Source: Spirochaetota bacterium | Lineage (GTDB): Bacteria; Spirochaetota; UBA4802; UBA5550 | Direction: 5' to 3' | DNA: 49,951 nt | NCBI GenBank assembly: GCA_022709405.1 | Contig: JAKLIV010000001.1 | Coordinates: 1 to 49,951 of the forward strand | Part shown: positions 1 through 49,951 of the stretch, piece after piece | Position numbering within the stretch: the first letter of the stretch is position 1 | Layout: each line of letters starts with the position of its first letter | Notes under the pieces: model-generated | What the model saw: the letters and a program-made list of their open reading frames with translations, nothing else | Told to the model about the DNA's origin: nothing | Databases searched by the model: none | Translations under genes and position numbers: made by a program

Positions 1-773
1 TATTCGTTCGCCGCGTACACGCCCAGCAGGTTCTCTCCGGGGATGTTCAGGAACAGCGGCAATCCGGCCCCGCTGCCGATAAAGACCGCGGAGTATCCCT
101 TGTCCATTATTTCATCGATCGTTTCTGATATGCCGACGACCCGGTTCAGCACCAGCTCGACGCCCATATTCGTCAGCTGGTCAATTTCATACTGCACGAT
201 CGCCTTGGGCAGGCGGAACTCGGGGATCCCGTACACGAGCACCCCGCCGGGGCTGTGGAGCGCCTCGAAAATGGTCACGTCGTATCCCTTTCTCCTGAGC
301 TCGCCGGCGGCCGTGAGTCCCGCAGGGCCGGAGCCCACGATCGCGATTTTCTTCTTTTTGGTCGAGGGGAATGTCTCCTTCGGGAGGGGCTGCTTCTCGC
401 GCTCCCAGTCGGCCGCGAACCTCTCGAGCGAGCCGATCGCGACAGGCTCGAATTTTTTCTTCAATACGCAGCGCTCCTCGCACTGCGTCTCCTGCGGGCA
501 TACGCGGCCGCATACGGCAGGAAGCGAATTCGTGGTCTTGATTATTTTTATCGCATCGGTATACTGCTTTTCCTTGATCGCTTTTATGAACCCGGGTATG
601 TCGATCCCTACCGGGCAGCCTTCGACGCAGGTCGGTTTCTTGCACTGAATGCAGCGCTCGGCCTCCAGGATGGCCGTCTCTTCGCTGAACCCCTTGGGGA
701 CTTCGTTGAAATTTTTTACTCGCTCCGATGGAAGCTGCTCGGACATTTTCTGGCGGGGGATTCTATCTTTCAT
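1..773 (-). CDS. NADPH-dependent glutamate synthase small-subunit-like flavoprotein (NfnB/SudA type), 3' end outside the window
   Basis: The frame is open from ATG 773 to the window edge, so only the N-terminal ~257 residues are seen. Two Cys-rich motifs near the N-terminus (CIQCKKPTC and CGRVCPQETQCEERC) are the 4Fe-4S-binding region of the GltD/NfnB/SudA family, followed by the FAD-binding loop VGSGPAGLTAAGEL. In Nfn and sulfide dehydrogenase complexes this subunit pairs with an NfnA/SudB partner to move electrons among NAD(P)H, ferredoxin or polysulfide. That partner gene is directly upstream and its stop overlaps this start by 11 bp, so the two are translationally coupled. Nfn and Sud cannot be told apart from sequence alone. 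Confidence 0.93.
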   Translation of the reverse strand, partial: MKDRIPRQKMSEQLPSERVKNFNEVPKGFSEETAILEAERCIQCKKPTCVEGCPVGIDIPGFIKAIKEKQYTDAIKIIKTTNSLPAVCGRVCPQETQCEERCVLKKKFEPVAIGSLERFAADWEREKQPLPKETFPSTKKKKIAIVGSGPAGLTAAGELRRKGYDVTIFEALHSPGGVLVYGIPEFRLPKAIVQYEIDQLTNMGVELVLNRVVGISETIDEIMDKGYSAVFIGSGAGLPLFLNIPGENLLGVYAANE

Positions 774-1614
774 TGAAGACTCCTTTTAATTTGCAGGTAT
801 GGTCAAACTCGTCCGACGAGGTCTTTTCGGACGATTTATAGGTTCCGAGCCTCGCCATGAGCTCGTCGAAATCCACCTTGTGGCCGTCGAATTCGGGGCC
901 GTCGACGCACGTGAACTTGCGTTCTCCGTTTACGGTAACCCTGCATCCGCCGCACATCCCGGTGCCGTCGATCATGATGCTGTTCAGGCTCACCATGGTC
1001 TTTATGCCGTCCTTTTCGGTCTGGCGGCTCAATGCCCTCATCATCGGGACCGGCCCGATGGCGACGACCAGGTCGATTTTTTCCTTGCTTTGCACTTCGG
1101 CAAGGGCCTCGGTGACGAAAGCCTTTTTACCGTAGCTGCCGTCATCGGTGCAGGTGACGATCTCGTCTGCTATGGCGCCGAGCTCTTTTTCCAGTATGAG
1201 AAGGTCTTTGTTTCTCGCCCCGATTATCACCACGACCCGGTTGCCGGCTTTTCTCATGGCGCCAACGATCGGATACAGGGGAGCCACCCCGATGCCGCCG
1301 CCCACGCAGGCGACTGTCCCGTATTTCTTGATCTCCGTCGGATGGCCCAGCGGTCCGGCGATGTCCCTGAGCGAGTCACCGGCCTTGAGGGTCGACATGT
1401 GGCGCGTCGATTTTCCCACGACCTGGTAAAAAAGGGTGATGGTCCCCTTCGACGGGTCGGCGTCCGCGATCGTGAGCGGCACGCGCTCGCCCTTTTCATC
1501 GATCCTCAGGATGATGAACTGACCGGCCTTCCGTTTTTCGGCCACATAGGCCGCTTCGACGACCATCCTGCCGACGTTCGCCGAAATCATTTCGTTCTGG
1601 ATAATTTTGTGCAT
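763..1614 (-). CDS. Ferredoxin-NADP reductase alpha-type subunit (NfnA/SudB)
   Basis: The 283-residue protein has a ferredoxin-reductase-like FAD region, the NAD(P)-binding loop VACVGGGIGVAPLYP (about residues 101-115) and a C-terminal 2Fe-2S site with Cys221, Cys224 and Cys236. Asp216 just before them fits the one-Asp, three-Cys cluster reported for NfnA proteins. I chose ATG 1614 rather than the longer start at 1650 because AAGGAG lies 8 nt upstream and the protein then begins MHKII, as the family does. It overlaps the partner subunit gene by 11 bp. gdhA is just upstream on the same strand, so the NADPH pool is a plausible functional link (inference). Confidence 0.92.
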   Translation of the reverse strand: MHKIIQNEMISANVGRMVVEAAYVAEKRKAGQFIILRIDEKGERVPLTIADADPSKGTITLFYQVVGKSTRHMSTLKAGDSLRDIAGPLGHPTEIKKYGTVACVGGGIGVAPLYPIVGAMRKAGNRVVVIIGARNKDLLILEKELGAIADEIVTCTDDGSYGKKAFVTEALAEVQSKEKIDLVVAIGPVPMMRALSRQTEKDGIKTMVSLNSIMIDGTGMCGGCRVTVNGERKFTCVDGPEFDGHKVDFDELMARLGTYKSSEKTSSDEFDHTCKLKGVFNER

Positions 1615-1673
1615 GGCCCTGCTCCTTAAAAACTGCTGACGATAATTCATGGGGTTTTCAGGCGAGAATAATA

Positions 1674-1712
1674 CGGCAGAGGGCCCTTGACGGACCTCTG
1701 CCGCTTTTTTTT
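1674..1712 (+). terminator. Stem-loop with T-tract, rho-independent type
   Basis: Nine-base arms CGGCAGAGG and CCTCTGCCG enclose a 12-nt loop and are followed by eight Ts on the + strand. It lies between gdhA and the flavoenzyme pair, both on the minus strand, so the T-tract faces against their transcription. On the minus strand only a TATTATT tract follows the stem. It may act as a weak terminator after gdhA or block antisense transcription. Confidence 0.6.
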
Positions 1713-1733
1713 ATTCCTGTATCATTCTATCTA

Positions 1734-3418
<1,685 letters not shown>

Positions 3419-4684
3419 TCAGTTCAGAAGGATATAAAGGAGCTCGCATTCTTCCTTGAAGGTCTTCCATCTGGTCACAAATGCGCTTTCGAGCATGATC
3501 GAATCGCCCTTCTTCAAAAGCACCGGGGAATCGTTGACGAGAACCTCGATCGAACCCGACGTCACGGTAATGAAATCGGATCCCTTGTGGAGCAGCAGCG
3601 GGCCCTCGACGATGCTGTTCGGCCCGATTGTCAGTGAATGAGGAATGATCCGGTTCTTTTCATCCTTGAACAACTCTGAAACGTGTACGTTTCTGATGTT
3701 CCTCGCCGGGACCTTGTTTTTTCGTGCGATCGTATAGCCCCGGTCCTTCTGCTGTTCGGTCCCGGTGCTGATGAAAAATTCCAGCGGCCTGTTGAAGAAA
3801 GAGGCCATCTGCACAAGGGTCTGCAGGGAAGGCGAGGTGACGTTGTTCTCTATCTGAGACACCGCGCCTGCGGTCAATCCAAGCACGTCTGCGAGCTCCG
3901 ACTGGGTTATCTCCTTTTCCTTGCGGAGCTTTTTCACCTTTTCGCCGACCCGGATTATTTCGTCGGCCCTTGAGGTCTGGAACCGGATGTCGTTGTCGAT
4001 AATGCGGAAGTAATGCGGTTCGACTGCATGAAAGGACGGCCGGTTTTCGAGCTTGTTGATGTTCAGGCGGTAGTAATCCATGTGGGACGCGTCCAGGGCG
4101 AAAATCACCTGCGTGATATGGGTTATGCTGGCCATGAACTCCTTCGAATGGGCGTCCCTTTCGTAAATCCAGAAGGCCAGGGTGTTCATGTCATAGAGCT
4201 TGGGGCACTTGAAAGCGAAAAAATCGATGACGTCCCGCTCGTTTTTCCAGAGTTCGAAAAGACCGGTGAGGCTGTCGAAGATGTAAAAGGAGCCGTCCCT
4301 TTTCGTTTTTTCGACCTCGTTGAGCACTCCGATGAACGACGATATGTCCCTCGGATTTTCCATGCATATGTAATGCGCAGGATCGATCGCGCCGTCCCGG
4401 TAGAAATCGAGAAAGACCTCGTCGCTGTTTCCCTTGCCGTGGGTGAACGCGTCGATCAGCGTGGTGTTTTCGTTGAAAAGGAACCCATAGCGTTTTTTGA
4501 TCGTATGCGGCGAGTAGTTCGAGTTTATGTAAATGATGTTCTTCTCGAAGTTCTTGTTGTGGTCGATGAACGCCCTGATGAAGCTGTCGATCGAGACGCC
4601 GTTGGCCACCTGCCATACCACATTATCGCCGAGCCTGAGCCCCCCGGTCAGCTTATCGAGGTATGATACGCCGGTGCTGATCAT
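3419..4684 (-). CDS. XRE-family regulator with a KaiC/RAD55-like N-terminal domain and C-terminal cupin
   Basis: This is a three-part protein of 421 residues. Residues 1-225 resemble a KaiC/RAD55 RecA fold (GVSYLDKLTGGLRLGD at the start), but the P-loop GxxxxGKT is missing: the segment reads GDNVVWQVANGVS. Roughly residues 235-295 form an XRE helix-turn-helix (KLRKEKEITQSELADVLG, then AGAVSQIEN). Residues about 340-421 form a cupin fold, as in XRE-cupin sensors. It is probably a transcriptional regulator whose ATPase-like part lost nucleotide hydrolysis and became a sensing or oligomerisation module (inference). It lies 27 bp downstream of xth on the same strand. Targets are unknown. Confidence 0.8.
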   Translation of the reverse strand: MISTGVSYLDKLTGGLRLGDNVVWQVANGVSIDSFIRAFIDHNKNFEKNIIYINSNYSPHTIKKRYGFLFNENTTLIDAFTHGKGNSDEVFLDFYRDGAIDPAHYICMENPRDISSFIGVLNEVEKTKRDGSFYIFDSLTGLFELWKNERDVIDFFAFKCPKLYDMNTLAFWIYERDAHSKEFMASITHITQVIFALDASHMDYYRLNINKLENRPSFHAVEPHYFRIIDNDIRFQTSRADEIIRVGEKVKKLRKEKEITQSELADVLGLTAGAVSQIENNVTSPSLQTLVQMASFFNRPLEFFISTGTEQQKDRGYTIARKNKVPARNIRNVHVSELFKDEKNRIIPHSLTIGPNSIVEGPLLLHKGSDFITVTSGSIEVLVNDSPVLLKKGDSIMLESAFVTRWKTFKEECELLYILLN

Positions 4685-4711
4685 ATGCCGTAATCTCCGC
4701 TTTGAACCATT

Positions 4712-5470
4712 TCAAAGGTCTATTTCCATCACTACCGGGGCGTGGTCGGACCCCATCACCTCGGGAAGTATGTATGATTTCCTGAGCTTCGGGCGCAGGT
4801 TCGGGGAAATGCAGAAATAATCGATGCGCCACCCGATGTTCTTCTCGCGGGCCCTGCCCATGTAGCTCCACCACGTGTAGTGGCCGCCTTCGGCCGTGAA
4901 TTCCCTGAATGTGTCGATGAACCCGGCCTTCACGATGTTGTCGAACCCGGCACGCTCCTCGGGCGTGAAACCGGCATTGCCGGTGTTGCCCTTCGGGTTG
5001 GCCAGGTCGATCTCCCTGTGGGCCACGTTCATGTCACCGCAGAACACGACAGGTTTTTTCTTTTCAAGATCCAGGAGGTATGCCAGCAGGTCTGCGTCCC
5101 ATTCCCGGTGCCGGTAATCGAGGCGCGTGAGTCCCCGCTGCGCGTTCGGTATGTACAGGTTGACCAGGAACCATTTCTTGAATTCCAGGGTTATAATCCG
5201 CCCCTCCCTGTCGTGCTTCTCGATGCCCATGCCCAGCGAGTGGGCCGCGGGAGCGATTTTCGAGAACACCGCGGTGCCGGAATATCCCTTTTTTTCGGCG
5301 GAGTTCCAGAACCGGTGCGGGTACTGCGGCAGGTCGAGCTCCACCTGGTCAGGGCTCGCCTTGGTCTCCTGGATGCAGAGAATGTCGGGTTCCTGGCCGG
5401 CGATGAATTCCGACAGGCCTTTTTTTATTACAGCGCGTATGCCGTTTACGTTCCAGGATACGAGTTTCAC
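4712..5470 (-). CDS. xth: Exodeoxyribonuclease III (AP endonuclease)
   Basis: The 252-residue protein matches ExoIII in length and motifs: MKLVSWNVNGIRA at the N-terminus, LCIQETK with catalytic Glu35, the CGDMNVAH segment, and the C-terminal GSDHAP with Asp242-His243. The enzyme cuts at abasic sites and degrades 3' ends in base-excision repair. ATG 5470 has a GGAGG ribosome binding site 5 nt upstream. The XRE/cupin gene follows after 27 bp, suggesting co-transcription. Confidence 0.96.
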   Translation of the reverse strand: MKLVSWNVNGIRAVIKKGLSEFIAGQEPDILCIQETKASPDQVELDLPQYPHRFWNSAEKKGYSGTAVFSKIAPAAHSLGMGIEKHDREGRIITLEFKKWFLVNLYIPNAQRGLTRLDYRHREWDADLLAYLLDLEKKKPVVFCGDMNVAHREIDLANPKGNTGNAGFTPEERAGFDNIVKAGFIDTFREFTAEGGHYTWWSYMGRAREKNIGWRIDYFCISPNLRPKLRKSYILPEVMGSDHAPVVMEIDL

Positions 5471-5601
5471 ACAGCCTCCAATCGATTCAGGTTGATGCGA
5501 TTTTCCCGGCGGGCAGGCAGCAGGTCAAGTGATTAATTTCTTTCACACATGTGCTTTCTGTTGAAGTCGAGTGCGCCCGTAGAGGAACATCGAAAAAACA
5601 A

Positions 5602-5615
5602 TTGATTTTTATCAT
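5602..5615. promoter_or_regulatory. FNR/Crp-like site upstream of the MFS-fosX pair
   Basis: TTGATTTTTATCAT differs by one base from the FNR consensus TTGAT-N4-ATCAA. It lies 72 bp before the MFS transporter start. A perfect match of the same 14-mer type occurs at 8844-8857. Confidence 0.4.
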
Positions 5616-5633
5616 ATCGGCTGTAACGTACCC

Positions 5634-5663
5634 GGGTTGTCTCGCATTAATGCGTAACAACCC
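5634..5663. promoter_or_regulatory. 30-bp near-perfect palindrome, candidate operator of MFS-fosX
   Basis: Outer arms GGGTTGT and ACAACCC enclose the inner palindrome GCATTAATGC. Only four central-flank bases break the symmetry of the 30-bp unit. It ends 24 bp before the MFS start, where a local repressor could bind. No regulator gene of an obvious operator-binding family adjoins it except the XRE/cupin protein two genes away. Confidence 0.5.
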
Positions 5664-5687
5664 GTAATCCCTCTACGGAGTCGGTGC

Positions 5688-6980
5688 ATGAAAAAAACGA
5701 AGCGCGCCTTTCTGATGTTCGGCCTTCTTTCGATCGCCTATGTGCTCGTGTACTTTCACCGCCTGTGCCCTGCGATCGTGGCCGACGACATGATGCGCGA
5801 TTTCGCGACCACTGGCACGCTGCTCGGATTGATGGGAGCAGCCTATTTCTATTCGTACGCGGCGATGCAGCTTCCGGCAGGTCTGCTCACCGATTCGCTC
5901 GGTCCGCGCAGGACGATCACGGTTTTCTTTATCGTGGCCTTTGCCGGATCCCTCGTCATGGGCCTTTCAACCTCGGTTGGATGGGCGGTTTTCGGACGCA
6001 CCCTGGTCGGATTCGGCGTCGCGACTCTTTTCGTGCCCACGCTCAAGATACTGGCCACGTGGTTCAAGCCCGCGGTCTTCGCGCGCCTGACCGGAATCCT
6101 TATCGCCATGGGCGGCGTGGGCTCGCTCATCGCCACGGCGCCGCTTGCGATTCTCACCGAAAAAGTCGGATGGCGCGTTGCATTCCTTATTGTCGCCGGT
6201 GTCACCGTGGCCCTGACGGTCCTGATCCACCTGTTCGTCAGGGACGCGCCCGAAACCGAAACCGGCGGAATACGGCCCGCCTCATCGGAAAAGCGCGGCC
6301 CGGCGGAAGCGGCCGGCCTTCGTGCGGGATTCGCGCTGGTTCTCTCCGACCGGAGCATGTGGGCCCTGTGCGTGTGGTTCTTCTTCACCGCCGCCATATT
6401 TTTTTCGTTCGGCGGGCTCTGGGGCGGCCCGTATCTCATCCACGTCCACGGCCTTTCCAAGACCGGTGCAGGCTCGGTGCTTTCCATGACCGCGCTGGGA
6501 ATGATCATCGGAAGCCCTCTCCTGAGTTTTCTTTCTGACCGGGTGGTCGGAGGCAGAAAACCGGTGCTCGTCGTCTCAGGCGCGCTCACCATTGCCGTTA
6601 CCGCGGCGTTCGCCTTTCTTTCTTCCAGGCTTACGCTGCCGCACCTATATGCGCTGTGCTTCGCTATGGGGATGTTCGCCAACTCGGTGGTGAGCGTGGG
6701 ATTCGCCGCGGTCAAGGAGCTGTTTCCGATGAGGATAGCCGGCACCGCCACGGGCATCGCGAATATTTTTCCGTTCGCCGGGGGGGCCGTGTTTCAGCCG
6801 CTGATGGGCCGCCTAATCGAGCGGCAGGGAGTATCGGCCGGCGTTTACACCCTGCGGGGATACGAAGACGCTTTCCTGTCCCTGTTTGTCGCATCGGTAA
6901 TCGCGTTCGCCGCATGTTTTTTCATGCGGGAGACGCATCCGGGGAAAACGGGCCTGGATACCGCGGTCGTTCCGGATTGA
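5688..6980 (+). CDS. MFS transporter
   Basis: The 430-residue protein is hydrophobic with about 12 predicted membrane spans. The loop between spans 2 and 3 has the MFS motif-A variant GLLTDSLGPRRT (about residues 65-76). It is an inner-membrane secondary transporter; the substrate cannot be read from the sequence. The fosX gene starts 17 bp downstream, so the two probably form one operon and the transporter may export a toxic compound or drug (inference). The start at ATG 5688 follows a weak CGGAG site. A palindrome and an FNR-like site lie just upstream. Confidence 0.92.
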   Translation: MKKTKRAFLMFGLLSIAYVLVYFHRLCPAIVADDMMRDFATTGTLLGLMGAAYFYSYAAMQLPAGLLTDSLGPRRTITVFFIVAFAGSLVMGLSTSVGWAVFGRTLVGFGVATLFVPTLKILATWFKPAVFARLTGILIAMGGVGSLIATAPLAILTEKVGWRVAFLIVAGVTVALTVLIHLFVRDAPETETGGIRPASSEKRGPAEAAGLRAGFALVLSDRSMWALCVWFFFTAAIFFSFGGLWGGPYLIHVHGLSKTGAGSVLSMTALGMIIGSPLLSFLSDRVVGGRKPVLVVSGALTIAVTAAFAFLSSRLTLPHLYALCFAMGMFANSVVSVGFAAVKELFPMRIAGTATGIANIFPFAGGAVFQPLMGRLIERQGVSAGVYTLRGYEDAFLSLFVASVIAFAACFFMRETHPGKTGLDTAVVPD

Positions 6981-6997
6981 AGGGGAGGGTGAAACAA

Positions 6998-7423
6998 ATG
7001 ATCTCGGGCTTGAGCCATCTTACATTCATCGTCAGGGACCCCGTGAAGTCGGCAGGTCTCTTTATTCGTGTATTCGGCGCGAGGGAGGTTTACGACAGCG
7101 GTAAAGATTCCCACTCCGTGTCGAGGGAGAAGTTTCTGCTGGTGGGTGATGTCTGGATTGCGCTGATGCAGGGTGAATCCCCGCAGGCCAGAACATACGA
7201 TCATGTGGCTTTCAGAATTTCGGACGATTCATACGATCTGTGCCTGAGCAGGATCAGGGACCTTGGGCTTGAAGTGCTCCCCGGTAGAAGCAGGATATCG
7301 GGCGAGGGCAGGTCCATATATTTCTACGATTACGACAATCACCTGTTTGAGCTTCATACCGGAGAACTCGCCGCCAGGCTTGAGGCATATGGTGTTATGG
7401 CGCATTGCATGGAAACACGATGA
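6998..7423 (+). CDS. fosX: FosX-type fosfomycin hydrolase (VOC superfamily)
   Basis: The 141-residue protein begins MISGLSH and keeps FosX numbering: metal ligands His7, His69 and Glu118, and catalytic Glu44 (sequence VSREKF). The metal-ligand tail reads EGRSIYFYDYDNHLFELH. FosX uses Mn2+ and water to open the fosfomycin epoxide, unlike FosA (glutathione) and FosB (thiol), which lack Glu44. The start at ATG 6998 has AGGGGAGG 9 nt upstream and lies 17 bp after the MFS stop. Chromosomal fosX in environmental bacteria may have another native substrate; hydrolase chemistry is well supported, fosfomycin as the true substrate less so. Confidence 0.9.
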   Translation: MISGLSHLTFIVRDPVKSAGLFIRVFGAREVYDSGKDSHSVSREKFLLVGDVWIALMQGESPQARTYDHVAFRISDDSYDLCLSRIRDLGLEVLPGRSRISGEGRSIYFYDYDNHLFELHTGELAARLEAYGVMAHCMETR

Positions 7424-7464
7424 AACCGGTATGACCTTTATCCTGTAAATAATCCTTTCGCGGT

Positions 7465-7492
7465 TTGACATCGACCGATAATGTTGTACAAT
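7465..7492 (+). promoter_or_regulatory. Sigma70-type promoter of the diguanylate cyclase gene
   Basis: TTGACA (7465-7470) and TACAAT (7487-7492) are separated by 16 bp. A longer reading frame starting at 7481 would begin inside this promoter, which argues for the downstream start at 7526. Confidence 0.65.
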
Positions 7493-7525
7493 GAATCTCA
7501 CGTACGCTTCCATGGAACGGCATGC

Positions 7526-8776
7526 ATGGACATGAAATACTTCAAGGAATTTTTTTCCGATCCGGTAATCGTTCGGGCATACAGGGAATCCCCGTATATA
7601 GTCCGGCAAAAATCGTATGCCCTGGCTTACTTTCTCGTCATATTGCTTCTGATCATCCCTCTGTTTTATTACAAGATATACATAGAAAGCGGGATCTTCA
7701 CTTTTGAGTATTTTTATTCCCTCGTCATCGTTTTTCTGAGCTCGACGATATCAATGGCGCTGCTGAAGAGGGGGAAATTCAACGCGGCCGCCAACCTCGT
7801 GATAATAAGTATGCTGTCGTCGCTCGTGGTCGTTTTATTGTTTGCGATGGCGAGATACATCATTACCCGCGACGAGGCTTTTCTCACCTGGATGATAAAC
7901 TTCCGTTACCTGCTTCCGGCGATGATCGTCATGGCGATGATGTTCTGCCAGAACAGGTGGATAATAGTGACGTCCATCATGCTCTTTATCCCCGCTGCGG
8001 CCTCATATTTCATCCTGAGATTCGTTTATAATGTGTCCAATTATGAATATATCTCCTCCGGAACCTACAGTTTCACCGCTTTTTTTATCATAACCATCAT
8101 ATCGATTTTTTCACGTAAAATAACCGACGACGCATACGAGAAACTGAAAAAAAACATCGTCAATCTCGAAAAGACCGTGGAGGCCCGAACCCGCGATCTG
8201 CGATCGGCGCTCGACGAGAAGGAATCCATCAACCTCGCTCTCAAGGAAAAATCGGCCGAGCTGGAGAGCCTGAAGGACAAGGCCGAAAGCCTGGCCCGTA
8301 CCGATATCCTGACGGGCCTCAACAACAGGCTCGCGTTCATGGAACATTCGGCGCGTGAGGCCAGAAGGGCCTCCCGATACGCACGCGCCCTGTCGCTGAT
8401 CATGGCCGACATCGACCTTTTCAAGTCGATAAACGATGCGTACGGGCATGCGGAAGGGGACAGGGCACTCGTCAGCGTGGCAAAAAGCATCGCCGGCGCA
8501 CTGCGGGCCAACGATTACGCCGCGAGAATCGGCGGCGAGGAGTTCGCGATAATCCTGCCCGAAACCGGCCTCGACGAGGCGAAACGGCTGGCCGAAAGGA
8601 TCCGCCTGGCGCTCGAACAGAATGTATCGGCCGGGGGAAAGCCGGTCACCTGCAGCTTCGGGGTCGGGACCCTTGACGGTTCAGACGATTCATTCGAGCA
8701 GGTAATGGCGCGCGCAGACGGGGCCCTTTACCTCGCCAAGAACCGCGGGCGCAACCGGGTGGAAACCGGATCCTGA
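7526..8776 (+). CDS. Membrane diguanylate cyclase (GGDEF domain)
   Basis: The 416-residue protein has about six N-terminal membrane spans (residues ~25-200), a coiled-coil linker of ~50 residues and a C-terminal GGDEF domain. The active-site motif is GGEEF, and the inhibitory RxxD site (RAND) lies the usual five residues before it. It should make cyclic di-GMP from GTP and be subject to product inhibition. The membrane part is not a family I can name. I chose ATG 7526 because the upstream ATG 7481 falls within a strong promoter; ATG 7532 is also possible. It appears monocistronic. Confidence 0.92.
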   Translation: MDMKYFKEFFSDPVIVRAYRESPYIVRQKSYALAYFLVILLLIIPLFYYKIYIESGIFTFEYFYSLVIVFLSSTISMALLKRGKFNAAANLVIISMLSSLVVVLLFAMARYIITRDEAFLTWMINFRYLLPAMIVMAMMFCQNRWIIVTSIMLFIPAAASYFILRFVYNVSNYEYISSGTYSFTAFFIITIISIFSRKITDDAYEKLKKNIVNLEKTVEARTRDLRSALDEKESINLALKEKSAELESLKDKAESLARTDILTGLNNRLAFMEHSAREARRASRYARALSLIMADIDLFKSINDAYGHAEGDRALVSVAKSIAGALRANDYAARIGGEEFAIILPETGLDEAKRLAERIRLALEQNVSAGGKPVTCSFGVGTLDGSDDSFEQVMARADGALYLAKNRGRNRVETGS

Positions 8777-8806
8777 ATTTCAATTTTCCCGATATACGAT
8801 TCATTC

Positions 8807-8835
8807 TTGACAAATTTAACAGGCTGTATTTCAAT
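8807..8835 (+). promoter_or_regulatory. Promoter of the RRM gene
   Basis: TTGACA (8807-8812), a 17-bp spacer and TTCAAT (8830-8835) form a plausible sigma70 promoter 58 bp before the RRM start. Confidence 0.5.
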
Positions 8836-8843
8836 ACTACAAT

Positions 8844-8857
8844 TTGATTTTTATCAA
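8844..8857. promoter_or_regulatory. Perfect FNR/Crp-like palindrome
   Basis: TTGATTTTTATCAA matches the FNR consensus TTGAT-N4-ATCAA exactly. It sits just after the predicted -10 box of the RRM gene, a position expected to repress rather than activate. Confidence 0.45.
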
Positions 8858-8892
8858 AAATTCTGCCATGCGCATGTAAAGGAAAGGTGAAA

Positions 8893-9165
8893 ATGAATAT
8901 TTATGCTGGAAATCTGTCCTACAAAATGACGGATGAGGATCTGAAACAATTGTTCAGCCCTTACGGTTCCGTTTCCGAAAGTAAAATCGTGATCGACAGG
9001 GAAACGGGGCGCTCGAAAGGATTCGGATTTGTCGAGATGCCGAACCAGGCCGAAGGAGATGAGGCGATCAAACAGCTCAACGGCAAAGAAATTGATGGAA
9101 GAAACATTAAAGTCAATGTCGCCAAGCCGAGAGAAGACAAGCCTCGCAGAAATCCTCGGTATTGA
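8893..9165 (+). CDS. RRM-type RNA-binding protein
   Basis: The 90-residue single-RRM protein has RNP2 (IYAGNLS, residues 3-9) and RNP1 (KGFGFVEM, near residue 42), followed by a short basic tail (KPREDKPRRNPRY). Bacterial proteins of this type are often cold-induced and bind single-stranded RNA. ATG 8893 is preceded by AAAGGAAAGG; a GTG two codons earlier is less likely. An FNR-like palindrome lies in the leader. Confidence 0.93.
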   Translation: MNIYAGNLSYKMTDEDLKQLFSPYGSVSESKIVIDRETGRSKGFGFVEMPNQAEGDEAIKQLNGKEIDGRNIKVNVAKPREDKPRRNPRY

Positions 9166-9195
9166 TCGGGTGTTCTTTCAGCATATACATATAAT

Positions 9196-9225
9196 CGTTC
9201 CGGGAAACCCCTGTTTTCCGGAACG
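9196..9225. repeat. Stem-loop between the RRM gene and the small basic gene
   Basis: Arms CGTTCCGG and CCGGAACG pair perfectly, with inner AAA/TTT pairing. No long T-tract follows on either strand, so it may be an mRNA-stabilising hairpin or a partial terminator. Confidence 0.5.
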
Positions 9226-9261
9226 AAATATTGTTTAAAAATACTCTACAAGGATTGAACA

Positions 9262-9420
9262 TTGGCAAAAAACAACTATCAGTACGAGAAACGTCAGAAA
9301 GAGATTGCACGAAAGAAAAAAAAGGACGAAAAGCGCCAGAAAAAAATGGACATAAGAGAGAAACGCGGCGAAGAAACTCATGATGCAGCACCGGAGGATG
9401 ATTCCGATACCGAAAACTGA
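9262..9420 (+). CDS. Small highly basic/charged protein with TTG start
   Basis: The 52-residue product begins (M)AKNNYQYEKRQKEIARKK and ends in an acidic tail (APEDDSDTEN). Lys/Arg-rich short proteins beginning AKNNY are widespread in proteobacteria, usually annotated as hypothetical. The start is TTG 9262 with AAGGA 8 nt upstream. It lies ~100 bp after the RRM gene and may share its transcript. A nucleic-acid-related role is only inferred from the charge and context. Confidence 0.7.
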   Translation: MAKNNYQYEKRQKEIARKKKKDEKRQKKMDIREKRGEETHDAAPEDDSDTEN

Positions 9421-9472
9421 CCGGAACCAGACCAACCCCGTAATAGGTGAATCCGGTCCCTCTTCAAAGCCT

Positions 9473-10177
9473 TTATCTGATCCTCGAACCGAAATACCTG
9501 AAATTCCGCTCCAGCAACCGGGCCTCTTCTACCGTGAGGTCCGCTCTTTCGAGCAGACCCCTGAAGACGGTCTGCGCCCTGCCGTTGTCTTCCCCGATGC
9601 CGCATCGTCTGAACAGGCTGTCGAATCCGTCGGCGAGGGATGCTGTGTCTGCGGCAGGGCGTTTTTCGGCCTCAAATCGCGCGATGAAGACCGAGCACAG
9701 GAAAAGGGCCGCGGCGTGTGATATGTTGAGAGACCCTGCGGGTCCTGGTACCGACGGGATCTCGGCAAGGATATGGCAGCGGCCCCGCTCGTCGCGGGAA
9801 AGACCGTCCCGCTCGCGTCCCAGGAGCAGGGCCACCCTCGACGTCTCTGACCTGCGGGTCGCGATCTCTGCGGCTTCCCTGAACCCGATGCAGGTCTCGT
9901 CGCTCCTCGCCCTTCTCGTGGAGCCGATTACCAGGCCGCACCCGTCAAGGGCCTCATCGAGAGAGGCGGCAACGCGGCGCGCATTATAAACATCGAGCCC
10001 GCACATGGCGACGCGCGCCCCGCGCCCTTCTTCGTCGGTGATATCGGCCCGCGCCGCGAGCACCAGGTCGCTGAATCCGAAATTGGCCATAACCCTGGCG
10101 ATCGATCCCACGTTGACCGGGCCGCCGGGTTCGATGACTACGACCCTGATCCCCGATCTATTGTCCTGTTCATGCAT
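9473..10177 (-). CDS. TrmJ-like RNA methyltransferase (SPOUT/TrmH family)
   Basis: The ~234-residue protein shows SPOUT motifs: VVVIEPGGPVNVGSIARVM near the N-terminus (motif 1), LLGRERDGLSRDE (motif 2) and the SAM-knot motif SLNISHAAAL (motif 3). The C-terminal extension ending in LTVEEARLLER resembles TrmJ, which 2'-O-methylates tRNA position 32. It should use SAM as a knotted dimer; tRNA is the likely but unproven substrate. I used ATG 10177; an upstream ATG at 10237 adds 20 atypical residues and overlaps the promoter of the divergent Crp/Fnr gene. Confidence 0.87.
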   Translation of the reverse strand: MHEQDNRSGIRVVVIEPGGPVNVGSIARVMANFGFSDLVLAARADITDEEGRGARVAMCGLDVYNARRVAASLDEALDGCGLVIGSTRRARSDETCIGFREAAEIATRRSETSRVALLLGRERDGLSRDERGRCHILAEIPSVPGPAGSLNISHAAALFLCSVFIARFEAEKRPAADTASLADGFDSLFRRCGIGEDNGRAQTVFRGLLERADLTVEEARLLERNFRYFGSRIR

Positions 10178-10236
10178 GAAGCGGAGTATGGGACCTGCAT
10201 GTAAAATGTAAATGAATTTTATGGCGATATTTTTCA

Positions 10237-10266
10237 TTGACAAAAAAATTCTTCCGAGACTATGAT
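10237..10266 (+). promoter_or_regulatory. Promoter of the Crp/Fnr regulator gene
   Basis: TTGACA (10237-10242), 18-bp spacer, TATGAT (10261-10266): near-consensus sigma70 boxes about 78 bp before the GTG start. It lies in the divergent gap with the RNA methyltransferase gene. Confidence 0.65.
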
Positions 10267-10343
10267 TCGCGCATGGGCGGCCCTGCGCTATATCCGCAAA
10301 TTATGCGCTTCCGGCATGCCCGCCACCTCAGGCCGAAAAGCGC

Positions 10344-10961
10344 GTGAACACCTTGGGAAACAGGGACGACAAAGAAACATTCAGCCAGCTCATCAGTTAT
10401 TTGAATTCGATCGCCGAAATACCCGAGGATGAACTGGAACTGGTCGGCAGGTTCGTCCGGGTCGTGCACCTGAAAAAGGGCGAGCTTTTCATCAAGGCGG
10501 GCGAAGTTCCCGAATTGAGCGGTTTCATCTGCAAGGGGCTGATGAGGGTGTTCCACATCGACGAGAACGGCAGGGATTTCACCAAGCTGTTCAACCGCGA
10601 ATTCGATTTCGTCTCGTCATTCGCGGCCTTCATCGAAAGGACCGAATCCCACCTGAACGTCGAGGCCCTCGAAGACACCACGGTGTGCGTCATCAACTAT
10701 AAAACGTTCAGGATGTTCATCGATCGCCATTTCTGCTGGCTCAAGATATACGTCAAATCCCTTGAAAAGTTCTATGTCATCAAGGAGCGAAGGGAGGGAT
10801 ATCTTCTCTGGTACGACGCGAAGAGCCGTTACGGCCAGTTTCTCAGGGACTTCCCCGGCCTGGAGAAAAGGGTCGCCCAATACTACATCGCCTCGTACCT
10901 CGGAATCTCACCCGTTTCGCTGAGCCGTATCCGCGCGTCCTTTGCAAAAAAAACCGGCTGA
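10344..10961 (+). CDS. Crp/Fnr-family transcriptional regulator
   Basis: The 205-residue protein has an N-terminal cyclic-nucleotide-binding-type beta-roll (about residues 20-115), a long dimerisation helix and a C-terminal winged HTH (YIASYLGISPVSLSRIRASF). The recognition-helix type SPVSLSRIR resembles Crp/Fnr proteins common in Bacteroidetes and spirochaetes. The FNR Cys cluster is absent, so it is not an oxygen-sensing FeS type. The start is GTG 10344. It is followed by the FAD dehydrogenase, aldolase and SDR genes, two of which carry TTAAC-N4-GTTAA palindromes, making this protein their probable regulator. Confidence 0.92.
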   Translation: MNTLGNRDDKETFSQLISYLNSIAEIPEDELELVGRFVRVVHLKKGELFIKAGEVPELSGFICKGLMRVFHIDENGRDFTKLFNREFDFVSSFAAFIERTESHLNVEALEDTTVCVINYKTFRMFIDRHFCWLKIYVKSLEKFYVIKERREGYLLWYDAKSRYGQFLRDFPGLEKRVAQYYIASYLGISPVSLSRIRASFAKKTG

Positions 10962-10993
10962 TGCCGCGTAAAAAATATCCGCGATCGAAAAAA

Positions 10994-11007
10994 TTAACCT
11001 GTGTTAA
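10994..11007. promoter_or_regulatory. Palindromic operator copy 1 (TTAACCTGTGTTAA)
   Basis: The inverted repeat TTAAC-N4-GTTAA has the geometry of Crp/Fnr-family sites. It is centred 68 bp before the GTG start at 11069. With its flanks it matches the site at 12716-12729 at all but one position over about 22 bp. Confidence 0.7.
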
Positions 11008-11068
11008 TGCTCATGCGGTAACGGGACCTGTATCATGGGGCCGATCTTCGGTGAAAGGGGAGGTTCGG

Positions 11069-12688
11069 GTGAAAGCTGAAAAAAAGTATCAGGCCGATGT
11101 CGTCGTTATCGGCGGGGGGATCGCAGGCATCGTCACCGCGCTTGAGCTGCTTGACCGCGGCAGAAAGGTGCTGATCCTCGACCGTGACGGGCGAGAACGC
11201 TTCGGCGGGCAGGCGATCACCGCGTTCGGGGGGATGATGCTCGTGGGCACGCCCCTGCAGAAACTGCTGGGGGTCCGTGACAGCGCCGATCTCGCGTACT
11301 CGGACTGGTGCGCTACCGCCGATTTCGGCGATGACGACGACCTGCCGCGGCAGTGGGCGCGGATGTACTGCGAGCGCTCCTGTGAGGACATCTACCGCTG
11401 GGTGAGGAGCAGGGGGATTCATTTTCTCCCATCGATCATGTGGCCCGAGCGCGGATACTTCAGGCCGGGCAACTCCCTGCCGAGATACCATATCGTCTGG
11501 GGCACCGGGCAGGGCCTGACCGGGCGGCTGATTCGTCTCCTGCTCGATCATCCGAAAAAGCACGACCTCGCCCTGCATTTCGGTCACCGTGTGACCGGCC
11601 TGGTTCGCTCCGGCGGAAGGATCACTGGGTGCAGTGGCGCTGACCTGTCGTCAGGAACCGATTTCTCGGCAGCCGGAGACGCGGTGGTCATCGCCTGCGG
11701 GGGGATCGCGGGAGACATCGCGAAGGTGAAAAAAATCTGGCCCGCCGACATGGGCAGGTTTCCCGATGACATCCTGATCGGGTCGCATCCGTACTGCGAC
11801 GGCGCAGGACATGAAATGGCGGTGCGGGCCGGGGGAGTGGTGGCCAATATCGGCAGCATGTGGAACTATCCCGAGGGGATCGACCACCCGGATCCCCAGT
11901 TCGAACGGCAGGGCCTGCGGATCCTCGCACCGAAATCCGCGCTGTGGATGGACCATACCGGCAGCCGCATAGGGCCGCTGCCGCTCGTCGGCTATTTCGA
12001 CGCGATGCACGCCTCAAAGGTCATATGCGGGCTCGAAAAGCCGTACTCGTGGCATATAATGAACTGGAAAATCGCGGTCAAGGAGCTCGCGCTTTCGGGG
12101 TCGGAACACAATACTGTTATCCGCGACAGGTCGATCCTGGGGCTCATCCGCACGATCTTCAGGGGCAACCCGGACCTGATACGGCAGATGGTGTCGGAAT
12201 CGAGGGATTTTATCACCTCGCAATCGCTCCCTGAACTGGTTGATAAAATGAACGCGCTCACTGCGACGCCGGACGTCGTTCTCGAGAACATGGAGCGCGA
12301 CATACGGCTGTACGACGAGCAGATCGGACGGGGAGAGAAATTCCACAACGACGACCAGCTGCGAAGGATCGCCCACGCGCGGATGTGGCCGGGCGACCGT
12401 ATGAGGACGTGCAGGTTCCGGAAGATACTGGACCCGGGGGCGCTGCCGCTCATTGCGGTCAGGTACCGTATGCTCACGCGAAAGAGCCTGGGCGGCATCA
12501 GGACCGACCTCGGGAGCAGGGTCGTGGCGAAGAACGGGAAGCCGGTGCCGGGCCTGTACGCGGTCGGCGAGGCCGCGGGATTCGGGGGCGGCGGCATAAA
12601 CGGCAAAAGCTCGCTCGAGGGCACCTTCATATCCAACTGCATCCTGACCGGGAGGATGGCGGCCGGGTCCATCTGCGGAGCGCACTGA
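11069..12688 (+). CDS. FAD-binding dehydrogenase, 3-ketosteroid dehydrogenase/fumarate-reductase-like
   Basis: The 539-residue flavoprotein has the Rossmann loop VVVIGGGIAGIVTALE (GGGIAG at 15-20), FGGQAITAFGG shortly after, and a C-terminal FAD segment GLYAVGEAAGFGGGGINGKS. This layout matches the KstD-like putative FAD-binding dehydrogenases (fumarate reductase/succinate dehydrogenase flavoprotein fold). It probably desaturates or reduces a small carbonyl compound; the substrate is unknown. I placed the start at GTG 11069, 5 nt after AGGGGAGG. A frame open from ATG 10961 would run through the operator. It is followed by the DapA-like and SDR genes. Confidence 0.87.
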   Translation: MKAEKKYQADVVVIGGGIAGIVTALELLDRGRKVLILDRDGRERFGGQAITAFGGMMLVGTPLQKLLGVRDSADLAYSDWCATADFGDDDDLPRQWARMYCERSCEDIYRWVRSRGIHFLPSIMWPERGYFRPGNSLPRYHIVWGTGQGLTGRLIRLLLDHPKKHDLALHFGHRVTGLVRSGGRITGCSGADLSSGTDFSAAGDAVVIACGGIAGDIAKVKKIWPADMGRFPDDILIGSHPYCDGAGHEMAVRAGGVVANIGSMWNYPEGIDHPDPQFERQGLRILAPKSALWMDHTGSRIGPLPLVGYFDAMHASKVICGLEKPYSWHIMNWKIAVKELALSGSEHNTVIRDRSILGLIRTIFRGNPDLIRQMVSESRDFITSQSLPELVDKMNALTATPDVVLENMERDIRLYDEQIGRGEKFHNDDQLRRIAHARMWPGDRMRTCRFRKILDPGALPLIAVRYRMLTRKSLGGIRTDLGSRVVAKNGKPVPGLYAVGEAAGFGGGGINGKSSLEGTFISNCILTGRMAAGSICGAH

Positions 12689-12715
12689 GCCGGGCGGGGC
12701 GGATTCAAAAAAAAA

Positions 12716-12729
12716 TTAACCTATGTTAA
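12716..12729. promoter_or_regulatory. Palindromic operator copy 2 (TTAACCTATGTTAA)
   Basis: Second copy of the TTAAC-N4-GTTAA site, centred 64 bp before the DapA-like gene. The same A-rich left flank and TGC right flank as copy 1 are kept. Nearly equal distances to the two starts support function. Confidence 0.7.
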
Positions 12730-12786
12730 TGCAAATTCCCGTGAAATGAATACAATGGCGTCTAATCATGTCGTGAGAGGTAAGCG

Positions 12787-13767
12787 ATGAAAAAAACCGG
12801 TTCAGGCAATAAAACGTTCAGCGGGGTCTACGCGGTGGTGCCCACGCCGCTCATGGACGACCAGAGCGTCGATTTCAAGGGGCTGGAGAAGCTCCTGCAC
12901 TTCTATATCGACGGAGGATGCCACGGGCTGCTGGTGCTGGGAAGCTACGGCGAGCTGCCCTATTTCACGTTCGAGGAGCGCCTCGAGATCATCAGGCGCG
13001 CGGTCCATTTCGTGGGCGGCCAGATACCGGTCATATCATGCGTCGGCTGCTGCAGCCTGCGCGAGGCCGGGCTTTTTCTCAAACAGACCAAGAGCGTTGC
13101 CGTGGACGCCTATCTGGCGGTGCTGCCCACATATTTTAAGATCACGGTCGAAGATTGCATCCGGTATTACAGCGAGCTCGGCGCGCTTACCGAAAAGCCG
13201 CTCATGTATTATCATATCCCCCAGATAACGGGGATTCGTCCCTCACCGGACGAGTTCGCGCGGCTGCTGCGCCTTGAGCGCATCTCGGGCATCAAGGACA
13301 GCTCGATGAACCTGCCGACACTGAAGCGCGCGACGTCGCTCAGGGAAGAGGCGGGCCTCTCGTATTTCGCGGGCAGCGGGTTCCTGCTCCTGGAAACGCT
13401 CAACCACGGCGGAGACGGCGTCATGTGCACCGTGGCCGCGATATCGCCCCGGACCGTGGCCGGGTGCTACAACGCCTGGACCGCGGGAGACCACGCAGGG
13501 GCGCGGGAGCTCCAGGACCGGATTTTCGATTTTCTGCCGGTCATGAATTCGTTCTCGCTGCCGGTACCGGTGCAGAAATACGGATTCAAGGTTCTGTCGC
13601 TGGTCGGCATGAGCGCCATATCTCCCAGGCAGGCCGTGCTCAAGGAGTATCTCAGGCAGACCGGAATCCCCATAACCGCTGCGGTGAGATCGCCGCTGCC
13701 GCAGGCAACCGAGAGGGACAGGGCCGCGGTCGCCCGGTTTATCAGGAGCATGGGCGATGCTCACTGA
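12787..13767 (+). CDS. Dihydrodipicolinate synthase/N-acetylneuraminate lyase-family aldolase
   Basis: The 326-residue TIM-barrel class I aldolase has the Schiff-base Lys170 in SGIKDSS and the catalytic Tyr in MYYHIPQITG. The usual GTTGE loop reads GSYGE (52-56). The Arg after the YNxP motif that binds the carboxylate in true DapA is replaced (PQITG instead of PSRTG). It is therefore unlikely to serve lysine synthesis and more likely cleaves or forms a keto-acid in catabolism. ATG 12787 follows GAGAGG. It has its own operator copy and sits between a flavin dehydrogenase and an SDR. Confidence 0.88.
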   Translation: MKKTGSGNKTFSGVYAVVPTPLMDDQSVDFKGLEKLLHFYIDGGCHGLLVLGSYGELPYFTFEERLEIIRRAVHFVGGQIPVISCVGCCSLREAGLFLKQTKSVAVDAYLAVLPTYFKITVEDCIRYYSELGALTEKPLMYYHIPQITGIRPSPDEFARLLRLERISGIKDSSMNLPTLKRATSLREEAGLSYFAGSGFLLLETLNHGGDGVMCTVAAISPRTVAGCYNAWTAGDHAGARELQDRIFDFLPVMNSFSLPVPVQKYGFKVLSLVGMSAISPRQAVLKEYLRQTGIPITAAVRSPLPQATERDRAAVARFIRSMGDAH

Positions 13768-13841
13768 CGGATTTCGTTAAAGGGAAGGGCGTTTCAGTCA
13801 TAAGGATTTAATTGTTTTCAGCGTGATAACAGGAGAACGCA

Positions 13842-14627
13842 ATGCAGGGAAAAATAGCTTTGATCACGGGGGCGACATCGGGCATCGGCGCGGGGTTCGC
13901 CAGGAGGTTCGCGGCCGATGGGTATGATCTCATCATCACCGGCAGGAGGAAAGAGATGATCCGGTCCCTGGCCGACGAGCTCGGGAAAAAATACGGCGTC
14001 AGGGTCGAGGTCGTGCTGTGCGAGCTTTCGAACAGGGACGAGATCGAGTCGCTTGCCCAAAGGGTCTCAGGCGAGCCCGGCATCGAGGTGCTGGTGAACA
14101 ACGCGGGCTTCGGTACCAACGAGTTCTTTCACAACGAAGAGTTTTCGGGACAGGAGAACATGCTTTCGGTCCACTGCCTCGCGCCCATGAGGCTCATCCA
14201 TGCCGCGCTCCCGAACATGCTTGCGCGCGGAAAGGGAACGATCATCAACGTGTCGTCGCTGCGCGCGTTCGGGGCCGGAAGGCGGGTCGCGGTCTACTGC
14301 GGCACCAAGTCGTTCCTCAACAAATTTTCAGAGGCGATACACATCGAGAACATGGGAAAGGGGATCAGGATTCAGGCGCTGTGCCCGGGATTCACCAGGA
14401 CCGATTTTCACGAGAGGATCGGGCTGGATACGGAAAGCAACAAGGCCGGGTTCGTGCGCTGGATGCCGGTCGAGAAGCTGGTCGACATATCGCTCAGGGA
14501 CCTGAAAAAGAACAGGGTGATCTGCATACCGGGCCTGTGGAACAAGCTCATGATTTTAGCGCAGTCCCTGATGCCCGCAGGATTGTACTACCGCATAGCC
14601 CCGAGCAACGGGGGATTGAAGGAATAA
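13842..14627 (+). CDS. Short-chain dehydrogenase/reductase
   Basis: The 261-residue classical SDR has the cofactor loop TGATSGIG (9-16), NNAG (86-89), catalytic Ser138 or Ser139, and Tyr152-x3-Lys156 (YCGTK). Arg residues after beta-2 (TGRRKE) suggest NADP(H). It should oxidise or reduce a hydroxyl/keto group, with the substrate unknown. ATG 13842 has AGGAG 7 nt upstream, 74 bp after the DapA-like gene, and no separate operator is visible, so it is probably co-transcribed. Its stop codon lies inside the terminator of the opposing 5S rRNA gene. Confidence 0.93.
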   Translation: MQGKIALITGATSGIGAGFARRFAADGYDLIITGRRKEMIRSLADELGKKYGVRVEVVLCELSNRDEIESLAQRVSGEPGIEVLVNNAGFGTNEFFHNEEFSGQENMLSVHCLAPMRLIHAALPNMLARGKGTIINVSSLRAFGAGRRVAVYCGTKSFLNKFSEAIHIENMGKGIRIQALCPGFTRTDFHERIGLDTESNKAGFVRWMPVEKLVDISLRDLKKNRVICIPGLWNKLMILAQSLMPAGLYYRIAPSNGGLKE

Positions 14628-14651
14628 AAAAGCGCCCCGATAGAGGCGCTT
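14625..14651 (-). terminator. Terminator of the 5S rRNA gene
   Basis: On the minus strand AAGCGCC and GGCGCTT form a hairpin followed by TTTT. It starts about 24 nt after the 3' end of the 5S gene and overlaps the convergent SDR stop codon, so it may serve both directions. Confidence 0.75.
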
Positions 14652-14674
14652 CACGGTATAATTGTATGATGGCA

Positions 14675-14792
14675 ACCTGGCAGCGTCCTACTCTCCCACA
14701 CAGTGCCCCGTGCAGTACCATCGGCGATGAGAGGCTTAACTGCTGTGTTCGGAATGGGAACAGGTGTTTCCCTCTCTCTGTAACCGCCAGGG
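14675..14792 (-). rRNA. rrf: 5S ribosomal RNA
   Basis: On the minus strand the sequence contains the hallmark 5S block CATTCCGAACACAG, then the loop-B region (AGTTAAGCCTC) and the 3' segment GAGAGTAGGACGCTGCCAGG that pairs with the 5' CCTGGCGG. Length is about 118 nt; flanking GGCAACC/GGTTGCC would extend helix I. No 16S, 23S or tRNA is adjacent, so the gene is unlinked. A TTGACA-N17-TTTATG promoter-like sequence directly upstream would start transcription close to the mature 5' end. End positions are approximate to a few bases. Confidence 0.95.
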
Positions 14793-14796
14793 TTGC

Positions 14797-14825
14797 CATA
14801 AACAACGCGGCGTAAAAATTGTCAA
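14797..14825 (-). promoter_or_regulatory. Probable dedicated 5S rRNA promoter
   Basis: On the minus strand TTGACA (14820-14825), a 17-bp spacer and TTTATG (14797-14802) precede the 5S gene. The predicted start site lies near 14790, essentially at the 5S 5' end. Confidence 0.45.
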
Positions 14826-14953
14826 GAAAATTGAGATTTTTTAATATTTTTTTTCGGTGGGCTGAAGTCCTCGTCGACCGGAATTGCCGGCCCCGGGTAC
14901 TGGCGAAAGGATTGGGAACGAAATATAACGGTGTTTTGAAAAGGAGATAACGA

Positions 14954-16588
14954 ATGATATGCCGTGTTATTCTGTTGGTGCTTCTGTCGGCGCCTGCGCT
15001 TTTTGCCGGGCAGCTCGGCATCAATATCAATTTCGCAGAACGGGGCGGCACCTTTGTCGATATTGTCAAAGAGGAGAATCGATGGAATGGGGCGGATGGG
15101 AGCCGTCCTCTTGGACCGGGTCAGGTCGATCGGCAGGGATGGCCCAGGGTGGATGCGCAGTTTGTTGTCGATTATCGGCCGGTAGCGGAATGGAGTGGCG
15201 GCATCGATGACCCTGCAGCATACCGGATCGATGCCAGCGGAAGATATAAATGTTCGTTTGTCGGCAGCGCTGAAGTCCGAGGAATCGCGGGGGGTTCGGT
15301 GAGGAACAAGGCCTATGATCCGGCCTCGAACCTCACTACCTTCGATTTTATCGTCATGGGGCCACCCGCTGCAAATCATGGCCTGATCATAATCGGGTTC
15401 ACGAAAACAAGGCGGACCGCATCCGGCAGGGAAGGGAGCGGGTTCAGGTCCTTCAGGATGCTCCGTCCGGGGTACTCGCTTTCCGCCAAGAAAACCTTTA
15501 CCGGCAAATTTATTTCTGCGCTCACCGGCATTAAATTTTCCACGATCCGTTTCATGAACTTCACCATGGCCAATGACTGTGATCCCGATTATCCGCGGCA
15601 GACGAAATGGGCGAACCGCAAGAGAAAAGAAGATGCCTCGCAGAACCGCATTCCGTCACTCGGCAAAAACGACGGCGCCGCATGGGAGTACGTCATCGAG
15701 CTGTGCAATCTCGTGAAAATGGACCCGTGGATCAATATCCCCGTTTCGGCCGACCGGGAATACATCAGGGAAACCGCAAGGCTGTTCAGGGCGAACCTCG
15801 ACCCCGGCCGCAATATCTACGTAGAAAGCAGCAACGAAGTATGGAATACCGCTCCCGGTTTTGGCCAGAGCCGTTACAACAAAGCCCAGGCCAAAGCCCT
15901 CGGAATCGGTGAACATGAGAATCATGCGCGCAGAACGGTCGAGATAGCAGGGATTTTCGCGCAGGTTTTCGGCAGGGAGGCGCTGAACAGGCGCGTACGA
16001 GTGGTATTGTGCAGCCATCAACCGATGCTGAAGTGGTGGGTGATGCCGATGCTCGATTACATATCAAGGAATTACGGCAGGCCCAAAGATTTTATTTACG
16101 CGATCGCCTGCCAGACATATTACGGCGGCGGAAGAGGGAACGGGAAGAACGCCGATGAGATTCTTACCGGATGTAAATCCTCGATAATCTCGCAAATCGA
16201 TGAAACCGGAAAAACCAATGAAGCGGGACGCAGGCAATGGATCAACGTCGCCCGCCGAATGGGCCTTGCAGGCGGGTTTTGTTCCTATGAAGGCGGACCC
16301 GACCACGGCGGCGGCGATACAGCCAATATCGCCAACCGGATCAGGGCCGAACGGGATACCCGGATGGGCGATATCTGGAAATTCAATTTTGACGACGCAT
16401 TCTTCCAGATCGGGGGGAACCTGGCGATGCAGTTTACTCTCAGCAGCGTATATTCGCGCTACGGGTGCTGGGGGCTTACCGATGATATCGCAAGGCCGGA
16501 TCGCAATGGTAAATATAAGGCGGCGAAGCTGCTGGCCGAAAAGTGCCAGGCAAAAGCCGCTCCAGCCGCAGGTTCTCTGAAAAAATAA
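14954..16588 (+). CDS. Secreted glycoside-hydrolase-like (clan GH-A-type) protein
   Basis: The 544-residue protein begins with a Sec signal peptide (MICRVILLVLLSAPALFAG). Residues ~190-480 resemble a TIM-barrel glycosidase: YVESSNEVWN places an Asn294-Glu295 pair like a clan GH-A acid/base, and CSYEGG gives Glu446 as candidate nucleophile. Similar proteins are often annotated as cellulose-binding or hypothetical glycosidases. An exported polysaccharide-active role is inferred; no CAZy family can be assigned by eye. AAGGAG precedes ATG 14954. It is monocistronic, divergent from the 5S gene. Confidence 0.72.
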   Translation: MICRVILLVLLSAPALFAGQLGININFAERGGTFVDIVKEENRWNGADGSRPLGPGQVDRQGWPRVDAQFVVDYRPVAEWSGGIDDPAAYRIDASGRYKCSFVGSAEVRGIAGGSVRNKAYDPASNLTTFDFIVMGPPAANHGLIIIGFTKTRRTASGREGSGFRSFRMLRPGYSLSAKKTFTGKFISALTGIKFSTIRFMNFTMANDCDPDYPRQTKWANRKRKEDASQNRIPSLGKNDGAAWEYVIELCNLVKMDPWINIPVSADREYIRETARLFRANLDPGRNIYVESSNEVWNTAPGFGQSRYNKAQAKALGIGEHENHARRTVEIAGIFAQVFGREALNRRVRVVLCSHQPMLKWWVMPMLDYISRNYGRPKDFIYAIACQTYYGGGRGNGKNADEILTGCKSSIISQIDETGKTNEAGRRQWINVARRMGLAGGFCSYEGGPDHGGGDTANIANRIRAERDTRMGDIWKFNFDDAFFQIGGNLAMQFTLSSVYSRYGCWGLTDDIARPDRNGKYKAAKLLAEKCQAKAAPAAGSLKK

Positions 16589-16603
16589 AACAGTCCCGGG
16601 ATG

Positions 16604-17524
16604 TCAACAATACACTCCCAGGCTTTCCTTCAGCATTTTGACCATCTCTTCGCGAAGTTCCTTGGGTTCGAGTATCTCCACATCCCTGCCGTACATGAAC
16701 AGCTGCTTGCACAGGTACCTGTCATCCGACACGTTGAAGCGCGCCTCGATCCATGCGCCGTCGGGGGATTTCTCGATCACCGGGTCGATTATGCTCAGGA
16801 ACTGCTCCATGGGGTTCTCGATCGCGGATGAATACCGGATCCTCACGAAATGTTTTTTACCGATGAACGATCCCAGCGATCCGCTGAAAGCCTCGTCCGC
16901 AGTCATCGCGGGATCCGGACAGTCCTGATCGGTCAGCTTCAGGTTCCTGATCCGGTTCACGATGAAGAGGCGGGGATTTTTCTCTCCGGGAATACCGCAG
17001 TACAGATACAGGTTGTTGTTGCGCAGCACGAGATCGTACGGGTCTAGGGTGTAGTGCTTTTCCTCGCCCTGGTTGTTGGTGTAATCGCACTCGATGCGCT
17101 TGTTGTCTTTTGCCGCGAAATAAATGCTGGCCAGCATCCACAGGCAGTCCTCCGGGTGGCGCTTCATGAGCTGGTCGAGCACGATCTCGCGCGAGGAATC
17201 CCTGGCCACAAACAGGCAGTAGACGTTGATAAGGCTCGCGAGCTTGTTGGTTTCTATCGGAGAAGCGAGCCTTACCCTGCGCCCGCCTTTACCCATCCCA
17301 ACATCGATGCCGAGATTTTTTTTAAGGTCATTTTTAATGTACTCGCGTATGCTCTTGTCGGTGAGAGTCACCCGGTCTTCGTCCAGGCTGAGCTTGTCTG
17401 CCAGGGACGTACCGTTCCACTTCGTGGAATCGTTCGGGTTCTGGAGCAGGGCGATGATGTGAAGAAAGCGTTTGATCACCGCGAGCTTCTTCTCGGGATC
17501 GGGGATGATGAACTGTTTTTCCAT
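16604..17524 (-). CDS. WYL-domain transcriptional regulator
   Basis: The 306-residue protein has an N-terminal winged-HTH-like part (1-95), a WYL domain at about 140-200 (DPYDLVLRNNNLYLYCG, then RLFIVNRIRNL) and a C-terminal WCX-like extension (225-306). WYL regulators such as PafBC, BrxR and CapW control DNA-damage or phage-defence genes and sense nucleic acid ligands. It is divergent from ssb. The gap between them carries the palindromic repeat family R1, a candidate operator. ATG 17524 has AGGAAA upstream. Confidence 0.88.
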   Translation of the reverse strand: MEKQFIIPDPEKKLAVIKRFLHIIALLQNPNDSTKWNGTSLADKLSLDEDRVTLTDKSIREYIKNDLKKNLGIDVGMGKGGRRVRLASPIETNKLASLINVYCLFVARDSSREIVLDQLMKRHPEDCLWMLASIYFAAKDNKRIECDYTNNQGEEKHYTLDPYDLVLRNNNLYLYCGIPGEKNPRLFIVNRIRNLKLTDQDCPDPAMTADEAFSGSLGSFIGKKHFVRIRYSSAIENPMEQFLSIIDPVIEKSPDGAWIEARFNVSDDRYLCKQLFMYGRDVEILEPKELREEMVKMLKESLGVYC

Positions 17525-17623
17525 GGGCGTTTCCTGGGATGAGTATTGAGTTAACTGCTATAATTATCGGCTTTTTATACCCCCTCCCTGATGGGATGGG
17601 GCAGGGGGAGGGCGAAATTAATT

Positions 17624-17718
17624 CAACCTCTACCTTCAAGGTCTACCTTGTCCAATCCCCGTATGTTACATTAACGCCATCACCCGAGGGCAAACCCTGC
17701 AACAGGATGACCCGCGGG
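17624..17718 (+). repeat. Dispersed repeat R1, copy 1 (promoter/leader-like) upstream of ssb
   Basis: The core is the palindrome ACCTTCAAGGT followed by CTACCTT, i.e. three half-sites, then TATGTTACATT. After it comes a leader with a CCTG/CAGG hairpin and the self-complementary CCCGCGGG. It lies in the divergent gap between the WYL regulator and ssb. Related copies are at 21193, 25562, 28674 and 48283; copy 5 also shares the leader. Confidence 0.6.
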
Positions 17719-17750
17719 GAATAAATCAAACGTACTTGGGAGGTAAACCC

Positions 17751-18074
17751 ATGAACAAACTCTGCATCAGCGGCCGTGTCACCATGGCCCCGGTTCTCAA
17801 GGAGCTGGAAAACAACAACGCACTGTGCACCTTCTTCATCGCCAACGACATCCACTTCGGATCTAACAGGAAAACGGGCTTTTTCAAGGCAACGGCCTGG
17901 GGCCAGCAGGCCAGGATCATCGCCGGGCACGCCTCGGTGGGGTCAGAGCTTTTCATATCCGGAAGGCTCGAGCAGTACCGGTACGACGATGAGAACGGCA
18001 AGACCGTGTACGACAACAGCATCGTGGTCGAGCAGTTCGATTTCGGCTCGCGGCCTGCCGAGAAAACGGCATAG
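17751..18074 (+). CDS. ssb: Single-stranded DNA-binding protein (short, tail-less)
   Basis: The 107-residue OB-fold protein begins MNKLCISGRVTMAPVL and contains FFKATAWG and LFISGRLEQYRYDDENGK, typical SSB strands. It lacks the acidic C-terminal tip (DDDIPF) by which housekeeping SSB recruits partners, so it is likely a specialised paralogue. ATG 17751 has GGGAGG 7 nt upstream. It heads a possible operon with the membrane WYL protein and rmuC, divergent from a WYL regulator. A role in stress-induced handling of single-stranded DNA is inferred. Confidence 0.88.
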   Translation: MNKLCISGRVTMAPVLKELENNNALCTFFIANDIHFGSNRKTGFFKATAWGQQARIIAGHASVGSELFISGRLEQYRYDDENGKTVYDNSIVVEQFDFGSRPAEKTA

Positions 18075-18098
18075 GGGGTAGTATTCCCTCACCCCCGG

Positions 18099-18121
18099 CC
18101 CCTCCCCCGCAGGGGGAGGGG
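18099..18121. repeat. REP-like hairpin (R7)
   Basis: CCCCTCCCCC and GGGGGAGGGG form a 10-bp stem with loop GCA between ssb and the next gene. Members of the same hairpin class occur at 22492, 23560 and 25652 with different but still paired arms. Confidence 0.6.
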
Positions 18122-18139
18122 TGGAAGAGGGTATAATGT

Positions 18140-18754
18140 ATGAAACTCATCGGTCTGTACATCATAATCCTTATCCTTGCAGAGGCCCTGCTGCCTGCGC
18201 CGGGAATCGAGGATGCGCTGCCCGGGTTCTGGGACGCGTTCAACGAAGAGACCGGGTACATGGTAAGCCGGTACGGGTTCTACCTGCCCCTGGACGAGTA
18301 CCGTTTCGTGTTCTGGAAGGAGATCGCCCTGCTGACGCTCGGGGCCATGGCCCTGTGGTACCGGGCCAGGCGCAGTGCGCTCGAGCATGAAAATGAAAAC
18401 CTGCGCGAGATTGTCCTTACCCGAAAGACGGCGGCAGAACCCGAGAGCAAACCGGTTCCGGTCTGCGTTGAAGTAACAGGCGACATGGAACCGGCAGTGA
18501 ATGACGTCGAGGAGCCGGTTATTGTTCCGTCAAATGAGGTTCTGGAAGCGGTCAGGGTCGCCCGGTGCACGTGCCAGGAAATCAGGTTCCTGTATCGCGA
18601 CCTGGAAGGCAGGGTGACCGAGCGAAGGGTGCGGCCTCTCGAGATTTACCACCGTGACGGGCACAGCTATGTGCGCGGGTGGTGCAGCCTGCGCAGGGAC
18701 GAGCGCACGTTCAGGATAGACAGGATGGTTTTAATGGCTTCGCAATCCACTTAA
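18140..18754 (+). CDS. Membrane-anchored WYL-domain protein
   Basis: The 204-residue protein has two hydrophobic spans (about residues 2-20 and 58-75), a variable linker and a C-terminal WYL-type domain from ~145 to 200 (FLYRDLEGRVTERRVRPLE, later YVRGWCSLRRDERTFRIDRM). There is no HTH, so it is not a classical regulator. WYL domains are known ligand sensors that can bind single-stranded DNA. Placement between ssb and rmuC, and opposite a second WYL protein, suggests a membrane sensor for DNA ends or single strands (inference). ATG 18140; the gap to ssb holds a REP-like hairpin. Confidence 0.75.
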   Translation: MKLIGLYIIILILAEALLPAPGIEDALPGFWDAFNEETGYMVSRYGFYLPLDEYRFVFWKEIALLTLGAMALWYRARRSALEHENENLREIVLTRKTAAEPESKPVPVCVEVTGDMEPAVNDVEEPVIVPSNEVLEAVRVARCTCQEIRFLYRDLEGRVTERRVRPLEIYHRDGHSYVRGWCSLRRDERTFRIDRMVLMASQST

Positions 18755-18813
18755 TGGGGGGCGTAAGATGAAGAAAACCATCCCGGGGCACATTCAAACA
18801 GAGAGGTATTCAA

Positions 18814-20184
18814 ATGAATATAACCATGATTCTTCTTGCGGTGCTGGTGCTGATCAACCTGGTCATACTGGTCAGGTCCTTCTTTAAATCCGCATCGGCG
18901 CCTGCCGATTACCAGCAGACCTATAAGCTGATCGATTCGAAGATGAACGACTTCGCCAAAATTCTGGGCGGCGGGTTATCCGACAACCGGCGCGAATACG
19001 GCCTGAATTTCAAGGAATTCAGAAAGGAGCTCGGGGAGCTTTTCAGCCGGTTCAGCGTGACGATGGAGCAGAAGACCGAGGGCCTTTTTAGCATGACGCT
19101 GAAAAACCTCAGGGAAAACCGCGAGGAGATGTCTGCATCGCTGGGATCGTTCGAGGAGAAGTTCACCCGCACGGTCGCCGAGCTCACGAAAAGCACGTCA
19201 GAGAAGCTCGAAAGCATCCGCGGGGGCGTCGACCGGAAGCTCGAATCCATCCAGAAGGACAACAACGAGAAGCTCGAGGAGATGCGCAGAACGGTCGACG
19301 AGAAGCTGCACTCCACGCTCGAGAAGCGGTTGGGTGAATCCTTCAGGCTGGTGAGCGACCGGCTCGAGTCGGTGCAGAAAGGTCTCGGCGAGATGCAGAG
19401 CCTGGCAAGCGGCGTGGGCGACCTCAAGAAGGTGCTGTCGAACGTGAAATCCAGAGGCGTTATCGGCGAGTACCAGCTCGAGGCATTGCTGGAGCAGCTG
19501 CTCTCGCGCCAGCAGTACGAGAAAAACGTGAAAACTAAAAAAGGCGGGCGCGAGAACGTGGAGTTCGCGATTAAAATTCCTGACAAGAACACCGAGGACA
19601 GCTTCATCTGGCTGCCGATCGACGCGAAGTTCCCGACCGGGGATTACGAGCGGCTCCAGAACGCATACGAGGCCGCTGACAGGAGCCAGGTCGAAGAATC
19701 GGTGAAGGCCCTTGCGTCCCGGATCGAGAAGTTTGCCAGAGACATCCACGAGAAGTATGTCGATCCGCCGCATACGACGGATTTCGCGGTCATGTTCCTT
19801 CCGTTCGAGGGACTGTACGCGGAGGTGCTGCGGATACCGGGACTGTTCGAGAAGATCCAGAACACGTACAAGGTGACGATCACCGGGCCCACGACCGTAT
19901 CTGCCCTGCTGAACAGCCTGCAGATGGGATTCAGGACGCTGGCGATCGAAAAGCGCTCGGTGGAGGTATGGCAGGTCCTGGGCGCGGTGAAGACGGAGTT
20001 CGGCAAGTTCGGCATGGTCATCGAGCAGGCGAAGAAGAAGCTCGACGCGGCCCGGGACGAGCTCGAGAAGACCGACACGCGCACCAGGAAGATCAATTCG
20101 AAGCTCAAGGACATCGAGACGCTGCCGGAGAACGAGGCGGTGAGGATGATCGGGAACGGGGATACTGTCGAGGAAAACGAATAG
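18814..20184 (+). CDS. rmuC: DNA recombination protein RmuC (chromosomal copy)
   Basis: The 456-residue protein has an N-terminal membrane anchor (residues 3-22), a long coiled coil (~40-200) and the RmuC domain (about 205-430) with the signature WLPIDAKFPTGDYERL. RmuC proteins limit inversions and structural DNA rearrangement and carry a restriction-nuclease-like fold. It follows the membrane WYL gene by 59 bp on the same strand. A second, different RmuC (signature PVDAKAPLDAY) is encoded at 43237-44679 on the integrative element. Confidence 0.93.
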   Translation: MNITMILLAVLVLINLVILVRSFFKSASAPADYQQTYKLIDSKMNDFAKILGGGLSDNRREYGLNFKEFRKELGELFSRFSVTMEQKTEGLFSMTLKNLRENREEMSASLGSFEEKFTRTVAELTKSTSEKLESIRGGVDRKLESIQKDNNEKLEEMRRTVDEKLHSTLEKRLGESFRLVSDRLESVQKGLGEMQSLASGVGDLKKVLSNVKSRGVIGEYQLEALLEQLLSRQQYEKNVKTKKGGRENVEFAIKIPDKNTEDSFIWLPIDAKFPTGDYERLQNAYEAADRSQVEESVKALASRIEKFARDIHEKYVDPPHTTDFAVMFLPFEGLYAEVLRIPGLFEKIQNTYKVTITGPTTVSALLNSLQMGFRTLAIEKRSVEVWQVLGAVKTEFGKFGMVIEQAKKKLDAARDELEKTDTRTRKINSKLKDIETLPENEAVRMIGNGDTVEENE

Positions 20185-20196
20185 TAGCAGGCATGC

Positions 20197-20230
20197 GTTA
20201 CTTTCTTTTGCTTGTCCAAAAGAAAGTAAC
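20197..20230. repeat. Covarying hairpin R3, copy A
   Basis: A perfect 14-bp stem (left arm GTTACTTTCTTTTG) with six-base loop CTTGTC, just after rmuC. Copies B (23377-23408) and C (24408-24435) keep the design but change paired bases together: the arm ends are GTTAC/GTAAC here, GACAC/GTGTC in B and GCTAC/GTAGC in C. Confidence 0.7.
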
Positions 20231-20258
20231 CAAAGAAAATGACACCGCCTCAGTTGCC

Positions 20259-20530
20259 GGCGGGGGCTGCCCTTCAAGGCAGAGCGCTTGTTCGGCATCC
20301 TGCCTGCGCTCTACACTAGCTCATCCTTGAGCGTCGCGCAACAGGGTGGCTCATCTTCAGTAACAGAAATTTTGAGAATAATCGAAATTCACTGTATCCG
20401 AAATTATCCGTCACGTCAGTAGCAGCAGACCACCAGTTGAGGGCGTGTATAATCATCCATGATTGACACGCCCTGCGCGAACATCCTGTTCGCGCTATCG
20501 AATGTGATGAAGAGTGCGGCATGGTATCTT
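20259..20530. repeat. Long paralogous repeat A with GGA-loop hairpins (minus strand)
   Basis: This stretch is paralogous to 24516-24841. It contains four hairpins whose loops read AGGAT, AGGA or TGGA on the minus strand: 20294-20304, 20319-20332, 20451-20464 (inside a stem GGGCGTGT/ACACGCCC) and 20475-20495 (8-bp stem GCGCGAAC/GTTCGCGC). No coding potential is convincing. The loops resemble the CANGGAUG sites bound by CsrA/RsmA. Confidence 0.6.
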
Positions 20531-20581
20531 CAGCAAATCCGTAACTATGTGCCCTCAGTGACTCCGTGGCTGTCTTTCTTT

Positions 20582-20655
20582 ATTACCTCCCTGGAAGGGA
20601 GTACCTGAAGGTAGGCTTCGCACTCCCACACGGAGAGTTGGCACGGGCAGGGATG
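20582..20655. repeat. Dispersed repeat R5, copy 1
   Basis: About 75 bp similar to 28776-28850, sharing GGAAGGGAGTACCTGAAGGT and GGCTTCGCACTC. The function is unknown; it is non-coding by appearance. Confidence 0.6.
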
Positions 20656-20688
20656 ACTCTTGTCAGGGATGGGCCGAAGATTCATCAG

Positions 20689-20894
20689 TCAGATGTTTTT
20701 AAACTCTTCTTCAGTAATACAGGCCTGCTTAAGAATTTTTCGGAATGTTCCAGTGGGTATATCGCCAGGGTGCATGGCAACGTATGTCTGTCGTCCATCA
20801 GGATGGCGCAAGATAATATGCGAACCGCTCTGGCGCTTTTCCTAAACCCGGCACGTTTGAGCCTGCTTAAATCTTCACGCGCTGAATATGGCAT
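20689..20894 (-). pseudogene. hicA: hicA toxin, frameshifted
   Basis: The first frame gives [19 protein letters not shown], and a second frame gives [14 protein letters not shown] followed by [17 protein letters not shown], together a complete HicA mRNA interferase with the catalytic His in GSH. The switch falls at the run of four A residues (plus-strand T-run 20837-20840); one extra A would restore an intact protein (RKKRQSGSH). It overlaps the 3' end of hicB by 20 bp. Either the toxin is inactivated, or the run is slippery, or this is a sequencing indel. Confidence 0.8.
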
Positions 20895-21120
20895 TGTTCA
20901 CTTCGATTTTGCTGAAATAACTTTCAGTTTCGCGGGGTATTGGTTCTGAATTGGCCAGCTTTTCCTCGATCCAAAGTTTTGCAAGGTCTTCGGCCGCTTT
21001 TCTCGCGTTTTCTATGCCAAGACCGTGTGTGGTCAGATCAAGGGCAGGAATATGGGCGTAATAGTATCCATCGGGCAATGAACCGTCGTCAATTTTTTCA
21101 ATAAGAATTGAATATTCCAT
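20875..21120 (-). CDS. hicB: HicB-type antitoxin
   Basis: The 81-residue protein (MEYSILIEKIDDG, then YYYAHIPALDLTTHG) is a HicB partial RNase-H-fold antitoxin with the usual middle helix KAAEDLAKLWIEE. I chose ATG 21120 because GAGGAG is 7 nt upstream; ATG 21126 is too close to it. hicA follows and overlaps. The toxin is frameshifted, so the antitoxin may be a relic. Confidence 0.85.
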   Translation of the reverse strand: MEYSILIEKIDDGSLPDGYYYAHIPALDLTTHGLGIENARKAAEDLAKLWIEEKLANSEPIPRETESYFSKIEVNNAIFSA

Positions 21121-21192
21121 GCGCATTCTCCTCTCAGTTTCTACAGATATCATATTTAATGCAATGACCGGTGTCAATTAAAAATGAATTAG

Positions 21193-21252
21193 AACGTCTA
21201 CCTGCAAGGTCTACCTTATCCAAAACCGGTATGCTACATTGACCATGAAGTG
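21193..21252 (+). repeat. Dispersed repeat R1, copy 2
   Basis: Core ACCTGCAAGGT then CTACCTTATCC and GGTATGCTACATTGACC. No gene follows on the plus strand; it abuts an R2 hairpin. Confidence 0.6.
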
Positions 21253-21255
21253 TTA

Positions 21256-21290
21256 CGCGCTTTAGAAAGCGCGGGAAATGTTCCCCGGAG
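21256..21290. repeat. Hairpin repeat R2, copy 1
   Basis: CGCGCTTT and AAAGCGCG pair around AG, followed by GGGAAATGTTCCCCGG. Copies at 23333 and 24364 are each followed by an R3 hairpin; this one is not. Confidence 0.6.
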
Positions 21291-21469
21291 CAGGAGGGGG
21301 GGTGCCTCAGGTTTTTATCCATACATATCTCTGTATCCTCTGTGCCTCTGTTGCCATCTTTATAAAAGCGATTCATGCTGCGGATGGGATTCAGGGAAGA
21401 GTGCTGCATGCAGTGGGTGCTGCTGCGGCACATGATGCGCCGCAGCAACGGAAAGGGGAAGTCGGCGGA

Positions 21470-22093
21470 TTACTGGCCTGCGGTGGCGATGACGCCCGAT
21501 GATTCTGATACCGCGGCTGCCCCGGCGTACGCCTGATCGGTGACCACGGCATACACCGCGTACATGGCCCCGGGTTCAAGGCCGGTGACGGTCACCGGAG
21601 ACGCGGTGTTCTCGCCGAAGTCGATATGCTCGAGCGGCCTGGTCTGGAGATCGCCCGATACCTGCTGGTAGAAGAGGGCCAGGTGTTTGCCGTTTGAAAG
21701 CGGCGCGGGAGTGAACTCGCATCGTATCGCGCCGGGCGCGCCGGCTGCGGCGGTGAGGACAACGGGCGCGATATCGCCGACCGGGGCCGAGAGCCTGACC
21801 GGCCTGCCTTCGACGCACGCGCGGAAGTTCGCTTTCATGAACGCGTTGTACCCGGTCATGCGGTTCTTCGACGCAAGGGCGCTCCACCCTGACTGCATCA
21901 GCCCCGCGATGCCGTTCCAGGCGTCGATGAGCATTGAAAACGCAGCCCTGATTTTGAGCTGTCCCGGCGTCGCCGTTTTTTTGTACGTTCCGAGCGTGCG
22001 CATGCACGTCTCGCCGTTTCGCCGGTAAAATACCATTTTACCAACCTTGTTCCTGACTCCTTGAAACATGGGATTGAGATCGATTTCGGCCAT
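21470..22093 (-). CDS. Hypothetical protein resembling the DUF6266 type, with a fibronectin-III-like C-terminus
   Basis: The 207-residue protein starts MAEIDLNPMFQGVRNKVGKM and contains TPGQLKIRAAFSMLIDAWN, a pattern like DUF6266-type proteins that often occur in phage-like or surface contexts. The C-terminal ~90 residues (VTVTGLEPGAMYAVYAVVTD) look like a fibronectin type III repeat. No signal peptide is seen. ATG 22093 has AAAGGAGG 8 nt upstream. It is GC-rich, unlike its neighbours, and monocistronic. The function is unknown. Confidence 0.7.
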   Translation of the reverse strand: MAEIDLNPMFQGVRNKVGKMVFYRRNGETCMRTLGTYKKTATPGQLKIRAAFSMLIDAWNGIAGLMQSGWSALASKNRMTGYNAFMKANFRACVEGRPVRLSAPVGDIAPVVLTAAAGAPGAIRCEFTPAPLSNGKHLALFYQQVSGDLQTRPLEHIDFGENTASPVTVTGLEPGAMYAVYAVVTDQAYAGAAAVSESSGVIATAGQ

Positions 22094-22522
22094 TGTGGGC
22101 CTCCTTTAATTTTGTTACGGGGCCTCCACGGGCTCCCGCTGCCGTCATGCGAAACTCTTAACCATCGGGTTAATCGCAGAGGGCATCCGTGTATATACAT
22201 CCGCCGCGGGGAAAGGTTACAGGACGCGAAAAAAAATTTGAAATTTTTCTGTGAAACAAAATTTTTTCGATTATCCGTCACTGCCGCCCGGCAGCCTGTT
22301 AGGCGGGATCGACTCCCCGGGCAGTAAACGTTTATCCGCAATTGTTACGCCAGGGCATGCCGCGGCCCGTATTTTATTCGAGGTAGAACATACATAGAAC
22401 ATGAAGATAAGTTGATGGGATGGGGAAGATACCCCCAAAACCCCCCACAGGGGGGCTTGAAGAGTGTATGATGGTGGTATTCATTCTTGCCCCCTCCCTT
22501 GAGGGAGGGAGGGGAGGGTGTT
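22094..22522. other. Intergenic region with palindromes
   Basis: Contains an AT-rich inverted structure (about 22227-22270, AAATTTTT-type arms), a C-tract/G-tract hairpin near 22440-22460, and an R7 REP-like hairpin CCCTCCC/GGGAGGG at 22492-22509. No gene is seen. Confidence 0.5.
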
Positions 22523-22846
22523 TCAATTAGTGCGTATCGCTATGCCGTGGTTCTTGATTTCCCATACAAGGGGGTCAAGGTCGGTGAATTGCGTGGAATT
22601 ATAGGGAACGGGTTCTATGCGGTTGTCTATTTCACTGGTAATTTTCATCACCCTGATTCTTTCGCGGTAACGATCTTCCGAGAAGTCATCGGAAATCAGC
22701 GCAATGTCGATATCGCTCCAGTCATGTTCTGAACCTGCAGCGTATGAACCGAAAAGGTACGCCTCTTTGATGTTGATGTTATTGCTCCTCAGAACTTCGA
22801 TAGACCTTCTGACGGTTGCCATTATTTCATCTTTGACTTGACCCAT
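22523..22846 (-). CDS. MNT-type nucleotidyltransferase antitoxin (MntA-like)
   Basis: The 107-residue minimal nucleotidyltransferase carries GSYAAGSEHDWSDIDIALI, i.e. the GSxxxG...SDxD catalytic motif. In HEPN-MNT modules this enzyme AMPylates and silences the HEPN toxin. It overlaps the upstream HEPN gene by 25 bp, so the two are translationally coupled. ATG 22846 follows AAAGG. Confidence 0.9.
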   Translation of the reverse strand: MGQVKDEIMATVRRSIEVLRSNNINIKEAYLFGSYAAGSEHDWSDIDIALISDDFSEDRYRERIRVMKITSEIDNRIEPVPYNSTQFTDLDPLVWEIKNHGIAIRTN

Positions 22847-23223
22847 TGGTAGACCTTTTTTATCTCATCAAGTTCTTTCGTCGTGAATTCTTTTGTACAT
22901 AATTTTCGGAAGCTTTTCCTGATATCGGGATAGCGCGCCTCTATGTTGAAAGTGCTGATCTTTATCAGGCTTTCCTTCTGATCGTCTGACAGCTCAAGCC
23001 CGGCTGAAACAGCAAGCCGCTCAAGGTTATGAATCAACGGCGCATGTTGCCTGATCTGTTTTACATAATATGCCTTGAGCAGTTTTTCAAGCGCAAGATG
23101 GCCAAAAAACAGCGAGTATGAATAATCTTCTCTTTCGAAAAGATTGGCCGCTACTTTCAGGTCATTGTCAGCTTCTTCAAGCCAATATTCTTCAACTTCA
23201 TCCCAATTGATGCTTTCAGTCAA
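22822..23223 (-). CDS. HEPN-domain toxin
   Basis: The 133-residue all-helical protein has HEPN features: WLEEADNDLKVAANLFE, SLFFGHLALEKLLKAYYV and the RNase-type motif R-x6-H (RQHAPLIHN). HEPN partners of MNT proteins are ribonucleases or translation inhibitors. The start is TTG 23223, 7 nt after AAAGGAG; no ATG or GTG fits better. It is the first gene of the HEPN-MNT pair. Confidence 0.9.
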   Translation of the reverse strand: MTESINWDEVEEYWLEEADNDLKVAANLFEREDYSYSLFFGHLALEKLLKAYYVKQIRQHAPLIHNLERLAVSAGLELSDDQKESLIKISTFNIEARYPDIRKSFRKLCTKEFTTKELDEIKKVYQWVKSKMK

Positions 23224-23332
23224 GGATGCACTCCTTTGGTAAAATCAAATCATTGTGGATTTATTTTTGGAGTAATGTCAAGTTGAAATTAACAGAGATA
23301 AGTATATACAATCGATGAAAGAGAGGGGCCGG

Positions 23333-23408
23333 CGCGCTTTAAAAAGCGCGGGAAAGGTTCCCCGGGCCGGGGGAGTGACACTTTCTCTGCTTGTCCAGAG
23401 AAAGTGTC
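23333..23408. repeat. R2-R3 tandem hairpin module, copy B
   Basis: R2 hairpin CGCGCTTT/AAAGCGCG (23333-23350), the spacer GGAAAGGTTCCCCGGGCC, then the R3 hairpin (23377-23408) with left arm GACACTTTCTCTG, loop CTTGTC and a perfectly complementary right arm. Confidence 0.7.
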
Positions 23409-23559
23409 CAAAGAGAGGACACCGCCAGCAAGCGCTTTTTTGCCCATCCTGAGCTTTTCACCGACGTCGCTACGCTCCTTTCGGTTCGGACAGACGCCCG
23501 ATCAGTGTCCGCCTATCGGCGGACGGGATTCAGAGAAGAGTGCGGCATGCAATCTTACC

Positions 23560-23577
23560 CCCTCCCTTGAGGGAGGG
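23560..23577. repeat. REP-like hairpin (R7)
   Basis: CCCTCCC-TTGA-GGGAGGG, identical in core to 22492-22509, ending about 15 bp before the stop of the 58-residue gene. Confidence 0.55.
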
Positions 23578-23592
23578 ATGGGGAGGGTGATT

Positions 23593-23769
23593 TTATGCAG
23601 TCTTATTGACTTTAATTACAGGCCTGGGCTTTGGCTGAACAACTGGCCTGCCGTTTTTAGTCTCGATTTTTTTTATATCTTCGCAAACCGCATGCATATC
23701 GTAGTTCAAGCTTTTTAAATAATTTTCACGTTGTTCATGTATTTCGTCAATAATAATGTCTTTTTTCAT
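23593..23769 (-). CDS. Small antitoxin-like partner of the PIN protein
   Basis: The 58-residue protein begins MKKDIIIDEIHEQRENYLKS, contains YDMHAVCEDIKKIE and ends in a Pro-rich basic tail. Short helical proteins of this kind often accompany PIN toxins. ATG 23769 starts one base after the PIN stop and uses the GGGAGG embedded in the PIN 3' end, so translation is coupled. I cannot assign a named family. Confidence 0.7.
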   Translation of the reverse strand: MKKDIIIDEIHEQRENYLKSLNYDMHAVCEDIKKIETKNGRPVVQPKPRPVIKVNKTA

Positions 23770-23770
23770 G

Positions 23771-24232
23771 TCATACCTCCCATAGTTCTTGTGGGGTGCA
23801 AATTATCGGCGGTTCATAACCGGCCTCACGTGAAATGCGTTCAATCAATGGCCGTAAGGTTGCATTGGCTATATGTTTACAATTCCAGGTCAGCAGATAA
23901 TCCATAGCTATGTGCAATGCATCAATAGCCGCGCGTTTAGGTAAGGGAATTTTTTCAATAAGCATTGAGGCAAATAGTTCAACTTCTCTTGTTATGGCGA
24001 TTTCCGGTATTCCCTCTAAAACTGAAATTCTTTTTATTGCAGCCTGCTCATCACCGGATGATACTTCTTTGATGACAAATGCTGAAATATACAAGTCATA
24101 TTGTTCCCGGTTTTCCCACCATTCTTTGGTTGTTTCCTGATTGGCAGCCATGACCAGGTCCGGGTTTCTCCATGACACCAGGTAACTGATGACGCTCGTT
24201 TCTATATATACTTTTGGTTTCAATATCAACAC
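23771..24232 (-). CDS. PIN-domain protein (VapC-like toxin)
   Basis: The 153-residue protein has the PIN acidic residues in VYIETSVISYL, a Glu in FVIKEVSSGD and Asp in AIDALHIAMDYLLTWNCKH. The family cleaves RNA with Mg2+. It is followed directly by a 58-residue gene that is probably its antitoxin (toxin first, reverse of vapBC). The GTG start at 24232 is the least certain part; a TTG a few codons on is possible. Confidence 0.85.
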   Translation of the reverse strand: MLILKPKVYIETSVISYLVSWRNPDLVMAANQETTKEWWENREQYDLYISAFVIKEVSSGDEQAAIKRISVLEGIPEIAITREVELFASMLIEKIPLPKRAAIDALHIAMDYLLTWNCKHIANATLRPLIERISREAGYEPPIICTPQELWEV

Positions 24233-24363
24233 ACTTTCTGCTTATAATACAATGATAATGATTTTAACAACGTCAGGCTTATTTTTTTATGGGATTTATA
24301 ATATTGTCAAATCATAAATTAGAGCAATTATTGTTAAAAAAATCACGTGAGGATATAAATCGG

Positions 24364-24435
24364 CGTGCTTTAAAAAGCGCGGGAAATGTACCCCGGGCCG
24401 GGGTTGTGCTACTTTTTCACCGGCGAAAAAGTAGC
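24364..24435. repeat. R2-R3 tandem hairpin module, copy C
   Basis: R2 hairpin CGTGCTTT/AAAGCGCG (one G-T wobble, 24364-24381), then CCCCGGGCCGGGG, then the R3 hairpin with arms GCTACTTTTTC and GAAAAAGTAGC (24408-24435). Confidence 0.7.
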
Positions 24436-24448
24436 CAAAAAGCCGCAG

Positions 24449-24841
24449 GTCGAGCGCTTTTTCGACATCCTGTCGCGCTCGACACTAACGGCTTCCTGCC
24501 CTGTCGCTCATACGCCGCGGGGGCTGCCCTTCATGGCAGAGCGCTTGTTCGGCCTCCTGCCTGCGCTCTGCACTAGCTCATCCATGAGCGTCGCGCAACG
24601 GGGTGCCTTCCTTCAAGCAGCAGTGTAATGCAGTCAAAGAGGAATCCATCGTATCCGAAACTATCCGTCACGTCAGTAGCAGCAGATCACCAGCGCAGGG
24701 CTCGTATCGTCATCCTGACGGACAAGGCAGGCGCATTTTGTCCATCCTGGACAGCGCCTGCATGCGCAACATCTTGTTGCTTCCCAGCGCGAACATCCTG
24801 TTCATGCTATTGAATGTGATGAAGAGTGCGGCATGGTATTA
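24449..24841. repeat. Long paralogous repeat C: array of seven hairpins, six with GGA loops on the minus strand
   Basis: From 24516 it is paralogous to 20259-20530. Hairpins: 24449-24483 (outer GTCGAGCG/CGCTCGAC, inner CGAC/GTCG), about 24551-24561, 24576-24589, 24708-24720, 24727-24761 (GCAGGCGC/GCGCCTGC with inner TGTCC/GGACA), 24766-24780 and 24787-24807. Stems differ completely, but the plus-strand loop is ATCCT or a near variant each time. Confidence 0.65.
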
Positions 24842-24851
24842 ATGATTTTTC

Positions 24852-24879
24852 TTGACGGTTTTGGATAAATATATATTCT
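24852..24879 (+). promoter_or_regulatory. Probable promoter of the DUF6883-DUF4926 pair
   Basis: TTGACG (24852-24857), 16-bp spacer, TATTCT (24874-24879), 32 bp before the first start codon. Confidence 0.45.
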
Positions 24880-24910
24880 TAAATCGTTTATTGAATTACA
24901 GGTCGTAAAA

Positions 24911-25240
24911 GTGAAAATACCGGCTGACGCAATAATCCCTGAAGAAAAATTTACCAGGTATCTGCTGGTTAAAAGGGATTTTGACGATAAATCCCAATAT
25001 CTTAAGAAAGCCGGTTATACTATCGAAAATTATAGTATATTGATAAATGACATCAAATCAATGATCATCCAGAACGAGGCCATTGAAGATAAAACAGATG
25101 AATACGGCACCTTTTATACGGTGACTGGAAAGCTGACCGGGACATCCAATCAAAACCTGAGAGTTACAACTATTTGGATGAAAAGGAAAGCCGACGGGGT
25201 GTTTCAGTTCATAACGCTGATCCCCGAAAGGAGGATTTGA
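24911..25240 (+). CDS. DUF6883-like protein
   Basis: The 109-residue protein (MKIPADAIIPEEKFTRYLL, then VTTIWMKRKADGVFQFITLIP) fits the DUF6883 pattern, a small domain often fused to or paired with toxins. It is two bases upstream of a DUF4926 gene, a pairing seen widely and suspected to be a toxin-antitoxin-like module. No catalytic residues can be assigned. Confidence 0.7.
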   Translation: MKIPADAIIPEEKFTRYLLVKRDFDDKSQYLKKAGYTIENYSILINDIKSMIIQNEAIEDKTDEYGTFYTVTGKLTGTSNQNLRVTTIWMKRKADGVFQFITLIPERRI

Positions 25241-25241
25241 T

Positions 25242-25484
25242 ATGGAACTTTACCAGAGAGTGTCACTGATAATAGATGAAGACAAGTATGGCCTCAAAAA
25301 AGGTGATGTCGCCACGCTGGTTGATTTCGTGAACCACCCTGATGGCGGAGAGAAAGGCTGTGTCCTCGAAGTAGTTAACGCTCTCGGAGAAACGATTGCC
25401 GTAATAACGGTCCCGGTATCCTGCATCGAACCTCTCAAGTCAGACGAGATCCTGAGCGTCAGGCAGTATTCAAAGGCCGTGTAA
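25242..25484 (+). CDS. DUF4926-family protein
   Basis: The 80-residue protein (YGLKKGDVATLVDFV, then VVNALGETIAVITVP) fits DUF4926, a small SH3-like barrel. AAAGGAGG lies inside the upstream gene end, showing coupling to the DUF6883 gene. It is the likely partner or immunity protein of that gene (inference). Confidence 0.75.
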   Translation: MELYQRVSLIIDEDKYGLKKGDVATLVDFVNHPDGGEKGCVLEVVNALGETIAVITVPVSCIEPLKSDEILSVRQYSKAV

Positions 25485-25561
25485 ACAGTACAGTATTCCC
25501 ATACCCTGCCACATTGCCCTCTGTGCCCCAATGACCGTATTTTATTTATCCACGGAATAAT

Positions 25562-25640
25562 CAGCCTCTACCCCCAGGGTCTACCTTACCCGCAGCATAT
25601 ATGCTATGTTAATCATGCCGGCATGGGCTGCCGGTATGCC
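25562..25640 (+). repeat. Dispersed repeat R1, copy 3
   Basis: The palindrome here is ACCCCCAGGGT instead of ACCTTCAAGGT, so the T-A pair became C-G on both sides, a compensatory change. CTACCTTACCC and TATGCTATGTTAATCATGCC follow. Confidence 0.6.
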
Positions 25641-25896
25641 CTCACCCCTGACCCCTCTCCCTGAGGGAGAGGGGAAGAAGATAGAATACCTAAGTCAAGC
25701 AGAGCGGGCTGAAGTTGAGAATGATGTGCTTGACGTGCTTGACCGCGAGATCAGGAGCGCCAGGTTCGTGAAGAAGGCCGTAAACCGCAGGTTCATGTTC
25801 TCACGGCATGACCGGGGAGGCGAGATAAGCGTTATCGTGGATGTTGAGTTGTCGTTTTTGGGCAGGGTGCTGGTGAGGCTGGGGATATCCCTATAG
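25606..25896 (+). CDS. Short hypothetical protein, N-terminus overlaps a REP-like hairpin
   Basis: A 96-residue frame whose C-terminal ~70 residues (AEVENDVLDVLDREIRSARF onward) look coding, while the first ~25 are translated R1 and R7 repeat sequence. A start inside or after the repeat is likely, or this is the 3' remnant of a longer gene. No family is recognised. Confidence 0.3.
   Translation: MLIMPAWAAGMPSPLTPLPEGEGKKIEYLSQAERAEVENDVLDVLDREIRSARFVKKAVNRRFMFSRHDRGGEISVIVDVELSFLGRVLVRLGISL
25652..25674. repeat. REP-like hairpin (R7)
   Basis: Arms CCCCTCTCCC and GGGAGAGGGG around TGA. Compared with 18099-18121, one paired position changes on both arms. Confidence 0.55.
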
Positions 25897-26339
25897 CGCA
25901 CCGGAGAGGGCATGAAGCAGTTATGGATTAATGATTGATCTGTACTGGATTAGTAACAGATCAGTAACGGACTTGTAACGGACAAAGAACGGATTTATGC
26001 AGGTGATTCCGGAGGGGGCACAAGAGAAAGATGCCGGGCCGGGGATGTGGCGCTGTGAAGTAATTGCTGGATGGGCCAGGAGTTATAGACAGGCAGAAAG
26101 TGTATCCGGTATCGGAAGGTATGTAAAATAATATAGTAATTAAAGTCGGCTGACTAAATACCGCTTGACGATTAAAAAGAGCGGGGTAGGATTGGGGCCG
26201 GTGGTGAATAACGTTCGCCTCGGTGGCATCGGTCGTTTCGACAGGCTCAACGACCGGGGATGACAACAACCCTTGTTTTGAGCCGAGACGATAGGTATAG
26301 GCCGGGTGACCGGAGATAGCTTTGTGACTGGAGAGTACT
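25897..26339. other. Intergenic region preceding the AT-rich block
   Basis: No gene. Contains short near-repeats of a GTAACGGA type (25950-25995), an R2-like fragment CCGGGCCGGGG near 26036, the R6 repeat (26061-26192) and leader sequence for the gene at 26340. Confidence 0.5.
26061..26192 (+). repeat. 132-bp repeat R6 copy 1, ending in a promoter
   Basis: Ungapped match to 28865-28996 with about 12 differences in 132 bp. The last 36 bp are identical and contain TTGACG (26165-26170), 16-bp spacer and TAGGAT (26187-26192), a promoter aimed at the gene at 26340. Confidence 0.7.
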
Positions 26340-26861
26340 ATGAGCTGGCGACTTCGAATAGGTCCATTTACCTTCGGGCGCACAGGGACTCGTTTGAGTA
26401 TATGGCAGGGCGGTACAGGATTTTCAATACCATTGTCTAAAAAGGGTAGTTCTTTTGGGAAAATAAAACTAGGACCTTTTAGTTATTTTTTTAGTAATTA
26501 CAACAGGAAACGACAGGTAAAAGATAATAAAGAGTATATATCACAAGATAAGAAGAATGTATGCATTTCTAAAGATGAGAACCAAGAAGGCATTTCGTTC
26601 GAAACAGCTGCTATCGATTCCTTAAAGTCTGATAGAGAGTTCATCGAAAAAATCAGAAAGAATGGGCTGCCATGGCGTGGCATTCAAGAGCGTCTTAAAG
26701 ATGAAATACCGGAAGATATTTCCAACCGAGATAATGTTGCATACGGTCTTGTGCCGAAAGCAATGAACACGATATTCGGTATGCAAGATTATGGATGGAA
26801 AACAGAAAAGAGACCATCAAAAAGTACGAACGGCGAAACGACATGGATCGTTATAAAATAA
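26340..26861 (+). CDS. Hypothetical protein with DUF4236-like N-terminus
   Basis: The 173-residue protein begins MSWRLRIGPFTFGRTGTRLS, a glycine-rich repeat similar to DUF4236. The C-terminal half contains WRGIQERLKDEIPEDISN and no recognised motif. It is much more AT-rich than the backbone, suggesting recent acquisition. GGAGAG precedes ATG 26340. It is first downstream of the R6 promoter. Confidence 0.6.
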   Translation: MSWRLRIGPFTFGRTGTRLSIWQGGTGFSIPLSKKGSSFGKIKLGPFSYFFSNYNRKRQVKDNKEYISQDKKNVCISKDENQEGISFETAAIDSLKSDREFIEKIRKNGLPWRGIQERLKDEIPEDISNRDNVAYGLVPKAMNTIFGMQDYGWKTEKRPSKSTNGETTWIVIK

Positions 26862-27074
26862 GAAGATGTTTAATATAGCATGCCACACACCTAACAGATT
26901 AGAAGCATCTTCAATGATCTCCTCGCCCAATTCATGTCCTGCGGTGGTCGTCACACGAGCTATCACACAAGCTGCGGCTCGTATCTGGTAAGGGGGTCGT
27001 TGTATTCAATTGCATAACCCATAGTGAGAAATATAATTATGCAAAACTAGTTTTAATATGGAAGATGTATCGAA

Positions 27075-27947
27075 ATGGCAAAAAAAATATGGTATAGCTC
27101 ACCATTAAAGTTTTTTTGGAACGATCTTTATGGAACACAAAAGAAAATTACACCTAATATCTCTGACAAACAGATTTTCAATCTACTAAGATATAATCTA
27201 ATAAATGCACCTTTACCAGATGGCGAAAATGCAGAATCAAGAGAACTTTTATTGACCGGCTGGGAGTTATGGAAAGAGGATTCTGAAGGGGATTTCTTAC
27301 ATATTTTTTTCTTAGACAAGCAATTACGAGATTTTCTTGTAAAAACGCCACTTTCGGATTTGGATAGCATAAGGAAATATCTATACGATAATGGTATAAA
27401 TAAAACTGTCGTATACTTTAAAACAAAGAGTCTTAGTAATTGTGTTATTTATACGTTTGGCTTACATATTCCCTATGAAACTAATGGCTATGCTTTATCG
27501 CTTAGTCTATATGAAGATAATTCTATAGAGCTTTATTTTTCTCATGGTACTCAACATGGCCGTCTATCAGATAAATTCTATTCGGATCTGAATAGAAAAC
27601 AGGATGAAAAGTCACTCATATTAGCCAATATCTTTAGACTTGCTATCAATACAATTGCATATATGAAATGCTTTCCTGAGTGTGTGACTGATGGAGTACC
27701 AAGAATTACTAAAGAAAGAAATGAAAAACGATCAGAAAGAAACGTTACTATCCAATTGTCTGAAAAAATTACTGAATCTGAAAATACACATCATTCAAAG
27801 ATACCTCATTTTAGGAAAGGATATTTTAAAATGCTTCGTTCAGACTTTTATACCCATAAACAAGGTGAAATTATTTTTGTTTCAGAAACAATGGTAAAAG
27901 GTAAGGCAAAGACAGTTTCTACCTCGATACGAATTGATGAATTTTAA
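27075..27947 (+). CDS. AT-rich hypothetical protein with an RGH-type C-terminal motif
   Basis: The 290-residue protein has a C-terminal segment HSKIPHFRKGYFKMLRSD, then IIFVSETMVKG. This resembles the HxRRGHW segment at the C-terminus of AcrVA2-like plasmid/phage proteins, which are found far beyond anti-CRISPR contexts. The N-terminal part (FFWNDLYGTQKKI) is unrecognised. There is no signal peptide or membrane span. The relation is tentative and no anti-CRISPR activity is implied. It has its own 213-bp upstream gap. Confidence 0.55.
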   Translation: MAKKIWYSSPLKFFWNDLYGTQKKITPNISDKQIFNLLRYNLINAPLPDGENAESRELLLTGWELWKEDSEGDFLHIFFLDKQLRDFLVKTPLSDLDSIRKYLYDNGINKTVVYFKTKSLSNCVIYTFGLHIPYETNGYALSLSLYEDNSIELYFSHGTQHGRLSDKFYSDLNRKQDEKSLILANIFRLAINTIAYMKCFPECVTDGVPRITKERNEKRSERNVTIQLSEKITESENTHHSKIPHFRKGYFKMLRSDFYTHKQGEIIFVSETMVKGKAKTVSTSIRIDEF

Positions 27948-27986
27948 GCAATATTAGATAATAAATCTCAAGCCACCTAAGGGCGG

Positions 27987-28010
27987 TTATTCAATAAATC
28001 ATTTGAATAA
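27987..28010. promoter_or_regulatory. Palindrome before the lipoprotein gene
   Basis: TTATTCAA and TTGAATAA are separated by 8 bp, 23 bp before the start codon: either an operator or a weak hairpin. Confidence 0.35.
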
Positions 28011-28032
28011 TTTAATATGATGGAGGTATAAC

Positions 28033-28395
28033 ATGAAAAGGATAATTATATTTTTACTAATATTTATCTGTGGCTGTGAAACAACACAAACATCGATACA
28101 GAAAACAATACGAAATCAAAAATGTGAAGATGTTCAGTCTTTCAAAGTTTTTCAAGTTCTCGATAATTTTATTTTGGCGAATGTTTGCAGGGATGGTGAT
28201 GATGAATATTGTTTAGGACATACGGTCTATTTTCAAAAAGAAAAAGATAAAATATACTATGACGATCAATTAATTAAAGTCAATGATAATGAATGTGCAA
28301 TTTATGTTGGCACTTATAAATATCAAACAAAAAATGGTTATAAAACAGTGCCTATTGTTAAAATCATTGATTCACGGATGCCAAAAGCAGAATGA
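28033..28395 (+). CDS. Small lipoprotein
   Basis: The 120-residue protein has a lipoprotein signal (MKRIIIFLLIFICGC) with the lipid-acceptor Cys at about residue 15. The remainder is unrecognised and contains four further Cys. GGAGG precedes ATG 28033. AT-rich like its neighbours. Confidence 0.7.
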   Translation: MKRIIIFLLIFICGCETTQTSIQKTIRNQKCEDVQSFKVFQVLDNFILANVCRDGDDEYCLGHTVYFQKEKDKIYYDDQLIKVNDNECAIYVGTYKYQTKNGYKTVPIVKIIDSRMPKAE

Positions 28396-28673
28396 TCGCT
28401 GTATAAGTCATTAAATTGTGTATGGGACCATTTTGATAATCGGCAAGTTAACAGCATGTTGTGCTTGGCGATACAAAAAAATAACAGATAGAGTAATATA
28501 ATGAAATTCGTAGAGAACCGTACATTCCTTCTAATCTGGCCAAAGAAGCACCTTGCCGAATGAGTACACTCTCACGAAGACGAAGTAATACCAGCAAATG
28601 AAATACTCTGTTCAATAACCTTATACATGGTTGAAGATATTGACTACGAATATTGATGGGTAGATGATAAATA

Positions 28674-28755
28674 TCCTCAACCTCAACCTGCAAGGTCTAC
28701 CTTATCCGCAACCGGTATGCTATATTGGCCATGCCGGTATGGGCTGCCAGTATCC
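28674..28755 (+). repeat. Dispersed repeat R1, copy 4
   Basis: ACCTGCAAGGT, CTACCTTATCC and GGTATGCTATATTGGCC, then ATGCCGGTATGGGCTGCC shared with copy 3. Confidence 0.6.
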
Positions 28756-28775
28756 TGACATCAATAAAAGACTCT

Positions 28776-28850
28776 TTACCCCCTCCATGGAAGGGAGTAC
28801 CTGAAGGTAGGCTTCGCACTCACACAGGGAGGCTTCGCACGGGCAGACGA
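28776..28850. repeat. Dispersed repeat R5, copy 2
   Basis: Partner of 20582-20655, with GGAAGGGAGTACCTGAAGGT identical. Confidence 0.6.
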
Positions 28851-28864
28851 AGGAGTATATCAAA

Positions 28865-28996
28865 TAATTGTTGGATGGGCCAGGAGTTATCGACAGGCAG
28901 AAAGTGCATCCGGTATCGGCGGCTATGTAAAATTATATAGTAATTTAAGTCGAACGGCTAAATACCGCTTGACGATTAAAAAGAGCGGGGTAGGAT
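28865..28996 (+). repeat. 132-bp repeat R6 copy 2, ending in a promoter
   Basis: Copy of 26061-26192. TTGACG and TAGGAT with a 16-bp spacer end at 28996, about 96 bp before the HNH gene at 29093, which it probably drives. Confidence 0.7.
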
Positions 28997-29092
28997 ATCG
29001 TTTCTTGTATTTTGATCGAAATGGTTCTCAGGAGAGAAAAAGTACGGATTTGTATTTTATACAACCACATGAACAAAGTTTAAGGGTAATTA

Positions 29093-29944
29093 ATGGATAC
29101 CGTAAGGTCTTTTCTTTATCGAAAGGAAATTGATTGGTCATTGCTTCATGAAGGTTTTTCAATCCCGGCTTCAGAGCAATATCTATTTCAAACTAACCTA
29201 AAGGATTTTTTAAATCGTGGTAATAAGATAAATATTAAATTGCTTATTAATAATATGAGTTTTAATGCAGAATTAAAAAATCAGACATTCGATGAAGAAA
29301 AATTTAAAAAACATAAAGATGTTTTACAAGTAAGGTATTCTCAATCGAGTAATTTAGCTGGCTATTTCAGGAATGTTTTCGAAGAAAGTTATAATAAATT
29401 GTCATGTCTAAGAAAGAATTCTGAAAAAAAACAGAAAATATCCCTGCCCGAGTATATGAAAGAATATCTGCTGATTTATTCAACTAGATTTGATGGTGTT
29501 TTTTCTGTAGAGTGTATCCCGATAAATCAAATACATGACTTTAATAGTTATATAAAAGAGAGTAAAATAACTGAAGATAATTATGAATTAGAAATGAACT
29601 ATGAATTATATGATCCAACATCATCAATAGTAGAAAGAGAAGTAGTAATTAAACAGAGAAGGCTTAATAGATCAATTGCAGAAAGTTTAAAAATTCTCTA
29701 TGATCATCGCTGCCAGATATGTGGAAATTGTTACTCTGAAAAATATGGCACAAAGATAAGCGAGGCTCATCATATTGATTTTTTTACACAGTCCTTGAAT
29801 AATGATGCAGATAATATAATTATTATCTGCCCCAATCATCATAGAGTAATTCATCGGGTCATGCCAGAATTCATTAGAGATAAACATTTATTTCAATATA
29901 GCAATGGGCTACAGGAAAAGCTTATGTTTAATAATCACCTATAG
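29093..29944 (+). CDS. HNH endonuclease
   Basis: The 283-residue protein has a C-terminal HNH domain: Cys207-x2-Cys210 (CQICG), SEAHHIDF with His226-His227, and CPNHHRVIH with Cys246 and His249/250/254. These are zinc ligands plus the catalytic betabeta-alpha-Me finger. The N-terminal 190 residues are unrecognised and may recognise the target. It is very AT-rich, driven by the R6 promoter, and 84 bp upstream of the helicase gene, suggesting one defence operon. Confidence 0.85.
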   Translation: MDTVRSFLYRKEIDWSLLHEGFSIPASEQYLFQTNLKDFLNRGNKINIKLLINNMSFNAELKNQTFDEEKFKKHKDVLQVRYSQSSNLAGYFRNVFEESYNKLSCLRKNSEKKQKISLPEYMKEYLLIYSTRFDGVFSVECIPINQIHDFNSYIKESKITEDNYELEMNYELYDPTSSIVEREVVIKQRRLNRSIAESLKILYDHRCQICGNCYSEKYGTKISEAHHIDFFTQSLNNDADNIIIICPNHHRVIHRVMPEFIRDKHLFQYSNGLQEKLMFNNHL

Positions 29945-30028
29945 ATATCATATCTCATTCTTAATATTTTTTCAATGGGTCAATTAGATGTGAAATAGAA
30001 GAAATTATAGCAATGCAACTGAGGATTC

Positions 30029-33000
30029 ATGAAATTTGGAATTTACGAGCAAGTAATTAGTAGACTTTTAGATACTCAGATTAGTGATAAAAAATTTAAA
30101 GTCGAAACGGAAAAGATTGGAGAAGAAGAGTCGCCTCGGATTTTATCAAAGTATTTATCTGAAATCATTGAGAAAGGATTAACTAATCTCAAGGATAGTG
30201 GTGCCGATTTATCTAGCCAGATAGAACTCTGTAATAAAATTATTGATGATATTGCGATTTCCGTAAAACAAGATGATTTGCGAGAATTTATCATAGAAAA
30301 GAAAGCCGAGCTATTGCTTGCCTTTCTTGAAAAACAAAATACTATATATGCCATTGATGATAACATTGAAATAGTGCGTCCTAAAACATCCATATCGCAA
30401 AGTTCCCTTTTTACTGGTGCACCGCTGGAACCGACTATATCCTCTGAATTTAAAAAAGAAATATTAAGCTGCAATAGAATAGACATGTTGGTTTCATTTA
30501 TCAAGTTCAGCGGATTAAGACTTATTATTGAAGAACTAAAAGAATTTACAAAAAATAATAAGTTAAGGGTTATAACAACCTCATACATGGGTGCAACGGA
30601 TATTAAAGCTGTTGAAACATTAAGAGAACTCCCTAATACCGAAATAAAGATATCGTACGACACAAAGAGAACTCGACTGCACGCTAAAACCTATGTGTTT
30701 TACCGTGATACAGGTTATACCACTGCATATGTCGGTTCATCAAATATGTCAAATGCAGCAATGTCAGACGGACTTGAGTGGAATGTAAAGTTAACTGCGA
30801 AAGACCAGCCGGAAACAATCAAGAAAATTGAAGCTACTTTTGAAAACTATTGGAATAATAATGAATTTGCATCGTATACCCAGGCTGAAAAGATAAACCT
30901 GGAAAAAGCGTTAAAAGATGAAAGAGGTTTAAGTGAGACAGGGTTTACATATAATTTTACAATAACACCATATCCTTTTCAAAAAGAGATTCTTGATAAG
31001 TTGGATGCTGAAAGAAAAATAAGAGATCACTGGAAAAACCTTATTGTTGCGGCAACTGGAACAGGTAAAACGGTTATATCCGCTTTTGATTATAAAAGAT
31101 ATCGAATTGAAAATAAAGGCAAATCGAACAGGCTTTTATTCATAGCACATAGAGAAGAAATATTAAAACAGAGTATCTCTTGTTTTCAGGCTGTATTACG
31201 AGAACCGAATTTTGGTGAGTTGTTTGTCGGTAATAATAAACCCTCAAACATAGATTATTTGTTTATGTCAATTCAGACATTTAATTCAAGGGAGTTCCAC
31301 AAATATACTAAATCTGATTTTTATGATTATATCATTATTGATGAATTTCATCACGCAGCAGCACCATCATATCAGAGAATTCTTGAATATTATACACCAA
31401 AGATATTTCTTGGTTTAACTGCAACACCTGAACGCATGGATGGAAAAAGTGTTCTGGAATATTTTGATAATCGAATAGCCGCCGAAATACGTCTTCCTGA
31501 AGCGATAGAAAGAAAACTATTATCTACATTCCAATATTTTGGCATTTCTGATGATGTAGATCTAAGCTCTTTAAAATGGTCACGTGGCGGATATGATAAA
31601 TCAGAACTTGATAATGTCTACACTGGTAATGATTTCAGAACAAAACAAATAATACGATCCCTTGACAGGTATTGTACGGATATTAATGATGTTAAGGGAC
31701 TTGGATTTTGTGTTTCAATCAAACATGCTGAGTATATGGCTGGTTTTTTTAATAAACAGAATATACGATCAATCGCACTAACTTCTGATTCAGATGACAA
31801 ATTAAGAAATGATGCTAAACAAAAACTAGTCCGTGGTGAAATACGATTTATTTTTGTAGTGGATCTCTATAATGAAGGTGTAGATATTCCAGAAGTGAAC
31901 ACTATTATGTTTTTAAGACCAACCGAGAGTTTAACGGTTTTTTTACAACAGTTGGGGCGTGGTCTTAGATTGGTTGAGGGTAAGGATTGCCTTACCGTAT
32001 TAGATTTTATTGGACAGGCAAACAAGAAGTATAGCTTTGAAGAAAAATTTAAGGCCCTTTTGTCTAATACTAATCATGGTATTCAGAAAGAGATCAAGGA
32101 AAGTTTTCCTAACTTGCCGAGAGGGTGTTATATATCATTAGAAAAGAAAGCTAGAGAACATATACTCGATAACATTAAAAAGGCATTGGGTTCAAGAGCT
32201 GCACTGATAGGAAAGATTGCGAGCTTTAAAGAAGATACAGGATTCGAACCGTTTTTAAGAAAGTTTATTGAGTATTATCATCTTGAGTTAAAAGATTTAT
32301 ATAGCAAGGATAGTTTCAGCAGACTGTGTGTTGAGGCTGGCGTATGGAATGATTTTAAAGAGGAGAATGAAAAGATAATTTTTAGTGGATTAAAAAAAAT
32401 ATGTTCCATTGATTCGCGTAATTGGATCAAATTTTTACTTGATACTTTTCCGGTAATTGAATCAAAAAAAGAAACGAGCTTTAATGAAAATGAAATTAAA
32501 ATGCTCTTAATGTTTCATTATACTATATGGTCTCAATCTCTTAAAGATACTGGCTTTAAAAATATTATAGAAAGTATTATTTCACTAAAAAATAATCCTG
32601 TCATGTTTAACGAATTGATTCAGCTACTTGAATATCGTTATGAAAAAATTGACTTCATTGATGAAAAAGTTGATCTTGGTTTTGATTGCCCACTCGATTT
32701 ATATTGCACTTATAGCCGGGATCAATTGCTTAGCGCTGTCGGTTTCTATACAAAAGATAATATGCCGGCAATGCGAGAAGGGGTTAAATATATACCAGAT
32801 AAGAAGCTCGATGTATTTTTAATTACACTTAATAAATCTGACAAGGATTACTCACCTACAACAATGTATAATGATTATTCAATAAATGAGACTCTTTTTC
32901 ATTGGCAATCACAAAGCACGACACCTGATAATTCAACAACTGGCTTAAGGTATATTAACCACAAAGAACAAGGCAGTAAAATAGCTTTATTCGTAAGAGA

Positions 33001-33160
33001 ATATAAAAAAAACGAACTCGGAGCTTCAGCATATACTTATCTCGGTCTTGCAAGCTATGTAACTCACGAAGGTTCTCGTCCAATGAGTATAACATGGAGG
33101 CTTGAAAGACCAATTCCTGCAAAATTTTATAAGAAAACAAATAAATTGATAGCAGGCTAA
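30029..33160 (+). CDS. PLD-nuclease / DEAD-type helicase / DUF3427 protein
   Basis: The 1043-residue protein has an N-terminal phospholipase-D-type nuclease motif (LHAKTYVF with His218 and Lys220, then GSSN 236-239) and an SF2 helicase core: Walker A ATGTGKT (342-348), DEFH (438-441), TATP (464-467) and QLGRGLR (~635). The C-terminal region (about 830-1040) fits DUF3427. Such proteins are common in defence islands and probably translocate on and cut invading DNA. A single PLD half-motif suggests dimerisation for cleavage. It is AT-rich; a Nudix gene follows after 4 bp. Confidence 0.9.
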   Translation: MKFGIYEQVISRLLDTQISDKKFKVETEKIGEEESPRILSKYLSEIIEKGLTNLKDSGADLSSQIELCNKIIDDIAISVKQDDLREFIIEKKAELLLAFLEKQNTIYAIDDNIEIVRPKTSISQSSLFTGAPLEPTISSEFKKEILSCNRIDMLVSFIKFSGLRLIIEELKEFTKNNKLRVITTSYMGATDIKAVETLRELPNTEIKISYDTKRTRLHAKTYVFYRDTGYTTAYVGSSNMSNAAMSDGLEWNVKLTAKDQPETIKKIEATFENYWNNNEFASYTQAEKINLEKALKDERGLSETGFTYNFTITPYPFQKEILDKLDAERKIRDHWKNLIVAATGTGKTVISAFDYKRYRIENKGKSNRLLFIAHREEILKQSISCFQAVLREPNFGELFVGNNKPSNIDYLFMSIQTFNSREFHKYTKSDFYDYIIIDEFHHAAAPSYQRILEYYTPKIFLGLTATPERMDGKSVLEYFDNRIAAEIRLPEAIERKLLSTFQYFGISDDVDLSSLKWSRGGYDKSELDNVYTGNDFRTKQIIRSLDRYCTDINDVKGLGFCVSIKHAEYMAGFFNKQNIRSIALTSDSDDKLRNDAKQKLVRGEIRFIFVVDLYNEGVDIPEVNTIMFLRPTESLTVFLQQLGRGLRLVEGKDCLTVLDFIGQANKKYSFEEKFKALLSNTNHGIQKEIKESFPNLPRGCYISLEKKAREHILDNIKKALGSRAALIGKIASFKEDTGFEPFLRKFIEYYHLELKDLYSKDSFSRLCVEAGVWNDFKEENEKIIFSGLKKICSIDSRNWIKFLLDTFPVIESKKETSFNENEIKMLLMFHYTIWSQSLKDTGFKNIIESIISLKNNPVMFNELIQLLEYRYEKIDFIDEKVDLGFDCPLDLYCTYSRDQLLSAVGFYTKDNMPAMREGVKYIPDKKLDVFLITLNKSDKDYSPTTMYNDYSINETLFHWQSQSTTPDNSTTGLRYINHKEQGSKIALFVREYKKNELGASAYTYLGLASYVTHEGSRPMSITWRLERPIPAKFYKKTNKLIAG

Positions 33161-33164
33161 TCCA

Positions 33165-33533
33165 ATGATAAAAGTAACAGCAGCTGTTATCAGGAAAGAT
33201 GGGAAAATTCTTATAACGCAAAGGTCGGCGTTTGATAGACTAGCGCTTAAGTGGGAATTCCCAGGAGGAAAGATTGAGGAAGGCGAAACAGCTGAAGAAT
33301 GCTTAGTGAGGGAGATAAAAGAAGAATTAAATCTTGATATAAAGATAGATAAATTCTATATGAAAAATATTTTTGAAAATATTGAACTTAATACATATTT
33401 CGCACATATGATTACAGATGAAATGGTGCTGAATGTACATAATGATGCAAAATGGGTAAAACTTGAAGAACTTAGTAATTTCAATTTTGCACATGCAGAT
33501 ATTGAGGTTGTTGAAAAATTAAAGGCCATCTAA
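33165..33533 (+). CDS. Nudix hydrolase, MutT-like
   Basis: The 122-residue protein has the Nudix box GGKIEEGETAEECLVREIKE followed by EL, metal-binding Glu residues included. It resembles (deoxy)nucleoside-triphosphate pyrophosphohydrolases. It begins 4 bp after the helicase stop, so the two are coupled. In this setting it more likely acts on a nucleotide signal or modified nucleotide in defence than in housekeeping (inference). Confidence 0.9.
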   Translation: MIKVTAAVIRKDGKILITQRSAFDRLALKWEFPGGKIEEGETAEECLVREIKEELNLDIKIDKFYMKNIFENIELNTYFAHMITDEMVLNVHNDAKWVKLEELSNFNFAHADIEVVEKLKAI

Positions 33534-33536
33534 TCC

Positions 33537-35207
33537 ATGGATTCCAAAACCACAACCTATTACTCCACCCACGTCAAAGACACTGCCGAGCTCTACGGCT
33601 CGAACAGGGGCGAGGGAATCAGCAGATATTTCTCAACTGCATTTATTCCCGGAACCCGGATACTCGATATCGGCTCAGGCACGGGCAGGGACCTTTCGAT
33701 ACTCCTTTCGCTGGGATACGATGCATACGGTGTCGATGCCTCGCAGGAGATGGCTGATTATTCACTTTCACATACACCAGCATTGAAAGAACGGGTGAGG
33801 GTGGGCGCAATACCGTCAGAAAAGCCCCTTTACGAAAAGCTATTTAACGGCATATTGTGCTCGGCAATGCTTATGCACCTGCCCGATGAGCTGTTATTCG
33901 ACGCTGCATTTACCATAAGGAACAATCTCGAAAAGGGCGGCAGGCTTCTGTTGTCGGTGCCATTGACCAGACCCGGTATCGATGACACGGGAAGGCTTTC
34001 CGACGGAAGGCTCTTCATCATCCGCCCATCGGAATACTACACGCTTCTGTTTGAGCGCATCGGCTTTGCCAGGATATCGTACCATGAAGACGAAGACAGC
34101 CTGGGCAGGCAGGGAATCAGGTGGGCGATCATGATATTCGAGCTTGGCTCGCTCAAAGGCAGGGCAATCGACAAGATCGAAAGCATTCTGAACAGGGACA
34201 AAAAAACGGCGACGTACAAGCTGGCGCTGTTCAGGGCGCTGTGCGACATTGCGCAGACCGGGTACAATTCTGCATGCTGGTATCCTGACGGCAGGGTCGG
34301 CGTAGACATCAAGAGCGTGGTCGACCGGTGGATCATGTATTACTGGCCCCTGTTCGAAAGCCCTGATTTTATACCGCAGCTTAATGGAGAGAAAAAGACC
34401 GGCACCAAGTCGATCCTGTTCAGGTCGGGGATGAACGATCTGATTGATTCGTACAGCAGGCAGGGCGGTTTGAGCCGGTTTTACATGGATCTCGCAGGTG
34501 ATGTCGACCTTTCATGGAAGAACCAGTTGTATGCCGGGGTATTTAAAAAAGTATCAACTGCAATAATCAGGGGGCCGGTTGTCTATGCAGGCGGTTCGCT
34601 GGACGATGAAAAAGTGTTCGAATACAACGCACGGGACAGGCGCATCGTGTTTTCAGCAGACATCTGGCGGGAGCTCTCGCTCATGGGGCACTGGATCAAT
34701 GACGCGCTCATCATGCGCTGGGGAGAGCTCACGTCTGCCATATCGGGCAGCGAGATACCGGCTTCAGGGGTGATAGATCTCTTATTGAAGATGCCGGTCA
34801 CCGAGAGAGACACGCAGTTGAGCAGGGCTGTTTTCAGCAATTCATCAACGCTTGAATGCGTATGGACCGGTAAACGTCTGAACGATACATTCGATATGGA
34901 CCATGTAATCCCGTTTTCACTCTGGCGCAACAATGACCTGTGGAACCTGCTGCCTGCTGATCCGAAAGTGAACAACAGGAAAAGAGAGAAGCTTCCATCG
35001 CGTGAGTTGTTGAAATCCCGCAGGGACATTATACTCGGTTACTGGGATTTGATCCGGGAACAGTACCCGTCCCGGTTTACCAATGAATACCGGATAATGA
35101 CCGGTAACCCGTTCAATACCAACTGGCAGAACTCACTCTTCTCATCCATCAGCGAGGCGGTCGAGATTACGGCCCTGCAGCGCGGGGTTGAAAGGTGGGG
35201 AGGGTGA
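33537..35207 (+). CDS. Fusion of class I SAM methyltransferase and HNH nuclease
   Basis: In this 556-residue protein, residues 1-205 form a UbiE-like methyltransferase (motif I LDIGSGTGRD at 43-52). There is no NPPY/DPPY motif, so DNA-base methylation is unlikely. Residues ~225-400 are a helical domain with LALFRALCDIA and WIMYYWPLF. Residues ~440-500 form an HNH motif (ECVWTGKRLN, FDMDHVIPFSLW with Asp455-His456, then NLLPADPKVNNRKR). It starts 4 bp after the Nudix stop but is far GC-richer than the three preceding genes, so the cassette is a composite. Probably nuclease-based defence. Confidence 0.82.
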   Translation: MDSKTTTYYSTHVKDTAELYGSNRGEGISRYFSTAFIPGTRILDIGSGTGRDLSILLSLGYDAYGVDASQEMADYSLSHTPALKERVRVGAIPSEKPLYEKLFNGILCSAMLMHLPDELLFDAAFTIRNNLEKGGRLLLSVPLTRPGIDDTGRLSDGRLFIIRPSEYYTLLFERIGFARISYHEDEDSLGRQGIRWAIMIFELGSLKGRAIDKIESILNRDKKTATYKLALFRALCDIAQTGYNSACWYPDGRVGVDIKSVVDRWIMYYWPLFESPDFIPQLNGEKKTGTKSILFRSGMNDLIDSYSRQGGLSRFYMDLAGDVDLSWKNQLYAGVFKKVSTAIIRGPVVYAGGSLDDEKVFEYNARDRRIVFSADIWRELSLMGHWINDALIMRWGELTSAISGSEIPASGVIDLLLKMPVTERDTQLSRAVFSNSSTLECVWTGKRLNDTFDMDHVIPFSLWRNNDLWNLLPADPKVNNRKREKLPSRELLKSRRDIILGYWDLIREQYPSRFTNEYRIMTGNPFNTNWQNSLFSSISEAVEITALQRGVERWGG

Positions 35208-35253
35208 TTGCTGCAACGAGGAAATCTAAGGAAGGCGGTGTGAGGTAAACAAC

Positions 35254-35508
35254 ATGAAAACCATCACTATCTCAAAAAAAGAACGCGACGCACTACTTGA
35301 AAGCATCGCGATCGACGAATCGATACTGAAAAAGATCCGCGTTGCCCAGGTCGAAGGAAAGTCTTTTATATTCACCCTCGATGAAGAAGATTTCGAGGAT
35401 TTTCTTGACGGCCTTGCCGCAGAAGTGAACCACAGCAAGGATGAAAAGAGAGAGGAGCTTCTCGACGCCCTGATGGATCGTCTTGATGATGGTTTTGAAG
35501 AGTATTAA
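35254..35508 (+). CDS. Small acidic hypothetical protein
   Basis: The 84-residue protein (MKTITISKKERDALLESIAI) is rich in Asp/Glu and ends with DALMDRLDDGFEEY. No family is recognised. It precedes a truncated HNH-endonuclease-like start and follows the MTase-HNH gene, so it may be part of a nuclease/inhibitor pair whose nuclease has been lost. Confidence 0.6.
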   Translation: MKTITISKKERDALLESIAIDESILKKIRVAQVEGKSFIFTLDEEDFEDFLDGLAAEVNHSKDEKREELLDALMDRLDDGFEEY

Positions 35509-35515
35509 GAAGCAA

Positions 35516-35608
35516 ATGACATCCCTTACCGACATCCGCTACCGCACCGCAGCCTTCAACTGGCTGCACGAAAAAATAAACTTTTACGGATATGCCGCTT
35601 CCCGGTAA
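35516..35608 (+). pseudogene. Truncated 5' end of an HNH-endonuclease-type gene
   Basis: A 30-codon frame reading MTSLTDIRYRTAAFNWLHEK then INFYG resembles the start of HNH restriction-type proteins (IR-x-AAF-x-WL-x-E/K), but stops after 30 residues. It starts 8 bp after the acidic gene, as a lost partner would. Confidence 0.4.
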
Positions 35609-35636
35609 AAGGATAAAGGCTTACAAGGAGTCCAAA

Positions 35637-36713
35637 ATGAAAAGAATTATTATACCGGTCGCAATTGCCTGTACCTTTATGGCCGCAAAGGCGCCTGACA
35701 TTTCCAGCGTTGATATGCTCATCGACGATAAACAATATCTCGATGCGTTCGATATCCTTGAAAAAGCCGACCCGGATGAGAAAGATGTGGCGATCACAAT
35801 AAAGAAAACGATGCTTTGCCTCGATTACTTTGCAAAAAGCATCGGGCATGGGGTTTTCTCGCTAGAAAATCTTAAGCATAACGAGACTTTGTCGCAGATC
35901 AGGAGGTCGACCGGTAAGTTCGAGATTGTAACCTTTTCTCCTGAAAAAGCCCTTAAGGCCCTGATAGAAAAATACCCTGCCAGGTACGAGTTGCATGAAA
36001 CCCTCGGTATCTACTATTATGAGGTTTACACCCATTATTCGGAAAACAGCACCGAAAAGCAGAATGAAACGAACATCGGGCTGGCAAAACATTACATAGG
36101 CATTGCGCTCAAGAACAACTGTGCTACGGCAAGGTCTTTTTATATTATGGGGTTTATCAATCTGGATGACGGGTATTACAAGGAAGCGATACGGTATTTC
36201 AATTCTTCCCTCGAAAGAAACAACGAAAATCCGCAATGTCACTACAATCTGGCGTTTGCGTACATGAAAAACAAGGACTATAAAGCGGCAATGCGGCATG
36301 CGGCTGTCGCTCTGGAGAAATATACAGACCTTGAATTGAAGAAAGATGCGGCCTATTTTGCCCATAGAATGGCTACAGGCATTCAGGACAGGGACAGGTC
36401 AATGGAATACGCTGTTGAATATGTCAGGCTTGAGCCACGCAGTCATAAAACCCTGAAGCAGATAGTTGAAAATTATTATAACACCGATTACGATAGCGAC
36501 GTGGTAAGATTTTTTGAAACAATCGAGGGTAAATATAAGAATGATGATATCGCGCTCGGAAATATCTGCCTGTACCGGGGAATATATTATAGTGACAGGA
36601 AACAGAAAGACAGGGCATTGATCGATTTTGACAGGGCAGAGAAGATTTTTCAAAAGATATATCCCGCAGACCACGAGGTGTTCAAATTCATCAATGAATC
36701 GAGGACGCGGTAG
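35637..36713 (+). CDS. Secreted TPR-repeat protein
   Basis: The 358-residue protein begins with a Sec signal (MKRIIIPVAIACTFMAAKA). Several TPR-like helices follow, e.g. YKEAIRYFNSSLERN and NPQCHYNLAFAYMKNKDYKA (about 180-230). It should be a periplasmic scaffold; no partner is evident. The longer frame from 35592 is rejected because AAGGAG lies 7 nt before ATG 35637. GC content is backbone-like. Confidence 0.8.
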   Translation: MKRIIIPVAIACTFMAAKAPDISSVDMLIDDKQYLDAFDILEKADPDEKDVAITIKKTMLCLDYFAKSIGHGVFSLENLKHNETLSQIRRSTGKFEIVTFSPEKALKALIEKYPARYELHETLGIYYYEVYTHYSENSTEKQNETNIGLAKHYIGIALKNNCATARSFYIMGFINLDDGYYKEAIRYFNSSLERNNENPQCHYNLAFAYMKNKDYKAAMRHAAVALEKYTDLELKKDAAYFAHRMATGIQDRDRSMEYAVEYVRLEPRSHKTLKQIVENYYNTDYDSDVVRFFETIEGKYKNDDIALGNICLYRGIYYSDRKQKDRALIDFDRAEKIFQKIYPADHEVFKFINESRTR

Positions 36714-36800
36714 CCGTAATGATTTGCCTGGATGTATTTATCATTGATGATTTCACTAGATATGGGAAAGAAGCGATTATGTATGGATCTATAGAGTAGG

Positions 36801-36899
36801 CGGCTGTGACCACGGCCCTGCAGCGGGGCGTGGAAAGGTGAAGTGGATAGCAGGGTATTACTGAAGCAGCGATACGAAAAGTTCCGGAAAGCGGTGTGA
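36801..36899 (+). repeat. Duplicated 3' tail of the MTase-HNH gene
   Basis: Similar to 35157-35244, sharing ACGGCCCTGCAGCG and GGAAAGGTG-type segments and ending AAGGCGGTGTGA versus AAAGCGGTGTGA. The two copies bracket the 35254-36713 genes. Confidence 0.5.
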
Positions 36900-36907
36900 T
36901 AGTATTA

Positions 36908-37105
36908 TTACAGGCTCCTGGAAAACTTATCAGCACGGTCGGCAAGCTCATCAAGAGATAAATCCTCAAAAAGCTCTTTTCTCCACCTGGTATAATCGAA
37001 TTTTTCACGGTTGACAAGAACGATGAAACGCTCCATGTCTATTTCACCAAGTCTTTCTTTCAGGGCTTTAAAACCTTCTTGTTTAATAACGGTATCGGAT
37101 TTCAT
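36908..37105 (-). CDS. Antitoxin partner of the PIN protein
   Basis: The 65-residue protein (MKSDTVIKQEGFKALKERLG, then WRKELFEDLSLDELADRADK) is a small helical protein typical of PIN partners. ATG 37105 overlaps the PIN stop in an ATGA junction, so toxin is translated first. Confidence 0.7.
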   Translation of the reverse strand: MKSDTVIKQEGFKALKERLGEIDMERFIVLVNREKFDYTRWRKELFEDLSLDELADRADKFSRSL

Positions 37106-37551
37106 TTCAAGTCCTCCAAAAGGGTTATAAAATCAATCGGGCTTAAAATCAGTAGTTCTTTTACATGATGTCTTCTGCTCAATATCTTTTTATCAACTGT
37201 TATAAAGTAATCGGCCTTGCCTTCAATTGCCGACGCGATGTGCAATGAGTCTTTATTGCTGAATCCAAGATCTTTGAGCTTTTTACCGGTATTGATAATA
37301 TTGCCATTATTAAATATAATTGATGATGCTTTTATTCTCCATAAAAATATTTCATCTCGTATAATTTCATCCGGGTTGGCGTTGTTCTCAAAATCCAGGA
37401 TAAAAGACCAGACAAGATTTAATTTATTATCATTGATAAGTTCCTGTATCGCAAGTTTTGCTTCTGTTTCCAAATTTACAGAGAGATGACTCTGGTCATC
37501 ATATGGTCGGTTAAAACAGCAGTTATCGAGATAAATTATGACTTGTTTCAT
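37102..37551 (-). CDS. PIN-domain protein (VapC-like toxin)
   Basis: The 149-residue PIN-fold protein has acidic residues in IYLDNCCFNRPYDD, LVWSFILDFEN and DSLHIASAIEGKADYFITVD. Cys11-Cys12 and CCFNRPYDD mark the subfamily often annotated as type II toxin or nucleic-acid-binding PIN. It precedes a 65-residue antitoxin-like gene with a 4-bp overlap. Confidence 0.85.
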   Translation of the reverse strand: MKQVIIYLDNCCFNRPYDDQSHLSVNLETEAKLAIQELINDNKLNLVWSFILDFENNANPDEIIRDEIFLWRIKASSIIFNNGNIINTGKKLKDLGFSNKDSLHIASAIEGKADYFITVDKKILSRRHHVKELLILSPIDFITLLEDLK

Positions 37552-38010
37552 TATCCTATTAAGTGGGATTATCGCATTATTTCAAGTATTAATTACATTG
37601 GGGTTTATTAAATAAACCTGTATGGATATCCCGATCCCAGGTTTACCGTACATATCCACAGCAACATCCATAAAGAAGAAGATGGGCCGAAGCTGAAGCA
37701 TTGCCTGCAGGGAATGCATGGGCAGAAGATAATCCTTCCAGGCAAGTCAAACCAGTACCCGGACAGGGGACTGCTTGAGATGCGACACGGGAAGTACCGG
37801 AAGGTCGGGTAGGATATAAAACCACGAACGACACGAACCACACGAAAGCAGGATAGCAATCCCCATTTCGTGCCTTTCGTGTATTTCGTGGTTAAAGATG
37901 GGTCTTTACACGGGAGTCAGGGGGATTGACTGATATATTGGTTGACGGATAATATAGACTGATGTTTATTTTATTACATGAATGAATTGGGCGGGGATCC
38001 GGGATAAATA
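37552..38010. other. Intergenic region with gene-tail fragment and palindrome
   Basis: 37714-37812 is an orphan 32-codon tail (MHGQKI, NQYPDRGLLEMR) with a second copy at 38673-38771. It is followed by the inverted repeat R9 (37819-37895; ACCACGAA against TTCGTGGT). No intact gene. Confidence 0.55.
37819..37895. repeat. Inverted repeat R9, copy 1
   Basis: AAACCACGAA, GACACGAA and CACACGAA on the left pair with TTCGTG, TTTCGTGTA and TTTCGTGGTT on the right. This resembles extragenic palindromes known from many environmental genomes. Confidence 0.6.
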
Positions 38011-38337
38011 ATGATTAAAATCCATTGCGGTTATCTTGGCAGAGAGGTGGTATTGACCGATGAACGGTATGAGCATATCAAAATCCATCATCCTGATCTT
38101 CTTCCTGAATATGAGTCGGCGTTGATCGGTGCATTGACTGACCCGGACAGCGTTCGCAAGAGTGACAGGTTCCCGAATGCAAGACTTTTTACAAGGTTTT
38201 ATGAGGATATCAGGAGCGGCAGATATGCCGTAGTCGTGGTTGTGAGCGATACCGATCCGGTGGAACGCGACTGGATAATCACGGCCTATGTAACAAGAAA
38301 AATAAGCGGAGGAATAATAGAATGGGAAAAGAAATGA
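38011..38337 (+). CDS. PBECR-type (phage-Barnase-EndoU-ColicinE5/D-RelE-like) nuclease-fold toxin candidate
   Basis: The 108-residue protein has VVLTDERYEHIKIHHPD and WIITAYVTRKISGG, the conserved start and end of the PBECR/DUF4258-like RNase fold (His in HHPD, Tyr/Arg near the C-terminus). It overlaps a DUF2283 gene by 16 bp, a common pairing thought to be toxin-antitoxin. Confidence 0.72.
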   Translation: MIKIHCGYLGREVVLTDERYEHIKIHHPDLLPEYESALIGALTDPDSVRKSDRFPNARLFTRFYEDIRSGRYAVVVVVSDTDPVERDWIITAYVTRKISGGIIEWEKK

Positions 38338-38570
38338 AGTTTTCTTATGACAGGGAAGCTGATATACTATACATAAACTTCACAGAACCTTATGCAGGTC
38401 AGGAGACAGAAGAGTTGGGCGATGATGTTATTGTGCGTCTTAATCCTGAGACGGGTATAGTCGAAAACATGGAAGTCCTGTTTTTTTCCACACGACTGTT
38501 GAGAAATGACATGTTCCGGATACCGGTAGCGGGGGAAATCCACCTGGTTCAGCCTGGCGTTGATTTGTGA
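38322..38570 (+). CDS. DUF2283-family protein (likely antitoxin)
   Basis: The 82-residue protein carries the DUF2283 pattern FSYDREADILYINFTEP, then IVRLNPETGIVENMEVL. ATG 38322 has GGAGGA 8 nt upstream, inside the partner gene. Role as antitoxin is inferred from the pairing. Confidence 0.85.
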   Translation: MGKEMKFSYDREADILYINFTEPYAGQETEELGDDVIVRLNPETGIVENMEVLFFSTRLLRNDMFRIPVAGEIHLVQPGVDL

Positions 38571-38947
38571 AAGTACTGGTAATGCGATTATTTAGCCGAT
38601 GAAAAAATATTCTGAGCATACGCCTTTATTGCTTCCACGACATTCTCCAAGATGGATACGGCCCAATGCTACATGCACGGCCAGAAGATTGCTCTTTCGG
38701 GCAGGGCGAACCAGTACCCGGACAGAGGCCTGCTTGAAATGAGATACGAGAAGTTCCGGAAAGCAGGGTAGGATATAAAACCACGAACCACACGAAAGCA
38801 AGACCCCCCATTTCGTGTATTTCGTGGTTAATGATTGATAATAAATGTAATTGACACCGTATGATCCCGCCTGCAATGTTTGCTTCTTAAATTTTTCGCA
38901 GGTTTAAATAAATCATCTGACCGGTTTCCGGATGGAGGAGGAAAATC
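38571..38947. other. Intergenic region with second tail fragment and palindrome
   Basis: 38673-38771 is the second copy of the orphan 32-codon tail (MHGQKI, NQYPDRGLLEMR), equal in length to the first. It is followed by R9 copy 2 (38778-38830) and the leader of the next gene. Confidence 0.55.
38778..38830. repeat. Inverted repeat R9, copy 2
   Basis: AACCACGAA, CACACGAA on the left and TTTCGTGTATTTCGTGGTT on the right. A shorter version of 37819-37895. Confidence 0.6.
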
Positions 38948-39610
38948 ATGTGTTTCTCGGCAACTGCCAGCTTTACCGCAGGCGCTGTGCTTACCGCTGC
39001 CGGAGTCGCAACCACCAGGGTAGTAACTAAACCCTCGCAAAGGGTATTTGCAAGTATTCCCTTTCTTTTCGCAATTCAGCAGTTTGCCGAGGGGTTCGTA
39101 TGGCTTGCATTGACGAAACCGGGTGAATTCATCAGCCTTAAAATCAGCACCTATGCTTTTCTTTTATTTTCTGATATAGTCTGGCCCATAATGATCCCTC
39201 TATCGGTTTTATTGATGGAGGAAAACGTAAAAAGAAAAAAAATACTGGGCGTGGTGGTCGCGCTCGGGATAATCCTGGCGTTGTATTACTCGTGCTGCCT
39301 GCTGATTTTCCCTGTCGACCCGGAGCTCATTGACTGCCATATCAACTATGACGGTACGTTCCCGAAAATGTTTGAAATACCGGCATTCCTGATCTATGTG
39401 ACGGTTACCATCGTTCCGCTGTTTGTCTCAACCGTGAAAAGGATGCGCTGGCTGGGAGTCTCCATGTTCCTGGCCTGCGTGGTTTCGGTATTCTTTTACA
39501 TACAGGTTGTCACTTCGGTCTGGTGTTTTTTCGCCGCGATACTGAGCGGCATGATTTTCTGGATTCTGAGGGGAAACAGGCCGGCTGCATTACCGGAACA
39601 CGATACTTGA
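38948..39610 (+). CDS. DUF6629-like integral membrane protein
   Basis: The 220-residue protein has about seven hydrophobic spans and begins MCFSATASFTAGAVL, characteristic of DUF6629 proteins. The function is unknown. GGAGGAGG precedes ATG 38948. It is the last chromosomal gene before the tRNA-Val fragment. Confidence 0.8.
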   Translation: MCFSATASFTAGAVLTAAGVATTRVVTKPSQRVFASIPFLFAIQQFAEGFVWLALTKPGEFISLKISTYAFLLFSDIVWPIMIPLSVLLMEENVKRKKILGVVVALGIILALYYSCCLLIFPVDPELIDCHINYDGTFPKMFEIPAFLIYVTVTIVPLFVSTVKRMRWLGVSMFLACVVSVFFYIQVVTSVWCFFAAILSGMIFWILRGNRPAALPEHDT

Positions 39611-39759
39611 TAATCCTTCGATATGTTCATCCTGCGCCCGGGCGGCCCATAGAAGGAACATCCCTGGCATAAGGCCGGATTACTGCATTGAAATCCGCGG
39701 CGATGATGGATTTTTACGCCAGAGGCGGGACGCGGTCATATCCCACCATTAATGATAAA

Positions 39760-39782
39760 GGCCCTGTATCGCATACAGGGCC
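39760..39782 (-). terminator. Terminator-like hairpin downstream of the tRNA-Val fragment
   Basis: GGCCCTGTAT and ATACAGGGCC pair with a 3-nt loop; on the minus strand TTTATC follows. It is probably the original terminator of the tRNA-Val gene. Confidence 0.6.
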
Positions 39783-39795
39783 CCTGTGTTTTATG

Positions 39796-39840
39796 TGGGC
39801 GCTGACGGGATCGAACCGCCGACCCTCTGCTTGTAAGCTT
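39796..39840 (-). other. 3' fragment of tRNA-Val(TAC): attachment-site remnant
   Basis: On the minus strand this reads from the anticodon arm (GCTTACAAGC, anticodon TAC at 39833-39835) through the variable and T arms (GGTCGGCGGTTCGATCCCG) to the acceptor strand AGCGCCC and discriminator A. CCA is not encoded. The 5' half of the tRNA (acceptor GGGCGCT, D arm) is absent. A tyrosine integrase lies 60 bp away on the missing-half side, so this is the duplicated att sequence at the left end of an integrated element. Confidence 0.8.
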
Positions 39841-39901
39841 GGTCGGGTCACGCGTAACTCCTCGATCATCCAGCAGTTAACTTTTTTCACAACTCACCGT
39901 G

Positions 39902-40990
39902 TCAGTGTTGCGACACATTTTTGCCTTTCGGGACGTTCACCGTCACATCGATGATGTTCTTGATCCGGTTTACCTTGGTCACGCCGTCGAACCCTCCTGC
40001 CTGCGCATACCGCATGTGTGTAACGATCGGCGATGAGTGCCCGAGAAACGCCTGAAGGTCGTCTATGCTCACGCCAGCGTCGCGCATGCTCTGCGCGTAG
40101 ATGTGTCGCAGGTCGTGCAACCGCAGCGTTCCTCCCGGCATCCGGTCGATGAACGACAGACTGTCACGCAGTTCGTCCATGTGCCGCTTGATCGTGGCCT
40201 CGGAGATCGTCACCTTGACCCTCGTGTGCGGTAGCTGGATGAGATAGTCGTACAGCGGATCGGGTATCGGCACCGAACGGCCTTTCTTTCCCTTCGCAGT
40301 CTCGGCGCGCACATCGATCCTCCTTGTTTCGAAGTCGATGTCGGTCCACTTGAGGCCGGTCATCTCTGACTTGCGCAGCCCCGCGAAGATCCCGATCATC
40401 ACCACCGTGAGCAGACCCGGGTGAAAGGAGGCCTTTGTGATGATCTCGACGATCTCATCCCCCGTGAGCCTGATGTGACGGATGTTCTTCTCGTTCACCT
40501 TGAGGCCCTTGCAGGGGTTGCCCCTGATGTACAGTTCGTTCCGGATTGCCCAGTTCATGAAGCTGCTCAGGATGTTGATATCCTTGTTGACCGTCGAGCG
40601 TGTGGCCTTGCCGTTCTTGCCCTCGTTGTCGAAGCGCCAGGCGATGTAGCTCTCGATGTGTGTCCGGCGAAAATCCCGTATTTTGACGTTGTCAAAGAAC
40701 TTCGTGAAGCGCTGTTCATAGAACGCGATCTCCGCGGCATACTGCTTCTTGCTTTTCATGACCCTCGAGAAGACATCGAGGTATCGTTTGAAAAGGGAGA
40801 AGATCTTTGGGTTCTCGGCGTCATGCTCTTCGATGACTTCCTCGAGCCACCGGCTGTACTGCCGTTCGACCTCGCTCCTGCGGCAAACAACCCGCTTCCT
40901 GATCCGTTTACCCTTGTATACCATGTCAAACTGGTACTTGATGTTTCCGAGCGGTACCCTGTTCTGGCATGGATCTTTTTTAAATGGCAT
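39902..40990 (-). CDS. Tyrosine-recombinase integrase
   Basis: The 362-residue protein has an N-terminal SAM-like core-binding domain and C-terminal catalytic residues: Arg in FAGLRKSEMTGL, His-x-x-Arg in LRLHDLRHIYAQ, His in FLGHSSPIVTHM and the Tyr nucleophile in MRYAQ. It should catalyse site-specific integration at tRNA-Val. I used ATG 40990 with GGAGG 5 nt upstream rather than 41062. It lies just inside the att fragment, as is typical of genomic islands. Confidence 0.95.
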   Translation of the reverse strand: MPFKKDPCQNRVPLGNIKYQFDMVYKGKRIRKRVVCRRSEVERQYSRWLEEVIEEHDAENPKIFSLFKRYLDVFSRVMKSKKQYAAEIAFYEQRFTKFFDNVKIRDFRRTHIESYIAWRFDNEGKNGKATRSTVNKDINILSSFMNWAIRNELYIRGNPCKGLKVNEKNIRHIRLTGDEIVEIITKASFHPGLLTVVMIGIFAGLRKSEMTGLKWTDIDFETRRIDVRAETAKGKKGRSVPIPDPLYDYLIQLPHTRVKVTISEATIKRHMDELRDSLSFIDRMPGGTLRLHDLRHIYAQSMRDAGVSIDDLQAFLGHSSPIVTHMRYAQAGGFDGVTKVNRIKNIIDVTVNVPKGKNVSQH

Positions 40991-41184
40991 GGTGTCCTCC
41001 TGTGATGCGAGGATACCAGCAGCCGATACCATGTTGTAAGCATGGCGAGGGGGTCCTGTCAATACATATACGGCAATTTTTTGCGGGAACCGGGATCTGG
41101 TCGCTGGATGCGTAGCATGCGCATGATAAACACGCGCCAGGCGATCTCCTGGGCAGTATTCGGGACATCTGGTACCTCCGTGTA

Positions 41185-41379
41185 TCAGTTGATGCGGTCT
41201 TTATTGATGATCTTAATGATCTCATCCGGCTTGAACAGATAGCCTTTCCCGAGGACCTGGTATGCAGGAAAAACCCCGGTTCGGACCAGCTTGCGGATGG
41301 TGTATTCTGGAATGCTGATGATGCTAGAAAGTTCCTTCGTGGTGACGAAGACGCGTGGCACGGTGACATGCTGGGTCAT
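41185..41379 (-). CDS. Excisionase/MerR-like helix-turn-helix protein
   Basis: The 64-residue protein (VTTKELSSIISIPEYTIRKL, then GYLFKPDEIIKIIN) is a winged-helix DNA-binding domain of the excisionase type (helix_turn_helix_17). GGGAGG precedes ATG 41379. Its place upstream of the integrase on the same strand fits a recombination directionality factor. Confidence 0.85.
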   Translation of the reverse strand: MTQHVTVPRVFVTTKELSSIISIPEYTIRKLVRTGVFPAYQVLGKGYLFKPDEIIKIINKDRIN

Positions 41380-41541
41380 ATGGAAATCCTCCCAAGTATT
41401 ATCACCTATAACTATTTAAATTTATGGCCGTTTCATGTCAAGTATATGCGGAGAAAAAAAGTGAGATTTTTAAAGATAAAGAAGGATGATTTATCAATAA
41501 TCAAAATAGGTTCTTATGAGGCATTGACGAGCTCCCTAAAC

Positions 41542-42450
41542 TCAAGATACCCATTCGGCAGTTTTTTTGTCCCACTGGCGGTTTTTATTGAAACCATCCT
41601 TGAAAACTGGTCCGAGAAACGCTTCCAGAGATTTAATAACCTCAGAGAAGCGTTCCGGCTTGGATATATTGTTCTTTATACAAAAGGCCTTCCAGAGTTG
41701 TTGCTTTTCAACATCATTTTTAAATTCATCGCTGAATATAACGTGTGCATCACTGATAGCGGTGCCCCTTTTTTCAAATGTGGCTTTTATTGATGCACTT
41801 AATATATGGAAATCATAGGACCTGCATCGCGAAAGAAAAACGATGTCATAAATGTCCTTCACTCTGCTGGTATAAAAATTCAGCTTCACGATCGATTCAA
41901 TTTTTTCGGCTATGACCGATTCGTGTGAATAACACAGAACATGTGGAGAAGGGTAGTCCAGAAGTACAGGGAAATCCATCTCGACAGGGCCATTGGTGAT
42001 AACGTCTCCAAAGCCTATGTCAAGCTGTATCTTGCGCCGTATGGTTCCAAGCGTTACATCGAGTTTTACTCTGACTCCTTCATAATCGGCCCCTTCTTTG
42101 ATGATAAAGCTTTCAACAGTGCCCGGATCGAATACAATGCCGTCATCGGCCTGAATCGATGCTATTGAAGCTATAACGATAGTTATTTGTTCCGGCTCGT
42201 TATTTATTCCCTTACCGAGAAAATCGATGTCCCCTGTCGGCCTGAAACGCGTCATATCGCTGACCAGAAGCAGAAGCGCCCCCTTTAGTACAAGGCTGCT
42301 CCGGTATGCGGATACCGACAAACGATACAGAAAACGCTCCTGAAAATACTGAAGTGCGATGGCATCGAACCTCCGGCCGCTCTCTTGAGCAATATTATAC
42401 AGGCGTCTTCTCACCGATTCGGGAACGTTCTTTATCTCTTTGTTTTTCAT
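41542..42450 (-). CDS. abiEii: AbiEii-type nucleotidyltransferase toxin
   Basis: The 302-residue protein has the AbiEii/AbiGii layout: LVLKGALLLL, the nucleotidyltransferase motif TGDIDFLGKG and VRVKLDVTLGTI...QLDIGFGD. AbiE toxins modify tRNA ends or nucleotides and cause abortive infection. It begins 4 bp after the AbiEi stop. Confidence 0.92.
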   Translation of the reverse strand: MKNKEIKNVPESVRRRLYNIAQESGRRFDAIALQYFQERFLYRLSVSAYRSSLVLKGALLLLVSDMTRFRPTGDIDFLGKGINNEPEQITIVIASIASIQADDGIVFDPGTVESFIIKEGADYEGVRVKLDVTLGTIRRKIQLDIGFGDVITNGPVEMDFPVLLDYPSPHVLCYSHESVIAEKIESIVKLNFYTSRVKDIYDIVFLSRCRSYDFHILSASIKATFEKRGTAISDAHVIFSDEFKNDVEKQQLWKAFCIKNNISKPERFSEVIKSLEAFLGPVFKDGFNKNRQWDKKTAEWVS

Positions 42451-42454
42451 TGTT

Positions 42455-43072
42455 CTATATGCCAGCCAGGGATTTGATGTACGGTGTGATTACCGTCTTG
42501 ACACTGCAGAGCTCTGCATAACGTCTGAGCTTATTGAGATTCGTTTTTTTCCCGGAGAGATATTCCCTGAGGCCTTCGATCGCCAGGTCTTCACCGATTT
42601 TTTTGCGATAGCGGAACATGTCACACAGAGTTTTTTCCCTGTCGTAGATTTTTACCGCGCCATAAGGCGTATTTATTGTTTCTATACCAAGGTTATAATA
42701 CCGCTTTCTGAAAAAATAGGTGCGCAGCGGCGGATATATGACTCTCCTGGGCCGGGCATTATTGGGTATGGCGATGTCGACCGATGACGGATTATATGTG
42801 GTGAGACCATGATATGACAGCGCTGTAGAAAGACATATGACGCCTGACGGCACCGCCCGGGCAGCGTCGATCATGTCGATGCTTACTCCGCCTGTTTCAG
42901 GGATTCCTGCGAGCCGGTACAGCCCCGGCTTTATTTTATCGATGACCCCGGATTCTACCAGCAAGCGAACGTCGGAGGTCCTGATCCCTGCATCCTTGAA
43001 TTGTTTCATCGTAGAATAACCGCCCTGTTTTTTCACCAGGGAAACGACACGCTGTTGTGTTTCTTTTTGCAT
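42455..43072 (-). CDS. abiEi: AbiEi-type antitoxin / transcriptional regulator
   Basis: The 205-residue protein has the N-terminal winged HTH (GGYSTMKQFKDAGIRTSDVR) and C-terminal AbiEi antitoxin domain (REKTLCDMFRYRKKIGEDLA). AbiEi represses its own promoter. A 39-bp palindrome overlaps its start codon. No ribosome binding site precedes ATG 43072, so the transcript may be leaderless. Confidence 0.92.
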   Translation of the reverse strand: MQKETQQRVVSLVKKQGGYSTMKQFKDAGIRTSDVRLLVESGVIDKIKPGLYRLAGIPETGGVSIDMIDAARAVPSGVICLSTALSYHGLTTYNPSSVDIAIPNNARPRRVIYPPLRTYFFRKRYYNLGIETINTPYGAVKIYDREKTLCDMFRYRKKIGEDLAIEGLREYLSGKKTNLNKLRRYAELCSVKTVITPYIKSLAGI

Positions 43073-43101
43073 GTCAATAAGTTATAGTGACATGCAAAAA
43101 G
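43063..43101. promoter_or_regulatory. Autoregulatory palindrome at the abiE start
   Basis: Fourteen-base arms CTTTTTGCATGTCA and TGACATGCAAAAAG flank an 11-bp spacer and overlap the abiEi start codon. On the minus strand TTGACC and TATAAC lie 15 bp apart, with TATAAC only 8 nt before ATG, so the promoter lies within the palindrome. Confidence 0.65.
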
Positions 43102-43236
43102 GGTCAAGCAGAATTACAAAAAATCCTCAAAAATTGATGCTACTACTGACACTTTCAAGCCATGCTGCACCCTGATGTCTGCCGGCCACAAGAATCACCT
43201 GGGACCCGATAGGTATTTCTATTTAAGGATACTCAC

Positions 43237-44679
43237 TCACAGTTCCACCATCCCGTCACCGCCATCATCCTCATCATCCTTCTTGACCGGCTTCCTGGCG
43301 GTGCGCTCGATGGCTTCAGGTTCCTGGATCTCCTCTGATGCATTCACGAGTTCTTTGAACTTCCCGGCAGCCGGTAGGAGGCGACTTTCCAATGACCCGA
43401 CCGCATCGTTGTACGATTTCACCGCTCCGTCGAGAGCCTTGCCGGTCTTGAAGATATGCTCGAAGAACTTGAGGAGCCGTGAATACAGCTCCTTGCCCTG
43501 GAGGGCGATGTTCCGGGCGTTCTCGGTGATGTGGATCTGCGACCATCCGTAGGCAACGGTCTTGAGAAGGCCGATGAGGGATGTCGGGGTCGCGAGCAGT
43601 ATCCTCGATTCCATGGCATACTGCAGAAGGCCGGGGTCCTGCTCGAAGGCTGCGTTGAGGCAGGCGTCGTTCGGGATGAACATGACCACGAATTCGAGCG
43701 AGCCGCCGAACTGCTGCCAGTAGCTTTTCTTGCCGAGATCGGTGATCCGCGACTTGATGGCGCGGACATGGTCCGCGAGCTTGCGTCTCCTCACATCCTC
43801 GGAAGCGGCCTCGATCGCCTCGAGGTATGCATCGAGCGGCGCTTTCGCGTCAACCGGCAGGATGCCCTCCTGGGGAAGGTAGATGACCATGTCGGGACGG
43901 CCTTCATCGGTCGCCGCCTGTTCGATGAAGTCGACATGCTCGACCATGCCCGCCATCTCAACAATGCGGCGAAGCTGCATCTCTCCCCATTTGCCGCGAA
44001 CCGTGTGGCTCTTGAGCGCCTGGGCCAGCGTTGACGTGGTGGTCTGGAGCTCGGAGTGGCTGCGCGTCAGCTGGGCGAGCTGTTCGGACAGGGCGCCGTA
44101 GGAGCTTTCACGCTTTTTCTCGAGCTCCCTGACATGGGTGCCGAGGGTTTCGAGACTCGTCTCGAGCGGAATAACGAGGTTCTTGATCTCTGCCTTATGG
44201 GTCGACCAGTCGCCGCGCACCTGGGTGAGCATCGAATCAAGCGTTTCCCGGGCGCGCTTCATGAACTCATCGGTGTTGCCGGCCAGTATCTGGCCCGAAA
44301 GCGCCTGGAAGGTTTCGCGGAGGTGCTCCTGGGCGCGATCAATCCACTGGAGCTTCTCGCTCGTCGATTCGCGTTCCTTGTTGTTTGAAGCGATCATTTC
44401 ACGGAGTTTGGCGTTCTCCTCGCGGGAAACGTCGAGTTCCATTTCAAGGCGCGGGATCCTCTGTGATTCACCCTCGAATTTCGATTTCTGGGCGAGGAGT
44501 TCGTTGACAATGGCCTCCCTTGCGCCGAGATCAGCGTTCAGGCGGACAATGTCCGCTTCGTTTGCCTCGTTCCTGCTCTGCAGGACGGCCAAACGCGACC
44601 GCCACCAGAGCCATGATATGATCCCGGTCAGGATTATCCCCGCAAAAACCATGCTCAATGAATATGCCGTTAGTTCCAT
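43237..44679 (-). CDS. RmuC-family protein (element-borne paralogue)
   Basis: The 480-residue protein has an N-terminal membrane anchor (SLSMVFAGIILTGIISWLWW), a coiled coil to ~200, and the RmuC domain with ILPVDAKAPLDAYLEAIEAA. The signature PVDAKAP differs from the chromosomal copy (PIDAKFP), so it is not a recent duplicate. I used ATG 44679 with GGAGG upstream. RmuC proteins recur on defence-carrying elements; the role here is unknown. Confidence 0.9.
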   Translation of the reverse strand: MELTAYSLSMVFAGIILTGIISWLWWRSRLAVLQSRNEANEADIVRLNADLGAREAIVNELLAQKSKFEGESQRIPRLEMELDVSREENAKLREMIASNNKERESTSEKLQWIDRAQEHLRETFQALSGQILAGNTDEFMKRARETLDSMLTQVRGDWSTHKAEIKNLVIPLETSLETLGTHVRELEKKRESSYGALSEQLAQLTRSHSELQTTTSTLAQALKSHTVRGKWGEMQLRRIVEMAGMVEHVDFIEQAATDEGRPDMVIYLPQEGILPVDAKAPLDAYLEAIEAASEDVRRRKLADHVRAIKSRITDLGKKSYWQQFGGSLEFVVMFIPNDACLNAAFEQDPGLLQYAMESRILLATPTSLIGLLKTVAYGWSQIHITENARNIALQGKELYSRLLKFFEHIFKTGKALDGAVKSYNDAVGSLESRLLPAAGKFKELVNASEEIQEPEAIERTARKPVKKDDEDDGGDGMVEL

Positions 44680-44917
44680 CGTGTCCTCCAAAATATTGGT
44701 GCCTGTCGAACAGGCTGAAAAACGAGCACCAATAATAATGAAAAATCCCTCTAACGGCAACCGTGCGTCATGAAATTTTGACATCAGGGGAAATTTTATC
44801 TGCATTCGGACTCCCTGCATCCACCACGTGGCCTTTTCACATCGGCCCATACGGTTTTCTGGAAAGGACGAGTAATCAGCAGCAGCTGAAATACAAAACA
44901 ACGATCCGGAGGAACGG

Positions 44918-45139
44918 ATGAGCAAAGAAATGGTTTACGGACTTGCGGTGACGCTCGCCGACCAGCTGTACAATTCGCTGGCCAACAACGAGCGCAGAAG
45001 CTGGGTGATCAATTCGCCTGAATTCAGCATCATGATCGTCGGAGATCGGCCGAACAACTGCGTGGAGCTGGTGATGTATGACGGCGATTCCCTGATAGAC
45101 AGGGCGTCGCTCAGCATGGAGAAAGGGGAGGCCCAGTGA
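44918..45139 (+). CDS. Hypothetical protein, upstream partner of the LAGLIDADG gene
   Basis: A 73-residue protein (MSKEMVYGLAVTLADQLYNS) without a recognised domain. ATG 44918 follows CGGAGGAACGG. It ends one base before the next start, so the two are translationally coupled. Confidence 0.6.
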   Translation: MSKEMVYGLAVTLADQLYNSLANNERRSWVINSPEFSIMIVGDRPNNCVELVMYDGDSLIDRASLSMEKGEAQ

Positions 45140-45140
45140 C

Positions 45141-46547
45141 ATGAAACGCAGGGCGAGGGGATACTGGAAGGATTGGCGGCATGTCGTCGGGGCACTGCTG
45201 CCGCTGGTTCAGAAGCTGGGTCATATGCCGACACAGGAGGAACTGAGACGAAACGGACTTTCCTCGGTGTCCCGCGCCCTGCGGGATTTTCATGGCGGTC
45301 ATCGAGCAGCGGCGAGGAAGCTCGGCGTACCGACCAAACGTGAACACCGGAGCCTGACACTGAAGGACCGAATACGTTTTGCATGGGAGGTTTCGCTGTA
45401 CTCGGCCAAGGGGTATTTCCCAAGCATGAAAGAACTCATCGCACAGGGCAGGGGGGATATCGTTTCGGCGATCAAGAATCATCACGGCGGATTTAGAAGC
45501 GCCGCACGGATGCTCAACCTGCTGACATACAGCGAATATCACCGGATCCATGGGCCGGGATACTGGTCAGAAGAACGGATCATCGATGAGTATCTCACCT
45601 TTATCATGAAATACAAGTTCACCCACTGGCCGACTCCCGGTGATATCAGGGCAAAGGGGCACGGACCACTGGCGCGGGCAATTTTAAAGATGAAGTACAG
45701 CCGCGTCAGGGAAATACTTGCCGCGAGCGGCCTCGATCTCGGGAAGAAAAAGAGGAGCATCGCCCACCTCAAACCGTTTGAACAGGTATTTCCTGTAAAT
45801 CCGGAAGTCTTTGAGGAGGGCGAGCTCAAATACTATTTTGTAGGAGTTGTTGAAGCAGACGGCTGTCTTACCATAAGAAGAAACGAGCACGCGGTTGAGA
45901 TAGCGCTGAACAAGGCTGATGAGGACCTCCTCATTGCATTGAGGGACCGCATATCGCCAGGGAGGCCGATCCATCTGAAACCGAACCGGAAAAACAGGGA
46001 GTCCGATGCGGTCCGGCTCAAGATCAACAGCCGCGAACTCGTTGAAATGCTCGGGCAGTACATGCCCTTGCACAGAAAGACCTGGTTGATGACCTTTCCT
46101 GAATCCATCCCCGATGATTTCTTCGCCCACTTTCTGCGGGGCGTGATCGACGGAGACGGAAGCATCGGCATCACCAGGAACAGGAAAGTTTTCTTCGGCG
46201 AACTTCGCTACTATCACGTCATCCGGGTGCGGATCCTGGGAACGAAGGCGTTCCTCGAGGGACTGGTCGCCAGGATACAGAAGCTCCTGGGCATCAAGGG
46301 AGTGAAGGTCGCCAAGCGTACGGGTGAAAACGTTTTCGAGGTCCAGTACTCGGGCAATCACGCGCGCAGGATCCTCGAATATATCTATGACTATTGCACG
46401 ATCTTCCTGAAGAGGAAGCTCCGCGTGTGGCAGCTTTTGAAAGACTTGAGCCAGGCGGAGCTTGCCCGGCGTTATAACACGCCGATGGGAAGATACAATC
46501 GCAATATGAAGCAGGAGCAGAGTGATCATGCATCAACCCTTCTTTGA
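45141..46547 (+). CDS. LAGLIDADG homing-type endonuclease with N-terminal repeats
   Basis: The 468-residue protein has three N-terminal repeats (about 8-63, 78-127 and 142-197; e.g. GHMPTQEELRRNGLSSVSRA) like homing-endonuclease-associated repeats. Two LAGLIDADG helices follow: FVGVVEADG (233-241) and LRGVIDGDG (332-340), a single-chain monomeric enzyme. It should make a site-specific double-strand break. It is not within an intron or intein in this window. Coupled to the preceding 73-residue gene. Confidence 0.9.
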   Translation: MKRRARGYWKDWRHVVGALLPLVQKLGHMPTQEELRRNGLSSVSRALRDFHGGHRAAARKLGVPTKREHRSLTLKDRIRFAWEVSLYSAKGYFPSMKELIAQGRGDIVSAIKNHHGGFRSAARMLNLLTYSEYHRIHGPGYWSEERIIDEYLTFIMKYKFTHWPTPGDIRAKGHGPLARAILKMKYSRVREILAASGLDLGKKKRSIAHLKPFEQVFPVNPEVFEEGELKYYFVGVVEADGCLTIRRNEHAVEIALNKADEDLLIALRDRISPGRPIHLKPNRKNRESDAVRLKINSRELVEMLGQYMPLHRKTWLMTFPESIPDDFFAHFLRGVIDGDGSIGITRNRKVFFGELRYYHVIRVRILGTKAFLEGLVARIQKLLGIKGVKVAKRTGENVFEVQYSGNHARRILEYIYDYCTIFLKRKLRVWQLLKDLSQAELARRYNTPMGRYNRNMKQEQSDHASTLL

Positions 46548-46871
46548 ACGCTTCCTGTCGGGATGTATCGGTGATTGTTTCAGACCGGGATGTTCAAAGA
46601 TGATCCGGGGCTGTTCGTTTTTACGAAGATTCAATCGTGGAACAACCCATGTGATGTCTTTGATTTCCCATCGGTATTTACGGTACCTGGTGATGAATTC
46701 AGGATATTCATCGGAAGGCTTGCCGATGGGGGTGAGTCGGAGTGCTTCCCGTATGTTTGGGGCGCACACGATGAACAGGGGATTGGGAGTATCAGGCCTG
46801 AAATCGATATAGCTGAACGAATATTCCTTGAGTCTTCTATATTTCGGCTTACCCTCATCATCATAATACAT
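46533..46871 (-). CDS. Hypothetical protein
   Basis: The 112-residue protein (MYYDDEGKPKYRRLKEYSFS) contains FIVCAPNIREALRLTP and WEIKDITWVVPRL, with no known family. GGAGG precedes ATG 46871; a longer frame from 47078 lacks a ribosome binding site. It converges on and overlaps the LAGLIDADG gene by 15 bp. Confidence 0.6.
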   Translation of the reverse strand: MYYDDEGKPKYRRLKEYSFSYIDFRPDTPNPLFIVCAPNIREALRLTPIGKPSDEYPEFITRYRKYRWEIKDITWVVPRLNLRKNEQPRIIFEHPGLKQSPIHPDRKRSKKG

Positions 46872-47556
46872 ATCATGCCTCCGGGAATCATGCTTGGGAT
46901 GAATACATTGTAGCATGCCGGAACAGCAGGCTACAACCTGCACGAAAGGGGGATATCTGGAAGCGGTGATGACTATTCGCCAGAAATGCCTGTTTTGACA
47001 GCGGGTCTGGCTGAAGAAAGGCCTGAAGCACCGCAATACATGATGGTGTAAGGTTGGTGGATTTTCAATGTGTACCAACGTGTATATCCTGCATCTCTCA
47101 TGAAGGCTGTTATAGGCGAATAGAGACGATTAGAGGAGGTTAACATGAAATAAGGAGCATATGCCCCTGGCTTATATGAGGCCGTTCTGCTAATCGAAAC
47201 CGGCCTGCTTCTTCCAAAGACGTACACCGGCACTTTCTCCCGGGTGATAGATACCGCAATTCCCTGCAACGTCATGAGTGTCATGTCGTCAAACAGGGCA
47301 GTGATATCGACTCCTGAGAAAGTAGTGTAGGTTTTAACGAACCGTTCGGTGACGAGGCCACCGGATACATTCTGTCCCATAGTTTGGAACCTCGTTTAAA
47401 TGTTTAGGATGTAAGAGAGTAGGGCCCGGTGACCCACCGTATCTCTTTATGAAGTTGGGACTATTGTAGCACTCTATATGTGAGGGGTGCCATAGGTTCT
47501 CCGGAAAGTCTGGAAATCTTAGACATTGAATTTTATACATTGTTGGAGGAACTGTT
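46872..47556. other. Degraded region containing a virion-gene fragment
   Basis: Only the truncated minus-strand virion gene (46973-47380) and the leader of the 47557 gene are recognisable. Confidence 0.5.
46973..47380 (-). pseudogene. Truncated phage virion-protein gene (5' part)
   Basis: The first ~65 codons (to 47186) read MGQNVSGGLVTERF, then TYTTFSGVDITALF and LQGIAVSITREKVPVYVFG, matching the N-terminus of tailed-phage virion proteins (FSGVDI-x-A...QG-x-S-x-S-x-TREKAPVY). After VSISR the expected GKRGIAGSL continuation is replaced by unrelated sequence, so the 3' part is lost. The first 14 codons recur at 48121-48162. Confidence 0.6.
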
Positions 47557-48117
47557 ATGGGACACGAAGGATGGACGATCATACAGAAAGGCTCGGTACT
47601 TCCGGATGACTTTCTGGTAGACTGGTATCCTGGTCTCAACTACGAGAAGTACATTATCCAGATCGTATGTGGAGACGAAGGGTTAGACGAATACATGGGA
47701 AACCTGGATCCCGATAAGATCGGTGGTATTGTCATTGGTATGCCATACAAGCCAGTTCGATTCAGGGAGAGAACCAAGGATGATCCTCCATTTGATGTAA
47801 AGAACAGGTTCGAAGTTCGAATTGCAGTTCAACGCGCTATTGACCAAGATAACTTCCTGGAACGGTTGAAACCAGATGGTTTTAAAGACTCAAGGAAACC
47901 AGCAAGGGGTCCTCTCTCAAAGGCTATCATGCCTATTGAGGAAGCTGTCAAGGTTGTGCATAAAGAAGCCACTCTCCACGCATTCCAACGTGCTATGGAT
48001 TTCTATGATCAGATGCGGGATCCTTCAGTTGTTGGCTACAAGGATGGTGTTGTGGATGGACTTAACAAGGCCTATCAGTATATTGCAAACGATGGAAATT
48101 ACGACTTAACAGCATAA
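47557..48117 (+). CDS. Hypothetical protein between two virion-gene fragments
   Basis: The 186-residue protein (MGHEGWTIIQKGSVLPDDFL, then YIIQIVCGDEGLDEYMG) has no known family and no signal peptide. It looks coding (GGAGG before ATG 47557, no internal repeats). It is flanked on both sides by minus-strand fragments of the same virion gene start, suggesting insertion or duplication. Confidence 0.65.
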   Translation: MGHEGWTIIQKGSVLPDDFLVDWYPGLNYEKYIIQIVCGDEGLDEYMGNLDPDKIGGIVIGMPYKPVRFRERTKDDPPFDVKNRFEVRIAVQRAIDQDNFLERLKPDGFKDSRKPARGPLSKAIMPIEEAVKVVHKEATLHAFQRAMDFYDQMRDPSVVGYKDGVVDGLNKAYQYIANDGNYDLTA

Positions 48118-48120
48118 GCA

Positions 48121-48162
48121 AAACGTTCGGTCACCAGACCGCCACTTACATTCTGACCCATA
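48121..48162 (-). pseudogene. Second fragment of the virion-gene start
   Basis: Fourteen codons MGQNVSGGLVTERF with a perfect GGAGG upstream, then unrelated AYAVKS and stop at 48099. Duplicate of 47339-47380. Confidence 0.55.
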
Positions 48163-48282
48163 GTTTCCTCCGTATTTTGGAGAGATTTACCCCCATAATG
48201 GGAGCCCGCGTTCCCTGAAAAGCCATTGGGCGGTCTCTTCAGGATGTCATGTTCAGGGTTTACTTTGATTTTAAAATATCCC

Positions 48283-48382
48283 CACAACCTCAACCTTCAA
48301 GGTCTACCTTGAATAACCGATCTGTGCTACTTTACCATTATCACCCACGGGCATATCCGGCCATCGGAGGTCCCGCGGGCAG
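48283..48382 (+). repeat. Dispersed repeat R1, copy 5, with the ssb-type leader
   Basis: Contains the palindrome ACCTTCAAGGT, CTACCTTG and a leader aligned without gaps to that of copy 1 over 32 bp (from GGGCA to CCCGCGGG). The leader stem carries a compensatory T-A to G-C change. It lies 65 bp before a small secreted-protein gene. Confidence 0.6.
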
Positions 48383-48446
48383 GTGAATGAAGTATGTGGG
48401 ACTGGGCCCATGAAAATACATCAACAACATCGGGAAGAGGTTTGCC

Positions 48447-48632
48447 ATGAAAGCGTTATTGTTCGTAGCGTTCCTGTTCGCATTTACGGTTCCCGGGTTC
48501 TCGTTCGGAAAATACCTTGAATGGTACATGGTGACATGGACATACCAGGACCAGGTCGATTACATCCTGGATCCTGAAGCAATGGCGGACTATGTCATGT
48601 ACCTGGACGAGACAGAATGGAACCTGTGCTGA
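48447..48632 (+). CDS. Small secreted or membrane peptide
   Basis: The 61-residue protein begins with a Sec-type signal (MKALLFVAFLFAFTVPGFS) and then FGKYLEWYMVTWTYQDQVDY. No family. Expression is probably from R1 copy 5. The mature part would be ~40 residues, acidic and Tyr/Trp-rich. Confidence 0.6.
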   Translation: MKALLFVAFLFAFTVPGFSFGKYLEWYMVTWTYQDQVDYILDPEAMADYVMYLDETEWNLC

Positions 48633-48673
48633 TGATGGCGCATGAGCAGTAAATCCAGGTATTGGAGGATGAA

Positions 48674-48883
48674 ATGAATGCTTTAACTGATATCAAGATA
48701 ATTATCGGAACCATCCTTGTTGAAAGCAAGAGCGAGAAAGAAGCGCTCGAAAGAATCAGGAGGGAGATCAGGGGTGATGCACCGATGGTTGAGATGTTTC
48801 TGGCGACTCTCGGCATCGCGCTTACCAAGAAGTTCCAGGCGCAGATACAGTATAGTATGAAACAGGCATTGCTGTATGAATAA
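48674..48883 (+). CDS. Small hypothetical protein upstream of a PD-(D/E)XK nuclease
   Basis: A 69-residue helical protein (MNALTDIKIIIGTILVESKS). I used ATG 48674, 5 nt after TTGGAGG. The next gene overlaps it by 8 bp, so the pair may be an operon (inhibitor/nuclease or accessory factor). Confidence 0.6.
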   Translation: MNALTDIKIIIGTILVESKSEKEALERIRREIRGDAPMVEMFLATLGIALTKKFQAQIQYSMKQALLYE

Positions 48884-49951
48884 GTTTGAATTTATGGATT
48901 TTGTAAATAACGAACAGTGGGTATTCGCCAAGACTGTTCCGGAATGGCCACATTTTTACCTGGTCGATGAGAAAGCCAATAATAAGATTGGTTTTAATGA
49001 GGCAAAGTTGTTCATCAGCGAAAATGGTTACGATGGTAAATTTTATAATATCAACGTTAACTATTACGATGTCGGAGGGTGGACATACTGGGCTTCTCCC
49101 ATTGCGAAGCATTTCGACAGTCAGAACATGTTGAATAAATGCAGTAGCGAATTTACTTACGGATCAAGGCTGAAGGAGGGCAGGATGCCTAAAAACGGAT
49201 TTTCAGAGACTAGAATTTCACTAAAGGAGATCCTCGATGACAAGGAATTTGTCGGTCTTATCGAGGCAGCTAAAAAAAGAGAATTCAACCTGTTCGATGT
49301 TCTGGATGTTGCAAGCTATGAGATACGTCATAGCAATGTTATTGCCTGGCTTCTTGATGGAAAAGGCAGCCATGGTCTGGGCTCATATTTTTTTGAAAAG
49401 TTCTGTGACCAATGCCGAGTTTCAGGTGGCAAGCGAATCCCTGTACTTACAGCAAGCAATTATAAGGTCCATCGCGAATGGTCAACCGGGAATGGAAGAA
49501 TTGATATATTGATCGAGTCTGACACGTGGGTGATAGTGATCGAAAACAAACTGTATTCTTCCGAGACCGGGGACCAGTTGAAGAGATATAAAAAATATAT
49601 CGATGATGAATATGGCAAAGGCCGCGATATCTGGTTCATATATTTAACTGTTGAGGGGAAGTCTCCGTTAAGGGAACCCGACGCGCAATCCTGGGTGTCG
49701 GTGAGCTATGATGCGGTCAATACGCTTATCAAGGATTTAATTGGCAAAAAACTTCAACCCAATGTAAGAAGCTTTCTCGAGCAGTATGCTGAATGCATAA
49801 AAAATCATTTCTTCCCGGATTCCATAACGATAGACACTAAACGGAAAATCTACCAAAAGTATAAAGAAGTTTTTGTACCCCTTGAATATCTTTTCAATGA
49901 AAAGTACATTCAGGAACAATGTTCCCCGGATGAACGTGAAATGCTGGAATC
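48876..49951 (+). CDS. PD-(D/E)XK nuclease-superfamily protein (PDDEXK_4-like), runs off the window
   Basis: At least 358 residues. The nuclease core reads YEIRHSNVIAWLLDGKGSHG (148-167), GRIDILIE with Asp210, and IENK with Glu223 and Lys225, the catalytic D...ExK. An N-terminal ~125-residue region precedes it and is unrecognised. ATG 48876 overlaps the upstream gene; ATG 48894 is an alternative. Its C-terminus is beyond the window. A defence role is likely but unproven. Confidence 0.85.
   Translation, partial: MNKFEFMDFVNNEQWVFAKTVPEWPHFYLVDEKANNKIGFNEAKLFISENGYDGKFYNINVNYYDVGGWTYWASPIAKHFDSQNMLNKCSSEFTYGSRLKEGRMPKNGFSETRISLKEILDDKEFVGLIEAAKKREFNLFDVLDVASYEIRHSNVIAWLLDGKGSHGLGSYFFEKFCDQCRVSGGKRIPVLTASNYKVHREWSTGNGRIDILIESDTWVIVIENKLYSSETGDQLKRYKKYIDDEYGKGRDIWFIYLTVEGKSPLREPDAQSWVSVSYDAVNTLIKDLIGKKLQPNVRSFLEQYAECIKNHFFPDSITIDTKRKIYQKYKEVFVPLEYLFNEKYIQEQCSPDEREMLE

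Follow-up and report, generated by a model that had tools for sequence, protein, structure and literature searches.

A palindromic switch that most likely turns on metabolic genes next to a wing-less Crp/Fnr regulator in a Spirochaetota genome

Results

Genes at the locus

The locus lies in a stretch of 49,951 nucleotides (the window) of a Spirochaetota genome (GCA_022709405.1, contig JAKLIV010000001.1) and comprises, all on the + strand, a gene for a 205-aa regulator of the Crp/Fnr superfamily (10344–10961) followed by genes for a FAD-binding dehydrogenase (11069–12688), a DapA-superfamily aldolase/lyase (12787–13767) and a short-chain dehydrogenase/reductase (SDR; 13842–14627). The regulator has an N-terminal cNMP-binding beta-barrel scoring above the cut-off (PF00027, 44 bits), and its AlphaFold model (pLDDT 93) contains helices at residues 130–156, 179–186 and 190–204, forming a long dimerisation helix and a C-terminal helix-turn-helix. 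A Foldseek search with this model retrieved FNR and CRP (E about 1e-11) together with 3DN7. The protein ends with the recognition helix, and the beta-hairpin wing is absent, with no strands there; this is typical of the subfamily to which the regulator belongs and not of CRP/FNR. Residue alignment places P180, V181 and R185 (CRP numbering) in the recognition helix, R185 being invariant among 22 regulator homologues. At the positions of the cAMP contacts E72, R82, S83, T127 and S128 the regulator has S, S, H, K and E, and its 205 residues include no FNR-type N-terminal Fe-S cysteine cluster. The gene is preceded by a predicted constitutive sigma-70 promoter at 10237–10266 (+; TTGACA, 18 bp, TATGAT; 11/12 consensus matches). 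No TTAAC-type palindrome lies upstream of it, and autoregulation was rejected on this ground.

The dehydrogenase (539 aa) belongs to the PRK12834 family (PF00890, 182 bits; NF009472, 504 bits against a cut-off of 476). Its earlier description as KstD-like is loose, as only the generic FAD-binding dehydrogenase model is passed, and scores against the ketosteroid dehydrogenase models are far under their cut-offs (NF009478, 47 bits against 789; NF005882, 43 against 788). The proposed start at GTG 11069 is well placed, with GGAGG 5 nt upstream, and is also favoured by a predicted transcript start (about 11043) downstream of the earlier in-frame ATG 10961. The aldolase (326 aa; PF00701, 172 bits) retains the Schiff-base lysine in the motif GIKD and has GSYGE in place of the pyruvate motif GTTGE. 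Its profile scores fall under the dapA, nanA and KDG cut-offs, and the name DapA was not adopted (153 bits against an equivalog cut-off of 206; GSYGE for GTTGE; the Arg of GRTG replaced). The SDR (261 aa; PF00106, 142 bits) begins 74 bp 3' of the aldolase, and no terminator-like site was found on the + strand between 13767 and 13842; read-through from the aldolase gene may include it in the same transcript. Convergent with the SDR is a lone 5S rRNA gene (14675–14791, − strand) with a terminator-like hairpin at 14652–14629, and one further 5S rRNA gene occurs in the genome, on contig C146. Elsewhere in the window, a homologue of FosX-type fosfomycin-resistance hydrolases (6998–7423, + strand; NF000222, 182 bits against a cut-off of 170) adjoins an MFS transporter gene (5688–6980).

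Putative operators in the window and across the genome

Two near-identical palindromes lie on the + strand of the locus. Operator 1, TTAACCTGTGTTAA, occupies 10994–11007, 33 bp 3' of the regulator stop, and is extended by TGC to 11010; operator 2, TTAACCTATGTTAA, occupies 12716–12729 and is extended by TGC to 12732. The preliminary description had reported both 14-mers at these positions, each with an A-rich left flank and a TGC right flank, all of which is borne out by the sequence; the two are centred 68.5 and 64.5 bp ahead of GTG 11069 and ATG 12787, respectively. No other match to the palindrome occurs in the window when one mismatch is allowed. Neither palindrome has the GC-rich stem or T-run of an intrinsic terminator, and this function was rejected at both places.

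Scanning of the whole genome (4.38 Mb, 301 contigs) returned 5 exact sites for the bare TTAAC-N4-GTTAA pattern against 2 for the reversed control, a weak enrichment that alone proves little, while allowing one mismatch gave 33 sites against 107 in the control and thus no excess. The extended 17-mer TTAACCTRTGTTAATGC, rather than being scattered at random, has exactly three perfect copies in the 4.38 Mb, two in the window and the third on contig C298, all of them in promoter regions and 64–69 bp ahead of a gene start, and on this basis a chance origin of the palindromes is excluded. Sites with 2–3 mismatches to TTAACCTRTGTTAATGC are genome-wide no commoner than in the control; together with the lack of excess of one-mismatch sites, this indicates that the regulon is small. 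Enrichment had been anticipated at the dehydrogenase, aldolase and SDR genes, and was found at the first two: no site lies upstream of the SDR (13842), and the third genomic copy is on C298, centred 67.5 bp ahead of the ATG start of a gene for an IlvD/Edd-family dehydratase (550 aa), with genes for two OFA-type MFS transporters behind it. The dehydratase is assigned to the family and not to IlvD (dihydroxy-acid dehydratase), its score of 581.5 bits lying below the ilvD cut-off of 618.

Some further sites were set aside. Near-matches on C121 and C269 belong to a dispersed repeat, the nearly identical copies of which, at 3712 and 3937 of L135 (C121) and 7875 of L136 (C269), carry TTAACCAATGTTTATGC, GGGAACATCC and GGTTCCC. 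The C115 sequence TTAACGATCGTTAA, ahead of an enoyl-CoA hydratase gene, has a different core and lacks the −10 spacing described below. At C115:3937–3950 (L004/L041), the palindrome TTAATTAACGATCGTTAATTTA stands ahead of an enoyl-CoA hydratase gene, with TATAAA close by, and is probably the site of another regulator.

Conserved layout behind regulator genes

For comparison across species, 80 named loci obtained by scanning species genomes were pooled with loci of related genomes and all were oriented on the regulator. In these oriented loci the palindrome is located 3' of the regulator stop and not upstream of the regulator gene. TTAAC-N4-GTTAA or TTTAC-N4-GTAAA occurs within −20 to +60 of the regulator's own stop in 54 of 106 homologues, which cover about a dozen phyla (including Bacteroidota, Bacillota, Cyanobacteriota, Pseudomonadota, Spirochaetota, Chloroflexota, Calditrichota, Myxococcota and Thermodesulfobacteriota); of 524 other gene stops, none has either palindrome. 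When every perfect 5-n-5 inverted repeat in the same interval of 105 regulator stops was counted without bias, TTAAC-N4-GTTAA ranked first (38/105) and TTTAC-N4-GTAAA followed among unrelated repeats (16); in three control regions no repeat was counted more than 4 times. In a held-out set of 13 newly drawn Spirochaetota genomes, the predicted palindrome was present in 8, V181 pairing with TTAAC and E181 with TTGAC. Two Spirochaetota homologues of the AVS type (L162 and L163) are without TTAAC, and L163 has GTAACACATGTTAC, which resembles the HcpR2 motif.

In 65 of 72 loci the gene that follows lies on the same strand, and its start is usually about 60–65 bp past the site centre. The targets, counted over 65 next genes, are mostly oxidoreductases, with 19 SDRs, 8 NAD-dependent epimerases, 5 FAD_binding_2 and 5 amine-oxidase-type flavoproteins, 5 DJ-1 and 4 DUF4405 proteins. 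Such oxidoreductase-rich targets suggest, as a guess, a redox- or electrophile-related signal. Flavobacteriia regulators of the SVQ/AVQ/PVQ sub-group (L075, L078, L081, L104, L109 and L110) have the palindrome and a TATATTTG-type −7 element, and in most of these loci the nearest long gene is fumarase-like and on the opposite strand.

Two members of the same family as the window's genome, G019 and G017, encode regulators 78% identical to the window regulator. In both, the gene order is regulator, operator, IlvD/Edd-family gene, the single copy of the extended operator in each genome lying between the two genes, and the dehydratases of G019 and C298 share 89% identity. Two independent lines of evidence therefore place the C298 gene in the regulon: it carries an operator itself, and its orthologue lies behind the regulator gene. 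Conservation of both window targets with their sites was not found in G017, where the orthologues of the FAD dehydrogenase and the aldolase are encoded on other contigs without an accompanying site, indicating that these two targets are particular to the window's genome.

Promoter geometry

When 73 sites were aligned on their centres, TAnnnT was found at 29.5 bp in 37 (6 sites at the second-best offset, mean 1.7), and in the Bacteroidota the lineage-specific −7 element TTTG was found at the same offset in 29 of 32 sites. Taken together, a −10 or −7 element stands exactly 29.5 bp past the centre in 57 of the 73 sites, compared with 6 at the next-best spacing and none at this offset in the reverse direction. 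In the window, the predicted −10 elements TATCAT (11031–11036, +) and TACAAT (12751–12756, +) lie 30.5 and 28.5 bp past the centres of operators 1 and 2, one base either side of this family peak, and CATAAT on C298 lies at 29.5 bp. The promoter search found no recognisable −35 element at the target promoters. Class II activation from −41.5 is established for CRP and FNR, and the 29.5-bp spacing corresponds to this geometry, from which we infer activation.

Recognition helix and half-site

The third base of the half-site varies with the residue that aligns with CRP E181. Homologues with V or I at this position have TTAAC in 78 of 80 arms and those with T have TTTAC in all 32, while E (22 arms) is divided between TTGAT/TTGAC (12) and TTAAC (10). 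On a tree built without the helix, there was 1 independent contrast between T and V/I, and of 4 between E and V/I 3 were concordant and 0 discordant; as the homologues are related, these changes are too few for significance, leaving the rule strong in count and weak in independent events. A correlation of residues 180 and 181 with operator bases has been published, NssR (A180, Q181) having the operator TTAACnnnnGTTAA (PMC1274295), and the residue-181 rule suggested by our alignments agrees with it. The genome also encodes two Crp/Fnr paralogues (C11 and C158) with related helices, and a related palindrome lies behind each of their own genes. The C11 paralogue has E181 yet a TTAAC site, so that cross-talk between the paralogues is possible.

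Discussion

The regulator (10344–10961) is very probably a dedicated local class II activator of the 11069, 12787 and C298 genes, acting through palindromes near −41.5. Its expression would be driven by a strong sigma-70 promoter of its own that has no operator, and its dimer would bind TTAACCTRTGTTAATG palindromes centred near −41.5, in place of a −35 element, where it could make the class II activator's contact with RNA polymerase. The regulator would thereby turn on the FAD dehydrogenase (11069) and the DapA-type aldolase (12787), possibly the SDR at 13842 by read-through, and also the remote C298 IlvD/Edd-family dehydratase plus transporters, probably in response to a signal other than cAMP. 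Binding, activation rather than repression, a shared pathway and a non-cAMP signal are the parts of this scheme that we infer from sequence, and a palindromic switch that turns on neighbouring metabolic genes is its most likely reading. The link between regulator and palindrome drawn in the preliminary description gains from three observations: the palindrome accompanies the regulator gene in about a dozen phyla, its half-site changes with the recognition helix, and its spacing to the −10 element is fixed. The cluster proposed there to be under the regulator's control is upheld for the dehydrogenase and the aldolase, loses the SDR as a gene with an operator of its own, and gains the IlvD/Edd-family dehydratase.

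Crp/Fnr proteins can also repress when their site overlaps a promoter, as established for CRP and FNR, and the regulator might in this way block RNA polymerase at the target promoters. This is improbable, since the palindrome stands at −41.5 and not over the −10 element or the start, with a single-base spacing optimum in 57/73 sites, and the lack of a recognisable −35 element fits dependence on an activator. We consider it marginally less probable still that the main binder is one of the other paralogues, with the window regulator acting elsewhere. The related helices of the C11 and C158 proteins and the related palindromes behind their genes would allow this, but the extended 17-mer differs from both the C11 and the C158 sites and is found, once per genome, behind the homologue of this regulator in G019 and G017. 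Least probable by some distance is that the palindromes are chance occurrences or parts of a dispersed repeat with no regulatory role: the bare exact pattern is only slightly above the reversed control and a similar 17-mer occurs within the C121/C269 repeat, but the flanks of the three operators are unrelated, no palindrome occurs at the 524 other gene stops and the −10 spacing is fixed.

Among known systems, the closest in operator is NssR of Campylobacter jejuni, a Crp/Fnr protein for which positive regulation through TTAACnnnnGTTAA is described (Elvers et al., as cited in PMC1274295). NssR shares with the window regulator a TTAAC-N4-GTTAA operator and residues other than Arg at 180 and Glu at 181, but has A180/Q181 where the window regulator has P180/V181, and serves the globin gene cgb in nitrosative stress, whereas the putative targets here are metabolic oxidoreductases, a dehydratase and an aldolase. 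HcpR2 and HcpR1 similarly recognise FNR-like 5-4-5 palindromes with bases that follow residues 180/181, but differ in their motifs (GTAACnnnnGTTAC and TTGACnnnnGTCAA) and in their targets, hcp and frdX (PMC1274295). The window regulator retains the S-R of the Escherichia coli FNR recognition helix, and the two systems have in common a 5-4-5 palindrome and class II geometry; in contrast, the FNR operator is TTGAT-N4-ATCAA where those of the window are TTAAC-N4-GTTAA, and the TTGAT site, Glu at 181, N-terminal Fe-S cysteines and wing of FNR are all absent here. The nearest solved relative by profile is 3DN7 (E 7e-41), a Cytophaga hutchinsonii regulator from structural genomics that has the same short C terminus and for which the sources searched report no operator, ligand or target.

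These loci likely define a Crp/Fnr subfamily without a wing, spread across phyla, whose members would be cAMP-independent class II activators dedicated to 1–3 promoters each, with an operator directly behind the regulator's own stop and residue 181 setting the third base of the half-site (V/I: A, T: T, E: G). The TTAAC-N4-GTTAA operator of NssR, the covariation of helix and operator, the FNR-like operator and class II logic were already known; new are the subfamily, the arrangement of its loci and the rule for T, V and I at residue 181. A wing-less subfamily with the operator behind its own gene is apparently undescribed so far: the 14-mers and TTTACnnnnGTAAA occurred in no paper of the literature searched, and the subfamily may have been mentioned earlier. 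Very many bacterial genomes hold short Crp/Fnr genes annotated by family only, and the layout of regulator, switch and target yields the operator, promoter and target of such genes from sequence alone, predicts activation at −41.5 and makes a large group of uncharacterised regulators testable. Residue 181 and the third half-site base together form a compact natural data set on protein–DNA recognition, and broaden the published 180/181 rule (PMC1274295) so that it takes in Val/Ile and Thr. In the window's genome, the small regulon connects the FAD dehydrogenase and the aldolase with a dehydratase and transporters encoded elsewhere, a connection that narrows the search for their substrate.

Follow-up and report, generated by a model that had tools for sequence, protein, structure and literature searches.

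WYL proteins are known to sense nucleic acid as soluble regulators, as components of helicases, or as accessories of Cas systems. Among the described systems closest to the locus studied here are the WYL-WCX regulators, namely the mycobacterial heterodimer PafBC, which is activated by single-stranded DNA (ssDNA), the DriD-type activators, and the BrxR and CapW repressors of defense islands. In PafBC, ssDNA binding needs the WYL domain of PafB and is lost in PafB mutants of R181, Y196, R204, R208, R211, and R214, single or grouped, while PafC tolerates the loss of its two arginines (PMC11804915). In the Shield system, reported only from Pseudomonas, a BrxR-type WYL regulator governs ShdA, a nuclease with an RmuC domain and a membrane anchor (PMC10270631). 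Fusions of WYL with HTH, helicase, nuclease, nucleotidyltransferase, BRCT, and TerB domains are described in the available portions of two surveys of the WYL domain (PMC4012209; PMC6789036).

We analyzed a stretch of 49,951 nucleotides (hereafter the window) of contig JAKLIV010000001.1 in the 4.38-Mb draft genome of a Spirochaetota bacterium (GCA_022709405.1, designated G000) and compared it with related genomes. In the initial annotation, four adjacent genes for a WYL regulator, a tail-less single-stranded DNA-binding protein (SSB), a membrane-anchored WYL protein (memWYL), and RmuC had been joined into one candidate ssDNA-response system.

Organization of the locus

The four genes were found as annotated, each being an open reading frame with a Pfam match (Table 1). 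The genes for the WYL regulator and SSB are divergent, with 226 bp from start to start, and ssb, the memWYL gene, and rmuC lie on one strand with intergenic gaps of 65 and 59 bp. The only rRNA or tRNA gene found in the window is a 5S rRNA gene (14675–14791, minus strand). Three genes in a row at 30029–35207 encode a type IV restriction-like helicase/PLD protein (1043 aa), a PDC-S07 candidate defense protein, and a methyltransferase-HNH protein, and toxin-antitoxin-like and integrase genes are also present in the window. A nucleotidyltransferase/HEPN-like gene pair lies near ssb in the window (21470–23223) and at locus L139 (240–2817), and a family of ~207-aa proteins is found near ssb in two genomes (window 21470–22093 and L139 240–866).

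Table 1 Features of the locus and their positions in the window.
Feature	Position	Strand	Remarks
WYL-WCX transcriptional regulator, 306 aa	16604..17524	-	Pfam WYL 1.3e-12, WCX 5.9e-12; N-terminal region presumed DNA-binding
Divergent promoter region, regulator/ssb	17525..17750		Candidate; includes ssb leader and hairpin with ribosome-binding site
Accessory tail-less SSB, 107 aa	17751..18074	+	Pfam SSB 4.9e-21
G/C-rich palindrome, ssb/memWYL gap	18096..18124		10-bp perfect stem, REP-like
memWYL, 204 aa	18140..18754	+	Pfam WYL 1.1e-14, residues 133–196
rmuC, 456 aa	18814..20184	+	Pfam RmuC 6.4e-74; physical neighbor outside the conserved module

The soluble regulator and the membrane WYL protein

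Both WYL proteins pass the curated cut-off of the Pfam WYL model (PF13280, 21.8 bits), with 47.9 bits for the regulator and 54.6 bits for memWYL. WYL and WCX domains were detected in 7/7 scanned members of the regulator family. The designation of the N-terminal region as HTH rests on its position and on analogy within the family, because none of the Pfam HTH models scored above noise there or in the homologues. Orthologues of the regulator in the order share 36–58% identity, and close ones are present in 16 of 46 genomes. The nearest structures by sequence are 7tzv/7u02, 9cu3, 9pfq, 8tp8, and PafC. The matches to 7tzv, 7u02, 9cu3, 9pfq, and 8tp8 (2.6e-5 to 1.1e-4) liken the regulator to the DriD-type WYL-WCX activators, to which 8tp8 belongs. 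The window regulator differs from this type in having Y and I at the positions of PafB R181 and R211, where 7tzv, as judged by eye, has R at both. As a putative WYL-WCX regulator of neighboring genes, with restriction-like genes ~10 kb away, it is also reminiscent of BrxR and CapW, but memWYL and SSB, with which it recurs, do not belong to the known defense genes. No entry named BrxR or CapW was found among the PDB matches of the regulator up to an E-value of 1.

The memWYL protein begins with a hydrophobic span, followed by a short, presumably outside segment with the conserved motif YGFYLPxxxYxFxxW, a second span that would continue into a long helix, a variable linker, and the C-terminal WYL domain. 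The first span is strong (residues 3–21, mean Kyte-Doolittle 2.2) and is missing from some relatives, which start immediately before the motif. The second span, from residues 54–56, is weaker (mean 1.3) yet is the one conserved in relatives. The earlier description, with two spans ahead of a terminal WYL domain, is borne out. The protein consists of the WYL domain and the hydrophobic spans, has no WCX, DNA-binding, or enzymatic domain, and does not share the HTH-WYL-WCX architecture. With no output domain, it may act either by keeping its ligand tethered to the membrane or through contact with a partner. According to the positive-inside rule, the WYL domain is probably cytoplasmic. A low-confidence AlphaFold model calculated without an alignment (pLDDT 50, compared with 38 for the regulator) suggests short strands and then a single long helix crossing the membrane. 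The best PDB sequence match of memWYL is PafBC (6sj9, 2.1e-7).

The membrane WYL proteins form a genuine and conserved family. Of 393 genomes sampled from the phylum, only eight gave matches to a profile of the whole protein over most of its length; they come from one order and are divided between two families, f1 (G000, G003, and G004) and f5 (G023, G032, G036, G040, and G045). The many other matches of this profile have the WYL domain alone. A profile of the N-terminal part retrieved the same eight genomes, in each of which this part is fused to WYL, and a broken fragment in G004 was the sole additional match. A phage or plasmid origin was rejected, as phage and plasmid records contain no full-length match. 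A query of genome contigs with the single memWYL sequence gave no match. Among the fusions listed in the available portions of the two WYL surveys, the second of which omits architectures with fewer than 100 sequences, none is membrane-anchored (PMC4012209; PMC6789036), and WYL is unmentioned in a survey of transmembrane transcription regulators. No description of a WYL domain fused to a membrane anchor was found in the literature consulted.

Ligand groove of the two WYL proteins

Aligned with PafB, the window memWYL carries each of the six residues required for ssDNA binding, with the groove signature RYRRRR. Five of the six positions are invariant in the eight members of the family and the R211 position is occupied by R, K, or M, so that each member retains five or six residues. 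Twenty-two ordinary WYL proteins of the phylum, a favorable sample taken as the best domain-only matches, likewise have five or six. The window regulator has Y, Y, E, R, I, and R at the positions of R181, Y196, R204, R208, R211, and R214, respectively. In the regulator family, a few rows of which are unalignable across the last positions, Y or W is commonest at R181, the equivalents of R204, R208, and R211 are mostly gone, and Y196 and usually R214 are kept. The loss of most groove arginines makes the soluble regulator a weak candidate for sensing ssDNA, and this half of the earlier proposal, in which both WYL proteins respond to ssDNA, is not supported. The half concerning the membrane protein agrees with the preservation of the ssDNA-binding residues of PafBC. 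As the groove is intact in memWYL and degenerate in the regulator, memWYL is a plausible nucleic-acid sensor. Judging from these residues, memWYL rather than the soluble regulator is likely the nucleic-acid binder, which reverses the earlier emphasis.

The locus resembles PafBC in that two WYL proteins are encoded close by and one of them, with the six residues of PafB, has a sensing groove. It differs in that memWYL lacks HTH and WCX domains and carries a membrane anchor, in that the groove of the partner regulator is degenerate, and in that the organism does not belong to the Actinobacteria. All seven aligned members of the memWYL family share the G, Y, P, F, and W of the outside motif, and this would suit a protein that senses an outside signal, with the motif as the receptor and the WYL domain as a dimerization or docking module for the regulator only. 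However, the groove residues are conserved at least as much as the motif and the outside segment is short, and we regard such a function as improbable.

Conservation of the gene neighborhood

The four-gene set is not conserved among the 46 genomes of the order. Lack of conservation in related genomes, named in the initial annotation as grounds for refutation, applies to this set but not to the pair of the WYL regulator and memWYL, whose linkage is partial. The regulator is present in seven of the eight memWYL genomes, the exception being G040, and is encoded less than 5 kb from memWYL, at a distance of one or a few genes, in four (G000, G003, G023, and G032). The hypergeometric P value for their co-occurrence in the 46 genomes is 0.0014 in a test that ignores relatedness. 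In G036 and G045, any linkage is obscured by contig ends. The gene order in G023 and G032 is the regulator, a ~100-aa protein, and memWYL, all on one strand. In G003, which represents a second genus, the regulator gene and ssb diverge, and behind ssb come an SNase gene, three further genes, and then those for the ~100-aa protein and memWYL; the regulator, ssb, and memWYL lie within 6 kb, and no other flanking genes are in common with the window.

In five of the eight genomes (G003, G023, G032, G036, and G040), the gene immediately before that of memWYL encodes the undescribed ~100-aa protein, which is absent from the window. Pfam holds no match for it and the PDB no credible one by sequence, and it was not found in viral contigs. 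Members of this family are located at L093 (4700–5002), L095 (8804–9199), and L096 (12470–12769), and some were also found in a few genomes in which no memWYL was detected. The recurrent partners of memWYL are the soluble regulator and the ~100-aa protein, with the tail-less SSB in some genomes.

The neighbors of the regulator family vary among loci and include an AAA ATPase (6/21 loci), SNase (G001), ssb, the ~100-aa protein with memWYL, and others. The regulator may be a generic local regulator, because it is more often beside other genes such as the AAA ATPase. This variety, together with the restriction-like, toxin-antitoxin-like, and integrase genes of the window, is consistent with a generic mobile regulator placed beside varied genes, in which case memWYL, ssb, and SNase would be separate accessory genes of a variable region with no joint mechanism. 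The near-constant presence of the regulator in memWYL genomes and a linkage that spans two families with different flanks argue against this explanation, which we consider possible but doubtful. The commonest neighbor of the WYL306-family regulators is a double AAA ATPase of ~740–790 aa (L099 8674–11019, L173, L174, L175, L176, and L180), and the two are possibly a second, broader WYL-associated pairing.

The tail-less SSB and its leader

SsbB of Bacillus subtilis is a truncated, tail-less accessory SSB. Truncated, tail-less accessory SSBs are also known from Anabaena (Alr0088 and Alr7579; PMC3976300), and the window SSB is similar in being an OB fold without the acidic tip. What sets it apart is its association with a WYL regulator and memWYL. 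The window SSB ends in ...FDFGSRPAEKTA (PAEKTA at the end), without the acidic tip (DDDIPF) seen in the housekeeping SSB of the same genome (...DNPFSDDDIPF); the term tail-less used in the initial annotation is therefore right. The protein is the third SSB of the genome, and no competence genes were seen among the annotated genes.

Orthologues with 62–75% identity are present in G003, G004, and G036. These genomes and G000 all have memWYL and the regulator, and the three genes lie within 6 kb in two of the four; in G004 and G036, each of the three is on a separate contig, the regulator of G004 being located mid-contig. Overall, memWYL is present in 4/5 SSB genomes, in agreement with the association of the membrane WYL protein with SSB noted earlier. 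Most of the f5 memWYL genomes do not have this SSB.

The ssb leader (17640–17760 of the window) is conserved in the four genomes G000, G003, G004, and G036. It contains a hairpin, TGGGAGGTAAACCCATG from 17737, with the ribosome-binding site in the loop; the length of the stem and loop varies and the pairing is kept. A known riboswitch was rejected as no Rfam family matched. A WYL operator common to the window and G003 was also rejected, since the one block that the two clearly share is the leader of ssb with its ribosome-binding site. In G004 and G036 this block is found again with no regulator beside it, and it therefore belongs to ssb.

RmuC

Close rmuC genes are present in 14/46 genomes of the order (13 besides that of the window). 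Six of the other genomes also have memWYL (G003, G023, G032, G036, G040, and G045), and in each of these the contig with rmuC is not the one with memWYL; in four relatives of the same family, rmuC has its own shared context of other genes. RmuC was therefore rejected as a member of the module and is a neighbor by chance or by recent rearrangement. The locus is similar to Shield in having an RmuC-domain protein with an N-terminal hydrophobic span near a WYL regulator, but rmuC is not kept beside the WYL genes, occurs in other contexts in relatives, and does not form a conserved defense operon with them. The window rmuC gave a weak PADLOC match to RTasRmuC (8e-11). A second RmuC-domain protein of the window (562 aa, 43237–44925) has a strong PADLOC match to reverse-transcriptase-associated RmuC (8.5e-47).

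The original proposal of a single ssDNA-response system, in which the regulator, SSB, memWYL, and RmuC act together and both WYL proteins sense exposed single strands, is in line with the adjacency of the genes in the window, the joint occurrence of SSB and memWYL in four genomes, and the intact groove of memWYL. It is difficult to reconcile with the separation of rmuC from memWYL in the other genomes, the degenerate groove of the regulator, and the absence of the tail-less SSB from most f5 memWYL genomes, and we therefore think it very unlikely.

A putative sensor at the membrane

We favor, at an even chance, the reading that the locus is a small lineage-restricted module around memWYL, predicted from sequence to be a membrane-tethered ligand-binding WYL protein under WYL control, and that RmuC lies outside it. 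We infer its topology, ligand, regulation, and any physical partnership as follows. The outside segment and the transmembrane/long-helix stalk would hold the intact WYL ligand groove at the cytoplasmic side of the inner membrane. From its residues and family, the groove would most likely bind ssDNA, other nucleic acid, or a nucleotide. The soluble WYL-WCX regulator would control the module, and analogy with PafBC makes it the obvious candidate partner of memWYL. A more specific version, which we judge unlikely, is a split WYL sensor, in which memWYL would detect ssDNA or other nucleic acid at the membrane and relay this to the groove-degenerate regulator by touching it directly. If this is true, sensing and DNA binding are on two separate proteins. 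An intact-groove WYL domain on a membrane stalk would place nucleic-acid sensing where phage, conjugated, or taken-up DNA enters.
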